DNA from: an uncultured Kordiimonas sp.
GTDB taxonomy: Bacteria; Pseudomonadota; Alphaproteobacteria; Sphingomonadales; Kordiimonadaceae
Length of the DNA: 64,000 bases
NCBI GenBank assembly: GCA_947503625.1
Contig: CANNEK010000002.1
Location: forward strand, 310,001 to 374,000
Direction of reading: 5' to 3'
Shown in pieces: positions 1-64,000 of this stretch. The translations under genes and the position numbers were made by a program. Numbering within the stretch: position 1 is the first letter of the stretch; every line of letters begins with the position of its first letter. The notes under the pieces are model-generated. The model worked only from the letters and a program-made list of their open reading frames with translations, was not told the origin of the DNA and made no database searches.

Positions 1-329
1 CGAATGACATTGAAAACACCCCACGATGAAGGAATTTCGATGTGGGGCTCCGCACACGCAATATCCAGAATGCGCTCATAGGTGCGCGCATCGATTTCAC
101 ATTTGATCTTGTCCGTAAACTTCTGCTTGTTCTTGGGTAGATAAATGCGCTTTCCGCTCAGGTGGTAACTGATTTTATATGCATCGGTGAAAGACACTTC
201 GGTAGCAATCAGCGAAGTAAAGGAAGGCATGTGTGGTAAAATTTTTCCCGCATTTTCCTCGCTAAAAACAACGATTTCAGTGAACGACGGATGTGTCGGG
301 TTTGGCAATCCGCGAAATAATTCTTCCAT
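1..329 (-). CDS. Hypothetical protein, C-terminus runs off the window (partial)
   Basis: Open reverse frame from ATG (cat 327-329) reading MEELFRGLPNPTHPSFTEIVVFSEENAGKI... through the window edge; no family recognised. Confidence 0.55.
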   Translation of the reverse strand, partial: MEELFRGLPNPTHPSFTEIVVFSEENAGKILPHMPSFTSLIATEVSFTDAYKISYHLSGKRIYLPKNKQKFTDKIKCEIDARTYERILDIACAEPHIEIPSSWGVFNVI

Positions 330-776
330 GGCGTTAACTCCCCATTGTCTGCGCCACCCATGTCAGGCAACTTGCAAATGCTCGTGTAAGGCGCGGTGGG
401 AACTTCCCATGTGCCAACACGTTCCTCGGAGAAATTGCAGAACCCGTGCCACTTAATTTATATAATTAATTCAATAGTTTAATGATTTTTTAAGCTGATT
501 TTTTACGTGTCCGACATGTCGGTCATGTCCCGACACTGTTCACGATGATGTGCAGGGCACCAGCGTACTGGTTCTGGATGGCCAATGATGACGAAGAGAT
601 CAAAGCTATCATTCAAACACCAGGCACATAGGGAGCATTGTTTTCCTACCTGGCAAAACCGCAAACGAGCCGAAGTTCTTTCTAAACTTTGGTTTGTTGG
701 CAGATTTATCCGTTGAGACGTTTGCGGACGGTGATATTGTTTGCCGAACCAAAAAAGGGCAAAAGGGGAACTCGTA

Positions 777-3700
777 ATGCATCGTCTCGTCAAATCTGCA
801 TTTATAACATCGGCGCTGTTGGCTTCAGCAGCGTTAACTTTAGCACCGGTCCACGGCCAGTCAGATAATTCTGACGATCCGGAAGCCATGTCCAGCGCAA
901 CGTTTTCCGCAATGAAAATGCGCAACATCGGACCAGCCTATATGTCTGGCCGAATAGCCGACATCGCCGTTGATCAGACGGATCCATCCACATGGTATGT
1001 CGCGGTGGGCTCCGGCGGCGTCTGGAAAACAGAAAACAACGGCACTACCTGGGCACCCATCTTCGACAAGCAGGCTGTTTATTCCACCGGCGATGTCACC
1101 ATAAGCCCAAGCAACCCGAACATCATCTGGGTCGGTACGGGCGAAAACAATGGTGGCCGGCATATCAGCTTCGGCGACGGCGTCTACAAATCCAATGATG
1201 GCGGCAAGACCTGGAAAAACATGGGGCTTGCCGAGTCAGAGCATATCTCGGACATCATTATCCACCCGACCGACCCTGACACCGTTTGGGTATCCTCGCA
1301 GGGCCCCCTTTGGACCAGCGGCGGCGAGCGCGGGCTCTATAAAACCACGGATGGCGGCGAGACATGGAACCAGGTTCTGGAAACCGATGAGTGGACTGGG
1401 GTCACGTCACTGGTGATGGACCCTCGCAATCCGGACAGGCTTTATGCTGCCACCTGGTCGCGCCAGCGCACCATCGCAGCCTATGTGGGCACAGGTCCCG
1501 GCGCAGGCATTTTCACCTCTGATGACGGCGGTGAGAGCTGGACCGAACTTGAAACCGGATTGCCGGACGGCAACATGGGCAAGATAGGCCTGGCAATTTC
1601 GCCGATGCAGCCTGATGTGGTGTATGCGGTCGTTGAGGTCGACAACCGCAAAGGCGGCCTCTACCGGTCAACAAACCGCGGCGCAAGCTGGACCAAAATG
1701 TCTGACGAAGTCAGCGGCGGCACAGGCCCTCACTATTACCAGGAAATGTTTGCGGACCAGCATCAATTTGACCGCATCTATCTGATGAGCAACTACAGCA
1801 AAGTCTCTAATGATGGCGGCAAAACCTGGGCCCCACTCGGCAACGACAAAAAGCATGTTGATGACCATGCTATGGCGTTTCACCCTACGGACCCTGACTT
1901 CGTTCTGGTGGGGTCGGATGGCGGCATCTACATGTCCCACGACCGGATGAAAAACTGGCAGTTCATCGACAACCTGCCGGTGTCACAATTCTATAAGGTC
2001 GCTGCCGACGACGCCAAACCGTTTTACTTTGTCTATGGCGGCACGCAGGACAATTCCACACAGGGCGGGCCCTCGCGCACCGACCGGGAAGAAGGCATCA
2101 AGAACAAGGACTGGTTCCTGACCCTGTTCGCCGACGGCCACCAGCCGGCAACCGAACCCGGAAACCCTGACATTGTATATTCACAGTGGCAGCAAGGCAG
2201 CCTTGCCCGCCATGACCGGAAAACCGGCGAGGTCACCTTCATTAAACCACAACCTCGCCCGGGCGAACCGGCTGAACGGTTTAACTGGGACGCGCCCATC
2301 AATGTGTCTGCTCATGACCCGGCGCGCATTTATCACGCTTCACAGCGGGTGTGGCGCTCTGATAATCGCGGCGACAGCTGGACAGCCATCTCGCCGGACC
2401 TGACCAAAAACGGCGACCGGATGCAGTACCCCATGATGGGCCGCACATGGTCTGTTGAAGCAGGCTGGGACATCTCAGCCATGTCCAATTTTCATACGAT
2501 TGCGAACTTCTCTGAAAGCCCGGTGGATGAAAATGTTCTCTGGGCCGGTACAGATGATGGCCTCATTCAGGTCACCACGGACGGCGGCCAGTCATGGAAT
2601 GAAATTGAACTTGATGACATAAGAGGCATTCCGGCAACCGCCTACGTCAATGATATCCGGGCCGATCTGTTTGACCGGGAAACGGTGTATGTGGCGCTCG
2701 ATAACCACAAACACGGCGACTACAAACCCTATCTGATCAAATCCACAAACCTGGGCCGGTCATGGACGTCGCTCGCCGACAGCCTGCCGGAGAAGCATCT
2801 GGTGTGGCGCATTGTTCAGGACCATGTGGACAGGGACCTGATGTTCCTCGGCACCGAGTTTGGTCTGTTTTTCACGGTTGACGGCGGCGAAAAATGGCTG
2901 GAGCTGCAGGGTGGCATGCCAACCATTTCAACACGCGACGTGGTTATCCAGCGCGACGAAGGCGACCTTGTTGCAGGCACATTCGGGCGCGGGATATATA
3001 TTCTGGACGACTATAGCCCGCTACGCTCCATTGATGCCGACGCTCTGGACCAGGATGCGCTTCTGTTTGGCCCCGGCCGCGCGGTCAAATGGTACCGGGA
3101 AAGCAGCCTGCACTCAGACAGCATTGGCGACAGCGACTTTTCTGCCGAAAATCCAGCACACGGCGCAACGCTCACTTACTATCTGAAGGACAGCCTTCAA
3201 ACAGCCAAGGAGCGGCGGCAAGCGGCTGAAAAGGAAGCCATCGAAGACGGTGATTACCCCAGCTACCCAAGCTGGGAGGCAGTTGAGGCCGAAAACGAAG
3301 AAGCAAAGCCCGCTGTGTATCTGGAAATCCAGGATTCAGAAGGCAATTTCGTCAATCGGGTGGCTGGTAAAACCAAAAAGGGTATCCACCGCGTTACATG
3401 GGATATGACACACGCACCACAAAGTGCGGTGGCAAGCCCAGCCGACGACGACGATGAAGGCGACATGGCGATCCCGGGCACCTATTCGGCAACGCTCTAC
3501 CGGCGCGTGAACGGCGCCGTGTCACAGCTTGCCGAACCCGTCAGCTTTGAACTTGCTGCCATCAGGGAAGGCGCGCTTCCGGGTGCAGGGCACACTGCAA
3601 CCGCTACCTTTACCCAGCAAGTCAGCGCAGCAATGAAGCAAGCGTCGGCGGCACGCGCCAGCCTTGATGGCCTGCGGGAAAACCTCGGCCTCATGCGCAC

Positions 3701-4055
3701 GGCCCTTGACCGCACGCCAGATAACACACAGGCGCTGGAAGCCACGTTCGAGAGCATTCGCACGGAACTGGAGGCCATCACCAATGAGCTTCGCGGACTG
3801 GCATCGCGCCAAGGCATGGGGGCCGCTCCGGCAACCGTATCAAGCCGCCTGCAGTATGCATCCTCTGCCGGATGGGGGTCTTATGGGCCCACGCCGCAGC
3901 ACCGGGAGCAGTTTGGCTATGCACTTGAAGGGCTGGCCGAGATGACCAGCCGGATCACGACGCTGATGGATGAAACCGTCCCGGCGTTTCAGGCAGCACT
4001 GCTGGAAGCAGGCGCACCCTGGACTCCCGGATCGACTATTCCCAAAGTAAACTGA
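777..4055 (+). CDS. Secreted sortilin/VPS10-like BNR/WD40-YVTN repeat protein (glycosyl-hydrolase-like beta-propeller)
   Basis: Signal peptide MHRLVKSAFITSALLASAALTLAPVHGQ; repeated 'S.DGG.TW' BNR/Asp-box motifs (NNGTTW, NDGGKTW, TDGGETW, SDDGGESW, SNDGGKTW, TDGGQSW). ATG 777 preferred over 741. Confidence 0.85.
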   Translation: MHRLVKSAFITSALLASAALTLAPVHGQSDNSDDPEAMSSATFSAMKMRNIGPAYMSGRIADIAVDQTDPSTWYVAVGSGGVWKTENNGTTWAPIFDKQAVYSTGDVTISPSNPNIIWVGTGENNGGRHISFGDGVYKSNDGGKTWKNMGLAESEHISDIIIHPTDPDTVWVSSQGPLWTSGGERGLYKTTDGGETWNQVLETDEWTGVTSLVMDPRNPDRLYAATWSRQRTIAAYVGTGPGAGIFTSDDGGESWTELETGLPDGNMGKIGLAISPMQPDVVYAVVEVDNRKGGLYRSTNRGASWTKMSDEVSGGTGPHYYQEMFADQHQFDRIYLMSNYSKVSNDGGKTWAPLGNDKKHVDDHAMAFHPTDPDFVLVGSDGGIYMSHDRMKNWQFIDNLPVSQFYKVAADDAKPFYFVYGGTQDNSTQGGPSRTDREEGIKNKDWFLTLFADGHQPATEPGNPDIVYSQWQQGSLARHDRKTGEVTFIKPQPRPGEPAERFNWDAPINVSAHDPARIYHASQRVWRSDNRGDSWTAISPDLTKNGDRMQYPMMGRTWSVEAGWDISAMSNFHTIANFSESPVDENVLWAGTDDGLIQVTTDGGQSWNEIELDDIRGIPATAYVNDIRADLFDRETVYVALDNHKHGDYKPYLIKSTNLGRSWTSLADSLPEKHLVWRIVQDHVDRDLMFLGTEFGLFFTVDGGEKWLELQGGMPTISTRDVVIQRDEGDLVAGTFGRGIYILDDYSPLRSIDADALDQDALLFGPGRAVKWYRESSLHSDSIGDSDFSAENPAHGATLTYYLKDSLQTAKERRQAAEKEAIEDGDYPSYPSWEAVEAENEEAKPAVYLEIQDSEGNFVNRVAGKTKKGIHRVTWDMTHAPQSAVASPADDDDEGDMAIPGTYSATLYRRVNGAVSQLAEPVSFELAAIREGALPGAGHTATATFTQQVSAAMKQASAARASLDGLRENLGLMRTALDRTPDNTQALEATFESIRTELEAITNELRGLASRQGMGAAPATVSSRLQYASSAGWGSYGPTPQHREQFGYALEGLAEMTSRITTLMDETVPAFQAALLEAGAPWTPGSTIPKVN

Positions 4056-4067
4056 TTCAACCATCGA

Positions 4068-4102
4068 GAACACGATACGGGCTTCCAGCCCGTATCGTGT
4101 TC
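4068..4102 (+). terminator. Terminator-like hairpin downstream of the BNR protein gene
   Basis: GAACACGATACGGGCT-tcc-AGCCCGTATCGTGTTC, 16-bp perfect stem. Confidence 0.75.
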
Positions 4103-4161
4103 CAAAAATCATTTTTGTGGAAGCAAACGACACCTAGCCAAGAAATACCAATACACATGTC

Positions 4162-4701
4162 TCAGTTTTGAGGCTTGGTCTGTTCCGGCAGACCTTTGTG
4201 AAAATCTCTGCCAAAGGCCGTCATGGCATATTGGCTTTGTGACTTTCGTCGTCGCACTTCAACCTCCGCAATATAGCGGGTGACAAGCATCGTTTCCGGC
4301 ATGGCGTCTTCTCCCGGACGGAGGTAAATGACAGGTAGCTGCTCGACAACGATTTCATAGTGACCGAAAGCACGGTAGTCGGCTGGAGAATAATCAAGTT
4401 TTATGATTTTTCGCTCCCCCGCTTTCAGAACAATTTCGGCCGGTAGCGCCTTAAGTGCAATGACAGCTGGTATGGTTGAAGCCAGCATGGTGCGCGTTTG
4501 CCGTGTTTCGACCTTCAAAACAATGGTCCGTTCACCAGGGTTGGAAACAAAAAAAGACAGCTGCGGTGACCAGTCTTCAACCATTGATACGTTGGTCGGC
4601 CGCAGAAAAAAATCTATGGCACTCGCGGGAAGCGAAAAAATCGAAGCCGCCCATAAAATGGCCAGAGAAATTTTATAAAACCGGTTTTTGTTTTTCTGCA
4701 A
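4162..4701 (-). CDS. Periplasmic pilus-chaperone-like (PapD-like) protein
   Basis: Signal peptide; Ig-like PapD style (FFLRPTNVSMVEDWSPQLSFFVSNPGERTIVLKVE...LKAGERKIIKLDY). TTG start preceded by GGAGG. Confidence 0.5.
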   Translation of the reverse strand: MQKNKNRFYKISLAILWAASIFSLPASAIDFFLRPTNVSMVEDWSPQLSFFVSNPGERTIVLKVETRQTRTMLASTIPAVIALKALPAEIVLKAGERKIIKLDYSPADYRAFGHYEIVVEQLPVIYLRPGEDAMPETMLVTRYIAEVEVRRRKSQSQYAMTAFGRDFHKGLPEQTKPQN

Positions 4702-4820
4702 CGTTGCCTCCTGAGAAAACTTGGTTCCTTAGGGTCGTTGCAAGTCCGATGCTGGATCTAATTTATTGTAACTGTTTGTTTTTGCTTGATAATATAAAAA
4801 TTGAAAAAAGAACGTTCGCA

Positions 4821-4860
4821 CAAGACCATTATGCATTTGCAGATTGCAAATTTGGTCTTG
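4821..4860. repeat. Nested palindrome in the intergenic region
   Basis: CAAGACCA ... TTTGCAGATTGCAAA ... TGGTCTTG; outer 8-bp inverted repeat around an inner TTTGCA-N3-TGCAAA dyad. Confidence 0.6.
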
Positions 4861-4873
4861 CACGTCGCAATTG

Positions 4874-5557
4874 TTACTCCTTTAAAGAAACACAGATCTC
4901 CTGGCGCAGGACCGCTCGCACATCTTCTGCAAGCGACGGGCCTTGCTCAGAAAGACGCTCACTAAGCTCAGAGGCCAGCGCGGAAATACGCCTGAAGCCA
5001 TATAGCATTGCACTGCCACGCAGTTGGTGAAGCCGTGACTTCAGGGCTGTCAACGGCATCGGGGTTTTCAACTCCCCAGTCACAAACCGCAAATGATCCC
5101 GATAACTTTGTGCAAGGCGAATTTTCTCATCCGACCAGCTTTCCTGGTTTTCGCTGTGGTGAACGATTATGCGCAGGCCGGTTTCTTCAGAAATCACGTC
5201 AACCAGCTTCCTTAGGTCAAAGGGCTTGATGACGTACTTATCCGCACCGGCGCGCATGGCATACCGTTTGGCCCGACGAGTGGCATCGGCACTGACGGCA
5301 TACCGAACCTTGCACCAAGCGGATGTCGCAAGCTCCTTCAGCAACTCGGAACCGTCACCATCGGGCAGATTAATATCTACCAAAGCGAGGTCATATTTGA
5401 TCTGACTTTTTTCCTTTTGGGACAGCAACTGACGCGCTGCCCTCAAGCTTTCTGCGACATCAACACGAAATCCCACCCGCTGCAGGGTCGCAGCGAGCAG
5501 CATTGAAACACTCTTGGTATCCTCAACAACCAGAATATGTTTGCCAGTCCTGCACAT
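4874..5557 (-). CDS. Response regulator: receiver domain fused to HPt-like domain
   Basis: ILVVEDTKSVSMLL... LALVDINLPDGDG ... VIKPFD receiver; C-terminal LHQLRGSAMLYGF resembles an HPt His motif. Confidence 0.75.
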   Translation of the reverse strand: MCRTGKHILVVEDTKSVSMLLAATLQRVGFRVDVAESLRAARQLLSQKEKSQIKYDLALVDINLPDGDGSELLKELATSAWCKVRYAVSADATRRAKRYAMRAGADKYVIKPFDLRKLVDVISEETGLRIIVHHSENQESWSDEKIRLAQSYRDHLRFVTGELKTPMPLTALKSRLHQLRGSAMLYGFRRISALASELSERLSEQGPSLAEDVRAVLRQEICVSLKE

Positions 5558-6039
5558 TACGATACCCTCTTTTCTTCAAAGGCGAGACGCTTGTTCCATT
5601 CAGTCATCAGCTCGCGAATACCGCGCAGTGTATTTGGCAGGGATGCCGCCGTTCCACCCCTGGTTCCCCGTGGTATCCGGACCAGATATTGCTCGATAAG
5701 GTTCATCATATGCTCTAGGTCGTCCTCGCTGCTTTTGTCGAAAACACCTGCGGCGTGACAATTAACCAACCGTTTCAGCAGCGAAAACTCAAGCGTGCCG
5801 GAGAGAACCAGCACGAGGCTTTTCGGTGAGATTTTTCGTATATCCTCGGCCAGTCGGGCTCCACATTCCTCGCCAAAAAAGTCGTTGTCCAGAATGTAGA
5901 TATCGTATTCGCCCGGCAAATCGGCCTTATTGAATGAACTAACCATCAGTTCCGGAAACTGCATACGCAGCTTGAGAGCGAGCATGCCGGAATAGTGAGG
6001 GTCGTCATCCATGATAATGAGCTTACGCAGCTTGTTCAT
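5557..6039 (-). CDS. Receiver-domain protein
   Basis: MNKLRKLIIMDDDPHYSGML... IYILDNDFFG ... LVLSGT ... FDKSS; ATG 6039 chosen because the ORF-track start runs into the upstream gene. Confidence 0.65.
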   Translation of the reverse strand: MNKLRKLIIMDDDPHYSGMLALKLRMQFPELMVSSFNKADLPGEYDIYILDNDFFGEECGARLAEDIRKISPKSLVLVLSGTLEFSLLKRLVNCHAAGVFDKSSEDDLEHMMNLIEQYLVRIPRGTRGGTAASLPNTLRGIRELMTEWNKRLAFEEKRVS

Positions 6040-8089
6040 GAGTCTGTCCTTTCGACATTTGAGTAGGTTGAGTTTGGCCAACCAGACCCGGATCGTCTTT
6101 CCTGGCACCCGAGAACAGGCCAAGAAGGTTGGCTGATTGAGAAACAAAGCGTTGTACGGGTCGTTTTTCATCACCCGGACCCCAAGCCGCAATAGAAACA
6201 TCAGCAAGCCTGGGCATCACGCGCGATGCATAGTGGTGTTCAGAGATTCCGCAGTATATTAGAATGATGGAGTAATTTTGTGCCTGGCTCTGAAGCCATT
6301 TTCTGGCTGACTCCACGCTGAAGCCATGACTGGCTTTTAAGCGGCCAAACGGCAAAAAATCAAAGTTACCGGTTCTCAAAGGTACGGCACGTTCACCGTT
6401 TATGATGCTTTCGGCAAAGCCGCTGTGGTCGCTTACGCCGTCCGCAGAGGCACAAACCAGCAAGGTTTTTAACCCTTGTTCACTTGCTGCATTGGCGAGC
6501 AAGGTCAACGGAACTGTTCGTTCGCCAGAAAAACGGGTCACTGACACGACGGTTGTCCCGCCATGACGCCACCCGGGCTGCAACTGAAGTTCGCTAATCA
6601 GTGCAGCAACCTGTTGGCTGTCCGGGCACGCGGGCAAAACAACCGTTTTTTCAGGGTCAACAGCAGACGCCAGATCATCGCTGTAACGAATTTCCGGCGA
6701 AAGCTGGCGAAGGGCGATCAATAACAGGCTTGCCAGGCCGCTGGCCACAATGAAACCCAACGCGGCAAACTGAAGTCGCTTGTCTTCCACAGGCATTTCA
6801 GGGGCGCTACCTCGTGAAAGGATTTCCACGGTGCCGGGAAGGCTGTTTCGACTCTCCAAAAGCACCTGATCGAGAATGCGCCGCGTCTCCGCAAGCATAC
6901 CAGATACTTGCGCCTGGTTCGCATTAATGCGCTTGATTTCTATGAGTTTACCATTCAGCGTTTTAGCCTCTGCCGAAAGCTCGTTTCTGCGCATGGTCAA
7001 CTTTCTTTTCAACGCCTGTAACTCGGCGATTGACTGCGACTTCGCTGCACCGTCAGCGCCGGTGATTGCGCCGGTTTTTCCAAGGGTTGCTATTAATCTG
7101 CGCCGAGATTCGATGGCTTCGTCAATCACACCCAGAGATGCGGAAAGCGTAGCGACTTTCGGGTGGTCTGGCATGTACCGCATTTCGAGTTTTTCAAGCT
7201 CTGCGGCGCGTTTGGCGCGCTCAAAAACCATATCGGCCATTGCCCGGTCGAGTAAAGTTGCCCGCTTGATTTCCATGTCGCCGGTATCAGCATCCAGAGC
7301 GCCATCCGTGGCATCCATTTCAACAAGTGAGTTCCGCAGTTCGCCAATACGAATATCGAGCTCTTCAAGTTGAGTCACTTTCGTGAGATGGGCTTTCGCG
7401 AGCGAACTGGCATCATACTCTTCACCAACTGCAAGCATGTCCGTGCCAAGTTGATATTGCTTGCTTAGAAGCTCCTCGGCACGCGCTTCCAACTCTCTGG
7501 CGCGCAGTGTTTGGCGAGTATCTGATTGCCTCGTCTGCAAATCGAGATACCCTTCCAAATGAGCATTGACAATTAATTGGGCAAGTGCCGGCTCCGCGCT
7601 GCGCGCCTGAACGGAAATCAGGCCCTTGAGCTTTTTGACAGTAATCGCATCAGCAAACCCCTGCGCACTCGGCACTGGTAAATTCAGCTGCTTTTTGGCC
7701 AAATCATCCAGCAGGATTTCATGAGCACGCGTAACGACCTGCTGGCTTTGGAGATAGGTTGCCTCAGCAGAAACAAACGCATCATAAAGCCGCAACCGAC
7801 TGTCATCTTTGTCGGCATATAGAATCTTGGGTTCCTTTGCCACCAGTCTAACCAGACCCTGGCTTTCATAGGCTGGTTTGGTGACAGAGAACGCCATAAC
7901 AGCCAGAATGCAGCCCGCCAGAAGCGACAGAATAACAACGCGGCAGAATTGACCACGCAGTAAGCGCATCACAGTCTTCAAGGGGTTCACGGACGCACCT
8001 TCAGATGCCTGTACAAAGTCCTGGACCTGCATCAATGCCGGATTGGCAACGACAGGCATCGAAGACGGTTGACCTGTATAATCAGTCAC
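6023..8089 (-). CDS. Polysaccharide chain-length determinant / Wzz-GNVR family exopolysaccharide transport protein
   Basis: N-terminal TM and Wzz region (LLAGCILAVMAFSVTKPAYESQGLVRLV), coiled coil, second TM before a BY-kinase-like C-terminal region without an obvious Walker A. Confidence 0.8.
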   Translation of the reverse strand: MTDYTGQPSSMPVVANPALMQVQDFVQASEGASVNPLKTVMRLLRGQFCRVVILSLLAGCILAVMAFSVTKPAYESQGLVRLVAKEPKILYADKDDSRLRLYDAFVSAEATYLQSQQVVTRAHEILLDDLAKKQLNLPVPSAQGFADAITVKKLKGLISVQARSAEPALAQLIVNAHLEGYLDLQTRQSDTRQTLRARELEARAEELLSKQYQLGTDMLAVGEEYDASSLAKAHLTKVTQLEELDIRIGELRNSLVEMDATDGALDADTGDMEIKRATLLDRAMADMVFERAKRAAELEKLEMRYMPDHPKVATLSASLGVIDEAIESRRRLIATLGKTGAITGADGAAKSQSIAELQALKRKLTMRRNELSAEAKTLNGKLIEIKRINANQAQVSGMLAETRRILDQVLLESRNSLPGTVEILSRGSAPEMPVEDKRLQFAALGFIVASGLASLLLIALRQLSPEIRYSDDLASAVDPEKTVVLPACPDSQQVAALISELQLQPGWRHGGTTVVSVTRFSGERTVPLTLLANAASEQGLKTLLVCASADGVSDHSGFAESIINGERAVPLRTGNFDFLPFGRLKASHGFSVESARKWLQSQAQNYSIILIYCGISEHHYASRVMPRLADVSIAAWGPGDEKRPVQRFVSQSANLLGLFSGARKDDPGLVGQTQPTQMSKGQTHEQAA

Positions 8090-8101
8090 AGCATTACCCT
8101 T

Positions 8102-8965
8102 TTAACTTTGTGCCGCACGCGCAGTTTGATCTTGTTCCCAGTGTTCATGGTTCCCCCGCCGAACCGCGTTGCGTGCGTGTGCGGCCAGCGCAACGAGCGC
8201 AAAAACGAAAGCGCCGGGCCACGCTCGTGGATTGCTTAACAGCCGGGAAACAAATCTGACGACATTTGCTTTCTGCTGATGTGCTGCCAACGATACGCTG
8301 TATGTCGAGAGTTCACTGTTTCCCCGATAAACGCGGCTGCGCACCCGAATAAGGCTCGACAAGGTCCGGGGCGGCTCGACCATGTATGTGGCCGCAGGAA
8401 TAAAAGCAGCGTTTTCAGCCAGCGTGCGACGAACAAACTCGTCGTCGTTCGTGAGGCCGGGAAAAACACCCAAACGCTGAAGACCAGATTGAGATACTGC
8501 AAAAAAACCACCCACTTTTCCGCCGTCAAAATAGGGGTTCAATTGCCAGGCCCTGTAAAACTCGCGAACACGCCGCTTGCACAGTGATGTATTGAACTGA
8601 ACTTTACCAAAAGCGAGATCGCAGTCTTTTGACTCCAAGGCCTCGACAAGGGAACGAACCGCAGCAGCAGATGTTTTGATGTCGGCATCCAGAAACACGG
8701 TCGGAGTTGCTTTGGCAGCCGCCAGGCCCAAATTTAGAGCTGCCGTTTTTGAGGCAACCGGTGTTTCCAAAACACAGGCTTCCGGACATGCTGCTCTCGC
8801 CACTTCGGCGGTCTCGTCAGAACAGCCGTTGCAGACAACGATGATCTCGAACTCACCAAACTTCATACCTTTTACAATACTTTGGAGCGTGGCAGCGATG
8901 CCAAGCGCCTCATTATATGCGGGCATGATGATAGCGCAGGATGACTTGCACGACTGCTTAGACAT
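8102..8965 (-). CDS. Glycosyltransferase family 2
   Basis: CAIIMPAYNEALGIAATLQSI ... IIVVCNGCSDET ... VFLDADIKTS. Confidence 0.85.
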   Translation of the reverse strand: MSKQSCKSSCAIIMPAYNEALGIAATLQSIVKGMKFGEFEIIVVCNGCSDETAEVARAACPEACVLETPVASKTAALNLGLAAAKATPTVFLDADIKTSAAAVRSLVEALESKDCDLAFGKVQFNTSLCKRRVREFYRAWQLNPYFDGGKVGGFFAVSQSGLQRLGVFPGLTNDDEFVRRTLAENAAFIPAATYMVEPPRTLSSLIRVRSRVYRGNSELSTYSVSLAAHQQKANVVRFVSRLLSNPRAWPGAFVFALVALAAHARNAVRRGNHEHWEQDQTARAAQS

Positions 8966-9461
8966 GGCGCCATCCTTTCGGTGTAGAAGTGTCGACAAAA
9001 TTGGAAATTGCGTCCAGCAGGCTCGCTTGCGCAAACCGGGAAAAGCTGCCACCTGCCTTCAAGGTTTGCACATGGTCCAGAGCAGTCATCAAGCCTTGTT
9101 CGTTGTCGGCGATATGGACGCCATTGATGCCACGAAGGTTTTCGACAGTTGCCAACTGGTGATCGTTCCTGTGTTCACCAAGGGAAGACAGGCGAGGCAT
9201 TACAATGATCGGCTTGGCAAGTTGAAGTCCCGTGAGGATGGTGCCCATTCCAGCATGCGAAACAATAACTTTGCAATTTGCAATCCGCTTCGCGAATTGC
9301 GAAGGCTTTAGCGTTTCAGAAAATTCCAGCGTCGAAGGTGAATAGCCACCCAGCCCGACTTGAGCAAAGCAATCCCTAACCTCTTGTTTTTTATTCCATT
9401 TATCCAGTGTCTTTATCATTCGATCAAATGGAAGTTGGGTCCCGACGGTAGCAAAAATCAT
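8958..9461 (-). CDS. PssE/Alg13-like glycosyltransferase (family 28 C-terminal fold)
   Basis: MIFATVGTQLPFDRMIK ... VIVSHAGMGTI ... KPIIVMPR; adjacent to the PssD/Alg14-like gene. Confidence 0.85.
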   Translation of the reverse strand: MIFATVGTQLPFDRMIKTLDKWNKKQEVRDCFAQVGLGGYSPSTLEFSETLKPSQFAKRIANCKVIVSHAGMGTILTGLQLAKPIIVMPRLSSLGEHRNDHQLATVENLRGINGVHIADNEQGLMTALDHVQTLKAGGSFSRFAQASLLDAISNFVDTSTPKGWRHV

Positions 9462-9468
9462 AAAAAAA

Positions 9469-9503
9469 CTCCTTCCAGGGCTCTGGTTCTACCCTGGAAG
9501 GAG
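9469..9503 (-). promoter_or_regulatory. Terminator-like hairpin overlapping the pssE-like ribosome-binding site
   Basis: On the minus strand CTCCTTCCAGGG-TAGAACCAGAG-CCCTGGAAGGAG-TTTTTTT-ATG: 12-bp perfect stem, U-tract, and AAGGAG in the 3' arm just before the start codon. Confidence 0.75.
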
Positions 9504-9529
9504 CAATGGCTGTGCCAACGGAAAATATC

Positions 9530-9985
9530 CTAAAGCACGCTACCGTGGCACTCGACGCCAAACTTCTGGGCGACCCTTGGCCATTGGCTGAATACCCGAC
9601 TGGCATGGGAAGTCGCCAGTTTGGCAGAAAGGCTCATCTCTTCAGCATTGGCGACGCTATCAATGAACAAGGTCTTGGCTCCGACAAGTTTTCCAAACCG
9701 GCAGGCAAAATAGCCAGGTGCCGCACCGGTAGAGACAACCACATTCGGTCTAACAATCAACACCAGGACGAGCATTTTAAGTGCCATCCACAACAGAGAC
9801 AGTTTCGTGTCCCGGTTGCCATCAGGCACAGTGAAATACCTGTGCCCCTCAACGTCGTGCCTTGACTCTCTATCAACCGAGACAAAAGATATGCGACATC
9901 CGGCAAACGCCGGCCTCAGTCTCAGCAACTGGATCCAGTGCCCGCCACCTGACGCAACCGCGAGGACTTTGGTTTCTTTGGGCAT
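9530..9985 (-). CDS. PssD/Alg14-like oligosaccharide biosynthesis protein
   Basis: VLAVASGGGHWIQLLRLRPAF ... VVVSTGAAPGYFACRFGKLVGAKTLFIDSVA. Confidence 0.85.
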   Translation of the reverse strand: MPKETKVLAVASGGGHWIQLLRLRPAFAGCRISFVSVDRESRHDVEGHRYFTVPDGNRDTKLSLLWMALKMLVLVLIVRPNVVVSTGAAPGYFACRFGKLVGAKTLFIDSVANAEEMSLSAKLATSHASRVFSQWPRVAQKFGVECHGSVL

Positions 9986-11220
9986 GGCTTTTCCTTTCCT
10001 TCATGCGAATGTTTTTGGATAGATTGATATAATGAAAGCAGTGTTTCGATCTTGGCTGGCCAAAGCGCCACCTGTTCCATTTTGCGAATAGCGCCTTCCG
10101 ACAATCGCCGACGCAGTTCAGGCATACTCGCCAGGGTGCGGATGGCATTGGCAATTTGCAGGCTGAAAGTCTCAGGCTCGGTTACAGTAATGCGAAAACC
10201 ACAGCTATCGTCGACGACATACCCGGGCCCGCCGCGATGGGCGACAATGGCCGGCACACCGTGGCTCAACGCTTCATATATCACGCTGCCACTCGGCTCC
10301 CGAAAACTCGGGAATGCAAACACATCAGCCTGTTCATATAATGCATCCACGGCACCACGGCTGATTTGTCCGTGGAATGTCACCAAATGATCAACACCAA
10401 GCTCTCCGGCCAGTGCCTGGCAAACAGTCATTTCCGGCCCTTTGCCCGCAACGTCCAGGTGCAGGCCGGAAATGTCTTTTAGATGCGACAGGGACCGAAT
10501 TAGATCACGCAACCCTTTGGTCCGCACGCCCCTGCCAACATGCAATAATCTAAGTCCTTCTCGCTCGAATTTGTGTGACAGCGGTGGCCGAACCTGTGAA
10601 ACACCAAGTTCACTCATCACTTCAAATCTGCGCGGGCTGCAATGTTGCAGCAATTCCCGAACGTAGGGGGCAACACCAAGGACGGCTGATGCACTGCGAT
10701 AGCTCGCTTTCAGAAACGGGTCAAATCGCAGACGAAAACGATCAATACCCCTTAAACGAGTATACCATGCTGCTGTTTCGCATTCCGACTTGAAAGCCAT
10801 AGGTGTTGATAAACTTCCCCCCATTGGCCCCAAAACATATGGGATGTCAAATTGCTTGAGAGGGCTCGAAAACCGCAACGCGATCGGGGAAAACTGGTGG
10901 GCGATATCGAACTTTTCACCCTGTTTCAACAGGATGCGAATTTGCCTCCTGGCCCAACGGAAATAGCTCGGGTAAGATAATTTTGCCATTGCATTCAGCC
11001 GCTCGTGCTTGCGGGCCCATTCAGGTTCAGGGCGAGTGATCACATGCGTGCCAGGCAGTTGCTCGGATAAAGGCTTTCGCTTCGGACGCTCCATAGACAA
11101 GAGGGTCACATCAGCCTGTTTCGACAGTTCGTGTACCCACTGGAATGCGCACCAGGCTTCACCAACGTCGGTCCCGTCACAGTAAGGAGCAAGCGCAAGA
11201 ACTTTTGGACGATAGGTCAT
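9922..11220 (-). CDS. Glycosyltransferase group 1 (GT4-like)
   Basis: LLHVGRGVRTKGLRDLIRSLSHL ... VTFHGQISRGAVDALYEQADVFAFPSFREPSGSVIYEALSHGVPAIVAHRGGPGYVV. Confidence 0.85.
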   Translation of the reverse strand: MTYRPKVLALAPYCDGTDVGEAWCAFQWVHELSKQADVTLLSMERPKRKPLSEQLPGTHVITRPEPEWARKHERLNAMAKLSYPSYFRWARRQIRILLKQGEKFDIAHQFSPIALRFSSPLKQFDIPYVLGPMGGSLSTPMAFKSECETAAWYTRLRGIDRFRLRFDPFLKASYRSASAVLGVAPYVRELLQHCSPRRFEVMSELGVSQVRPPLSHKFEREGLRLLHVGRGVRTKGLRDLIRSLSHLKDISGLHLDVAGKGPEMTVCQALAGELGVDHLVTFHGQISRGAVDALYEQADVFAFPSFREPSGSVIYEALSHGVPAIVAHRGGPGYVVDDSCGFRITVTEPETFSLQIANAIRTLASMPELRRRLSEGAIRKMEQVALWPAKIETLLSLYQSIQKHSHEGKEKPCPKKPKSSRLRQVAGTGSSC

Positions 11221-12164
11221 TGAAAAGCCCTCCCCGATTTGGGCCAGGCTTTCAAAAAGCTGAGTGAAACACCTTTGAAGTGCAACGTGCGGTCCTTGGC
11301 CCGAGCAGCTCGCTTTAGCTTGCTAACAGTGGCCCAATAAGCAAACCGACTACTGTTAAACACAAACAGCAGAAAGAAAATGCAAAGCGCAGTTGCCAGT
11401 CCGGAGTGCTTGCGATGCAGGCGAACCGTAGCCTCACTAAGCATGAGGTCTCGCCCATAGTTCAGTGTGCCAGAACTACCGCCACCGAAATGGGTAATGT
11501 CTCCAACCGGTGCAAATGCAACCCTCCAGCCAGCTTCACGAATACGCCGACACCAGTCCGTTTCTTCGCCAAAAAAGAAGAAGTCTTCGTCGAGAGCACC
11601 AACGGCCTCTACGCACTGCTTGCGTACCATCAGGTAGCAGCCTGAAATCGTTTCTACATATTGCTCTGACTGCCGATCCCAATCAAGCATTCTATATTTT
11701 CGAAATGCGGCCACAGAACTCAGGCGATCGAGCCCCAGTGTCTGCATTGCCAAATTCAGCAATGACGGAAACTGGCTGGTACTGTGCTGCAAACTGCCAT
11801 CGGCATTCAGAACACGACACCCCATGGCACCGACATGCCAATGGGCATCCATATATGCCAGGGAATTTTCCAACACATCTCCATGCACCAAGGTATCTGA
11901 ATTCAGAAGTAGAACATTTGAGCCACTGGCTATTGCGATCGCCTGGTTGTTGGCAGCCGCAAATCCCCTATTTTTCCGGTTCAGGATAAGAGTTACCTCA
12001 GGGAACAGCTTCCTGACCATTTCCGAACTACCGTCCGTAGACGCATTATCGACGACGATTATTTCAAAGCTGCGCTTTTTGGGCGCAAAATCGAATACTG
12101 ATTTCAAGCAATCATGCAATAGTTCGCGCGTATTCCAGTTGATGACAATAATGCTTAGGTCCAT
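11217..12164 (-). CDS. Glycosyltransferase family 2 (rhamnosyltransferase-like)
   Basis: LSIIVINWNTRELLHDCLKSV ... IIVVDNASTDGSSEMV ... VLLLNSDTLVHGD. Confidence 0.85.
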   Translation of the reverse strand: MDLSIIVINWNTRELLHDCLKSVFDFAPKKRSFEIIVVDNASTDGSSEMVRKLFPEVTLILNRKNRGFAAANNQAIAIASGSNVLLLNSDTLVHGDVLENSLAYMDAHWHVGAMGCRVLNADGSLQHSTSQFPSLLNLAMQTLGLDRLSSVAAFRKYRMLDWDRQSEQYVETISGCYLMVRKQCVEAVGALDEDFFFFGEETDWCRRIREAGWRVAFAPVGDITHFGGGSSGTLNYGRDLMLSEATVRLHRKHSGLATALCIFFLLFVFNSSRFAYWATVSKLKRAARAKDRTLHFKGVSLSFLKAWPKSGRAFQ

Positions 12165-13459
12165 GAGAGACGCTCCCTGGGCTGAATTGAAAAAGTTTGT
12201 TGTGGTTGACTAACTGGCTGGTGCTGACGCGCTTTTGCGAGTGCCATACCGCAACCAACAAGAAAGAAAAAATGCACCATCAGCGCATTCCAGAAGTGCA
12301 CCGTAAGTCCCGCGAGCACAAAACTCAGAATCGTAATGATCCATGCTTTGCGAGCGTTCTTTAGAGGAAGATCAAAATGCGCTCCATTGGCCTGCTTCCA
12401 ACCTACAAGCCAAACCGCCAACGCAAGGAAAATGAAAGCTGGCAGACCATAGCGTACTGTGGTCAGGAGCCAAAAGTTATCCATGCTGGAACTCATCCAT
12501 GGCGCGCGAATCCAGTCGTTCAGGCCTATACCGAACATCGGGTGCCTGCCGACTTCCGCGGTGCCATAATTCCAGATATGCACACGGTTGTAGGCACTGT
12601 TTGCACTGAAGGTTAGATAAGAAATAAATACCAATATGGGAGAGCGGTTCGAAAGCAATGTCAGTACCAGCCAAGCTGCGGCAATGATCCCCATCAGGAT
12701 GCTCCAGCGGTTGGTAATGCCCTTTGTCAAGCGATCCCATCCGATTAGTCCCATTTGAAGGGCAAGAGCGGTAAAGGGCCCACCGGAAAGAGAAAAGAAA
12801 GTGGCTAGCGCAACAGCAGCCAGTCGTTTAATCGATTTATTGTTCAAAAGGGCTTCACCAAGAATGAAATAGGCGCAAGCAAAGGCGCTCGCCGAGAAGA
12901 CGCCAAACAGAATGGGGTGCTCGAATGAAGTGAAAGCGCGCGTCAGTCCAAGGCGCGGCTCAATCACATGCGGACCAGCACCACCAAAAACCGCTTTAAA
13001 TGGCTCACGCAAGATGTGCATGCCTGAAAAGGATTCGACAGCCGCAAATGCGAGCAAAGATACGGAAACAGTGAAAACAAGTCGGGCAACTGCAACAAAG
13101 TCCTCGTATGTGCGCACGTAAGCGCGAGCTAGCAGGTATGCACCAAATGTCTCAATGAAATATATGCCGCCAGACTCAACTCCTTCCGCAACACCCATGG
13201 CGAGAATGAGGGACAACGCAGCCCACAAACCGTGTGCAGCCATCAGGCTATCTATTAGACCCGCTGGTGTTCTGCGGTTTTGCAAAAGCAGATTGAGTGC
13301 AGGAACCAGCATGACAATCAGGGTAATCCGATAAGGGGACAACCTGAGCGACCCCAAAGAGATGGAAACCTCAGGAGGAAAAGCAAAGCTCAACACCAAT
13401 ATGATTACTGGCAACGCGGGCCAGCCACCGGCGGCTTGATATGTGGCCGTGCCCTTCAC
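12155..13459 (-). CDS. O-antigen ligase/polymerase-like (Wzy-like) membrane protein
   Basis: Multiple TM segments in the polysaccharide operon; WNYGTAEVGRHPMFGIGLNDW motif typical of Wzy/O-antigen-ligase proteins. Confidence 0.75.
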   Translation of the reverse strand: MKGTATYQAAGGWPALPVIILVLSFAFPPEVSISLGSLRLSPYRITLIVMLVPALNLLLQNRRTPAGLIDSLMAAHGLWAALSLILAMGVAEGVESGGIYFIETFGAYLLARAYVRTYEDFVAVARLVFTVSVSLLAFAAVESFSGMHILREPFKAVFGGAGPHVIEPRLGLTRAFTSFEHPILFGVFSASAFACAYFILGEALLNNKSIKRLAAVALATFFSLSGGPFTALALQMGLIGWDRLTKGITNRWSILMGIIAAAWLVLTLLSNRSPILVFISYLTFSANSAYNRVHIWNYGTAEVGRHPMFGIGLNDWIRAPWMSSSMDNFWLLTTVRYGLPAFIFLALAVWLVGWKQANGAHFDLPLKNARKAWIITILSFVLAGLTVHFWNALMVHFFFLVGCGMALAKARQHQPVSQPQQTFSIQPRERLSWT

Positions 13460-14721
13460 TGCTGCTCCTCTGCAGCAAGCCAGTTGGTTTCTTTTTCACG
13501 ATAAAGCCTCCTTGCCACGATCCGTTTGAGCGTCCCGAATGTGGATTGGAGTTTGGCGCGCAAAGGTAGCGCAAGCCAGCCGTGGAAACTGTCAGCGCGC
13601 ATTGGCAGTGACTGTCTGCCGGACAAACGCTGCATCACGCGGCGACCCCATACCGCACCCTTGGTTGCAACCAGATTGGGTTGAGCGTCAAACAACACTT
13701 TGGGATTTCGGGGTTCGAGGATCAGATAACCGGCGGCAACAGCACGTCGCAGCATGGTCCGACCACGCTCTGTGCGAACAATGACCAGTGACTTTCCGTG
13801 CCCGCCCTCTTCCGAGGGCGTCTGCCAGGGGTCGCCAACAGACAAATCCGCAACCTCTCCGGTATGATCTGCGCATGTCATACAACGCCACTGACGGTGT
13901 TTTTGCAGAACATTGCCCCAGCCGTCCGCATAAGTGGTGCGCGCAGAATGGCTTTGACCATTTTCCTCAGTCCAGCTGGCCACCATATCACCGGGCCAAC
14001 CATTCCCCCGAAAGCGAAGCGATTGAAGTTCTGCTTCATGGGTTTTACCCAGATGATCAAGGAGCGCTTCAGTTCCCTGATGGCTTGGCGTGCCGGCACA
14101 AAATATAGAGATCGTCAGGCCCGTGTTCTGGGCAACCTCCTCACGCAACACGCCGACAGCATTAACACCTGCAATGTCACAAGGCTTGCCAACAACAACA
14201 CAAGGCCCGCCCGCATCCGCCACCAGATCCAAACGATCCGCTACACTTGCGGGAGCATAGCGAGAGCCAGCTCCCGCCATCAGGTCTTGACGGGTTTTGC
14301 TTAAGCAAGCTTCGTTGAGTTTTGGGTTTTTGAGGCTCGCTTTCACATGCAGCGTGCCAGCAAATCCAGCTGATTGCATGGCGGCCAGCGATATGGCTGT
14401 AACCACCCCTCCGCTTGAGCCCGAAAAACGAATATCTTCATCTGCTGCATAGCCTTCCCATACTTCAAACACGGGCCCCCAAGCTTGGGTGACTTGGGTG
14501 GCAACGTCAGTTTCTCTTGGTGATACACTGGGGCAAGATTGCGCGAGAAAAGCGTCAAGCTCTTTTGGCAAATGCGACACGCATTTGGGACGCCGGTTTT
14601 CATCACTGGTTTCTGACATCTTGACATGCGCTGGGGCCAAAGCAGCACAGGCGCCGCAACCCGTACACAGACGATTGCTGACAATATCCTGGAGGGAGGA
14701 TGGCTTCAGGTTATTCATCAA
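13456..14721 (-). CDS. Coenzyme F420 hydrogenase/dehydrogenase beta-subunit-family protein
   Basis: LCTGCGACAAL ferredoxin-like cluster, GSRYAPASV, GKPCDIAGV, SIFCAGTPSHQGT motifs; next to pyruvyl transferase. Confidence 0.8.
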   Translation of the reverse strand: MMNNLKPSSLQDIVSNRLCTGCGACAALAPAHVKMSETSDENRRPKCVSHLPKELDAFLAQSCPSVSPRETDVATQVTQAWGPVFEVWEGYAADEDIRFSGSSGGVVTAISLAAMQSAGFAGTLHVKASLKNPKLNEACLSKTRQDLMAGAGSRYAPASVADRLDLVADAGGPCVVVGKPCDIAGVNAVGVLREEVAQNTGLTISIFCAGTPSHQGTEALLDHLGKTHEAELQSLRFRGNGWPGDMVASWTEENGQSHSARTTYADGWGNVLQKHRQWRCMTCADHTGEVADLSVGDPWQTPSEEGGHGKSLVIVRTERGRTMLRRAVAAGYLILEPRNPKVLFDAQPNLVATKGAVWGRRVMQRLSGRQSLPMRADSFHGWLALPLRAKLQSTFGTLKRIVARRLYREKETNWLAAEEQQ

Positions 14722-15971
14722 ACAGTCTCCTGCGCTCTGAGTTGCGGCGCTGCATGGGGCGCACGGCGGCGATTGCGAAGGGAAAATAGCAGGCCCTGTG
14801 TGGCCCAGGCGAAGCCCTCGCCAATACAGGCCAGGATCAGGACAGTGTTCAAAGTCGCTCCATGTATCATCATGGCAATGGCCATGAGAACGAATGAAAT
14901 GCGCACCAGGTTTGCCTTGAACGGGATGTCTGTTTGACCGAGCGCCTGCGCTGCAATTGATTGCGGAGCCCTGAAAAGACGAAGCATCTGCGCCACGGCA
15001 ACCAACAGGATAAGACTGAGGTCTGCCTTGAAATCGTCGCCAAACAAAATCTGCAAAACCAGGTTGGCAAACAAGACGTAACCAAACGCATAGACTGCGC
15101 CAATGGCGTAAATCCAGCGATGAAATTCATTCAGGCGCTGCTGGAATCTTGTGGTCTGTGCTTTCAAGGAAGCAAAGGTCGGCAGGCCAAAAGACAGTGC
15201 CATCCGGCTCATGATCAGGATTGGCACGAGGGCCAACTGGAACATCATGGAGAAATGTGCAAATTCGTCAGCGGGCAACATGGCGGATAAAATCAAACGC
15301 TCACCCTGCATGCTCCAGAACATGGTGACACCAGTCAACAACAAAGGCCAGCCGAACCGGAGCATTTTGTTGAACTCCGCAACTTCGAGCGATGATTTAT
15401 ATTGAGCGTCAGAAAGCACGTGGGACAGCCCGGTATGCAAAAGAGACTGAGCTACAAGACAGGCACATATCACCTCAAGTGACGGGGCGATCAACGCAAG
15501 AAAATACATTGCTGCGAGGCCAACAACAGCGGTGAAGCCTTCAACGTAAAGGGCCGGTCGAAAGTTCAAGGACCGCTGCTTGAGAATATAGCCTTTGTGA
15601 GTGAAGCCCCGAACGAACGCGCTTGCCGCAATAGCTGCATATGCCTCTACAGGAATGCCCTGGACCTGATAAGCGCCCATCAGCAGAACAATCACCGCCA
15701 ACACCACTCCGCGCAGCCGGCAGAAAAAATGTGCCGAACCGAGAGCGTGCTCGAGCATTTCCTTTTTAACCTGCAGGATGTAACGCTCTACAGCCAGATC
15801 CGTCGACATGGCAAAAAGACGGATGCTAAGGATCAGGAATACAAACTGTCCTAAGGTTTCTGCGCCCATCATACGGGCAATGATGATATTGCGTGTGAAA
15901 ACGCAGGCCTCCAACAAGATTTGGTTGGACGCGATCAAACTGATCTTTCGGCTTGCTCCCTGACTAGGCAT
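14718..15971 (-). CDS. Polysaccharide flippase (Wzx/MATE-like)
   Basis: About 12 hydrophobic segments, N-terminal NIIIARMMGAETLGQFVFLILS typical of polysaccharide transporters. Confidence 0.8.
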   Translation of the reverse strand: MPSQGASRKISLIASNQILLEACVFTRNIIIARMMGAETLGQFVFLILSIRLFAMSTDLAVERYILQVKKEMLEHALGSAHFFCRLRGVVLAVIVLLMGAYQVQGIPVEAYAAIAASAFVRGFTHKGYILKQRSLNFRPALYVEGFTAVVGLAAMYFLALIAPSLEVICACLVAQSLLHTGLSHVLSDAQYKSSLEVAEFNKMLRFGWPLLLTGVTMFWSMQGERLILSAMLPADEFAHFSMMFQLALVPILIMSRMALSFGLPTFASLKAQTTRFQQRLNEFHRWIYAIGAVYAFGYVLFANLVLQILFGDDFKADLSLILLVAVAQMLRLFRAPQSIAAQALGQTDIPFKANLVRISFVLMAIAMMIHGATLNTVLILACIGEGFAWATQGLLFSLRNRRRAPHAAPQLRAQETV

Positions 15972-17223
15972 GCAAAGCCTCCCTTGGATGGGCGGCTATT
16001 TTGACAGCCGCCGAGATTACATCCATTTGATACGCCCAGCGTCGCATCACAAAAGGCAGCTGCGATTTCAACAAAGCGGCTTGCTCGTGGCGATTTTTAA
16101 AATCATTGATTAAACGATCAACCAATTCTCTGGTGTCGAGCTCGCGCAGGTCATGGACCTGGGCCCCGGCACCGCAGCAGTCAAATACGCCCGCCGCTTT
16201 CCGGCTATAAGCCATATTGGATACGGGCGTTGCGGTGGACAGTGCTGCGATGGTTGCATGCATGCGCGCACCAACGAACCAACAGGTTTGCTCAATCACT
16301 CCTTTGATTGCAGAAGGTGTTTTTGCCGTTTCCTCGATCGATATCCGGTTCTGCAGCCCTTGGCAAAAGTGCTCTTTGAGGGCTTTAGAGGCCACCAGAT
16401 CACTTTCACTGCCGCCGCCAGGTGTTACATGGGGCACTAAGTGGATTTTAACGGTTTCGTTGCGCAGCATACGGCGCACCAGTTGCAACAGGGCGGCACG
16501 GTAGTCGCATCTAAGACCAAATTGTTCCGCTGCTTCGCCAGACTGGTTCCAAAGCAGACCACTTACATTGATACCAACTGTTTCTGGTGGCAGGCCGCAG
16601 GTTGGTTTGACAGATGGCAGCCCAAATGCGAGATCAACGCCCAGCCGGTGCCGGCTCTCTTCAAAATCCGCTCCCAACAACTCTCTCAAGTAGTCCAGGC
16701 TTGCGACATCCCGAGCAATGGCAAGCGTACACCTTTTAAGGATGTGCCGAGCGATGCGCCGAGACCGCTTGAACTGGAACGGGCCAAAGGTTTGGGGCAG
16801 CAAAATCAGAGGTACTTCGGCGTCAATAGCCATGAGTTTTGGCAGAATAATCTGGTCGAAACGGGCCGGACCGTAAATATCGGTAAAGCTATCACCACCA
16901 CTTACATCTACGACAGCGTCGGCATTCATCATTGCCCGCAAGGCAGGTGAACTAAGCCCCATCAGCTGCCTCAGGCGCGCCTGATGCATATTGGCACTCT
17001 GGTAGACGCGCTTTCCGGCCTTGAAGGCCAGCGTTTGCAACCTGGCTAGTGTGTCATCATCCGCGACGGGATTGATACCATGACCATGATCAAAAACGGT
17101 AACCTGGTCAACGCCACGGTCGGCCAATCCCAAAATGAGGGACTGTGCCAAAGCCGTAACGCCATGATTGCCGGTGTCAGGTGCTGCGCCAGCAAGAACT
17201 ATGGATGTGTGATTCTGTTTCAT
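15964..17223 (-). CDS. Polysaccharide pyruvyl transferase family protein
   Basis: GAAPDTGNHGVTALAQSLI ... VSGGDSFTDIYG ... LILLPQTFGPF ... FVGARMHATIAALSTATPV. Confidence 0.85.
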   Translation of the reverse strand: MKQNHTSIVLAGAAPDTGNHGVTALAQSLILGLADRGVDQVTVFDHGHGINPVADDDTLARLQTLAFKAGKRVYQSANMHQARLRQLMGLSSPALRAMMNADAVVDVSGGDSFTDIYGPARFDQIILPKLMAIDAEVPLILLPQTFGPFQFKRSRRIARHILKRCTLAIARDVASLDYLRELLGADFEESRHRLGVDLAFGLPSVKPTCGLPPETVGINVSGLLWNQSGEAAEQFGLRCDYRAALLQLVRRMLRNETVKIHLVPHVTPGGGSESDLVASKALKEHFCQGLQNRISIEETAKTPSAIKGVIEQTCWFVGARMHATIAALSTATPVSNMAYSRKAAGVFDCCGAGAQVHDLRELDTRELVDRLINDFKNRHEQAALLKSQLPFVMRRWAYQMDVISAAVKIAAHPREALHA

Positions 17224-17235
17224 GCCAGCTACATC

Positions 17236-17250
17236 GCAACTGGCATGCCA
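17236..17250 (-). promoter_or_regulatory. Candidate sigma-54 promoter for the minus-strand EPS operon
   Basis: Minus strand reads TGGCATGCCAGTTGC (GG-N10-GC); 13 nt before the annotated ATG. Confidence 0.65.
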
Positions 17251-17317
17251 ATCGATAAATTACAACAAGTCATTGAAAAATATAAATTAATTTTAAAAAT
17301 GTCCGGATTTGGATTCC

Positions 17318-17369
17318 CAATTTGCAAACGGCGTTTTTCAAAATCGCCAAGTTATTCGCAATTTGCAAA
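17318..17369. promoter_or_regulatory. Two CAATTTGCAAA copies (17318-17328, 17359-17369), candidate activator sites
   Basis: Exact 11-nt repeats, each about 65-70 bp upstream of one of the two divergent sigma-54-like promoters; a third exact copy is at 27563-27573. Confidence 0.5.
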
Positions 17370-17433
17370 ATGAGTAAATATGTCTAACTCTAAATACCGT
17401 ATATTTTTCATACACTTAATCCATATTCTAACT

Positions 17434-17448
17434 TGGCATGCCCTTTGC
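17434..17448 (+). promoter_or_regulatory. Candidate sigma-54 promoter for the sugar transferase/exosortase operon
   Basis: TGGCATGCCCTTTGC (GG-N10-GC), 37 nt upstream of ATG 17485. Confidence 0.75.
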
Positions 17449-17484
17449 CAACTTACCCTTAATCACAATGAATGAGGGCGCAAC

Positions 17485-19215
17485 ATGACCGCTTACATTG
17501 AAAATGACGAGACAACCAACCGCTGGCCTGTCTGGCAATTGTCAGACTGGGAAAAGAGCTCGAACGTGTCCCGCCTTTGGGGCAGGCTTCAGAGAATCGC
17601 GGCAGCTATAGCGCTGGTCGGATTGTTCCCGGTGTTCGTTGTTTTATATGTTCTGGTGAAAGGGACCAGCAAAGGTCCTTTCATATATAAACAGTCTCGT
17701 CCGGGCCGCTTTGGTCAGCCCTTTATTGCATACAAAATCCGGACGATGCGCACCGGTGCAGACACGGATCAAAAACGCGCCAGACGGGTTGATACTAACG
17801 ACCCGATGATTACTCCTGTCGGCCGAACTCTGCGGGACCTCAAACTCGACGAACTGCCACAATTGGTTAATGTGATGAAGGGTGACATGGCACTTGTTGG
17901 TCCACGCCCAATTGCCTGCGCATTGCAGCAGGAACTCGAGTCCAGTATCCCCGGTTTCAGTCGCAGACTATCTGTAAGGCCAGGCCTGACCAGCCTCGCG
18001 CAGGTTTGCCTTTTTGACAACCAGGCAGACGAAAAAGTCATCGACGACTGGACAACACGATTTGAAGCAGAGCTTGACTATATCTACCGTCGCTCAGCGG
18101 CGTATGATCTGATAATTATCGGACTGACTGCTGCGTTTCTTGCCAAGAAAGTTGCCCGTCGCATTCCCAAAACAATGCTCCTTTCCATTCCACTTTTGGC
18201 TCTCCTGCTCTTAACAGCTTGCAGTGAACGATTGCCAACCCGAAGTTTCACGCGTGTTGACACCGCACTTGAAAAAGATATCCGCGCCTATGGTGACCGG
18301 GAAGACCCGGCCATCCTGGAAATCGAGCCGGTTTCCATTCCTGTAGAAAACTCGGTAGCACAAGATCCCGTGTATCGCATGGGTAGCGGTGACACACTTG
18401 CAATCAATGTATTTGGAGAGGAGGGCCTTAACGACCTCCGCGTGTCGGTCGATGGTGAAGGTTACATTCAGGTCCCGTACCTTGAAAGAATTAGGGTAGC
18501 AGGCAGAACTGTAGCCGAGATCCAGACTGTATTGAAAGAAGGCTTTGCCAGCCAGTTCCGCAACCCATGGGTTATCGTGGAGATCGAGCAGCATCGCAGT
18601 CGACCCGTGTATCTGGTTGGTCAGTTCAAGAAGCCGGGCGTGGTTTATATGCAGGGGCCGACGAACCTATTGCAGGCCGTATCCATGGCAAGCGGAATGA
18701 CAGAAAATGCGCACCTTTCCGGTGCGCGGTTGTGGCGCGCCGGCGAAATCGCAGCCGTTGACATGAACGCCCTTCTGGTCGACGGCAGACCTGACCACAA
18801 CATCTATCTCGAAGCCGGCGATACAATCGTTGTGCCGAGCAATTCTGACAACAAAGCTTATGTCATGGGCGCCGTTGTTCGCGCTGGAGCCGTACCCTTC
18901 AGCAATGAACCGATGACCCTTTTAAAGGCCCTTACTCAGGTCGGCGGGCCAGCCAAATCCACAGCGCTTCTCTCTCAAGTGCGTGTAATTCGCACGCACT
19001 CTGCCGTGGATGGCCAGCTAATACTGGTCAATGCAAAAGACATTCTGAAAGGCCGCGCGCCAGACCTGCAACTTCAGCCCGATGACATTGTTTACGTGCC
19101 AGACAACTGGATCGAGAACTGGAACCAGGTGATCCGGGCTGTAACACCGACTTTGCAACTTGCTGGCGGTGCGCTCCAGCCATTCGTTCAAGTTAAATTC
19201 CTGAAAGGAGACTGA
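17485..19215 (+). CDS. Fused bacterial sugar transferase (WcaJ/ExoY type) and Wza-like polysaccharide export lipoprotein
   Basis: N-terminal sugar transferase (GPFIYKQSRPGRFGQPFIAYKIRTM ... GRTLRDLKLDELPQLVNVMKGDMALVGPRP), then lipobox-like LLLLTACS, then polysaccharide export/SLBB region (YRMGSGDTLAINVFGEEGLN ... YLVGQFKKPGVV). Confidence 0.9.
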   Translation: MTAYIENDETTNRWPVWQLSDWEKSSNVSRLWGRLQRIAAAIALVGLFPVFVVLYVLVKGTSKGPFIYKQSRPGRFGQPFIAYKIRTMRTGADTDQKRARRVDTNDPMITPVGRTLRDLKLDELPQLVNVMKGDMALVGPRPIACALQQELESSIPGFSRRLSVRPGLTSLAQVCLFDNQADEKVIDDWTTRFEAELDYIYRRSAAYDLIIIGLTAAFLAKKVARRIPKTMLLSIPLLALLLLTACSERLPTRSFTRVDTALEKDIRAYGDREDPAILEIEPVSIPVENSVAQDPVYRMGSGDTLAINVFGEEGLNDLRVSVDGEGYIQVPYLERIRVAGRTVAEIQTVLKEGFASQFRNPWVIVEIEQHRSRPVYLVGQFKKPGVVYMQGPTNLLQAVSMASGMTENAHLSGARLWRAGEIAAVDMNALLVDGRPDHNIYLEAGDTIVVPSNSDNKAYVMGAVVRAGAVPFSNEPMTLLKALTQVGGPAKSTALLSQVRVIRTHSAVDGQLILVNAKDILKGRAPDLQLQPDDIVYVPDNWIENWNQVIRAVTPTLQLAGGALQPFVQVKFLKGD

Positions 19216-19217
19216 TT

Positions 19218-20078
19218 TTGTCCCGTACCCGAATTCTTTATCTTTCCACCGTTCTCTCCGCTACCTGCGCGACGAGCGCACTGGCAGGCACGGTATCGCC
19301 CGTACAATCCAGTGCCACACCGTTTGGTTTACAGCCAATTGGCGAAGTCCAACTGGCCGGGTCCGATGAAAGGGCTGCAGATTTCTCTGCCAATGATCTG
19401 CCCAGCCTCCAGGCTGTCGTGAACAACACGCTTTCCGAAAGCCAGTCGATTAACAACCTTTCCTCGATTGCTCTCGATCCCAATGATCTTGTCATCAGCG
19501 GAGACTCTAATGTGCGAGCATATTTCATCGGAGAAGGAGCAGGCTATCGCAATTCTTTGGGCGTTTACACCGGTGAGAGTTCTAACGGTCTAGACGGCGA
19601 CGCAAGTCTTATCTTGCCTGACGCCAGCACTTCTCCAAGTTACTCCTATTACAATAGCGACTACAGATCGAGCCGTGCACCTGTCGCGCCTGGCGATTTT
19701 GTTGATCTCGGCAGATACTCCGACGGGACACAGCTAAATCTGTTTTTGGTATCCAATGGCGCCGGTGGCGGCACCAACACCTACTATACTGACACCTCCC
19801 TCAACAGCGATGGTATCGACCATTTTGTGGTGCTCGCAACCCCGGATAATCCCTATCTGCTTATTGGTGTGGAAGACCTGCCGGGCGGCGGTGACAAAGA
19901 CTATAACGACGTTGTTGTCGCGCTAGAGGTAGGCCTGGCCACAACAAAAAACCTGATGGCAAAAGCAGTTCCCCTGCCCGCACCCATCGCGGCGCTTTTC
20001 GGCCCAGTCCTGTTCGGAGTAGTGTTGGCCGCGAAGCGCCGCCGACGGAAAGGTGATGATGCAGCTGTCCCTGCATAG
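19218..20078 (+). CDS. Secreted DUF4114-like protein with VPLPA-CTERM sorting signal
   Basis: Signal peptide; LLIGVEDLPGGGDKDYNDVVVALEVG; C-terminal VPLPAPIAALFGPVLFGVVLAAKRRRRK. TTG start. Confidence 0.85.
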   Translation: MSRTRILYLSTVLSATCATSALAGTVSPVQSSATPFGLQPIGEVQLAGSDERAADFSANDLPSLQAVVNNTLSESQSINNLSSIALDPNDLVISGDSNVRAYFIGEGAGYRNSLGVYTGESSNGLDGDASLILPDASTSPSYSYYNSDYRSSRAPVAPGDFVDLGRYSDGTQLNLFLVSNGAGGGTNTYYTDTSLNSDGIDHFVVLATPDNPYLLIGVEDLPGGGDKDYNDVVVALEVGLATTKNLMAKAVPLPAPIAALFGPVLFGVVLAAKRRRRKGDDAAVPA

Positions 20079-21390
20079 CATATATATCAGCGCGCAAGCG
20101 ATTGGTGCCGGGCTTTTGCTTGGACCTTTTGCTGTTGCCAGTTTGCAAAGCGAACGTTGGCCAATCCTCGTCCTTTCCTGTTTAAGCATCGTGCTCATTT
20201 CCGGAAACACTTCGATTGTACGCGACCGACCTGTTGGAACGACATGGATGGCACCTGTGGCGCTTGCCATGTTGATTTTGGGGTTGGTGCTATCGGTCAA
20301 CAAACTATTGCTGATCGCCGGCATACTCTTGCTGACATCGGTTTTCCTGACGAAGATGCCGCTGCCACGGTGCCGCTCAATAGCGATCATTGCCTGCGCA
20401 TGCCTGATGGTGCCTCTGCCCGCCGCCCTTGAAACCGAACTGGCAACATCCCTGGCTTATATGGAGGCGTCGATGTTTGTCGCTATCGGGCAGGCAATGA
20501 ATCTCCCGGTTCGATTGTCAGGAGCTCAGATTTTCTTTGAACATTCGGTGGTTACCATCAACCAGGACTGCAGCGGCACGCTTTTGCTAATACCAGCTCT
20601 CCTTGGCTCGATCACAGCTGCAACCCTCTCAAGAAAAACCCGATGTGCTGTCATCGCGATTTCACTGGCCCTGCCGGGTGTCTTACTGATCAATCTAGTC
20701 CGGCTCGCAATTGTACTTGGCTTGCTGGCAAACGGGAACAACGAGCTCGCGGATGAATGGCACGACATTTTGGGCTTCAGCGCACTGGCATTTTCGTGGG
20801 TTGCGCCTCTTTGGCTGTTTGCCGACCTGGAAGCTTTCAACCACCGGAACACACCCTGGATTGCCCTTTCTCGTGCCTTGCCTCCACTCCTGATTGGCGG
20901 CCTCGCAAGCGTTGCAATATCCATGAGTGACAGTAACAGGAGCGCGCCGAAACTGCACTTGCCTACCTATGTTTCGGGCTGGGTCGCGGAGGATTTTGAA
21001 ATTCCCCCTGAGGAAATCCGAATTCTCAATGCAGATCACGTCAGCAGGCGTCGTTACACGTCGGAAAATGGAGAATTTCTGCTGACCATCATCTATCACG
21101 GTGATCCAGGGGTCGGGCGTGAACATTCAAGTGAACGATGCTTTAGGGCGATGGGTTGGCAAGTTGAAAAGCATGACAACATGCCTGTTGAAGATGCAAA
21201 CCTTTTGACATTTCTCACCGTGTCGTCAGGCGGGCACCGACAGGCAGTCGTCGAGTATGAAGCTGAATACACAAAGAGTTCAGGAGGCCTCCTGCGAATA
21301 CAATTGGTTACCAGCCCGGAACTTACGAAGCGCCAACAGCAAGACCTGATCCTGCAATTTACCAAAAAAACTTTGGGAGACGAGACGTGA
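20056..21390 (+). CDS. Exosortase with EpsI/DUF3485-like C-terminal domain
   Basis: Polytopic; exosortase catalytic motifs NQDCSGTLLLIP (Cys), LPGVLLINLVRL (Arg), DEWHDILGF (His). GTG 20053 or ATG 20056/20059 are alternative starts. Confidence 0.85.
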   Translation: MMQLSLHSIYISAQAIGAGLLLGPFAVASLQSERWPILVLSCLSIVLISGNTSIVRDRPVGTTWMAPVALAMLILGLVLSVNKLLLIAGILLLTSVFLTKMPLPRCRSIAIIACACLMVPLPAALETELATSLAYMEASMFVAIGQAMNLPVRLSGAQIFFEHSVVTINQDCSGTLLLIPALLGSITAATLSRKTRCAVIAISLALPGVLLINLVRLAIVLGLLANGNNELADEWHDILGFSALAFSWVAPLWLFADLEAFNHRNTPWIALSRALPPLLIGGLASVAISMSDSNRSAPKLHLPTYVSGWVAEDFEIPPEEIRILNADHVSRRRYTSENGEFLLTIIYHGDPGVGREHSSERCFRAMGWQVEKHDNMPVEDANLLTFLTVSSGGHRQAVVEYEAEYTKSSGGLLRIQLVTSPELTKRQQQDLILQFTKKTLGDET

Positions 21391-23312
21391 AGAGACTTCT
21401 GATCTTTGGGCTGTTTGTTCTATGCACTGGTGCCAGTCTGCTGGGTTTCCTGCAATACAAGGTCCACCGCAAATCTGTCTGCGCTGCTTGGCTGCAGGAG
21501 GCACAGTCTGCTGAACAAGCAGGGTATTATGCTGACGCAATTGATCAGCTCACATTGTATTTTTCGGAAAAGAACTGTCGAAGCAAAAGCGATCCCGGTG
21601 CCATTGAAATTCTTGCCAGAGCACGACCAATGGTACCATTGCCAGGCGGTGGAGAACTGGCGCAACAACTCTCGCTCTCCCGCTTGGGGTGGAGGCTGGA
21701 ACGCAATGCAGAATTTCAGCTGACGCAAGCGAAAGCTGCACTGGCCCAAGGTGATTGGCTCTCGGCGTCGAAACTCACCGCCAGTTCATCATCCGGGCAG
21801 TCAGCCCTTATCCGTATCGCGGCGCTGGTAAGACTTAAAAACTGGAAAGAGCTGCAAGGCTTTGTTGACGAAATGGATACGATGTCATTGTCTCCGTTTC
21901 AAAACGCCCTTTTGAAAGAACTGCTGATAAATTCGCCTGTGACAACTCCGTCACAACCTGTAAGGTCGGACATAACAAGTTTGGCGAAAGCTGCCCTGCG
22001 CGGCGGCACAGAAGATACCCAATCTCTTGCGCGAAGTGTGAAATCGTTGCTAACCAATGACGACTTGACGATCGCAACTGCCCTGCTCGCTGCATCCGGC
22101 AGGAACGACATCGTTACCTCATTGCTGGATCAGCCGGAGCGACCGCTTTCACAAGCACTTCTAAAGCGACTTGCCTTCCAGTATTGGTCGAAAAAAAACT
22201 ATCCAGCCTTGACGAACATGCCAGCCAGAGGTGCAGAGACGCCGCTGAAGGCTGATATACTGCTAATGATCTGTCTGGCAGAAAGAGAACTTGCGAAGCG
22301 CTGCTCCGTCAATTTTGACGTAGCTGACTACAGCAGGCGTTATGGGGATTATGCAGCTGGACACTGGGGCAATCTGTTCAAACTGCTGGGAAACTGGGCC
22401 ACTCCGGCACACGAAATTGTTGATGCACTGGTGACCATGGGGGACCTGATCAGTAAAGGGCCTGTAGCTTATCAGCTTTTGTCATCGCTTTATCTGGAAC
22501 TGGACGAGCCTGAACTGGCGTCCCGGTTCGAGCGCGCGGCCATGATGTTCGGCCTCACACCATCCGGGAAATGGCACCGGTCATCCATTCCTGCCTGGAC
22601 CAGCCGCTTGAACGAAGGCTATCACCCAACCGCGAGACAATTGGCAGATCTTGAGGAAGCAAGCCCGGATCAGGCAATCCTCTGGCGCCTGGTAAAATCT
22701 CGCCTGGCCCTCTCAAAGGGCACCGATGAAGGAGCAGCAGAAGCACTTCGTATCATTCGACCGGTCCTCGGCTGGGCCCCTGAAGTAGCAACCGCACAGC
22801 TTCTTGCTGCGTCGAGCACAGCTTACTTTGGCGATCACGAAGCGGCCTATGGGCATCTAATGAATGCCGTCAAAGCAGATACTGCAAGCGCGATTGCCGC
22901 GCTTCGCCTGAGTTTACATTTCTACAACCAGAAGAACGGACTTACGGCAACAGAATTAAATCACTGGTGGGAATCCATTTCCCGTACTGAAGTTGGTAAC
23001 AAAGAAACCGAGATGACAGAGGCAAAATCGAGGCAACTCCTTGTTGAACGCGCCTTGATACTTGCTGCCATTGCAGAACAAGAGAAAGATGAGTTACTCG
23101 CCAAAAACGCCTATCGGTCCATTCTGAAAAAACAACCAGATCACCATGTAGCCATGAACAATCTGGCTGTATGGCTTGCCAAAGACGAGCGCCAACTGAA
23201 GGAGGCGAGAAAACTGACGTTGACCGCGATCGCGCTAGACCCTTCACAGAGAGAGTATCTTTTGACCCTCAGGGATATCGATCGTGCGCTGGAGCAGGTC
23301 GTTGAAAGCTGA
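21387..23312 (+). CDS. TPR-like repeat protein of the exosortase/EPS locus
   Basis: GTG start overlapping the exosortase stop; helical repeats, C-terminal DHHVAMNNLAVWLAKDERQLKEARKLTLTAIALDP. Confidence 0.65.
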   Translation: MKRLLIFGLFVLCTGASLLGFLQYKVHRKSVCAAWLQEAQSAEQAGYYADAIDQLTLYFSEKNCRSKSDPGAIEILARARPMVPLPGGGELAQQLSLSRLGWRLERNAEFQLTQAKAALAQGDWLSASKLTASSSSGQSALIRIAALVRLKNWKELQGFVDEMDTMSLSPFQNALLKELLINSPVTTPSQPVRSDITSLAKAALRGGTEDTQSLARSVKSLLTNDDLTIATALLAASGRNDIVTSLLDQPERPLSQALLKRLAFQYWSKKNYPALTNMPARGAETPLKADILLMICLAERELAKRCSVNFDVADYSRRYGDYAAGHWGNLFKLLGNWATPAHEIVDALVTMGDLISKGPVAYQLLSSLYLELDEPELASRFERAAMMFGLTPSGKWHRSSIPAWTSRLNEGYHPTARQLADLEEASPDQAILWRLVKSRLALSKGTDEGAAEALRIIRPVLGWAPEVATAQLLAASSTAYFGDHEAAYGHLMNAVKADTASAIAALRLSLHFYNQKNGLTATELNHWWESISRTEVGNKETEMTEAKSRQLLVERALILAAIAEQEKDELLAKNAYRSILKKQPDHHVAMNNLAVWLAKDERQLKEARKLTLTAIALDPSQREYLLTLRDIDRALEQVVES

Positions 23313-23318
23313 GAGCTT

Positions 23319-24740
23319 CTAGACCCAGTTTTCCTTTTTTCGGTAGATGGTCGAGGGGCTCACATCAAGAGATTGAGCCGCTTTGGGAATGCTACCGTCA
23401 AATATCGCAATACGGTCTTCAATGGCCTTGCGCTCTATCTCGGCGAGCGTGCCCATCAAATCCCCCGATGCAGAAGATAGTGCAGAAGGTGACGCCGCAA
23501 CCGAGGCCACAACATTTGATGCGCCTGAAAGGGGTTCATGCTGTGCAACCAGGATGTCCGTCTGGCCTTCGAGGGCGGGGAACATATCTGGCGTCACCAC
23601 ATCACCGTCTTGCAGAACGGCGATGTTTCTAATGGTATTTTGCAGCTCGCGAACATTTCCGGGCCAATTGTGCGCCATCATCAGAGCCTGGGCTTCGGGC
23701 GAAAAATCGTTAAGTACTTTGCCTTCTTCGTTGGCGAACTGCCCAAGAAAACTACGAGCAATATCTATAATGTCACGGCCGCGTTCGTTCAGAGCCGGCA
23801 GTGCAATCGGTACAACATTCAGGCGGAAATACAGGTCTTCCCTGAAGCGGCCGGCACGCACCTCTTCGAGAGGATCCCGATTGGTGGCACAAATAACCCT
23901 GACGTCCACTTTCTGTGGCTTTGCAGACCCTACGGGCTGCACTGTACTGGTCTGCAGAAAACGCAGTAATTTTTTCTGAAGTCCGAGGTCCAGCTCGCAC
24001 ATTTCATCAAGAAAAAGCGTGCCGCCCTCGGCCTCCCGTGCGGCACCCAACCTGTCGGCTATGGCACCGGTGAAAGAGCCTTTCAAATGTCCGAAAAGCT
24101 CAGACTCCAGCAGGTCTTGGGGAATTGCTGCACAATTTAGCGGTACGAATGGCTTGCTGGCTCTTGGGCCCGCCTTATGGATGGCTTCCGCGCATAATTC
24201 CTTACCGGTTCCCGAAGCGCCGGTAATGAACACTGTTGCCTTGGAGGGTGCGACATTCTCGATCGTCCGATACACTTTTTGCATGGCGACGGAATTGCCA
24301 ATGAAATCATAGAACGCCCCTTCCTGGGTTTCGTGCCGCAGAACTTCGACTTGCTGGCGAAGCTGAACGCGCTCCAGCGTGTTATTGACCGTTGTTACCA
24401 GGCGGCTTTCGGAAAATGGCTTCACCAGATAGTCAAGCGCGCCCAGCTTCATGGCACGCACAGCGTTACTGAGCGAGGCGTCTGCGGTGATAACGATAGC
24501 AGGTGTCTCCATGAGGGTGCCGCGCAGTTCTTCCAGATAAGCCAGACCGTCGCCATCCGGTAAATTGAGGTCAAGGAGAAGTAGATCAAACTCCTCGCTC
24601 GCTTGCGCGGCACGCGCAGAAGCCAGATCTTCTACCGCACGCGTGCTGAGGCCGGCCGCTTCCAGATGTTTTGCAAACAGCATCGACATGGATAAAACAT
24701 CTTCAACGAGCAAAATTTTTCGTTCTTTCAGGCTCATCAA
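23319..24740 (-). CDS. Sigma-54-dependent response regulator (PrsR/NtrC-like)
   Basis: Receiver (LLLLDLNLPDGDG), AAA+ with GASGTGKEL and ESELFGHLKGSFTGA (GAFTGA-like), C-terminal HTH SIPKAAQSLDVSPSTIYRK. Confidence 0.92.
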   Translation of the reverse strand: MMSLKERKILLVEDVLSMSMLFAKHLEAAGLSTRAVEDLASARAAQASEEFDLLLLDLNLPDGDGLAYLEELRGTLMETPAIVITADASLSNAVRAMKLGALDYLVKPFSESRLVTTVNNTLERVQLRQQVEVLRHETQEGAFYDFIGNSVAMQKVYRTIENVAPSKATVFITGASGTGKELCAEAIHKAGPRASKPFVPLNCAAIPQDLLESELFGHLKGSFTGAIADRLGAAREAEGGTLFLDEMCELDLGLQKKLLRFLQTSTVQPVGSAKPQKVDVRVICATNRDPLEEVRAGRFREDLYFRLNVVPIALPALNERGRDIIDIARSFLGQFANEEGKVLNDFSPEAQALMMAHNWPGNVRELQNTIRNIAVLQDGDVVTPDMFPALEGQTDILVAQHEPLSGASNVVASVAASPSALSSASGDLMGTLAEIERKAIEDRIAIFDGSIPKAAQSLDVSPSTIYRKKENWV

Positions 24741-27010
24741 ATTGTCCTTCCGTTTTCAATATCCGACTTGATGCCGTTCAACGCTGCGATGCCGGCAGGT
24801 AACAGCTGGAGAATTTCGTCCACCACCACCTGACAAGTCGCGGTATTTCCCTGGCGGGCGGCTTCACTTGCGTCCGATGTCAGGTGCTGAATTTTCACCA
24901 AACCAAAAGTGCCGCCAACGCTTTTTAACCGGTGGGCAATTTCACCCATCTGATGATGGTCTTTGGAATCGTATCCAGCCTTAAGGGCTTTAAGCCCATC
25001 CTCCAGATCAAGCGTACACTGGTTAAGCAGCATCAACTGGCTCTCTTCGTCAAGCGCACGCAGCAGATTCGCAACCAAATCGCCGTCAAAGTCCGGGTGC
25101 TGTGTTGATGAAGTCATGGTCTGTCCCTGGCTATCGTGATCAACTGTTTCCTGAAGACTTTCGAAACTTGCTTCAATCGCCTGATGAAGATCGTGACGGT
25201 CAAATGGCTTGGTGACAATGCCTATCATGCCTGCCGCCTCAAATTCTTTGCGATCTGAATCCATGCCATGGGCAGTCAGTGCGTAAATCGGGGGAGCAAC
25301 ATCTTCACCCAGTTCTTCGCAGATGCGCGCTGTTGCTTCAATTCCGTCCATTTCCGGCATGGCAATATCCATGAATATGATATCGAACCGGTGCTTTCGC
25401 ACTGCATCCAGTGCTTCAACACCATTGTTGGCAATTGAAACCCGGCATCCAAAACCCTCCAGCGTCATCCGGATCAATGTCTGGTTTGTCGGAACATCTT
25501 CCGCGACCAACACCCTTGGCTTGCGCCCAAATCGCTCATCAAACGGCTCAAGCGTTGATGCCCCGACAGAGCGCTGTTTTTCGGGCACCTTGGCAGGCGT
25601 CAGTGGTAATTGCAGCCAGAAAGTTGCGCCATCACCAGTGATGCTCTCAACACCGGCTTCACCGTCCATCAGCTCCGCCATCTGGCGGCATATGGCCAAC
25701 CCCAGCCCTGCGCCGTCACCGATCTGGCGCTTGTGAGAACCCACTCTGGTGAACTCCGTGAAAAGCTGCGCCTGGTCCTCGTCGCTCAGACCCTTGCCAA
25801 AGTCACTCACCGAAAACCGAACCATACCCTTGGGCCCTGCGGGCGCTGCACGCAGCACAATCCTGCCCGGTGCATACTTCAGGGCGTTTGACAGGAAGTT
25901 GTTGAGGACCTGCCGGATTCTGGCGGGGTCACCCCAGTACGCCTTCTCCATTGCGTCGGCCAGGTCAATTTCAAGCGATGCGCCTTTGGCCTGCATGTGC
26001 GGGAACCAAAAAGCCTGCAGCGAGGCAACCAGTTCTTTAACCGAAAAGACGGTGGGTTCGACCTGCAGGGTACCCGCCTCGGAACGGGCAAAGTCAATCA
26101 CGTCGTTAAGCAGTGTTTGCAGAATTTGACCACTGTCCCGTGCCATGCCCACAAGGGCACCGGCGGCCTCTGGCAACACCTCATCCTGAAGAAGGTCCAG
26201 GCTGCCCAGTATGCCAGCCAGCGGCGTGCGGATTTCATGGCTGATCGTCGCAACAAACCTGGACTTCAGCGCGCTGGTTTCTTCGGCTTTCTCCTTGGCG
26301 GCTTCCAGTTCCCGGGAAAGACACGTCAACTCGTCAACTTTGGATTCAAGCTCCCGGGTTCGTGCGGTTGCCTCATGTTGCGCATAACGTTCGGCGATTT
26401 TTGCGCTGGTATAAAAAGCAACAGTTTCCAGTGTTTCAAGGTGGTTGGAGTTAAAAGCTCCAACTTTGGGGTCTTCGCAGTCAATGACGCCGAGCAATAC
26501 GCCGTTATGGACCATCGGCACGCAGACCTCGGAGCCACCCGGCGCAATATCGGCAATATAGCGCTCGTCTTCGCTGACGTTTGCAATCAACGCCGGCTTC
26601 AGGGTCGCGGCCACGGTTCCGGTAATACCTTCGCCAAGAGGGATCGAAAGCGGGTTCAGGATTTTATCCCCGGCGGGGTTTTTGTGCGCGATGGCAGCTG
26701 ACTGCTTTATGCAGTGCGTTTCGGGCTCATAAATATAAACGACGCAGTCTGCAAAGCCCAGACGCCCAACAACTTTCCGGGCGACATACCAGGCAAGTTC
26801 TTCAACGGATTCGATTTGCGTGATCGCAAGCGCAAAGTCTGCAAGAACTTGAAGATATAGTCCTTTGCCAGCGTTGGAGGCTTCAAGGTTTTTCTTGGCC
26901 TGATAGAGCGCCGCACTTTTTTCCTCAAGGATTACCTCAGCCTCGTGTCGTGCACGCAGTTCCCGGGCAAGCTTGCGCTCGAGGATTTCAATTCTGGAAC
27001 TCTTATTCAC
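24737..27010 (-). CDS. Hybrid sensor histidine kinase: GAF, HisKA/HATPase, receiver, HPt
   Basis: RFVATISHEIRTPLAGILGS, GAGLGLAICRQMAEL, FDIIFMDIAMPEMDGIEAT, HPt MGEIAHRLKSVGGTFG; GAF-like region near residues 60-200. Confidence 0.92.
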   Translation of the reverse strand: MNKSSRIEILERKLARELRARHEAEVILEEKSAALYQAKKNLEASNAGKGLYLQVLADFALAITQIESVEELAWYVARKVVGRLGFADCVVYIYEPETHCIKQSAAIAHKNPAGDKILNPLSIPLGEGITGTVAATLKPALIANVSEDERYIADIAPGGSEVCVPMVHNGVLLGVIDCEDPKVGAFNSNHLETLETVAFYTSAKIAERYAQHEATARTRELESKVDELTCLSRELEAAKEKAEETSALKSRFVATISHEIRTPLAGILGSLDLLQDEVLPEAAGALVGMARDSGQILQTLLNDVIDFARSEAGTLQVEPTVFSVKELVASLQAFWFPHMQAKGASLEIDLADAMEKAYWGDPARIRQVLNNFLSNALKYAPGRIVLRAAPAGPKGMVRFSVSDFGKGLSDEDQAQLFTEFTRVGSHKRQIGDGAGLGLAICRQMAELMDGEAGVESITGDGATFWLQLPLTPAKVPEKQRSVGASTLEPFDERFGRKPRVLVAEDVPTNQTLIRMTLEGFGCRVSIANNGVEALDAVRKHRFDIIFMDIAMPEMDGIEATARICEELGEDVAPPIYALTAHGMDSDRKEFEAAGMIGIVTKPFDRHDLHQAIEASFESLQETVDHDSQGQTMTSSTQHPDFDGDLVANLLRALDEESQLMLLNQCTLDLEDGLKALKAGYDSKDHHQMGEIAHRLKSVGGTFGLVKIQHLTSDASEAARQGNTATCQVVVDEILQLLPAGIAALNGIKSDIENGRTI

Positions 27011-27542
27011 TGATCGGCTCCAGAGGGAATTTTACTTTGTCTCCCGACTGGAATTTTTCACCCAGCTGTATGGAGTCGCCAAAGTCCCTGAGGCAGGCTG
27101 AGGCAAGCCCTTCAGCGACAGCGGCAAGCGGACGGTGGGACTGATACACCAGAAAAGCCGGCGCGCCATTTTGCCATTCAACGTAAATTTCCGGGGGCCT
27201 CGCGTCTGGATATAGCTTTTTCACTTCCTCATGGATGTGTGTACCCACCTTTTCGAGAAAGACGATGCCGCTTTCAACGCCAGTGAAATAGGCAGGAAAG
27301 AGGTCCTTAAAACGGAACAGCAACAGCTCGCCGAATTGCCGGGCAAGGTCTTCAGGCGAGGCATCAAGCTTCGCCGCGACAAGTGTGTGGATTTTTGCAA
27401 AGTCGGAAAAGGAGTAATTACCCACGCTGGTGTAGGCACCGGTAATATCGCCTTCCAGATCACTCAGGACCTCGTCAAGAAGTGCTTCTCCTGCCTTTTC
27501 TACAGCAAAATCAAAATATTCCGTGAATAAAATCCCGCGCAT
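27003..27542 (-). CDS. H-NOX (heme-nitric oxide/oxygen binding) protein
   Basis: MRGILFTEYF..., THIHEEVKKLYPDARPPEI with heme-ligand His, and YQSHR matching the YxSxR heme-propionate motif. ATG 27542 with GGAG upstream preferred over ORF-track start 27578. Confidence 0.9.
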   Translation of the reverse strand: MRGILFTEYFDFAVEKAGEALLDEVLSDLEGDITGAYTSVGNYSFSDFAKIHTLVAAKLDASPEDLARQFGELLLFRFKDLFPAYFTGVESGIVFLEKVGTHIHEEVKKLYPDARPPEIYVEWQNGAPAFLVYQSHRPLAAVAEGLASACLRDFGDSIQLGEKFQSGDKVKFPLEPISE

Positions 27543-27580
27543 ATCACCATCTCCGCTGTTATCAATTTGCAAATGCATTC

Positions 27581-27596
27581 TGCAAAGCCGGTGCCA
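27581..27596 (-). promoter_or_regulatory. Candidate sigma-54 promoter for the H-NOX/kinase/activator operon
   Basis: Minus strand reads TGGCACCGGCTTTGCA, an exact TGGCAC-N5-TTGCA match, about 40 nt upstream of the H-NOX ATG. Confidence 0.8.
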
Positions 27597-27809
27597 TGAG
27601 AGCTTTGCACTATTGTAGGCTTTTTTGCATCGATATGGCCGATTCTGGTGAACATCATTGCATTATGCATTCGCATTTTGCAAAAACCCTTTGCAGAATG
27701 CAATGATACGGGACGGTTTCAGCGCTTGAGCATGTTCAGTTTCTCCGTACCGCAGGCAAACCACTTCGAAGTGTGCCGCACCGAATGAACCCCCTGACAG
27801 GAAATTAGC

Positions 27810-27824
27810 TGGCATACCCTTTGC
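27810..27824 (+). promoter_or_regulatory. Candidate sigma-54 promoter
   Basis: TGGCATACCCTTTGC (GG-N10-GC), about 36 nt upstream of the start at 27861. Confidence 0.75.
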
Positions 27825-27860
27825 GTTACCAAAGATGCCAGGACAATGATTGGGGTCAAA

Positions 27861-28922
27861 ATGAACGGCATCGTTTCAAACAACTATGTTTCAAATTACA
27901 CACCGCACGGCCAGCTGGCCGGGAGCGGCCAGCAATCCAGCGCAAACAGTGGTGCTGAAAAGCCGACATATGAACCGGCCATCAATGTCACCTTGTCTCA
28001 GGCTGCCCAGGCGGCGTTGGCGGGTGAGCAGCATGGCGGATCGGCAGAGGCCACCCTCAACAAACTGAAGGATCTGCTGGAACGTCTGGGGCGAAGCTCG
28101 CCGCTGGACGGTGACACACTGGCGGTAGATTTATCCGGCTTCAGCCGCGGGGAAATTTTTGCCATCTCCAGCAACAGCGGCAATATGTTCTCAGAGGAAG
28201 AACAGAAGGCTGCACAAATTGACCTTGATGAAAGACGGGATGCCGCCCTGAAGGGTGGATATGCCGTGATGAGCGTAACCGGCAGCTATACCGATCTATA
28301 CGAAAGTGCGCTTGAATATCTTGAAAGTGCCGGCAGCGAAGAGAAGAAAACAACCAGCTGGCAGGCGCAGTACAATGCCCTTAAGCAGGCAGAAAAGTAT
28401 CTGGATGAAAACCCCGGCATCGCCCCGCGTGGCATAGCCAACGACCCTGTTGCTGACTATCTTGAACGCACAACAGACGGCAAAACATCCACAAATGACA
28501 ATATTAACGGGGTCACAGATGAGGCCCGCAAAGTTCTGGACAGCATCAATGATGCACAGGGGCGCATGGACAGGCTGTCCGGTTTTGGTAGCAGGGCCCT
28601 GTCTGCCATTGCCCTCAATACATCCGACCAGTTCAGCAACAGCGAGGCCATGGCCGCAAAGCACGAGATGAAATCGCGCGTCAGGGCCAACGTACAGGGT
28701 GCCTTTCAACTGGCAGGCATGAGCGGAGACCCGACAGCGTTTTCAAAGCGATTGATCGCGCAGTATTCGTCCATGAGCGCCGCAGAAAGGGAAGCCGGAG
28801 GCCTTGACGGGAACTATTATGATGCGATCGTAAAAAATTACGAGACATCGCTTCGGATATCCCAGGCCTTTAATACAGGCCCATCCAGCGGCGGCACGGC
28901 GAGCTTGCTTAACTTTCTGTAG
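27861..28922 (+). CDS. Hypothetical protein without recognisable signal peptide
   Basis: Long ORF, ATG 27861 with GGGGT upstream, sigma-54-like promoter; no family recognised. Confidence 0.75.
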   Translation: MNGIVSNNYVSNYTPHGQLAGSGQQSSANSGAEKPTYEPAINVTLSQAAQAALAGEQHGGSAEATLNKLKDLLERLGRSSPLDGDTLAVDLSGFSRGEIFAISSNSGNMFSEEEQKAAQIDLDERRDAALKGGYAVMSVTGSYTDLYESALEYLESAGSEEKKTTSWQAQYNALKQAEKYLDENPGIAPRGIANDPVADYLERTTDGKTSTNDNINGVTDEARKVLDSINDAQGRMDRLSGFGSRALSAIALNTSDQFSNSEAMAAKHEMKSRVRANVQGAFQLAGMSGDPTAFSKRLIAQYSSMSAAEREAGGLDGNYYDAIVKNYETSLRISQAFNTGPSSGGTASLLNFL

Positions 28923-29028
28923 AAGCTCGCTTTTGGAGACCGGGCGAGAGGCCGGGCAAAGCCCTCGCGTTGCCGAACGAGAACCGTAATGGTAACTTCC
29001 GCCCGCGACTGGCTTTCAGGAGAATGAA

Positions 29029-29439
29029 ATGACCTCACTTGGCATACAGCGGCTTCTCGGGGCCGTGTTTATCGGGCTTGGCGGATGGGCGCTCCTGTTC
29101 CCGGCCTACGTTGAACGCATTGGATTTACCAGCGATCATTTCATGGGAACGGCAGCGAGCGCGGTATTGATAGGCTGCTTTGGAGCCCAGGCATGTTTAT
29201 GCGGCATCGTCATTGCGCTTTCACGTTTTCGCCCGATTACGTTCATGGTGTTTGGATTGGCGGGTTCCATTCCCTTCTTTATCTTCAATTTCTATTTTGT
29301 TTTCGTCGTGAAGATGTTCTCGAACTGGATGTTGCTGGACTTTGTCGGAAACGCTGCAATTCTGGCGTTATGTTTGACTGGATATCGCAAGTTAAAGGCT
29401 GAGGAAGAATCTGGAGAAGAATTGGCGGCTGGCAATTGA
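29029..29439 (+). CDS. Small multi-TM membrane protein, hypothetical
   Basis: Four hydrophobic segments; GGAG before the ATG. Confidence 0.65.
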   Translation: MTSLGIQRLLGAVFIGLGGWALLFPAYVERIGFTSDHFMGTAASAVLIGCFGAQACLCGIVIALSRFRPITFMVFGLAGSIPFFIFNFYFVFVVKMFSNWMLLDFVGNAAILALCLTGYRKLKAEEESGEELAAGN

Positions 29440-29451
29440 CCCTGTAACTCA

Positions 29452-29685
29452 TCAATCTTTCGATGTGTCCTCAAGCAGGAAATCCGCTGTGACCCCGAGC
29501 ACGTCGGCCAGCGCTTTCAACTCATAGTCCGTGACGGTCCGTTTGCGCAGTTCAATTTTGGAAACCTTCGACTGGTTAATATCCAAACCATGATTTACGT
29601 CCAGCGCTGCAGAAACATCAACTTGACCCATACCACTCTTTAAGCGCGCTTCTCTAATTCTCGGTCCGCAAATATTGGCCTTCAT
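29452..29685 (-). CDS. XRE-family HTH protein
   Basis: IREARLKSGMGQVDVSAALDVNHGLDINQSKVSKIELRKRTVTDYELKALADVLGVTADFLL. Confidence 0.8.
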   Translation of the reverse strand: MKANICGPRIREARLKSGMGQVDVSAALDVNHGLDINQSKVSKIELRKRTVTDYELKALADVLGVTADFLLEDTSKD

Positions 29686-29810
29686 AGCATCTGCTTTGGT
29701 TTGCCATAGCTTTTTAAAAGGTCGGTGAAGGCTTCACCAATCCATTGGCTCACTCGGTGTCGCAGTGCTTTCGCCAACTACTCTATTCCTTGCACGGGTA
29801 ATATCAGTTA

Positions 29811-30053
29811 TCAGCTTTTTATCTTCTGTAGCTCGCTGATGATGTCGTGTGAATCAAGGTCCAATGCTTCGGCCATGTCCATCATTTCCACAACATCGAT
29901 ACGGCGGATACCTCGTTCCATTTTTGAGATATCTGGCTGACTGATATCAATTTTCTTACCAAGGTCCCCCTGTGACATTTTCTTGGACTTTCTGCCTTTG
30001 GAAAGTATCTCCAGCATTTTTTTGTACCTGTCGGTGAATATCGATGCCGTCAT
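29811..30053 (-). CDS. XRE-family HTH protein
   Basis: GRKSKKMSQGDLGKKIDISQPDISKMERGIRRIDVVEMMDMAEAL. Confidence 0.8.
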   Translation of the reverse strand: MTASIFTDRYKKMLEILSKGRKSKKMSQGDLGKKIDISQPDISKMERGIRRIDVVEMMDMAEALDLDSHDIISELQKIKS

Positions 30054-30387
30054 AGGAAACCCTCAAAAAAGGGCACCGTATTGCTGATGTCGAAATATGC
30101 GAAAATCGCATATTTTTAATTGATAATAACGTTGAAAATGCTATGATGTTTTCGCTGCCAAACGGCAGCAGGCGTTTAGAACCGCCCTATCAAAGTCGGC
30201 CCACTCCCGGTATGAGTGTGGTGCAGTGTTGCCCGAACGGGCTGCATACAGACGATCTGTGTGCTACCCTTATGGACACATGATCCTTTCCCTATGTCGG
30301 GGGTGGTGCTGGAATACAATACCCGCAAGGGAAATACAGCCCACACGACTTTGACGTGGTTCTAAGCGCCCGACGCCAGGGGTTTGC

Positions 30388-30411
30388 CTTGCCCAACACC
30401 ATTTGGGCAAG
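30388..30411. repeat. Inverted repeat upstream of the HTH-less LuxR-like gene
   Basis: CTTGCCCAA-caccat-TTGGGCAAG, 9-bp arms. Confidence 0.6.
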
Positions 30412-30453
30412 CCCCGGTACCGCATGTATTCGTGGACAAACGGGGGAAGCACC

Positions 30454-31014
30454 ATGAGCGAGCAACCAGTAACACAAACCCAGGAAAGCGGACCGGGCGG
30501 TGGCGGCATGGCCGCCGGGCTGGAGGCGGTGATGTACCGCGCGCTAAGCTCTGCAAGTTCCATGAAGGCCTTTCAGGATCAGGTTGCCGCCTTTCTGGAT
30601 TCGTGGGGGTTCAACAGTTTTTCCTACCAGCTGGTGGGCGCAGACCACAAACGGCTGACACCACCCAAAAGCGTGATGACCACCCTGCCCGCCGACCTTC
30701 TGGCGGCCTACCGGGAAGCGGACTTTCACCTGTGGGATGTTGCGCTTGATTATGCCTTTCATAACAAACGCGACGTTTTCTATTCAGACCTGCAGGCCGA
30801 GCTGAAAGCTGGCCCCCATGAAACAACCGCCCGGCAGGTTAATCAGGAAATATTCCAGCTTTACCGGTCATTCGGCTATCACGACTTTTACCTGATCCCG
30901 GCGGGTCGCGGCGGCACCAGCGCTCTGTTTTCAGTGGCCGACCGTGACAGCGACCCAACCACCCTGATGGCGAAAGTGGCGCGCAGCAATTACGGCGAAA
31001 CAGACATTCAGTAA
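30454..31014 (+). CDS. LuxR autoinducer-binding-domain-like protein lacking a C-terminal HTH
   Basis: FQDQVAAFLDSWGFNSFSYQL ... YREADFHLWDVALDYAF ... LYRSFGYHDFYLIPAG resembles the N-terminal domain of the protein at 48474; the ORF stops where the HTH should begin. Confidence 0.65.
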   Translation: MSEQPVTQTQESGPGGGGMAAGLEAVMYRALSSASSMKAFQDQVAAFLDSWGFNSFSYQLVGADHKRLTPPKSVMTTLPADLLAAYREADFHLWDVALDYAFHNKRDVFYSDLQAELKAGPHETTARQVNQEIFQLYRSFGYHDFYLIPAGRGGTSALFSVADRDSDPTTLMAKVARSNYGETDIQ

Positions 31015-31221
31015 GCGACAGGTGTGCAGGTGGAAATGGAGCTCGGCGCAAGCGCGAATACACAGATTCCTGCGATTGAAAATCAATAATTCCGCTGCAT
31101 ACTAAAGTAATCTGTGCCATTAAGGGCGCGTATACAGGGATACGATGCAGCCATCCAAGTGCCGCACACAAAAACAAAAAACGCACAGGAACTGAAAAGT
31201 GCAAAGAAATAGAAACAGGCC

Positions 31222-31431
31222 ATGAACGTTTCAAATCCAGAAAAACACATACGTCAATCAGGTGTTTTGCAACAAATTACCACCCCGGCAGAAACCGCTG
31301 CCGTGCTTTGTGTCTGTTACCCGGACCCGCTGGAAGAAGTTGCGCGCCGCGCTGCGGCTGAAGAAGCCGACGGTGCTGACAACCAGACATTCTGGTCCTC
31401 GGTGAAAAAGCTGATAGCGACCCGAAGCTGA
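31222..31431 (+). CDS. Small hypothetical protein
   Basis: 69-aa ORF MNVSNPEKHIRQSGVLQQ...; weak RBS, only ORF size supports it. Confidence 0.3.
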   Translation: MNVSNPEKHIRQSGVLQQITTPAETAAVLCVCYPDPLEEVARRAAAEEADGADNQTFWSSVKKLIATRS

Positions 31432-31433
31432 AG

Positions 31434-31484
31434 AACTCTGAAAGCCGCAAAACTCTGAAAGCCGGAAAACTCTGAAAGCTGCAA
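31434..31484. repeat. Three tandem 17-bp repeats
   Basis: aactctgaaagccgcaa / aactctgaaagccggaa / aactctgaaagctgcaa. Confidence 0.8.
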
Positions 31485-31932
31485 AGAGCTGGCAATTCGG
31501 CCTCACACCATAATTCGACCTGCAACCCGTCAAAAGCAACCGGCATGAACGCCGGTCTTTGTGCTTCCATGCCCTGTCTTGCCCTGTCTGCCCACGCCAG
31601 TCCGAAAATCCGCCTGCCTCGCCACACCAGCGTCACAATATGTGGATAAGGTCACACTCTGATCAATACTACTATAAATGGTTTTATATTAAAATTTTGC
31701 TCGTTATGCGATATTTATTTGAGCTAACTGCCTGTTTGCATTAAGAGTGGAATATCGGTGGGGCTACGGTTTCAAACACTAAACCCGGTACCTGTCGACT
31801 GATGAATATGTACGTTGAAATGGCTGGCTTCTCTTAGACGGTATCGTTAGCTGAAGACATGATCGCAGGGGCACAAGGTCCAGACCCTGCTGGTGTCACC
31901 GTTTATGACATCTGTTTCACTAAATCACGACG

Positions 31933-32703
31933 TTGGTTGGTTCTGTTGAGGCAACCGACTTCGGTACGCTGATGGGAAAATCGGCTATGTTGGACCTTGT
32001 ACACCTTCAGGACAGTATCGCCAGGATACAACGGGCGAAATCCCTGTCCGCTCTTCACACAACTTTCACTGAGGAAATCGCTGCTCTTGGTTTTGACAAA
32101 CACACCTGTCTGTCGCTTGTCGATATGAATAACCCGCCACCCTCTGCCATTCAGGTATTCCGGTTTCCAGAGCAATGGGTCGAGCGCTACAAGGCCAAGG
32201 AATACTACAAACACGATGTCGTGCTGAAAACCGTGCTCAAAAACACCGGTCCCTATGCCTGGCACACGCTCGACAGGTCGGACAAACGCAATCGCAAGAT
32301 ATTCGCCGAAGCCAAAGAATTCGGCATATCGGATGGTATGACAGTGCCCATCACCCTGCCGGGGCATTATCCGTGCAGCATTAATATGGCGGGCGATCAT
32401 GTTGATGTAGATCCGCTCAACTATCACATCATGCATTTGCTGGCGGAATATTACTTCCTGAAAATCATCGAGCTGGCCGGAGAGGGCAAAAAACTGTTTG
32501 ATCCGCCAGAGCTAACCCCCAGAGAGCGGGAATGCCTGATCTGGATGGCGAAGGGAAAAAGCGATTTCGAAATCGGGTGTATTCTGTCGATTTCCTCACG
32601 CACGGTGAATGGCTATATTGAAAACATCCGCAAAAAGTTTGATGTCAGCACCCGCACACAGGCCGTTGCCCTGGCTGTTTCAGGCGGCATCATCGTACCC
32701 TGA
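31933..32703 (+). CDS. LuxR-family quorum-sensing regulator
   Basis: AHL-binding-like domain (EQWVERYKAKEYYKHDVV) and HTH LTPRERECLIWMAKGKSDFEIGCILSISSRTVNGYIENIRKKFDV. True start may be 31972 or 31987. Confidence 0.9.
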   Translation: MVGSVEATDFGTLMGKSAMLDLVHLQDSIARIQRAKSLSALHTTFTEEIAALGFDKHTCLSLVDMNNPPPSAIQVFRFPEQWVERYKAKEYYKHDVVLKTVLKNTGPYAWHTLDRSDKRNRKIFAEAKEFGISDGMTVPITLPGHYPCSINMAGDHVDVDPLNYHIMHLLAEYYFLKIIELAGEGKKLFDPPELTPRERECLIWMAKGKSDFEIGCILSISSRTVNGYIENIRKKFDVSTRTQAVALAVSGGIIVP

Positions 32704-32755
32704 CGCCGGTTCGTACCCTGACTTTGGCTTACCGATTCTGTCCTCATGAAAAAAC

Positions 32756-32775
32756 AACCTGCGCAAAAACAGGTT
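32756..32775. promoter_or_regulatory. lux-box-like 20-bp inverted repeat upstream of the luxI homologue
   Basis: AACCTG-CGCAAAAA-CAGGTT. Confidence 0.45.
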
Positions 32776-32918
32776 CTGTACATCGTACCGGTGGATAAAT
32801 TCCGCTTAAAATACTGATTTAAATGATCTTTTTTGCACACCCGTATTTTTACGGGTTTCCCGTCACTCTCCTTTTTCGTCATCCTTCCTGCTGAAATATT
32901 ACTTTTGGGGGTAATGGG

Positions 32919-33533
32919 ATGATTGAAATCGTCACAAGGTTTAACCGGCAGGCGTTCGCCAGCCAGATGGAACAGATGTTCCGCCAGAGATATTCGGTGT
33001 TTGTCGAGCAATTGAACTGGGACCTTCCGGAGGCAAAGGATGGTCTTGAAGTCGACGAGTTTGATACCGACGATACCATCTATCTTTTATCGATCGACAG
33101 AAAGGGCCGACTTCAGGGCTCGAAACGCCTGAACCCGACAATGGCACCGCATCTGATGTCCGGGAAATTTCCCCATCTCGTCGAGGGTGAGGTTCCGCGC
33201 GGGCCACACATATGGGAAAGCTCGCGCTCCTGTATTCCGGCATCAGGCAGAGGCAACGGCGTGATCGGCCAGCTGTTCCTCGCGATGGTGGAAACAAGCC
33301 TGCTTTTTGGTGTCCGGCAAATCACATTTGTTGCAGGGATGGATTTCTACCAGACGATTATACGCGCCGGTTGGGGCCATGTGCCACTGGGATACCCGCA
33401 GCCCGACGCGTCCGGTGAAGATAATATTGCCGGCAGCCTCATCATCGATCCCATCGCACTCCATAACATGCGCCGGAAATACGGAATTATGCAACCTGTC
33501 GTGAACACGGCGGCAGCCAGCATCGCCGCCTGA
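32919..33533 (+). CDS. Acyl-homoserine-lactone synthase (LuxI family)
   Basis: RQRYSVFVEQLNWDLP ... EVDEFDTDDTIYLLSID ... LQGSKRLNPT ... IWESSRSCI: conserved R, F, W, D, D, R and E of the LuxI family. Confidence 0.9.
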   Translation: MIEIVTRFNRQAFASQMEQMFRQRYSVFVEQLNWDLPEAKDGLEVDEFDTDDTIYLLSIDRKGRLQGSKRLNPTMAPHLMSGKFPHLVEGEVPRGPHIWESSRSCIPASGRGNGVIGQLFLAMVETSLLFGVRQITFVAGMDFYQTIIRAGWGHVPLGYPQPDASGEDNIAGSLIIDPIALHNMRRKYGIMQPVVNTAAASIAA

Positions 33534-33632
33534 CAAGGCAGCGTAACCATACTGCAAAGGGACAAAAAAACGGACGGTGTCAGGCAATCGCCGCTGCAAC
33601 AACCAAAGCAGAGGCAGAAAACGGATACAGGC

Positions 33633-33854
33633 ATGTCAATCAACGGTTCGAACGGAGACATTACAACACTTGAGGGCACGGACTGGATATGCAGGCCAAC
33701 CCTTCGCTGTGATCTGCGCGGCTACCCGCCTTCCATGCCTCTGGGTACCCTGAACGATATATGGCCGGTAGGGCCGGGCACAAAGTGCCAGCGCCTGTCG
33801 GCAACAACAGGAGACCGCGCCATACTTCCGCAGGCGGAGGACAAAACCCCGTGA
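33633..33854 (+). CDS. Small hypothetical ORF with stop overlapping the next start
   Basis: 73 aa; stop TGA overlaps GTG 33851 (gtga). Confidence 0.25.
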   Translation: MSINGSNGDITTLEGTDWICRPTLRCDLRGYPPSMPLGTLNDIWPVGPGTKCQRLSATTGDRAILPQAEDKTP

Positions 33855-34441
33855 ACAAACCCGACAAGCTTCCGTTTGAGAGTATGTACGAAGTGCGCGG
33901 CCTCGCCAAAAAGCGCACGCATCCCGCTCCCCGTCCACACGCCATATTCCCCGGCACCATACGCCCGGACAGCAACGATAAAAATAGCGAAGACACGAAT
34001 ACCGACGTACCAGCCAACCCGGGATGCCTGAAAAAAATCACCTGGGCCCGGCTCTGCAAGCTATACGAACTGAATGAAAGGCTTATGGATGATGCGCTGC
34101 AACGACTGCACGCAGAGCCTCTTCTCTACAGACCATTCCAGCTGACCCGGAGGCCGGGACAACCGGCAGCAGGAGCCCGGATTCTGGCCCTGGGCAGGTT
34201 TTTCAGCCATATCGCAGGCCTTGGCGGCAGGGACCGCACCCGGCGGCGTGTACGCGCCTGCAACCGATGGCTTTTTTACATTCGCTTGTGCGAAGGCGTG
34301 GCACTCACCAACACCGATACCGAATTTGCGCATCTGCAGATGCTCTATGCCGCGCGGAAGTTTGGCGCCCTGCGTGCCGCGTTGAGACAATATCATGACC
34401 GGCGTTTCAAGAGCCTGCCGTGCGTGATGAAACTGATTTAG
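33851..34441 (+). CDS. FCD-domain-like protein without recognisable winged HTH; paralogue of the downstream GntR regulator
   Basis: RFFSHIAGLGG...FAHLQMLYAARKFGALRAALRQYHDRRFKSLPCVMKLI aligns by eye with ELFTHIARQSG...HLRLLCRIYFRQDMKKLRQALTRFHEKRRAMLPDVVRLI of the next gene. GTG start with GGAGG upstream. Confidence 0.55.
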   Translation: MNKPDKLPFESMYEVRGLAKKRTHPAPRPHAIFPGTIRPDSNDKNSEDTNTDVPANPGCLKKITWARLCKLYELNERLMDDALQRLHAEPLLYRPFQLTRRPGQPAAGARILALGRFFSHIAGLGGRDRTRRRVRACNRWLFYIRLCEGVALTNTDTEFAHLQMLYAARKFGALRAALRQYHDRRFKSLPCVMKLI

Positions 34442-34485
34442 AGAGCACCGCACAAATCCCCAGACAGAAATCGAGGAACAGCAAT

Positions 34486-35205
34486 ATGCAGACACCGTTA
34501 AATGACCGACACCCCGGCGAAGACTGGGACAACAATCAGGTCTATAACAGCATTAAAGCTCTTGTGGTTTCCCAGGGCCTTGCACCCGGAACGCGGATTC
34601 GTCTTGAACCGCTGGCAGACCAGCTTTATGTCAGCAACACGCCGGTGCGGGAAGCCCTGATCCAGCTCGCCGCCGAGCGGCTGATCAGCGATGTCCCAAA
34701 TGCGGGGTTTTTCACCAAGAAGGTATCTGAATCGGAAATGCAGGACCTGTGCACCCTGAGCCAGTTCATGCTTGATTGGGCGCTCAGTGTTATCCGTTCC
34801 GGCGGCCAGGTGCCGGGCATGCTGAAACCGCCCGGCGTTTTCGATATCAGCGAGGCGACACCCACTTTCAGCCCACAGGCAACAGTGGAAATGATGGACG
34901 AGCTTTTTACCCACATCGCACGACAGTCGGGCAATGCGGATGTCATTCATATCGTTCGCAACATCAATGAACGCACCCACTATCTTCGGCTGAAGGAAGC
35001 CGAACTGATTGACGACATAGAAGAGCACCTGCGCCTTCTCTGTCGCATCTATTTTCGACAGGACATGAAAAAACTGAGGCAGGCCCTCACCCGGTTTCAT
35101 GAGAAACGTCGCGCAATGTTGCCGGATGTTGTGCGCCTGATCAGGCTGGCCCAGACAGCATCTCTGTCCGGCAACAGGCGCGACGGCACGAGCGCATCGG
35201 CCTGA
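34486..35205 (+). CDS. GntR/FCD-family transcriptional regulator
   Basis: N-terminal wHTH (LAPGTRIRLEPLADQLYVSNTPVREALIQLAAERLI) and FCD C-terminal domain. Confidence 0.85.
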   Translation: MQTPLNDRHPGEDWDNNQVYNSIKALVVSQGLAPGTRIRLEPLADQLYVSNTPVREALIQLAAERLISDVPNAGFFTKKVSESEMQDLCTLSQFMLDWALSVIRSGGQVPGMLKPPGVFDISEATPTFSPQATVEMMDELFTHIARQSGNADVIHIVRNINERTHYLRLKEAELIDDIEEHLRLLCRIYFRQDMKKLRQALTRFHEKRRAMLPDVVRLIRLAQTASLSGNRRDGTSASA

Positions 35206-35253
35206 CAGCCCGCACCATGGCCTGACAGTAGTTTTATTCTTTTAGACGGAGTT

Positions 35254-37134
35254 TTGACCGCCGTGAGCAACCCATTGAAACATGCAGTAAATCTGGCCCG
35301 CGCGGAAGCAGATGGTTTCGTCAGGCGGCGGCTTTTTCTGGCGCTGGTTCTGGTGCTTTTCACTGCCGCACTCGCGGCGCTTGCACCGGTCGCGCTTAAA
35401 TACGCCATTGATGTTCTGGACAGCGGCCAGCCGCTGAGCCTTCATCTGCCGCAATTACCCTGGATCGACTTTCTGGTGGATACCCCTTTCATCCTTGGGC
35501 CGGTCGCCCTGATCTCGGTGTATCTTTTGGGCCTATGGGTGTCGAGGTCGCTTGGCGAACTTCGATGGTTTTTATATGGAACTGCCGATCAGCGGCTACA
35601 TCGAAAACTAAGCCAGCGCCTGTTCAGTCATGTGATCAAACTGCCGATGAGCTTTCATCTGGGCCGCAAAACCGGTGCGCTGAATCAAACGCTTATACAG
35701 GGCCTTTCCGGCTACAGCATTCTTCTGAACCACACGATATTTACCGTGCTGCCGGTGCTGGTGGAAATCGCCATCATCGGAACTGTACTGGCCTTCTTTT
35801 TCAGTTTTGAGTTCCTGGCAATCCTGTCAGTTTCAGTTCTTGCTTACAGTGCGGTATTCGCCCTTGGTGTGAAACAGATTATTGGCCCCAGCCGTGCGGT
35901 ATCGTCAGCGCAGGTTGACGCCTATGCCAACCTTACTGACAGCATCCTTAACACTGAAACGGTGAAATATTTTACCGCGGAACGCCGTGTGAACAACCGG
36001 TACGGCGCGGCTCTTGCCAGATCGGAACGGCAGTGGGCGCGGTTCTACTGGCGCAAGTCGATGAACGGTATACTGGTTGCGGCGGTTTTTGTCATATCAC
36101 TGGGAGCAGCCGTACTTATGGGTTCCCGCCAGGTGATGAGCGGCGCCATGACGGTTGGTGATTTTGTTCTCGTCAACGCCTACATGCTGCAGATCGTCCG
36201 GCCGATGGAAACGCTTGGTGCCGCGTTCCGCGACATTGCATACGGATTTGCCTTCATTGAAAAAATGACTGAACTGATGAGCCGAAGAACAGAACGCGAC
36301 GATACGGGGATTTCCGAAGTCAGCAAAGACGATACTGGGGGCTACGATGTCAAAAAGCCTGCGCCCGCTGGTGCAGGTGAACTGGTATTTGATGACGTGA
36401 ATTTCTCCTATTTGTCCGGCCATCGTGTGTTGAACAATATTTGCTTTAGGGTAGATGCAGGAAAAACGGTTGGTATTGTTGGCGGTAGCGGCGCGGGAAA
36501 ATCATCAATCATCCGTCTTCTGATGCGCCTTTATGAACCTGGCAACGGTGCAATATACCTGAACGGTGCGCCGACGCTGGACATGCCACTCGAAAAACTC
36601 CGCAGCGCCATTGCCATCGTGCCTCAGGACACCGTGCTCTTCAACGATACTATCGCCTACAATATCGGCTTTGGCAGGGAGGGCTGCTCGCAACCAGACA
36701 TCGAGGAAGCGGCGCGCCTTGCCAACATCCATGACAGGATACTCGCCATGCCCAAGGGGTATCAAACCATTGTGGGCGAGCGCGGCCTCAAGTTGTCAGG
36801 CGGCGAAAAGCAGAGAGTTGCCATCGCCAGGGCCGCTATCAGAAAGCCACAGGTATTTGTTTTTGATGAAGCCACGTCATCTCTGGATACGCACACCGAG
36901 AGGGTCATTCTGGACAATCTGATCGATGTATCAAAAAACAGGACAACGCTGATCATTGCTCACCGCTTGTCCACCGTAGTTCATTCCGACGAAATACTGG
37001 TTCTGGACCATGGACAGATCACCGAACGCGGCAGCCACGACGCACTGCTGCAGAAAAAAAGCCGATATGCCGCCATGTGGCTGGCACAGCAATCCAGCGG
37101 AAAACAGGAAAGAATACAGCAAGTATTAGCCTGA
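35254..37134 (+). CDS. ABC transporter, fused permease-ATPase (ATM1/HMT1-like; candidate lasso exporter)
   Basis: N-terminal TM domain; Walker A GGSGAGKSS, signature LSGGEKQRVAIARA, Walker B VFVFDEATSSLD. Confidence 0.85.
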   Translation: MTAVSNPLKHAVNLARAEADGFVRRRLFLALVLVLFTAALAALAPVALKYAIDVLDSGQPLSLHLPQLPWIDFLVDTPFILGPVALISVYLLGLWVSRSLGELRWFLYGTADQRLHRKLSQRLFSHVIKLPMSFHLGRKTGALNQTLIQGLSGYSILLNHTIFTVLPVLVEIAIIGTVLAFFFSFEFLAILSVSVLAYSAVFALGVKQIIGPSRAVSSAQVDAYANLTDSILNTETVKYFTAERRVNNRYGAALARSERQWARFYWRKSMNGILVAAVFVISLGAAVLMGSRQVMSGAMTVGDFVLVNAYMLQIVRPMETLGAAFRDIAYGFAFIEKMTELMSRRTERDDTGISEVSKDDTGGYDVKKPAPAGAGELVFDDVNFSYLSGHRVLNNICFRVDAGKTVGIVGGSGAGKSSIIRLLMRLYEPGNGAIYLNGAPTLDMPLEKLRSAIAIVPQDTVLFNDTIAYNIGFGREGCSQPDIEEAARLANIHDRILAMPKGYQTIVGERGLKLSGGEKQRVAIARAAIRKPQVFVFDEATSSLDTHTERVILDNLIDVSKNRTTLIIAHRLSTVVHSDEILVLDHGQITERGSHDALLQKKSRYAAMWLAQQSSGKQERIQQVLA

Positions 37135-37344
37135 CGCCGGACCTTCGGGAAACTCCTGCGGAGCGGCCTTTGCGCCGGGCGTCAAGCTACGCCTGCAGTT
37201 CTGAATAATATAATGAAAATATATAGTTATATGACGCAGCGCGCCTGTTTTATTCTGAATTTGTGCAGTGCGGCAATGCCCGGGCTTCATGAGCGACCGA
37301 GTCTAAACCACAGCCGGGATAAAACGAGCCAGGATGAAACAAAA

Positions 37345-38142
37345 ATGAACACAATGGCGCCTGCAAAACATTTTCTGCGCAAAACCATTTTCCCCTGCGA
37401 TGTCGATGGTCACATGATCGTGCTTGATCTGGAAGCTGACCGATATTCGCGTCTGGGCGATGCGGAGGCTAATGCGCTCAGGCACTTGTTCGGCGACGAT
37501 CCATCCCACGCACCGGAGGCGAATGGAAAAACGCCAGAAGCACCAGGGCAGCATGAGGCTGCGATCAAAACCCTCATGGAACAGGGCATCCTTGCGCAGA
37601 GCCCGTGTGAGGGCAAGGGCACTTTCCCCGCCATGCCCGCGCAGGCAACGCTCGACATGAAGGGCTGGCCGCATGACGGCAACCCGAAGATACGGGCAGG
37701 CCATGTGATCAACTGCGCCCGCGCGTTTGTGCGCGCCAAATTCATGCGTCGGTTTTACCCGATCGAACGCATCGTCGGACGCATCACAAAACGCCGGGAG
37801 CAGGAGCTAACCAAAGCGGCGAAAAGAGCCAAGGCAGAGAAAAGAACATCAAAGGCAGATGTGTCGCCAGAAGCAGAGTCTGAGGCGGAGCTTGAACGCA
37901 TCCGGGAGCTGGTGGAGGTTTTCCGCATCCTCAAGGTGCTGTTTTACACCGCGAAAGACCATTGTTTGTTCGACTCGCTCACCCTCGTGGAATTCCTGTC
38001 GTTCTACAAAATTTACCCCCTATGGGTGTTCGGGGTGCAGATGGGACCATTCGGCGCGCACTGCTGGGTGCAGGATGGTGATTTTATCTATAATGACAGT
38101 CCCGATCACACGGGTTCTTTCACACCAATTATGACCGCCTGA
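37345..38142 (+). CDS. Lasso peptide B protein: PqqD-like RRE + transglutaminase-like leader peptidase
   Basis: PqqD-like MIVLDLEADRYSRLGDAEANALRHLF; C-terminal KDHCLFDSLTLVEFL ... FGAHCWVQDGDFIYNDSPDHT with Cys/His/Asp of lasso B2 proteins. Confidence 0.85.
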   Translation: MNTMAPAKHFLRKTIFPCDVDGHMIVLDLEADRYSRLGDAEANALRHLFGDDPSHAPEANGKTPEAPGQHEAAIKTLMEQGILAQSPCEGKGTFPAMPAQATLDMKGWPHDGNPKIRAGHVINCARAFVRAKFMRRFYPIERIVGRITKRREQELTKAAKRAKAEKRTSKADVSPEAESEAELERIRELVEVFRILKVLFYTAKDHCLFDSLTLVEFLSFYKIYPLWVFGVQMGPFGAHCWVQDGDFIYNDSPDHTGSFTPIMTA

Positions 38143-38158
38143 GCGAGAGGAAACACAC

Positions 38159-40009
38159 ATGTATCGCTATATCTCCCTGATCTGGAACGAAGCAGACGGC
38201 CAGGCGGCAGACACCGCCAGGTTCCTCGCCAACCATTTCATGGGCACGGAGACAGACTGGTCAACAGCCTACAGTGGCAAAGGGCTGCGTGTGCTGCACA
38301 CCGGCGAGGAGAAAGGCCGCATGCAGGCCTATCCGGTCAATCCGCAGTCAGAGGGCAGCGGCGGTGTTGTGCTCGGCAAATTGTTTGACCGGGCAAAAAG
38401 CCCGGAGGTTATCCCCGGCAATGCAGAGCTGAGCGTGCCGGAGGCCCGCAAGGTGGTGGAGAGCAAAGGCCGCCATCTTGTGAATGACTATTGGGGCACT
38501 TATGTTGCTTTTTTTCAGGACGAGACCAAAAAATATGTGCTGGTGGACCCGATCGGCACCTTCTGCTGTTTCAGCACACAGTATCGCGGCGTAGAAATTT
38601 ATTTCACCTACATGCCTGATGTCGCTGATTGTGACTTCTTGAATTTCTCCATCAATTGGCTCCCTATTGCAAAACAACTAAGATATGGTTTCGAAAAAAC
38701 CGAAACTGGCCTTAGGGAAGTTGACAAAACTCTGCCTGGCCAGTGCGTCACCATCTCTCCGTGGAATAAAGAGAAGGCGTTCTACTGGAACCCGCAGAAA
38801 ATCTCACAAACCGATGTGATAGAAGACGTGGAAGAGGCTGAGGAAGCTTTGCGGCAGACCTTGCTAACCACAGTTGCAGCAATGGCTGCCCCATATGACA
38901 ATGTGTTTCATCAGTTGGGTGGGCTAGATTCCTCCATCCTACTCGCTTGCTTGAAAGAAGCGCCTACCTCACTAGAGGTGACCTGCCTAAATGTATTTCA
39001 TGACTGCCCAATGGGCGACGAGCGCTATTATGCTCGCAAAGCTACTGCTCATGTTGATGTACCATTGATTGAATATTCGGAGAGCACAGCCAACCTACAC
39101 TTCGAAGAAATGGAAAATACTCCGCTAACAACTGTACCTCTATACTATGCGCAACAAATTGAATTTGAGAAAAGTAAATCATACATGGCGCAACAAAACG
39201 GCGTCCAAGCCACCTTCAGTGGACTAGGAGGGGATGAAATACTTTATGCAACTGCTGCAAGTTATAGTCCCATAGATTACTTGCATTCTAATGGTCTAAG
39301 ACCTCTATTACTTGGCCTTATCATGGAAGCTGCACGCATGCAGAATGTATCAGTTTGGTCTATCCTTCCCAAAATCGCTCGCGACGGCTGGAAACACAAC
39401 CGATGGGATCTATATAGAGAGATAGATTTGGGTACTGTCACGACACTAAATAGCGAAATTCAGGACCTTATTAAACCTGATGGCGCCATACATCCTTGGA
39501 TTGAACAAAAATACGACGCACCACCCGGTAAATTTGAACACATTGTCCCGTACACCAAAGGGATTTATGATCTGGAATGCAAATCAACACCAAAAGAACA
39601 TGTACCAATGATATATCCGCTACTATCACAGCCAGTAGTAGAGATATGCCTCCGCATTCCCAGTTGGGTGATGACTATAAATGGCAAAACTCGTGGTCTA
39701 GCACGGAAGGCATTTCAAAACTACCTACCGGCTGACATCATATGGCGGACGTCAAAATTATCGGCAGGTTCACATGTCAAAACTGTCATTCAGGAAAACC
39801 AAGCGTTTTTCAGAGAATGTCTACTTGACGGTATCTTAGTTTCCGAAAAAATCGTTAAGAAAAGTAATCTGGAGAAAACTCTTGCCATGGACCATGACAT
39901 TGGCAGCAAAGATCATAGCTGGTTGTTATGGTATATAAATGCAGAGATATGGGCTCGAAAATGGCGAGGTAAAAGACTCATCAATATTTCGCAAAGCAAT
40001 GCCGCATGA
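38159..40009 (+). CDS. Lasso peptide cyclase C (asparagine-synthetase-like)
   Basis: HQLGGLDSSILLACL ATP-binding PP-loop, FSGLGGDEI, adjacency to the B protein; clear GC drop inside the gene. Confidence 0.85.
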   Translation: MYRYISLIWNEADGQAADTARFLANHFMGTETDWSTAYSGKGLRVLHTGEEKGRMQAYPVNPQSEGSGGVVLGKLFDRAKSPEVIPGNAELSVPEARKVVESKGRHLVNDYWGTYVAFFQDETKKYVLVDPIGTFCCFSTQYRGVEIYFTYMPDVADCDFLNFSINWLPIAKQLRYGFEKTETGLREVDKTLPGQCVTISPWNKEKAFYWNPQKISQTDVIEDVEEAEEALRQTLLTTVAAMAAPYDNVFHQLGGLDSSILLACLKEAPTSLEVTCLNVFHDCPMGDERYYARKATAHVDVPLIEYSESTANLHFEEMENTPLTTVPLYYAQQIEFEKSKSYMAQQNGVQATFSGLGGDEILYATAASYSPIDYLHSNGLRPLLLGLIMEAARMQNVSVWSILPKIARDGWKHNRWDLYREIDLGTVTTLNSEIQDLIKPDGAIHPWIEQKYDAPPGKFEHIVPYTKGIYDLECKSTPKEHVPMIYPLLSQPVVEICLRIPSWVMTINGKTRGLARKAFQNYLPADIIWRTSKLSAGSHVKTVIQENQAFFRECLLDGILVSEKIVKKSNLEKTLAMDHDIGSKDHSWLLWYINAEIWARKWRGKRLINISQSNAA

Positions 40010-40219
40010 AGTATACAAATATGGTAAACTTGATGGCGTAAAATTTTGAGTTTATGTATTGAGTGGTTTGCAACGTTTTTTGTAAAACGATCGAATCATG
40101 TGTGTCTGTAAAACAAGATTTTATAATGTTTTTATAAACTTACCGGATAAACTCGAATGATCCTATTGTTTGTTTGTCAGCACGAGCTGGCATAAACCCT
40201 AACTCGATAGGAGACTATA

Positions 40220-40303
40220 ATGATTGATCTTGGAAAAGTATCTGTAGAAACTAAAATCAAGCCTACCGTACCCGCTGAATTTAACGGCGAACTTCGTCCG
40301 TAA
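40220..40303 (+). CDS. Candidate lasso peptide precursor 1: MIDLGKVSVETK | IKPTVPAEFNGELRP
   Basis: Below ORF-track cut-off. ATG with AGGAG upstream; leader ends ETK (Thr at -2); Glu at core position 8; just downstream of cyclase C; paralogous to precursor 2. Confidence 0.8.
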   Translation: MIDLGKVSVETKIKPTVPAEFNGELRP

Positions 40304-40353
40304 CGGCTTGATAAGTTGAGTCTTACCATAACGTAAGTACTCATACTTATGTT

Positions 40354-40413
40354 GGGAAGTATGGAGTTGCGGCGCTCGCATTAAATACGTGCATACGTGA
40401 ATTCATACTTCCC
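40354..40413. repeat. Inverted repeat between the two precursor genes
   Basis: GGGAAGTATG (40354-40363) ... CATACTTCCC (40404-40413), 10-bp perfect arms. Confidence 0.6.
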
Positions 40414-40451
40414 TTGAGTTTTTTCTTGGCACATTCTTAAAATGGGCGACC

Positions 40452-40538
40452 ATGATTGACCTTGGGCAAGCTTCCACTGAGACGAAATTAAAGGCATGTT
40501 TTCCTTTAGAATTCGATATGCAACCACGCGAATGCTGA
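40452..40538 (+). CDS. Candidate lasso peptide precursor 2: MIDLGQASTETK | LKACFPLEFDMQPREC
   Basis: Below ORF-track cut-off. Leader paralogous to precursor 1, Thr at -2, Glu8 of core, shared K2/P6/E8/F9/(N/D)10/R14; weak RBS. Confidence 0.75.
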   Translation: MIDLGQASTETKLKACFPLEFDMQPREC

Positions 40539-40579
40539 TAACTCCCAACGGAGCATTGTCTATCGCAGCATAAACATGG

Positions 40580-42748
40580 CTATCGTTCCGCACTTAGCAT
40601 TTGCATATTCGATTGATGCTGTTTCTTAAGAATATGCCAACGCTTATATTGCTCCACTTTGCCAGGAACAGCATCTTCAACATCCCGTAGCCAAAAATTA
40701 AACCAGTCAATATTGCGAGTATACACCATATAACGATGAGCAGGCTGCCACTTCACATGATACTCGTCGGGGTAGATATACATCTCCACTGATTTTCCAG
40801 CATCTTTCAATGCATTATAATTTTGCTTGGTAATAAAGTATTCGCGATCAGCAACTTGAATTAACAATGGAGTATTAATCCTACTGGCATTTACTCCTAC
40901 AGAATTTTTTGCTCGGGTTTCAAAACCAATCGGACTAAACGGTGTGCCACCAAATGCCCCATTCATGCTTTTGCCCCAAAACGAATCTGATGAAAAATCA
41001 AAATTGGGTGGTGACATCACGCTGTAGGCGGTTGACGCCGCGCCATAATTTCTATTGATAATAGCGGTGTCTAATGTGGTGGCACCATGGCTCAAGCCCG
41101 CAATCCCTATCCTATCAGGATCAACAATGCCACGATCAACCAATAAATCTACCATATACTCAATAGCTGTCGCTGGCCCACGATCAACCATTGCATACTT
41201 CAAGTATTTAATTTGCACATCAAGTGGATCGGCAGTTTTATCTTCATACTCTCCCTCTGATGAATCAAAACTCAGAACCACAAACCCATTTTGGGCAAAC
41301 ACATGGATCGGCTGTTCGTCACCTGTTCCGCCTCGCAAAAACCCGTTAGATCGATATTGAACGATAATCATTGGGTAACGGTGCCCGTCTTGGTAACCCT
41401 TCGGATACACCAGATGCGCGTGGGCCTTATTGCCATAAGCATCTTCACCAATGATTTTCTCAATATTGGTGAAGCTGAAATCCTGAAATTCAGGATTCAT
41501 ATCGGCAATAGTTTTGATTTCGCCACCATCAAGATCAACCGAAACAATTTTACGCGGCGATGTCCATGTTTCGTGACCACAAATCAAACTGTTTTCCACT
41601 ATCGTACAATCGAAAAACATATCGTCACTGCTCAGAATGCTTCGGACCTTATCTTCACCTGGTGTCCAGCCATACAGAGAGCTTAGGGTATTGCGGGGCC
41701 CATTGCGCAACATGAAAATCACTTCATTGCCATCTCTACTCCACCATATTTTTTGCGGTCGTGTGCTCTGACAAGCCGCAACCTGACAGCGAACGTTTTG
41801 ATTTTCGTCGGATACGGTAACCCACATGGGAGGATAATACCCTTGAAAGATAGCAGGATCCTCGTTTTCAAACCAAGCCAAACGTTTCCCGTCATTTGAC
41901 ATTGTTTCCATTAATCTGTTTTGGCCCTTTAGCATCCCCCGACGAACTATTGCATTTACTGACGTGTCAGCTTCTGCGTAATAGGCCTCAACTTCATCGA
42001 CTGTCGCCATTCTCTCTAACCCAGTCTCGATATCGAGAGCCATAATTGTCAACAAACATCTTCGACTTAAGTTAGTTTCCTGGTCCCACCTTTCTCTAGC
42101 ATCTGAACATGGCGGCCAATACGGTCCTTTCTCGACAGAATAAACCGGAGGGTCTTGTACCAAGTATCCTTGTCGAGCGTTCTCTAGGTTTGCTTCATTT
42201 ATCTCCGCTCGACTTCGGCCTACGGCAAAAAACAACTTCATTCCATCTGCTGAAAATTTTGGTCCCTCGACATCAGCAGCACTATGAGTCACCTGTTCCT
42301 GACCATAGCGACTGCGGTGACTACGCCAAAGTTGCACTTGGTTATTTGCCTTTTTTGTAAAATAAACCCATTCACCGTTTGGAGACCATAATATTTCACT
42401 GAAACCAATACCTCCGATAGGAGAACCCGAAGAAGACCTTAAGTCGCCGACCTCACTACCATCAGCTACCATTAGAGGCTTCACATCCGATTTCGTGCTG
42501 GCAACATACCAACTCACATTAAAGTCATTATTGTCCTTGTCAGCAACAACCACCTGATATGCGACATAATTGCCATTCGGCGATACAGACATGGTTTTTA
42601 TATCGCGAATGGCCAACAAATCATCCGTAGTAGTGCCCCGCTTACTATCTAACTCAGCCAATGCTGCAGGCATCGGCATCAGGTACCAAGTCGAAATCAC
42701 CAAAGATATTGCTGCCAAGAACAGAACTTTGACTTGCTGACCAAACAT
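40580..42748 (-). CDS. S9 prolyl-oligopeptidase-family protein, candidate lasso peptide isopeptidase
   Basis: Signal peptide MFGQQVKVLFLAAISLVISTWYLMPMPAALA; GLSHG nucleophile, Asp in LLIQVADREYF, His in YPDEYHVKW; adjacency to lasso genes. Alternative start 42799. Confidence 0.85.
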   Translation of the reverse strand: MFGQQVKVLFLAAISLVISTWYLMPMPAALAELDSKRGTTTDDLLAIRDIKTMSVSPNGNYVAYQVVVADKDNNDFNVSWYVASTKSDVKPLMVADGSEVGDLRSSSGSPIGGIGFSEILWSPNGEWVYFTKKANNQVQLWRSHRSRYGQEQVTHSAADVEGPKFSADGMKLFFAVGRSRAEINEANLENARQGYLVQDPPVYSVEKGPYWPPCSDARERWDQETNLSRRCLLTIMALDIETGLERMATVDEVEAYYAEADTSVNAIVRRGMLKGQNRLMETMSNDGKRLAWFENEDPAIFQGYYPPMWVTVSDENQNVRCQVAACQSTRPQKIWWSRDGNEVIFMLRNGPRNTLSSLYGWTPGEDKVRSILSSDDMFFDCTIVENSLICGHETWTSPRKIVSVDLDGGEIKTIADMNPEFQDFSFTNIEKIIGEDAYGNKAHAHLVYPKGYQDGHRYPMIIVQYRSNGFLRGGTGDEQPIHVFAQNGFVVLSFDSSEGEYEDKTADPLDVQIKYLKYAMVDRGPATAIEYMVDLLVDRGIVDPDRIGIAGLSHGATTLDTAIINRNYGAASTAYSVMSPPNFDFSSDSFWGKSMNGAFGGTPFSPIGFETRAKNSVGVNASRINTPLLIQVADREYFITKQNYNALKDAGKSVEMYIYPDEYHVKWQPAHRYMVYTRNIDWFNFWLRDVEDAVPGKVEQYKRWHILKKQHQSNMQMLSAER

Positions 42749-42806
42749 CAACCTGCCAACCTTGGAACTACGTTCCCAGATAAAAATAGACGCAATCATG
42801 TTGATG

Positions 42807-45647
42807 TTACCAACGTTTGGTAATCTGGAAAGCGATCGTCCGGCCCAATGCATTGGCGTTGGTAGGGTCAAAATCAAAACTGACGCCCTCAAAGAAACTA
42901 GTAACAAAAGGCGGATCACGATCAAATAGATTGAGGGTCGTCAGTGAGAATACTGTATTATCCAACCATAAACCTGCTGAACCGTCCCCTGTGCTATAGT
43001 TGAAATTCAAGTCCACTGTTGTCCAGGAACTAACATTTTCGACTGGATCAACTCGCTCATTGCGGAAACCATCTACGTAGTTGACAGCTAAGTTCGTCGA
43101 AAAACCTTTGTGAGCCCAATTGATGCTGCTGCGTAGCTTCAGATTAGGTGGATTAAAAGCGGTACCAGCCAAGTCGATAGGCTCATCAGTTTCAATGAGT
43201 TGTTCCAACTGTTCAAACAGGTACGTCCCACCAAGATTAAAAGCAAAACTACCTACCTCTAAGTCCTTTGAGTAGGAAACGTTCACATCAAGACCCCGTG
43301 TCAACACTCCAGCCAAATTGCGCAGACGATTATCAATGAGGGCCTCTGCGTCCGCAAAATCAAACTCCTCGCCTGCAAAATTTGCAGAGAATGGCTGCGC
43401 TTCCAAAAAAGTCAACAAGGCTGGATCAGGATTGAAGTCAAGGATAGGCACCCACCTAGGGTCCGTGAAAGCATCTAAAAAAGCATCTCCCGCAGCAATT
43501 CTATTCTTGAAGTTAATATCGAAGTAAGTAGCCTGAATATTCAGACCCTTTATTGACGATGGCGATATATCGACGCCAGCAGTCCATGTTGTCGCGGTCT
43601 CAGGTTCAAGCCCCGCATTATTACCCCGCGCTAGCACAGCAAGCCTTGTTCCGCTTGGGGATGACGGATCTGAAAAAGGAAACAGAAAACCAATGGCAAA
43701 ACTAGCAACGTCCAATTCATTGAATAAAGGTGCTCGAAATGAAGTGCCATAAGTACCGCGTAAATTAAGCCCTTCTACCGGCGACCATAGCAAGCCCAAC
43801 TTGCTGTCGGTGGACGCTCCAAAGTCACTATAGTCTTCATGGCGTCCGGCAACCGTCAACTCAAGCCGCTCGACCCCGGAACGACGGTTGTCCTCACCCA
43901 CCAAAGGTAAAAACATTTCACCATATGTGGCATAAATGTCGCGGGAGGCATCAATATCAATTGAAGTTGAAGGTTGTAACCCCGTATATGTTTCACGACG
44001 GTATTGACCACCAACCGCCAACTTTAGATCACCTCCAGGCAACTTAAATAGCGTGCCGTCAATCTTCCCGTCAATTGACCAATTCTTCGAAGTCCTACTA
44101 TCCAGTTCCCTAAAACTGCCAGTTTCAATCACAGTGATTCCTCCGGAAACATTGTTTTGACTGAAATTACCAACTAATTCACTTTGCCAGTTTTGGCTTA
44201 GCTCGGCTCTTATACCAATTGAAGCTCCGTATTGCTCAGTCTCACGATTGTCGATTTGGGCTAAGCCAGTATTAAACTCCGAACCAAAAGAATCACTTTC
44301 ACGATTTGAATAAAATGTGTCACCAAAAACCTCTACTGTTTCATTCAAACTCTGCCCTGCCGTTATAAAAATACTGTGGCGCTCTTGCTCAGGTAATAGG
44401 TCGGTAGGGTCTTCAGCATTTGCCGTAAAACTCCGATCATTAGTGTCTAATGCATCGCGACTACTATATTCATACGAAATTAATGCATAGCCAGTATCCC
44501 AGGTGGTACCAAAGGTTTGACCAACCTGAATATCGTCCAAATCCCCCGACGTAGCTGTACCGTATCGCACGCGGGTTTCAGCGCCTTCATAATCATCCCG
44601 CAGGCGGAAGTTCACTACGCCGCCAACCGCGTCCGAGCCATAGATGGCGGAGGCACCGTCTGTCAGCACCTCAACCCGCTCAATAGCGGTGATGGGGATC
44701 ATCGAGATATCAACGAAGTTGCCAAAACCAGCAGGGGCCAACCGACGACCGTTCAACAGCACCAGCGTGCTGTCATTGCCAAGACCCCGTAAGTTAATGC
44801 CCGTTCCCCTATTTAGGCTATCACCAGATGGTACTACCCCTAAATTACTCTCCGAAATCCCGCCGCCAAAATTCTGCGGCAGAGTCTGCATAAACTGCGG
44901 CAGGGTGGAAACCCCGGTCTGATCAATATCCTTGCGGCCATAAACGAAAACCGGCGAGGCGGAGCGCACCCCCCGAATGTTTGAGCCGGTGACCACGATT
45001 TCTTCAAGCTCCTCTTTGGTCAGCGGCCCGAGAAAAGGCTCGTTGTCCTGCTCTGCCTCCGCATTGTTCCCGGCCTGGGTATTGCCCGCCTGATTGTTCC
45101 CTGCCTGGCTGTTCTGCGCACTGCGCCCGCTGGTGTTTGCCAGCGCGAGGTTTCTGCTGGCGGTTGAATTCGCGGAAGAGATTTTCTCGGCGTCCACCCG
45201 GCGGATGATGATCTCGCCGCGGTCACCTTTCTGGAAATCAAGCCCGCTGTCTTTGAGAAGCGACTTCAGGGCATCATCGGACGACATCGGGCCAACAACC
45301 CGGGGGGCGTTTTTGCCCTGAAGCAAATCAGGCGCCGCAATCACCATGACATCGGTCTGGGTGGAAAATTGCAGGAGCGCTTCTGCAAGCGGCTGGGCGG
45401 CAATTTGATAGCGAGTGGAATTTTCGGCGACTTTGGGTGCTTTTTTTGCTGTTTCTGCTACTTTTTTGGCCGTTACGGTTCCTTTTTGACCCGGGATAAC
45501 GATGGTATCGCCCGCTATTACCGCCGCATTCTCTGCGCCGCCCTCATTCGCCTCTACTGCAGCCAGTCCAAACGACAGCGCAAAAACCGATACGGACCCA
45601 AGCGTCAACGACTTCCGATAAAAATTACGTTTCCCAAGCATTTTCAA
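42807..45647 (-). CDS. TonB-dependent transducer-type receptor with STN domain (candidate lasso receptor)
   Basis: Signal peptide, STN region (YQIAAQPLAEALLQFSTQTDVMVIA), TonB box EIVVTGSNI, plug (VLLNGRRLAP ... DGASAIYGSDAVGGVVNF), barrel and C-terminal aromatic; FecR/ECF genes follow. Confidence 0.92.
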   Translation of the reverse strand: MKMLGKRNFYRKSLTLGSVSVFALSFGLAAVEANEGGAENAAVIAGDTIVIPGQKGTVTAKKVAETAKKAPKVAENSTRYQIAAQPLAEALLQFSTQTDVMVIAAPDLLQGKNAPRVVGPMSSDDALKSLLKDSGLDFQKGDRGEIIIRRVDAEKISSANSTASRNLALANTSGRSAQNSQAGNNQAGNTQAGNNAEAEQDNEPFLGPLTKEELEEIVVTGSNIRGVRSASPVFVYGRKDIDQTGVSTLPQFMQTLPQNFGGGISESNLGVVPSGDSLNRGTGINLRGLGNDSTLVLLNGRRLAPAGFGNFVDISMIPITAIERVEVLTDGASAIYGSDAVGGVVNFRLRDDYEGAETRVRYGTATSGDLDDIQVGQTFGTTWDTGYALISYEYSSRDALDTNDRSFTANAEDPTDLLPEQERHSIFITAGQSLNETVEVFGDTFYSNRESDSFGSEFNTGLAQIDNRETEQYGASIGIRAELSQNWQSELVGNFSQNNVSGGITVIETGSFRELDSRTSKNWSIDGKIDGTLFKLPGGDLKLAVGGQYRRETYTGLQPSTSIDIDASRDIYATYGEMFLPLVGEDNRRSGVERLELTVAGRHEDYSDFGASTDSKLGLLWSPVEGLNLRGTYGTSFRAPLFNELDVASFAIGFLFPFSDPSSPSGTRLAVLARGNNAGLEPETATTWTAGVDISPSSIKGLNIQATYFDINFKNRIAAGDAFLDAFTDPRWVPILDFNPDPALLTFLEAQPFSANFAGEEFDFADAEALIDNRLRNLAGVLTRGLDVNVSYSKDLEVGSFAFNLGGTYLFEQLEQLIETDEPIDLAGTAFNPPNLKLRSSINWAHKGFSTNLAVNYVDGFRNERVDPVENVSSWTTVDLNFNYSTGDGSAGLWLDNTVFSLTTLNLFDRDPPFVTSFFEGVSFDFDPTNANALGRTIAFQITKRW

Positions 45648-46112
45648 ACCTTTGTTTTATGTTACCCCATATCACGCGCTCGAACCCATTTTAATCTTTG
45701 TGCCAACTGTTTTCAGGCGGCACGGTGGCAAAAATGGCGTCGTCGCAGCCAGACAGCCGCGACCACGTTCTCAAGCGCGTTCATGTGGGAATGTTATCGA
45801 GGTCAGAGATTCTGGAAAATCCCAGAGAGGTTGGTTTGGCCTGTAATTTCCTGCTTTTTTATAAGGAGTTAGCTAGATACCTACATATCATCTTGCCGAT
45901 GAATATTACTGATTTCTGCTAATGCCTTGTGGGCGGTTGTGCCCGAACGTACATCAAATCGATGAGTGAATGGTGTCAGCAAACAGATGCGCACGGGCAA
46001 AGTGCCACGCCTGCCGCGGGAGCTGATCCGTTACCGCCCGCAAATGACGTTGCATCAACCGGAAACCAAATCCGGATGACGATCTGCGGGCACCGATGTT
46101 TTGACGAATTTT

Positions 46113-47216
46113 CTAACTTTTTGAATGCAGAATTGTTATCGATTTTCCGTCCGCATCCAACTCGCGCCTGACTTTTACAGGTAACACGAGATCAAGAGTG
46201 GCAACAAACTGCTCCACCTCATCTGTCCGGAAAGATGTCGTCAAACGAAGACTGCGCAGGCTTTCGTCCGACAGGATAATCTCTCCGCTTAGATAGCGAT
46301 TTGCATCAGCGACAATTTCCGCCAGACCGACATCATTGTACCTGAGCCTGCCCTGTCGCCACAAACCGGCTTCGTCAGGGCGCACGGTTTCAATAGTATC
46401 CAATGGCCCCTGATGCGATGCCACAATCTTTTGTCCTGCTGTCAGAACAAGCGGGGCAAAGGCCTCGACTGCATCGCCCTGCAGCACCACGGCCGGAACG
46501 GCCTCTATCTTTTCAGGCTCGCCGTGGGCAACATTGACAATGCCCTCTTCCACAGCCACCCGCACTTCCTCGGGGCCATGGTGAACGTTGAAGCGCGTTC
46601 CGACAACCTGCACTCTTGTGTTGCCGGCAACAACAATGAAAGGCCTTGCCGGGTCCTTTGAGACGGAAAAGAATGCATCACCGCTTGAGAGCAACACCCG
46701 CCGTTCATTTTCATCCATTGAAACAGTCATGGAAGATTTCGCCGCCATGGTTACATGGCTGCCGTCCGCCAGCACATATTCCTTTATCTCGCCGGTTTCG
46801 GTGGCGTAACTGGTCGGCCCCACATTCCAAAAGAAAGCGACCCACACAGTCAGCATCAGCATGGCAAAAATCCCACCAGCAGGTGCCGCCCAGCCGGAAA
46901 GCCCCCAGTGGGAAAATACATCGGCCAAACCACCGCCACCCACAGAGGACCAGATGCCCGTCCGCACACGCGGCGCGCCCTCGTCATGGTCCATACCCCG
47001 GGCCTCAGACTGCTGCAGTTCGCTCAACTCGTTCAGTGCTGCTATGTCATCCCAAACCAGTTTCGAACGTTCATAAGACCATGTATTGCCTATGTCCGCC
47101 TGCCAGTTCGCGAACGCCGCTTTCTCCTCTGCGGACAGATCGCCAGCTTCAGTTTTAACAAGCCACTCGGACGTTTCACGGACACGTCGGGTATATGCTG
47201 ATTGTCTTTTGGTCAT
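46113..47216 (-). CDS. FecR-family anti-sigma/sensor protein
   Basis: ATEWL-like N-terminus (ASEWLVKTEAGDLSAEEKAAFANWQ), FecR region (YVLADGSHVTMAAKSSMTVSMDENERRVLLSSGDAFFSV). Confidence 0.9.
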   Translation of the reverse strand: MTKRQSAYTRRVRETSEWLVKTEAGDLSAEEKAAFANWQADIGNTWSYERSKLVWDDIAALNELSELQQSEARGMDHDEGAPRVRTGIWSSVGGGGLADVFSHWGLSGWAAPAGGIFAMLMLTVWVAFFWNVGPTSYATETGEIKEYVLADGSHVTMAAKSSMTVSMDENERRVLLSSGDAFFSVSKDPARPFIVVAGNTRVQVVGTRFNVHHGPEEVRVAVEEGIVNVAHGEPEKIEAVPAVVLQGDAVEAFAPLVLTAGQKIVASHQGPLDTIETVRPDEAGLWRQGRLRYNDVGLAEIVADANRYLSGEIILSDESLRSLRLTTSFRTDEVEQFVATLDLVLPVKVRRELDADGKSITILHSKS

Positions 47217-47241
47217 GTTTCTTTTCTGGCCATTCTTCCGG

Positions 47242-47862
47242 TCATTTTGACCGCCTTGATAGTGTCTTGCTCATATCAGCCTGATCGATAGCATACCGGC
47301 ATGCCTCAACAGCCTGGGCAACCAACCGCTTGATCGTCGTTTGCGACAAACCTGTGCGGCGAGCAATCTCGGCATACGAAAGCCCGTCGATCCTGTGCAG
47401 CACAAGCAGACGGCGTTTCTTTTCCGGCAATTGCCGGATTGCTTCGGTCAGCACAGCATGCCTCTCTTTAACCGATAAGAGATGTTCTGGACTGAATTCG
47501 TCCACATTTTCTGCTTTATCTTCCAGGTATGGTTCGTGCAAAAGGTCTTTTTTCTGCCAGTCCCTGTTGTATCCATAGACGAAGTTCTTGACCATTCGGA
47601 ACAGATACGCCCCGGCATTGCCTATCTTGTTTTTTTCCCTGATGTTGGAATAAGCGGTGAAAACATCCTGCACGACATCATCTGCATCAAAGCTGCCGTT
47701 CCTGAGTTTTGCTCTGGCATAGCCACGCAGCGGGGCGGCGTAATGCTCATACAGGTCCGTCATCTCGGCGCCAGCGGACACCGGAGCGGACACCGATATG
47801 TCCGCTTTGCGGCAAGGCTGGTTTTCCTCCCGCCCGAGACGCTGTCGACCGCCGCTGTCCAT
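47242..47862 (-). CDS. ECF-type RNA polymerase sigma factor (FecI-like)
   Basis: DADDVVQDVFTAYSNIREKNKIGNAGAYLFRMVKN ... LPEKKRRLLVLHRIDGLSYAEIARRTGLSQTTIKRLV. Start may be 47763. Confidence 0.9.
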   Translation of the reverse strand: MDSGGRQRLGREENQPCRKADISVSAPVSAGAEMTDLYEHYAAPLRGYARAKLRNGSFDADDVVQDVFTAYSNIREKNKIGNAGAYLFRMVKNFVYGYNRDWQKKDLLHEPYLEDKAENVDEFSPEHLLSVKERHAVLTEAIRQLPEKKRRLLVLHRIDGLSYAEIARRTGLSQTTIKRLVAQAVEACRYAIDQADMSKTLSRRSK

Positions 47863-48473
47863 TGATTCGCTCCGCTGTCTTACCCCGAAAAAGCGTGTCT
47901 AGCCGGCATTACACACTCAATAGTAGTTTAAAAAACTCATAGATTGCATAGCGAGCTACAATCCATATTTCATTCTGATAATAATACCTTACGCCTTTTT
48001 CCGGCACAATTACAGGATACTGCGTAGACCTTATGCAACCCGGTGTTGAATTTCTATCATCACTGTTGCCGCCTGATCTGCCTGTCATGACTCCGGCAGT
48101 GTCATCAATCATTCATAAAAAGTTAAAAAATGTGGACGATTTCGGCCCCTCGCTACTCTTCACAGGCAGGAGACAAAATCTGGCGGACAAACTGGCAAAG
48201 GCCGCCCCGGAGAAAAGCTGCCGGAAAAGATGGAAATCAAGGCCACAAAAATTGAAGACATATCCTCCGACGAGAGGATAAGGCAGCCCTTGGGGAGTGT
48301 TTGAAAAATCTGCTGGACCGGATTGGGAAAATGGTTCCCCGGGGGTTGCCGCCACCCAAAGACAAAAATGCATCTGCCAGCCCGTAAATGCAACAAATGA
48401 TTGGGTATGGGGGACAAAAATACAGGATTATGCACTGTTTAGTTGCATATATGTGCTATTTTCAGGGGGTAAT

Positions 48474-49334
48474 ATGAGCGGAGATGTAATCGGCATGAAT
48501 GAGTTAATGAGTAGCAGGGTAATACTTGGGAATGCCCACCCGCTGGTTGAGGGTGACGACAACAGCAACATCGCCAATTTTCAGATATACAGAACACTGA
48601 CAGCGTGCAGAGATATTAGCGACTTTATGAAGCGAATTCGCGATCTGGTCGAAGGGTTGGGGTTCGAAGATTATGCATTCGCCCGAATTGACGCCCCGGG
48701 TGAAGTTGAAACCCGGATACTAACATCACCGAAAGATATGCTTGAGCTATACAATGCCGAAGAAATGTATACGCGTGATATTGGCGTTGAATATATTGCA
48801 AGCAACGTCGTGCCTATTTTTCAATCTGAGCTCTATGGCCATATAAACAAGTTACCCTTTGAAGCGGAGACCATAAGGGCCAATCAACAGATATCCAAGC
48901 TACTGAAAAGCTACGGTTTTTACGACTTTTATTTCATCCCGTGTAAAGCCCATAACGGCAATGGAAAAGTGGTGTTGTCAATCAGCTCCCGCAACATGGA
49001 CCCCGTTAAATTCCAGAGACTGGTTATTAAAAATCAAGCCTTCTTACACGAGTTGGCAGAAGTAATTGATTATGTGGGAACCAGAAGTTTCCCCGGGTTT
49101 TTTCTGAATGAGCACGAAAGCCGGGACATTGTTATTACACCAAAGCCACTGGAACTGCTGACGGTACTGGCTCGTGAAGACATGAGCCTGAACGAAGCCG
49201 CCGAATATCTGGGCCGCAGCATCTATACCGTCAACCAGCAAATCGCCGTCGCCCGCAAGGCACTAGGCGCAGAGACAAACCATGGCGCTGTTTACCAGGC
49301 AATTCGGGAAGGCCTGATCGACTGTAAAAAATAA
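48474..49334 (+). CDS. LuxR-like regulator with divergent N-terminal autoinducer-binding-like domain and HTH
   Basis: LLKSYGFYDFYFIP block shared with 30454 gene; HTH VLAREDMSLNEAAEYLGRSIYTVNQQIAVARKALGA; GGGGGT upstream of ATG 48474. Confidence 0.75.
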   Translation: MSGDVIGMNELMSSRVILGNAHPLVEGDDNSNIANFQIYRTLTACRDISDFMKRIRDLVEGLGFEDYAFARIDAPGEVETRILTSPKDMLELYNAEEMYTRDIGVEYIASNVVPIFQSELYGHINKLPFEAETIRANQQISKLLKSYGFYDFYFIPCKAHNGNGKVVLSISSRNMDPVKFQRLVIKNQAFLHELAEVIDYVGTRSFPGFFLNEHESRDIVITPKPLELLTVLAREDMSLNEAAEYLGRSIYTVNQQIAVARKALGAETNHGAVYQAIREGLIDCKK

Positions 49335-49363
49335 CACTGAATCAAGGCATGGGGGGTTACGTT

Positions 49364-50575
49364 ATGTTCGCAGAAAGTGCAGAAAAACCGGGAATCAGTC
49401 TGGAGTCCCTGGCAGCAGATAATCCGTTTCCTCTCTATGAAGAGATGCGAGATCACTATCCGGTTTACTGGATGGAATCTGATGGCATGTGGGCACTTAC
49501 CCGCTACGACGACATCAAATTTGCCCTTGAGCGCCCCGATCTATTCTCTTCATCCGGCCAGAAGGCTTTACTTCAGCCGGACTGGATGCCTGAAGAATAC
49601 AAAAAAGATCTGTTCATTACGACACAGGACCCACCCGAACACAAAAAAAACCGGGCCTTGTTCACTAAAGCATTTGCAGGCAAAGCGGTACAAAGTCTAG
49701 TGCCCTTCATGCAAGAAGCAGCTGAGGCCCAGATCGCAAAAATCCAGCCTTCTATAGCGATGAATTTCATTGATGATTTCGCCCGTCCCTACATCTGTGG
49801 AATTTCTGACCGGATAGTCGGCGCGGATAGCGACAAATACCTGACAGAGCTAGGGCGATGGGTGCAGCTAAACAAGGACAACCTGTCGAATAACCCCGAC
49901 CCGCAATATGTCCGGACGTTACTTGAAGCCATCAACAGACAGATCGCTATTTTCGATAAAATTATTCAGGAAAGACGGGCAAACCCACTCAATGACCTTG
50001 CAAGCAGTCTTATCCAGGGAAAGGTCAATGGCAAAAGCCTGACAGACCGGCAACTGAGGAACGCATTGGAATTGGTTGTCACTGCCGGGTTTTATTCTCC
50101 AACCCAAATGTTTTGCCGGGCTATAATCCAGCTTGCAAGAGACCCGGCCATGTTGCAAAAACTGAAAGCAGAACCCGGGAAGATTCCAGCCTTTATCGAG
50201 GAGCTGCTGCGTCATACCGCCGTTGTACGGTCTTTGTTGAAACGCACTCTTCAGCCCGTTGAACTTCATGGCACTGTCATTCCTGAGGGAGAGTTGGTGA
50301 TCCTTCTTTTTGCCTCAGCCAACCATGATCCGGCGCAGTTCCCTAATCCCACCGCCTTTGATATATCGCGGCCAAACATCAAACAACATATTGCGTTCGG
50401 CCACGGCATTCATTTGTGCATAGGGGCGGAGCTCGCCCGGCAGCAACTCAGAATTGCGCTGGAATCCATTCTGGCCCGATTCAACGAGATTACTGTTCCG
50501 CCGGATAGCCAGATAAAAACCGCCAATACATGGGTCATGCGTATTGTCGAACACCTGCCCGTGACCTTCCGTTGA
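49364..50575 (+). CDS. Cytochrome P450
   Basis: FGHGIHLCIGAELARQQL heme-Cys motif; IEELLRHTAVVRSLLKR helix-K region. Confidence 0.93.
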   Translation: MFAESAEKPGISLESLAADNPFPLYEEMRDHYPVYWMESDGMWALTRYDDIKFALERPDLFSSSGQKALLQPDWMPEEYKKDLFITTQDPPEHKKNRALFTKAFAGKAVQSLVPFMQEAAEAQIAKIQPSIAMNFIDDFARPYICGISDRIVGADSDKYLTELGRWVQLNKDNLSNNPDPQYVRTLLEAINRQIAIFDKIIQERRANPLNDLASSLIQGKVNGKSLTDRQLRNALELVVTAGFYSPTQMFCRAIIQLARDPAMLQKLKAEPGKIPAFIEELLRHTAVVRSLLKRTLQPVELHGTVIPEGELVILLFASANHDPAQFPNPTAFDISRPNIKQHIAFGHGIHLCIGAELARQQLRIALESILARFNEITVPPDSQIKTANTWVMRIVEHLPVTFR

Positions 50576-50633
50576 ACACCAACGCCGGATCAATGCAGCA
50601 AATCAAAAAACCAAAATCACGATAGGGAAAGAA

Positions 50634-52838
50634 ATGTCCGTTCACAAAACCACGGAGCTTGCCACGATGGCACTTGCCGCCCTCCTAGCTGAGTTGGGAA
50701 ACTCGACCGCCGCAGAAGAAGCTCGATCAGCCACACTGGAGGAAATTATTGTCACGGCAGAAAGACGGGAAAAATCACTGCAGGATACACCGGTCGCCAT
50801 TTCGGTGTTGGGCGCAAGACAGCTGGAGCAGTTAGGCATTTCAAGTCTGGATGGTTTGGAAAGTGGCATCATACCCTCATTGCGTATACAGCCATTCGGG
50901 ACAACGCCATCCACTTTGAGCATGACTATTCGCGGTAATGGTCCTACTGACCCCAGCCAGATTACCCGAGATAGCTCCGTCGCCATTTATCAGGATGGTT
51001 TTTATCTGGGCCGCTCTCAGGGCCTGACCCTTGAGCTGGCAGACCTTGAACGCATCGAAGTGCTTCGCGGGCCGCAGGGCACCCTGTATGGCCGCAACGC
51101 CACCGGTGGTGCTATAAACCTGATTTCACAAAAACCAACTGGCGAGCTTGGCTTCAGGCAAACCCTGAGCTACGGCAACTATGATGCCCTGCGCAGCATA
51201 ACCACGCTCAACCTGCCGGAATTTTCCGGGATCAGCCTCAAATTCGATTATATGCATTCGGAACGCGATGGTTGGGTCGAAAACACTGCGCCAGATCAGG
51301 CAGACCATTATGCTTTCAACAAGGATGGTGGACGCATCAGCCTGAACTGGCAGGCCAGCGATACCTTTACCCTTGATTATGCTTATGAACGCGGACAGGT
51401 AGAAGCTGCCCAAGTATACAGTCAGTTGGCTGTTGACAACATCGGCATTATTGGTGTGGAATCACGCCGAGCAACCACAACACGTTTTCCGATAACCCCC
51501 TTTGAACCGACGGTAACAGACCACAGTATGCACAGCCTGACGCTGGAGTGGCAGGCCTCGGAGAAGCTCACGATCAGATCGCTGACCTCCTACCGGGAAA
51601 CTGAAGAAAGCACACGTAACAACTATGGCGGTGTCCTTTACTTCAACGGGCTGATCATCTCGGAAGAGATTGAGCAGGAGCAATTCTCGCAGGAAATCCA
51701 GCTTGTCGGCACCCATGATCGGCTGGAATGGGTAGCCGGTGCGTATTATTTTGAAGAGGACGCGTCGCAGGACTCTCAAAACTTTTTCTCGCTTGATGTA
51801 TTTGGCCTGCTGACCGGCACACCCCTGACCCCGGTTTTGCCGCCAACGACCTTCGATGTGTTTTCTAACGGCGATGCACCGCTGCGACAGATAGAAAACA
51901 AAGCGAAATCGAAAGCGCTTTATGCACAGGCGACCTGGACACCGCCCGTGCTCAATGATCGGCTTGAGATAACCGCAGGCCTGCGCTACACCGATGACGA
52001 ACGCGACGGCACCCGTATTGAGGTTGGCCAGCAATCGTTCAACCTGAATACCGATAGTGTCGACCCCGCAATCACCCTCAACTACCACTGGAATGAGGGC
52101 CTTTCTACCTATGCAAAATGGTCCACCGCTTACCGGGTTGGCGGGGTTAATGTGCGTGCGGCAAGCTTTTCGAGTTTCGGCAATGAAGAAGTTGAAACCT
52201 TCGAGTTCGGCATCAAGTCCGTGTTTTGGGACCGGCGCGCCACTCTCAACGTTGCTGCATTTACAACGGATATTACCAATGCACAGATTGATTTTGTGAA
52301 CCCCGACAATCTAATAATTCTGGAAACGATCAACGCCGCAAACACCGTAGAAATTGATGGTGCCGAAGTCGAACTGACAATTACACCACTGCCTGGGCTG
52401 GTCATGGGTTTCAACTATACGTATCTGGACGGCCATATGCCTGCACAACCAAACCCGCTAGCTGGCGGCTTGCCCCAAATCTTTTTCTTGTCGCAAACCC
52501 CGGAACATGCCGGGTCCGTGACCGCCGACTATACCTTTGAGCCCATGCGCTTTGGCGCGCTAACGGCACACGTGGATATGACCGCAACTGACGAATATCA
52601 TTATGTTGCTGGGAATGGTGAGCAGGACTTGGATTCTTTCGCCATCTTCAACGCCCGCCTGACGCTTGCAAACATACCCCTGGGCAGTAACGCTGGGGAA
52701 TTGACCGCAGCGCTTTGGGGCAGAAATATTTTTGATACCATATATGTTCCCTACGGCTTCCCATTACCCGGTGTTGGTGAGGGTCAGATATTCGGAACAC
52801 CACGCACCTATGGTTTTGAACTGACCTACCGCTTCTGA
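50634..52838 (+). CDS. TonB-dependent receptor
   Basis: TonB box EEIIVTAERREKSLQDTPVAISV, plug RIEVLRGPQGTLYGRNATGGAINLI, C-terminal aromatic RTYGFELTYRF. Confidence 0.93.
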   Translation: MSVHKTTELATMALAALLAELGNSTAAEEARSATLEEIIVTAERREKSLQDTPVAISVLGARQLEQLGISSLDGLESGIIPSLRIQPFGTTPSTLSMTIRGNGPTDPSQITRDSSVAIYQDGFYLGRSQGLTLELADLERIEVLRGPQGTLYGRNATGGAINLISQKPTGELGFRQTLSYGNYDALRSITTLNLPEFSGISLKFDYMHSERDGWVENTAPDQADHYAFNKDGGRISLNWQASDTFTLDYAYERGQVEAAQVYSQLAVDNIGIIGVESRRATTTRFPITPFEPTVTDHSMHSLTLEWQASEKLTIRSLTSYRETEESTRNNYGGVLYFNGLIISEEIEQEQFSQEIQLVGTHDRLEWVAGAYYFEEDASQDSQNFFSLDVFGLLTGTPLTPVLPPTTFDVFSNGDAPLRQIENKAKSKALYAQATWTPPVLNDRLEITAGLRYTDDERDGTRIEVGQQSFNLNTDSVDPAITLNYHWNEGLSTYAKWSTAYRVGGVNVRAASFSSFGNEEVETFEFGIKSVFWDRRATLNVAAFTTDITNAQIDFVNPDNLIILETINAANTVEIDGAEVELTITPLPGLVMGFNYTYLDGHMPAQPNPLAGGLPQIFFLSQTPEHAGSVTADYTFEPMRFGALTAHVDMTATDEYHYVAGNGEQDLDSFAIFNARLTLANIPLGSNAGELTAALWGRNIFDTIYVPYGFPLPGVGEGQIFGTPRTYGFELTYRF

Positions 52839-52902
52839 CCGAAGCTTGCGAACTACCCAAGGGGTGACTGCTACCCGATGACCTTTTCAGTCACCTGTCT
52901 TC

Positions 52903-52940
52903 GGCCGGAAGGCGTTGCGCTGCGCTTTCCGGCCAGTTTT
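52903..52940 (+). terminator. Terminator-like hairpin after the TonB receptor
   Basis: GGCCGGAA ... TTCCGGCC followed by agtttt. Confidence 0.6.
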
Positions 52941-53128
52941 ATCGCATGACAGTTCTGACAGGAAACACTGTTACGGGATTCGCATGCCTGTTTAACGTCA
53001 CGCGCCACATGCAGAAACAACGCTAGCCTCCCGTACCAGGTGTTATTCGCAAAATTGATCGCACAGCGAACAAAAACACGAACCCTGCAATACATGAAAA
53101 TCTATCTGATTGACTTCAGTGAAAATAA

Positions 53129-53205
<77 letters not shown>

Positions 53206-53549
53206 TTAAGGCAATTCACTGACGGCGCGGAACCTACACGCCGATTCCCTATGATGCAAGTCTAACAGTTAACAAAAGGGCGGGAAATCGTTAATTTTAA
53301 CACGCTTTTCCTCACCGGAAAACTATCGTGTGGCTTGCACGTTCAAATTTTATGAAACTTTTAATCCAATAGAAACAATGGATTACAGACTTTTTTCCAG
53401 GATATTTAAAATTTTATCCTTTTGATTACCAGAGCTTAAGAGCCCGCCCGGTATAACCCTAACCAACGAGCCGCGGTTAAGGTTTGGTGGAAATAGACCT
53501 CCCGCACCTGCTCTGAGACAACACACATTACACACGATTGGATGAAACC

Positions 53550-53918
53550 ATGTTGAAGAAAATTAACAAAGCATTTGCAGTAGCAATCGCCCTCACTTTC
53601 GCTTTCGGCGCAACCAGCATCTCGGCAAACGCCGCTGACATGAGCTCCTGGAAAAAAGCCGTTGCCAAGAAAGTTGCCAAAAAACAAAAATATCCCCGTG
53701 CTGCTCTGGCGCGCGAAATTGAAGGCAAAGCCAAAGTGCGCCTCATCGTTGCTGCCGACGGCTCTATCTCAAGCCACGAAATCGTTCAAGAAACCGGCGA
53801 AGCCATCCTGGACAAAGAGATCAGTAAACTGGTTACTCGCCTGAACCCGCTTCCAGCTCTTCCTGAAGATCGCACCGAACTTTCGTTCGTACTGCCGCTA
53901 AGCTGGACGCTAAACTAA
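53550..53918 (+). CDS. Exported TonB C-terminal-domain-like protein
   Basis: Signal peptide then KYPRAALAREIEGKAKVRLIVAADGSISSHEIVQETGEAILDKEI; no separate TM/Pro-rich spacer. Confidence 0.75.
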   Translation: MLKKINKAFAVAIALTFAFGATSISANAADMSSWKKAVAKKVAKKQKYPRAALAREIEGKAKVRLIVAADGSISSHEIVQETGEAILDKEISKLVTRLNPLPALPEDRTELSFVLPLSWTLN

Positions 53919-53977
53919 GAAATTCTTGTACGGGACAGAGTTTAAGTTCTGAGTAAATCCACCGTACAATGTGTGAC

Positions 53978-54008
53978 GGCCCTCTCTGCGGAGAGGGTCG
54001 TTTTTTTA
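53978..54008 (+). terminator. Rho-independent terminator
   Basis: GGCCCTCTC-tgcg-GAGAGGGTCGTTTTTTT. Confidence 0.85.
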
Positions 54009-54048
54009 TGGAAGCACAAAGTTTGAGCACGCAAGCGTCCGATTCCTG

Positions 54049-55680
54049 TTACTCCACCCTGTCCGATACAGCGCGACTGAAGGGGACCAGTGTTGTATCC
54101 AATGCGTTCTCCACCAGATCAGGATAGTCCGCCGTGAAGTGGAGACCACGAGATTCCTTGCGTTGCTGCGCCGACCTTACGATCAGATCTGCAACCGTCA
54201 CCAGATTCCGGAGTTCAAGCAGGTTCGGTGTCACCCTGAAGTTGCCATAATATTCCTGAATTTCGCCAGAAAGCAGATCTACACGCCGTTTTGCACGAGC
54301 AAGACGCTTGTCTGTTCGCACGATCCCGACATAATCCCACATAAACCGGCGCAGTTCTCTCCAGTTGTGGCTCACTACCACTTCCTCATCGGAATCCGTA
54401 ACTTTGCTGTCGTCCCAGTTGCGCGCAACCGCAGGCGGGGGAGTGTTGTCTTGGCGCAGCAGAATATCTTCCGCTGCCGCAGTGCCCGTCACAAGGCATT
54501 CCAGCAGGCTGTTAGACGCCATACGGTTTGCGCCGTGTAATCCTGTATGAGCGCATTCGCCAATAGCATAAAGATTGTCCAGGTCTGTCCTCGCCATGCG
54601 ATCCGTTTCTATTCCGCCACACGTGTAATGTGCGGCAGGCACTACAGGGATTTTATCGCGCGTTATATCTATCCCGAGCGTCAGACAGTGCCGGTAAATA
54701 TTGGGAAAATGCGAAATGACGAAATCAGCGTCTTTATGGGTGATATCGAGCCATACATTGTCAACACCTGTCCGCTTCATTTCATTATCAATAGCGCGCG
54801 CTACAATGTCACGCGGGGCAAGTTCGGCCCTGTCATCATACCGGAGCATAAAACGTTCGTTATCAACACCCCGCAGGAAAGCACCTTCACCCCTCATTGC
54901 TTCAGTAATCAAAAAAGTCTTGGCGTCCGGGTGATAGAGGCACGTTGGATGAAACTGATTGAACTCCATGTTGGTGACACGGCACCCGGCGCGCCACGCC
55001 ATGGCAATTCCATCGCCGGTGCTGGCATCGGGGTTGGAGCTGTATAGATAAACCCGGCTGGCCCCGCCGGTTGCGATGATAGTTGCGCGTGCCGAGAAGG
55101 TTTCCACACGGTTCTTCTTCATATTCAAAACATACGCACCGTGGGCCTGATCATTGTAAGAGGCTGCATTTTTAAGATGCCGGTTGGTTATAACATCGAT
55201 CGCAACATGGTGCTCGTACACATCAATATTAGGCTCTTCAAGAACCCTTGCATTAAGCGTTTTCTGAACCGCCTTGCCCGTTGCATCAGCAGCATGGATG
55301 ATCCGGCGGTGGCTATGGCCACCTTCTCGGGTAAGATGATAGTCATAACCATCTTCGCGCGGTTGATCGGCAGTCCTGTCAAATTCCACACCAAGGTCGA
55401 TCAGGCTCTGGATTGCATGTTTGCCGCGTTCGACAACAAATCGAACAGCCTCTTCGCTACACAGCCCGGCGCCAGCTACAAGCGTGTCGTCAATATGAGA
55501 CTGGATCGAATCAGTCGCTTCCAGAACAGCCGCAATTCCACCCTGTGCCCACCGTGTTGAACCGCCGGACATCTCGCCCTTCGACAACACTGCGACACGC
55601 AGATAAGGTGCAAGTTTCAGCGCCGCCGTTAAACCTGCAGCACCAGACCCCACAATCACGACATCATAGGTTCGGCGCAT
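54049..55680 (-). CDS. nadB: L-aspartate oxidase
   Basis: [45 protein letters not shown] and [23 protein letters not shown] motifs of NadB. Confidence 0.92.
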
Positions 55681-55681
55681 A

Positions 55682-56626
55682 CTAGGCCACCTTGTCGCGC
55701 GACGACGTCAATTGCAGGAAAATGTCTTCAAGGTCTGTTTCATCGGTTGCAATGTCGGTAATGGTTAATCCGGCAGCTTGAACGGCAGCCAATACCTCAC
55801 CGACATTGGCATCCGCCTGGCTGATCTGAACCCCAATATGATGGCTGTCACGCAGGGAAGATTTAAACCTGGCAAGCGGGGCAGGAATAGCATCCAGCGA
55901 GTCGCTGACGGTAATGACTATTTCTTTTTCGTCGATGCGCTTCAAAAGTTGCCCGGTGGGTTCACAGCAAACCACCTCGCCGTGGTTGATGATGGCGATG
56001 GTATCGCAAAGCTCCTCGGCCTCTTCCAGATAATGGGTGGTCAGGACAACGGTTGTGCCCCGGGCATGCAGCTCACGCACATAATCCCAGAGTTGTTGCC
56101 TTAGCTCGATATCAACGCCAGCTGTTGGTTCGTCCAGAACCAAAACAGGTGGATTGTGAACAAGGGCTTTTGCAACCAAAAGCCGCCGTTTCATGCCGCC
56201 CGACAAAGAACGGGAATAAGCATCAGCCTTATCGTGCAAATGCACAGCCTTCAACAGCTCGTCGGTACGCCGCTCAGACTTTGGCACGCCGTAAAGGCCT
56301 GCCTGAACCTCCAGCATTTCACGCGGCGTGAAGAAAGCATCAAACATCAGTTCCTGTGGCACGATCCCGATATTCGCCCGGGCATTTCGGGGATTTTGAT
56401 CAATATCGAAGCCCCAGATACTGGCCGTCCCGTCCGTTTTGTTCACAAGGCCCGCCAGAATATTAATGGTGGTGGACTTGCCCGCACCGTTTGGCCCCAA
56501 TAAACCGAACATGGAACCCCGGGGTATCTCAAGGTCTATGCCTTTCAGCGCCAGTTTGTCTTCAGATCCGCCCTGACCTTTATAGATTTTTGTCAGGCCT
56601 TTGATGTCAATTGCGTTTTTTGTCAC
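55682..56626 (-). CDS. ABC transporter ATP-binding protein (multidrug/CcmA type)
   Basis: [40 protein letters not shown]. Confidence 0.9.
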
Positions 56627-56775
56627 TTACCAGTCCTTTTCAGGCGCATGTTGTAATATATCGCTCATTAAATGGCTATGCGGCTTGTCCCAAGTATCAG
56701 CCATAGTATATAGATCAATTGCCTGCCCGGCAGAGCCAATATTCACTCGATAGAATTTCCGAACGAGAGTATCCA

Positions 56776-56967
56776 ATGACACTTGATGCACCAGAAAAAG
56801 TAATGGTTACGAGCAAAAAAGTCGCTTGTGACGGCGACGAAGGCGCGCTTGGCCACCCACGTGTGTTCCTGACCATGGATGAAAACGGGCAAGTCGAATG
56901 TCCATATTGTGATCGTCAGTATATTTTGCAAGGCGGTCCGAGCGATCCTGGTTCCAACGACAGTTAA
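56776..56967 (+). CDS. Zinc-finger domain protein (NDUFS6-like CHC2-type)
   Basis: VACDGDEGALGHPRVFLTMDENGQVECPYCDRQYIL. Confidence 0.8.
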   Translation: MTLDAPEKVMVTSKKVACDGDEGALGHPRVFLTMDENGQVECPYCDRQYILQGGPSDPGSNDS

Positions 56968-57008
56968 ATTTACAAGCGGTTACATCGCTTCAATTCAGGG
57001 AAGTTTCC

Positions 57009-59789
57009 ATGGCAGATGATGGCAGGCCGCACCTCTATCTTATCGACGGGTCCGGCTATATTTTTCGCGCGTACCATGCCATGGCTCATAGCCGAAAACC
57101 TCTGAGTCGCAGTGACGGGACACCGGTCGGCGCAGTATTTGGCTTCTCAAACATGCTGATGAAGTTGCTGCAAGACCTTGAGGACGGCGAACAGCCTACT
57201 CATCTGGCCATCATATTTGACGCCAAGGGTAAAACATTCCGAAACGATATCTATGCAGACTACAAGGCCAATCGGCCGCCGGCACCTGAAGACCTGGTCC
57301 CCCAGTTTCCATTGATCCGTGATGCGGTACGCGCCTTTGGCCTGCCGTCTATTGAATTGGATGGGTTCGAAGCCGACGATATTATCGCAACCTATACACG
57401 GCATGCGCGCGCAGAAAACTGGCAGGTTACGATCGTCAGCTCGGACAAAGACCTGATGCAGCTGCTCGACGACGAGACCGATATGTTCGATACGATGAAA
57501 AACGTTCGAACACACGCCCACACCGTTGTGGATAAGTTTGGTGTTGGCCCGGAAAAAGTGATTGATGTGCAAGCACTTGCCGGTGACAGCGCCGACAACG
57601 TACCAGGTGTTCCAGGCATTGGTATCAAGACGGCTGCAGAACTGATTAACCATTACGGCGACCTCGATAGTCTTCTTGAAAAGGCTGATGAGATCAAACA
57701 ACCGAAACGGCGTGAAAAACTAATCGAAAACGCGGATCTGGCACGTGTCAGCCGCGAGCTCGTGACATTGGACCGGCACGTTGATATTGCAGAAAAAATC
57801 GAGGACTTTGCCCTGACACCACCAGAGGCGGAACCACTCATTGCGTTTTTTGAGGCGCAGGAATTTCGCTCTTTGAAGGTCAAGGCCCAACACGCCTGGG
57901 GCGGTGATCTGCCGCCTGACCTTGAGAGTGAAGAAGTGGAAGTCACTCAAAAAGACTATTCATGTGTTGTTGATGAAAAAGCACTTGAAGAATGGGTCGT
58001 TGCATGCCGTGCTGCGGGCGTGATCGCTATTGACACTGAGACGACCGGGCTTGACGCTACGAAAGCAGAGTTGGTCGGTATCTCAATCGCAACGGCACCC
58101 GGCAAAGCCTGTTACATCCCGGTAGGGCATGGCGGCGCTGGCGGCGACCTTTTGTCCGAGCGGCCGGTGCAGCTGGATAAAGCAGTTGTTCTCTCGGCTT
58201 TACGACCGGTTTTTGAAGATCCCACCATAATGAAGGTGGGACAGAACCTGAAATATGACCTGTCCATTCTGGCGCGCGAAGGCGTTTCAGTATCCCCCAT
58301 AGACGATACCATGTTGATATCCTATGCACTCGAAGCAGGCATGCATGGGCATGGCATGGATGAACTGGCCGGTATTCATCTTGATATCACCCCCATATCA
58401 TTCAAGGAAGTTGCCGGCACGGGCAAAAACCAGCTTACGTTTGACCAGGTGCCGCTGGAGAAAGCCACCGACTATGCCGCAGAGGATGCAGACATCACTC
58501 TTCGGCTCTACAAGTTGTTGAAACCGCGGCTGGCAAAAGAGAAAGTCACAACCGTATACGAGACGCTGGAGCGACCGCTCGCGCCTGTATTATCGGCAAT
58601 CGAGCGAGAAGGCATCAAAGTTGATGTTGGCACGCTCAATCGCCTTTCCAACGAGTTCGCTGAAGGTATTGACCGGCTGGACAAGGAGATTCAGAACCTC
58701 GCCGGCAAGCCATTTAACGTGAACTCCCCAAAACAGCTGGGTGAAATTCTTTTTGATGACATGGCGTTACCCGGTGGCAAGAAATCTTCCAAAACCGGTG
58801 CATGGCAAACAAATGTGGATGTGCTGGAAAAGTTGGCTGCAGAGGGTCACACCATCCCGCAAAAAGTGATGGAATACCGCCAGTTTGCCAAATTAAAAAG
58901 CACTTATACGGACGCTCTTGTGGCGCAGGTAAACCCGGCAACCGGTCGTGTTCATACCAGTTTCCATATGGCATCGACCACAACAGGTCGTTTGTCATCC
59001 AATGATCCGAATTTGCAGAATATTCCCATCCGCACGGCAGAAGGCCGCAAGATCAGGCGCGCTTTTGTTCCCGAAGATGGTAATATTCTGATTGCGGCAG
59101 ACTACAGCCAGATCGAACTCCGAATACTGGCCCATATTGCCGAGATTGATGCCCTCAAGGCCGCTTTTGCTGAAGGCACAGATATTCACGCCATGACAGC
59201 GAGCGAAGTTTTTGGTGTGCCAATCGAAGGCATGGACCCGATGGTTCGCCGACAGGCAAAAGCTATTAACTTCGGCATAATTTATGGCATTTCAGCCTTT
59301 GGCCTCGCCCGTCAGCTGGATATTGGCCGCAAGGAAGCACAGGGTTATATTGATGCCTATTTTGAACGTTTCCCGGGTATCCGGGCTTATATGGACAAAA
59401 CCATCGAGTTTGGGCGCGAGCACGGATATGTCGAAACTCTGTTTGGACGGAAGTGCCACATTCGCGCACTGACGGAAAAGAACCCCATGCATCGGGGGTT
59501 TGGGGAGCGGGCGGCGATTAATGCCCCTATTCAGGGAACGGCAGCAGACGTTATAAGACGGGCCATGATACGGATGCCCGGGGCGCTCACAGATGCGGGC
59601 CTCGACAGTGTGCGCGTGCTACTGCAGGTCCATGATGAACTGGTTTTCGAGTGCCCGCTGGGTACCGAAGAAGCAGCAATACCTGTTATTCAGGATACGA
59701 TGTCGAACGCCTGTTCACCCGCACTTGAACTTGCTGTTCCACTTGTTGTGGATTGTGGAACCGGTCAGAACTGGGACGAGGCCCATTGA
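57009..59789 (+). CDS. polA: DNA polymerase I
   Basis: 5'-3' exonuclease N-terminus, 3'-5' exonuclease region (AIDTETTGLDATKAELVGI), pol A motifs (AADYSQIELRILAHI, RRQAKAINFGIIYG, LLQVHDELVFE). Confidence 0.97.
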   Translation: MADDGRPHLYLIDGSGYIFRAYHAMAHSRKPLSRSDGTPVGAVFGFSNMLMKLLQDLEDGEQPTHLAIIFDAKGKTFRNDIYADYKANRPPAPEDLVPQFPLIRDAVRAFGLPSIELDGFEADDIIATYTRHARAENWQVTIVSSDKDLMQLLDDETDMFDTMKNVRTHAHTVVDKFGVGPEKVIDVQALAGDSADNVPGVPGIGIKTAAELINHYGDLDSLLEKADEIKQPKRREKLIENADLARVSRELVTLDRHVDIAEKIEDFALTPPEAEPLIAFFEAQEFRSLKVKAQHAWGGDLPPDLESEEVEVTQKDYSCVVDEKALEEWVVACRAAGVIAIDTETTGLDATKAELVGISIATAPGKACYIPVGHGGAGGDLLSERPVQLDKAVVLSALRPVFEDPTIMKVGQNLKYDLSILAREGVSVSPIDDTMLISYALEAGMHGHGMDELAGIHLDITPISFKEVAGTGKNQLTFDQVPLEKATDYAAEDADITLRLYKLLKPRLAKEKVTTVYETLERPLAPVLSAIEREGIKVDVGTLNRLSNEFAEGIDRLDKEIQNLAGKPFNVNSPKQLGEILFDDMALPGGKKSSKTGAWQTNVDVLEKLAAEGHTIPQKVMEYRQFAKLKSTYTDALVAQVNPATGRVHTSFHMASTTTGRLSSNDPNLQNIPIRTAEGRKIRRAFVPEDGNILIAADYSQIELRILAHIAEIDALKAAFAEGTDIHAMTASEVFGVPIEGMDPMVRRQAKAINFGIIYGISAFGLARQLDIGRKEAQGYIDAYFERFPGIRAYMDKTIEFGREHGYVETLFGRKCHIRALTEKNPMHRGFGERAAINAPIQGTAADVIRRAMIRMPGALTDAGLDSVRVLLQVHDELVFECPLGTEEAAIPVIQDTMSNACSPALELAVPLVVDCGTGQNWDEAH

Positions 59790-60217
59790 GCTTGCTTTTT
59801 CAGAATTCCTGCAACATTTTCGGACAGAACCGATAGCGATTGTTCTGAACGAACAGAATCAAGCAGACATCTGATGGTATTGTCCCACCCAAACTGGACA
59901 TGAAGTTCGTCTGCTGCCAGTCCATCTACATTCCTGTATGCCATCGACCAGTTTGCAAAACGCCTGTAGGCGATTTCCTCCCGAGCCATCACGGTGACGG
60001 CGTCATGCCGGTGATCCGCTTTAATTCGATACATCATGTCATCAAGGTTTGAAGCCGGCCCCTCTAGAATTTGCACGAAGATGCTGCCGCTAAAAATGAG
60101 CGCCCCACTCAAATCTTCTGCCAGATTGTTCCGCAAGGCCGAGGCAAGGATGTTATCGATATCCTGCTTTTTAATGCTGGGATCAGCAGCACTGATATAA
60201 ATGAGGGATTCCAGCAC
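59765..60217 (-). CDS. BLUF-domain photoreceptor-like protein
   Basis: LIYISAADPSIKKQDIDNILASALRNNLAEDLSGALIFSGSIFVQILEGPASNLDDMMYRIKADHRHDAVTVMAREEIAYRRFANWSMAYR: Tyr, Asn and Gln of the BLUF flavin pocket. Confidence 0.88.
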   Translation of the reverse strand: MLESLIYISAADPSIKKQDIDNILASALRNNLAEDLSGALIFSGSIFVQILEGPASNLDDMMYRIKADHRHDAVTVMAREEIAYRRFANWSMAYRNVDGLAADELHVQFGWDNTIRCLLDSVRSEQSLSVLSENVAGILKKQAQWASSQF

Positions 60218-60315
60218 CCTGCTCCTCTTCGATGCAAAAGGCTGTCAGTAAAAACAGCCCAGCCTCGACCCCTCATCAAGCGTGCCAGTCTCTTATAAAA
60301 AAACAAAAACACTAA

Positions 60316-60341
60316 AAAAGGGTGACCAAAGTCACCCTTTT
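60316..60341 (-). terminator. Terminator hairpin downstream of the TonB receptor
   Basis: AAAAGGGTGAC-caaa-GTCACCCTTTT. Confidence 0.8.
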
Positions 60342-60364
60342 CGAATTTTCTATCGCGCCCGAAC

Positions 60365-62899
60365 CTAGAAATCGTAGGTCAGAGCAACACCCCACAAACG
60401 CGGCGTGTTCGGGTAACCATTAACCGTACCGTTCTGAATAACGCCCGGGAACGCGGTAATGAAATACTCGTTGTTGAAAATGTTCCGGGCAAACACTGAC
60501 AAGCCAAATCCGTTTTCGAACGAGATACCTGCACTGGCATTGAACTGGCTGACTTCACGGTTCACACCTGGGATATTATCCACCGCCTGCACATCACTTT
60601 CATACAGATAGTCTGCCCGGATAAAGCCATAAGCACCACTTTCAAACTGGTGATTATACGTGGCTGACGTTGCGATACTGAACTCATGAATACCCGCAGG
60701 CCGCGTACCCGACAGATCAACCGTCGTGCCATTTGGCCCTGGAGCATTCAGGAACTCGTCAAACACCGGATCAAGGTAAGTACCTGCAAAAGTCAGTGTC
60801 AGTTCATCAATAGGTGACCAGGTGGTATCTATTTCAACACCTTTGGTCGACTGCTCACCAGCATTACCAAGCACGAAGCCCGAACCCTGGAAGATGTTAG
60901 ACTGGAAACCTTCAAGCGTCTGATCGAACACCGCAATATTGAACGCGCCGCGCGAGAACCGTGCCTTCAGGCCGATTTCGTATACTGTTGCCTCTTCTGG
61001 TCCTGCAAACAGGGTACCGTATGACTGGTTAATTTGTGTCAGGCCCGCAGCTTCCAGAGCAGTTTGGTTTGTCGCAAACGGACGAGCATCCCGCGAGAGG
61101 TTCCAGGATGTTGCCTTGTAACCCGTAGCAGCACTGAAATATACGTTTACATTGTCGTTCAGTTCATAAGCCAGACGTGCTGTCCATGTCAGCTTGTCAT
61201 CAGAAGACCGGCCATCCTGAACGGCGTTCGGAAATGCCAGGAATTGTGGCTGGAACTGCAAACCCTGCAATCCACGAATGCTGTTATCCACACCCGCCTG
61301 AATTGCCGCAGACGTACCGGGCTGAACAGACTCGATAAAGGCGATATTGTCAGGTGTTGGCGCAAGGCCTGTTGCACCGGTAAATGCCTGACCGAAGAAG
61401 GCCTGTGGGATAATACCACCGTTAACATTAAACAGATCAATGTTTGAGAAAGTATCACCGTTCACAGTGGAGCCGGTAACCGTTTTCTTGTCATTCGTAT
61501 AGTTGAGGCCACCGGTTAGTGTCAGCCGGTCATTGATATGCACATCAACTGTGGCAAACAACGAGTAGGCTTCGTTGTCCTGAGTGAAGGTTTCCCGGGT
61601 AATGGTATCCCCGTTGAAGAAAGATCCTGGAGTTGTACCGGAAAGAAGCTCAAGAGTTGGTAGAATGCCACCAGCCAGCGTGTCGATGTAAGTACGCGCG
61701 TCAGCACCATATTCAAGGCCCTGAACCTGTGTGATATCTTCCTTGAAATAGAAACCGCCAATCATCCAGTCGACCCTGTTGTCACCCGTTGATGTCAGAC
61801 GGATTTCCTGTGTGTAGGTGTCAATATTGGCTTCATTGAACGCACTATCAAGAATTTCTGCGCCCGTATAATCCGGCTCGGAATCGTTCAAACTATCGTT
61901 GCTACGATAGGACGAGATTGATGTAATCGACCAACCATCAAAGTCGAAATCGCCCTGCAGCGATATACCACCATCTTCAATTTCGTTGACCGGCGTTTCA
62001 TTGATCGGTGACGTATAGGAGAACGGATTTGAATCATCCAGAACCGCGCCGCCTAAGAGGCCGGAAATTATTCCTGCTGTTGGGCCATTAATAATGTTGG
62101 TCACGCCGCAGCAGACTTCATCAATCTCGCTATAGTCAGCGATCAGGCGGAAGCTCATGTTTTCAGTGGGTTCCCACAAAGCCTGCGTGCGCAAGTTGAA
62201 ACGATCCCGGTCATTCAGGTCAGGAACATTGGGGTCCAAAGCATCAAAATAACCGTCCCGCTTGTTCCAGCCGCCGGAAAAACTCATCGCGAAAGTATCG
62301 GACAGACCACCCGTGACGTAAGCACGAACCAGTTTCTGGTCATAGTTACCATACTGCACTTCCACTCGGCCTTCTGCATCATAGGACGGCGCGGCAGTAA
62401 CGACACTGATCACACCGGCAGATGCGTTTTTACCAAACAGGGTACTTTGCGGACCGCGCAACACCTCGACGCGCTCAAGACGCGGCAGATCGCCGATAGC
62501 GGCCGCAGACCGCGACCTGTAGACGCCATCGATAAACACGCCCACAGACGGCTCAATGCCGGCATTGTTTGCGCCATTACCAAAGCCCCGGATCACAAAA
62601 TTCGTATTTGATGACGTTTGCAGCGTCGTCACCCGAAGGGACGGCACAACCGATTGCAGGTCTGAAATATCAAGCACACGGGCTTTTTCAATTACATCTG
62701 CACCCGTAACAGAAACCGCGATAGGCGTTTCCTGCAGGGTTTGCGGGCGCTTGGACGCCGTTACAATAATTTCTTCAAGGGCAAAACCCTCGTCATCGGC
62801 GTCTTGAGCATGCGCGCCGGTTGCTCCCATAATGGTCGCTGTCGCTGCTACTGAAGTTAACAGGTGTTTGCGCAACGAGCGTTGCAAAGTGGATGTCAT
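60365..62899 (-). CDS. TonB-dependent receptor
   Basis: EEIIVTASKRPQTLQETPIAVSV, RVEVLRGPQSTLFGKNASAGVISVVT, C-terminal LWGVALTYDF. Confidence 0.93.
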   Translation of the reverse strand: MTSTLQRSLRKHLLTSVAATATIMGATGAHAQDADDEGFALEEIIVTASKRPQTLQETPIAVSVTGADVIEKARVLDISDLQSVVPSLRVTTLQTSSNTNFVIRGFGNGANNAGIEPSVGVFIDGVYRSRSAAAIGDLPRLERVEVLRGPQSTLFGKNASAGVISVVTAAPSYDAEGRVEVQYGNYDQKLVRAYVTGGLSDTFAMSFSGGWNKRDGYFDALDPNVPDLNDRDRFNLRTQALWEPTENMSFRLIADYSEIDEVCCGVTNIINGPTAGIISGLLGGAVLDDSNPFSYTSPINETPVNEIEDGGISLQGDFDFDGWSITSISSYRSNDSLNDSEPDYTGAEILDSAFNEANIDTYTQEIRLTSTGDNRVDWMIGGFYFKEDITQVQGLEYGADARTYIDTLAGGILPTLELLSGTTPGSFFNGDTITRETFTQDNEAYSLFATVDVHINDRLTLTGGLNYTNDKKTVTGSTVNGDTFSNIDLFNVNGGIIPQAFFGQAFTGATGLAPTPDNIAFIESVQPGTSAAIQAGVDNSIRGLQGLQFQPQFLAFPNAVQDGRSSDDKLTWTARLAYELNDNVNVYFSAATGYKATSWNLSRDARPFATNQTALEAAGLTQINQSYGTLFAGPEEATVYEIGLKARFSRGAFNIAVFDQTLEGFQSNIFQGSGFVLGNAGEQSTKGVEIDTTWSPIDELTLTFAGTYLDPVFDEFLNAPGPNGTTVDLSGTRPAGIHEFSIATSATYNHQFESGAYGFIRADYLYESDVQAVDNIPGVNREVSQFNASAGISFENGFGLSVFARNIFNNEYFITAFPGVIQNGTVNGYPNTPRLWGVALTYDF

Positions 62900-63170
62900 A
62901 AAGCCCTCCCCAGACTTGTATAAATAAAGACATGACGGACAGAGTTTCCCGATCAGGAGGAGTATCAGGGGTGTTAGGTTAAACTCCCAGATACCGCGAT
63001 CGATGGAAATCAGACGTCTGTTTTAAGCACTTCCATTAATATCTTCCCTTGAGTTTTCGAAAACGTCAAGTTCTTCATAAAGTTGGCAGGCCATCGCGGC
63101 ATCAAAGTGTCGCATGTAAACAACAGTTGATGACGGCGCCACATGGTTGGCAAACCAATATTCAGAACAA

Positions 63171-63200
63171 AAAAAGGGACGGCAAACGCCGTCCCTTTTT
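63171..63200 (-). terminator. Terminator hairpin downstream of the partial TonB receptor
   Basis: AAAAAGGGACGGC-aaac-GCCGTCCCTTTTT. Confidence 0.8.
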
Positions 63201-63221
63201 CCAGAATATATTGTGGTTTGA

Positions 63222-64000
63222 TCAGAAACGCGCCTGTATACGGGCATAAACCATCCGGCCACGCGGGTCATGTGTCCGGGATTCGAACCCGCCATTTGTC
63301 GCAACAAACGGAGGTTTCTTGTCAAACAAGTTGATAACCCCGACCTGAAGATTTGAACCGTCGGCGCCGTCCAGTATCCCGCCAAGATTCAGCGAGTACT
63401 GAGCGTCAACGGTGGTTTGAGAATCAATATCACCGTTTTCAACACCCCCGATAACCTGATCGTCGTCCATGCCACCAATGTGTCGTACATAGAAACGAGC
63501 ATCATGTGTATCATTGGTAAACGCCATGCCGGTATTGAAACGCCACTTAGGTGTCGGGCTACCAAAGTTTGCAAAGTTACGGTTGCCCGCACCTTCAACT
63601 TCACCCGCAAACGGATCATCGATATCATAGTTCAATACCCGCGTACCTTCGAAGAAGGGCACGATTGAGCCCGCATCTGTTTCGAACGTGTAACGAGCAC
63701 TAATATCAAAACCATCCGTTTTAACCGACGATGCATTCACAAAATCAACGAGGACAAGCAGGATATTTCCTGTATCGGTTCCTCCAGCGCGAATGACACG
63801 GTCACCTGTTGGGTCCGCATTTACGATCGACTGGAAGTTCTCCTGAATAATCACATCAGTGAACTTGTAGCGCCAGTAATCGAAATCGAAGTCAAAGCCA
63901 CCCTTCTGCCATGAGAAGCCCGCATTGATCGCCTGGCCCTGCTCGGGGCTGATATCCCGCGCATCTGCAGGGAGCGAACGCACCGCAGCGAAAGCATTAC
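63222..64000 (-). CDS. TonB-dependent receptor, C-terminal part (N-terminus outside window)
   Basis: Barrel fragment ...NAFAAVRSLPADARDISPEQGQAINAGFSW...; C-terminal RGRMVYARIQARF; frame open to the window edge. Confidence 0.85.
   Translation of the reverse strand, partial: NAFAAVRSLPADARDISPEQGQAINAGFSWQKGGFDFDFDYWRYKFTDVIIQENFQSIVNADPTGDRVIRAGGTDTGNILLVLVDFVNASSVKTDGFDISARYTFETDAGSIVPFFEGTRVLNYDIDDPFAGEVEGAGNRNFANFGSPTPKWRFNTGMAFTNDTHDARFYVRHIGGMDDDQVIGGVENGDIDSQTTVDAQYSLNLGGILDGADGSNLQVGVINLFDKKPPFVATNGGFESRTHDPRGRMVYARIQARF

Follow-up and report, generated by a model that had tools for sequence, protein, structure and literature searches.

A lasso peptide gene cluster with two short precursors

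The 64,000-nucleotide stretch of Kordiimonas DNA analysed here (the window) carries a complete lasso peptide gene cluster (Table 1). An ABC exporter is followed by the maturation genes B and C and by two precursor genes, A1 and A2, and then by a convergent isopeptidase, a TonB-dependent receptor, a FecR-type protein and an extracytoplasmic function (ECF) sigma factor. The isopeptidase and TonB receptor that mark alphaproteobacterial lasso clusters are both present, and orthologues of the exporter adjoin B in many related loci. B scores above its family cut-off, C carries the asparagine synthetase domain, and the catalytic residues of both are intact: Cys251 and His283 of B are invariant across eight aligned B proteins, and Asp257 and Ser258 in the GGLDSS ATP motif of C are invariant in an alignment with its relatives. 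The true start of B is probably near 37340, where homology begins, and its RRE region has no match in Pfam or NCBIfam. Among six aligned isopeptidase homologues, Ser612, Asp693 and His723 are likewise invariant.

Table 1. Features of the lasso peptide cluster, in window coordinates
Feature	Position	Strand	Matches and remarks
ABC exporter with membrane and ATPase domains; opens the lasso operon	35254..37134	+	PF00005 3.7e-29; PF00664 7e-29
B protein, leader-recognition region and transglutaminase-like cysteine protease	37213..38142	+	NF033537 lasso_biosyn_B2, 67.7 bits (cut-off 33)
C protein, asparagine-synthetase-like lactam synthetase (lasso cyclase)	38159..40009	+	PF00733 1.7e-19
Small hairpin TGTCAGC-ACGA-GCTGGCA	40175..40192	+	45 nt before precursor A1
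Precursor A1	40220..40303	+	leader MIDLGKVSVETK, core IKPTVPAEFNGELRP; no Cys; predicted ring Ile1-Glu8
Large hairpin in the A1-A2 gap	40354..40413	+	arms GGGAAGTATG and CATACTTCCC; z -3.4
Precursor A2	40452..40538	+	leader MIDLGQASTETK, core LKACFPLEFDMQPREC; predicted ring Leu1-Glu8
Lasso peptide isopeptidase of the Atxe2 family, convergent with the operon	40580..42925	-	NF033523, 585 bits (cut-off 400)
TonB-dependent receptor	42807..45647	-	PF00593 2e-30; PF07715 6.3e-19
FecR-type anti-sigma factor	46113..47216	-	PF04773 1.9e-21
ECF sigma factor	47242..47862	-	PF08281 3e-16; TIGR02937, 83 bits (cut-off 42.9)

A GntR-type gene (34420-35202) lies upstream of the lasso operon. The region 30403-33530, just upstream of the operon, encodes two LuxR-type AHL-binding proteins, one of which has no recognised DNA-binding domain, together with a LuxI-type synthase, with the LuxI/LuxR pair at 31933-33530. 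A further protein with an AHL-binding domain is encoded on the other side of the cluster, at 48297-49331; quorum control of the lasso cluster is possible.

The A2 interval runs from ATG to stop, and its 28 codons translate as MIDLGQASTETKLKACFPLEFDMQPREC, followed by the stop; the whole translation of A1 is MIDLGKVSVETKIKPTVPAEFNGELRP, likewise followed by a stop. The core boundary in A2 was set by the rule that threonine occupies leader position -2, and the resulting core has a glutamate at position 8, within the range of 7-9 used by lasso rings. It contains two cysteines only, one in the predicted ring (Cys4, codon 40497-40499) and one in the tail (Cys16, codon 40533-40535, the final residue ahead of TGA), the arrangement of cysteines expected of class III. 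The first-pass annotation had placed one cysteine inside a Leu1-Glu8 ring and the other at the very end of the core, and had described the first precursor as free of cysteine; the translations bear out both statements.

Several observations identify A1 and A2 as members of a defined precursor group. A degenerate DNA pattern for short-leader precursors has exactly two matches in the 4.07-Mb genome, A1 and A2. It has 10 matches in 401 genomes of the order, all in lasso loci, and a reversed control pattern gave none among the genomes listed. Since the pattern occurs only in lasso loci and its control is silent, the two genes are genuine precursors rather than chance reading frames, and for A2 this conclusion can be held with high confidence. 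The NCBIfam benenodin-family model NF033522 aligns with A2 residues 1-12, that is with the leader only (E=6.4e-4), at 19.6 bits, below its curated cut-off of 33 bits. The leader and core boundaries of A2 agree with those of about 20 sibling short-leader precursors, and many related precursors have a leader of only 12 residues. A longer A2 leader starting from an upstream TTG (40425) was considered and dropped, as the siblings have their ATG start at the corresponding position. A misassigned residue 1 was also rejected: two related loci (L032 and L033) have glycine exactly where Leu, Ile or Val stands here, which fixes the core boundary. The non-glycine residue 1 proposed for A2 is supported, and it is no oddity, being common to a group of related loci in which several cores begin with Ile, Val, Leu, Phe or Gln.

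Conservation of the A2 scaffold and the rarity of its cysteines

The C protein is 64% identical to that of another genome of the genus (G009), 55% identical to that of a metagenome-assembled genome labelled Emcibacter (L031), and 38-51% identical to those of further loci, among them G052 and G073, which belong to another family; within the genus it is present in 2 of 20 genomes. In G009 the contigs that carry C (C91) and the isopeptidase (C247) join through an exact 64-bp overlap, so that the order C-A1-A2-isopeptidase is conserved. The two G009 cores are VKSGFRIDLPFTPTKP and QIKSGVSIELPFSPTRP. The second of these (L100 10746, minus strand) would start with Gln and have a nine-residue ring, or would start with Ile if cleavage shifts by one.

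A homologue of the A2 core comes from the other family. The G073 precursor (locus L036) consists of the leader MTILGRASSATK and the core VKSTFPLEVDLLPAEEI, which is identical to the A2 core at 8 of 16 positions, a score that none of 20,000 shuffles reached. The residues kept are K2, F5-P6-L7-E8, D10, P13 and E15. Of the codons for residues conserved between the A2 and G073 precursors, 10 of 15 differ synonymously and dS is saturated, which indicates that the K..FPLE.D..P.E scaffold is under selection. The cysteine pair is not part of what is conserved: Cys4 and Cys16 correspond to Thr4 and Glu16 in the G073 core, and neither cysteine is present in the G009 locus. Position 4 is threonine in both A1 and G073, and glycine in G009. 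Judged from these alignments, the simplest view is that the two cysteines arose together in A2 as a derived trait, and their joint gain on a scaffold otherwise held in place would, in this one sequence, fit a disulfide better than drift.

The same pair was not found in homologous cores in the 401 genomes of the order, surveyed with the leader pattern and the isopeptidase family, in families f1 and f8 searched with the C protein, and in 387 genomes of the class. Nor did it turn up in named species genomes, in viral contigs or in a plasmid survey that covered the C protein alone. Forty other proteobacterial B2-type loci yielded 10 candidate precursors, none with cysteine, in a set where precursor detection is weak.

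How unusual are two cysteines in such a core? A sample of 94 different cores, drawn for the most part from loci of the isopeptidase type within the order, contains 8 cysteines in 2003 residues: 89 cores are cysteine-free, two carry a single cysteine and three carry a pair. Given the cysteine rate of the other cores, two in 16 residues has a probability of P=1.3e-3, or P=8e-5 when the cysteine-rich G052 locus is also excluded. The three two-cysteine cores are A2 and two from G052, VKKAVGVPDDLMTPNIFVEIPEDSCGVFPFFTC, with both cysteines in the tail, and VNKGACFPPDHILQPDIFCEYPD, which combines a ring with a tail cysteine provided that the ring closes at Asp10. Paired cysteines are thus commoner than random scatter predicts (simulation over 93 cores, P=4e-4, with two of the three cores from one locus).

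This excess of pairs bears on whether the A2 cysteines need be joined at all. A2 could mature into a lasso whose thiols stay reduced, bond between molecules or bind metal, and it would then function as a two-thiol class II peptide. A third G052 core, IYKCVGKPDHLLVPDIFVEH, has a single ring cysteine, from which it follows that cysteine is tolerated in the related group without a partner, and none of the genes of the A2 cluster has a Pfam or NCBIfam match dedicated to disulfide formation. Against this, pairs are over-represented among the rare cysteine-bearing cores, and the genome encodes DsbB and several DsbA-family proteins. On balance, free or otherwise engaged thiols are an unlikely outcome for A2.

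Hairpins and translation signals around the precursors

A small hairpin precedes A1. Equivalent hairpins start 40-56 nt before the ATG in 15 of 21 short-leader precursors, where shuffled sequences predict 0.9. They are of the GTC..GAC type, usually with a loop of 4, and both arms change together between loci; besides the window they occur in L035, L036, L100, L102, L032, L033, L038, L039, L040 and L041. Among 61 long-leader precursors of the Sphingomonadaceae type, 13 also have such a hairpin upstream (4.9 expected). The structure may act as an RNA element or as an operator.

A1 has the Shine-Dalgarno sequence ATAGGAGA, and a similar sequence is present in nearly all sibling precursors. A2 has neither a Shine-Dalgarno-like sequence nor a sibling-type upstream hairpin, and the same is true of the second G009 precursor. 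A2 is perhaps weakly expressed because both signals are absent; its product may be scarce or separately regulated. The gap between A1 and A2 holds the large hairpin, and G009 has its counterpart, a GGGAAG.../CTTCCC hairpin between its own two precursors (L100, minus strand), with the position kept and the sequence diverged. This structure may set the ratio of A1 to A2. The first-pass annotation had read A2 as a lasso precursor and left these signals aside; the precursor reading stands, with the qualification that A2 lacks the translation signals of its siblings.

These features raise the question of whether A2 might be a copy of A1 that is decaying or poorly expressed, giving little or no product, with cysteines that arose by neutral drift. 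The missing signals, the strong hairpin that separates A2 from A1, and a G009 second precursor that lacks the same signals and has a different core would all be in keeping with decay. The coding sequence argues otherwise. The leader and ring motif of A2 are intact, its scaffold is common to an intact, Shine-Dalgarno-bearing precursor of another family across saturated synonymous divergence, A1 and A2 show many synonymous changes in conserved codons, and the second precursor slot is retained in G009. Decay is accordingly improbable, and the reading of A2 as a working precursor is preferred.

Predicted maturation, disulfide topology and known lasso peptides

From their family membership, B would remove the 12-residue leader of A2 after Thr-Lys, and C would close the ring around the tail F9-C16 by an amide that joins the Leu1 amino group to the Glu8 side chain. 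The ABC exporter would deliver the peptide into the oxidising periplasm, where a Cys4-Cys16 bond would probably form after export, spontaneously or through DsbA/B. The predicted product has 16 residues, an eight-residue ring and an eight-residue tail, with its C-terminus tied back to the ring. By analogy with the products of similar clusters, import through the TonB receptor and final linearisation by the isopeptidase would follow. A dedicated oxidase is apparently needless for known disulfide lasso peptides (PMC9266682).

The geometry of such a bond was explored with a coarse C-alpha model, in which Cys4 and Cys16 come within reach in 5.0% of threaded chains with a ring of 8 and a tail of 8. 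The BI-32169 geometry, in which Cys6 is joined to Cys19, gives a similar value, 4.0% of threaded chains. In unthreaded chains the A2 bond is reachable in 1.2%; the model speaks to feasibility only, with little discrimination, and does not separate a threaded from an unthreaded disulfide product. A2 might then yield a branched-cyclic peptide, with macrolactam and ring-tail disulfide both formed on an unthreaded chain. In favour of such a product, the A2 tail has no large aromatic plug below the ring, and the bond is within reach. It is nevertheless a very improbable product: the characterised products of the B and C enzyme pair are threaded (PMC9266682, PMC13352647), the isopeptidase family of the cluster recognises threaded substrates (PMC13352647), and the bond is about four times more compatible with the threaded state.

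Together, these observations point to a lasso peptide of class III-like topology, tied by a ring-tail Cys4-Cys16 disulfide, as the A2 product, a reading that we consider fairly likely on sequence grounds. A single disulfide between ring and tail defines class III, with BI-32169 and 9401-LP1 as named examples; the open-access reviews name very few members, all from Streptomyces, and describe the biosynthesis as very little known (PMC9266682, PMC13352647). 9401-LP1 from Streptomyces sp. ADI94-01 (AFGPCVENDWFAGTAWIC) has Ala1, a ring Cys5 and a C-terminal Cys18 joined by one proven disulfide (PMC5974421), and no additional oxidase is encoded in its cluster (PMC9266682). It resembles A2 in having one ring and one C-terminal cysteine, a non-glycine residue 1 and a cluster without an oxidase gene. 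It differs in its nine-residue ring, its 18 residues, its actinobacterial origin and the lack of any reported isopeptidase or TonB receptor, and the two share no sequence similarity. The prototype BI-32169, also from Streptomyces, has the single ring-tail disulfide predicted for A2 and, like A2, a C-terminal cysteine, but has a nine-residue ring, Gly1 and 19 residues and is actinobacterial; its gene cluster was still unidentified as of a 2022 review (PMC9266682).

Within the Proteobacteria the likeness lies in the cluster. The class II peptides of the benenodin, astexin and caulosegnin type from Alphaproteobacteria have the leader motif ...IDLG.AS.ETK, B, C, an Atxe2-type isopeptidase, TonB receptor, FecR and sigma factor in common with the A2 locus. 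Their cores start with Gly1 (79 of 93 sampled) and almost never contain cysteine, and their leaders are longer, whereas the A2 locus has 12-residue leaders, Leu, Ile or Val as residue 1, and precursors placed after C. Pandonodin from Pandoraea, the disulfide-bearing lasso peptide that the reviews name from Proteobacteria, is a class IV peptide of 33 residues and has its disulfide inside a long tail (PMC13352647). Like the predicted A2 product it is proteobacterial with one disulfide, and unlike it there is no ring-tail bond.

These comparisons narrow the claim that had been made for A2. The lasso cluster, the core boundaries, the eight-residue ring predicted at Glu8 and the pair of ring and tail cysteines support a class III-like topology; the novelty attached to a non-glycine residue 1 falls away, as 9401-LP1 already has this layout with Ala1. 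What is new with A2 is the proteobacterial isopeptidase-type host, the eight-residue ring and an aliphatic residue 1, Leu1 here, of a kind found across a small group of related loci. The open-access literature yielded no proteobacterial class III peptide, and a subscription journal could hold one. More tentatively, it is possible that a small lasso group, spread over two families near Sphingomonadaceae, has left the norm of Gly1 and cysteine-free cores, taking on a bulky aliphatic residue 1 and gaining cysteine pairs repeatedly (ring-tail in A2, candidate ring-tail and tail-tail in G052), so that disulfide topologies recorded chiefly in actinobacteria arose anew in proteobacterial isopeptidase clusters.

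If the class III-like reading is right, the isopeptidase must open a ring to which the tail is covalently tied. Does an Atxe2-type enzyme act on such a lasso, or does it require prior reduction, which would amount to redox-gated linearisation? A short proteobacterial example with all enzymes adjoining, and with the cysteine-free G073 homologue for comparison, would provide a clean test of what the disulfide contributes.

The G052 locus (L035, 13919-2607) is itself elaborate, with B, C and the isopeptidase each present twice and with six precursors. Cysteine occurs in three of the six, each time in a different layout (single ring; two tail; ring and tail). Two cores, VNKGACFPPDH... (L035 4885, minus strand) and VLKTSVTLKEP... 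(L102 8406, minus strand), lack Asp or Glu at positions 7-9 and have the first such residue at position 10; they have either natural ten-residue rings or cleavage one residue past the Thr(-2) rule. An extra residue before the ring motif is found in three precursors (QIKSGVSIE, VLKTSVTLKE and VNKGACFPPD), for which cleavage one residue later is possible.
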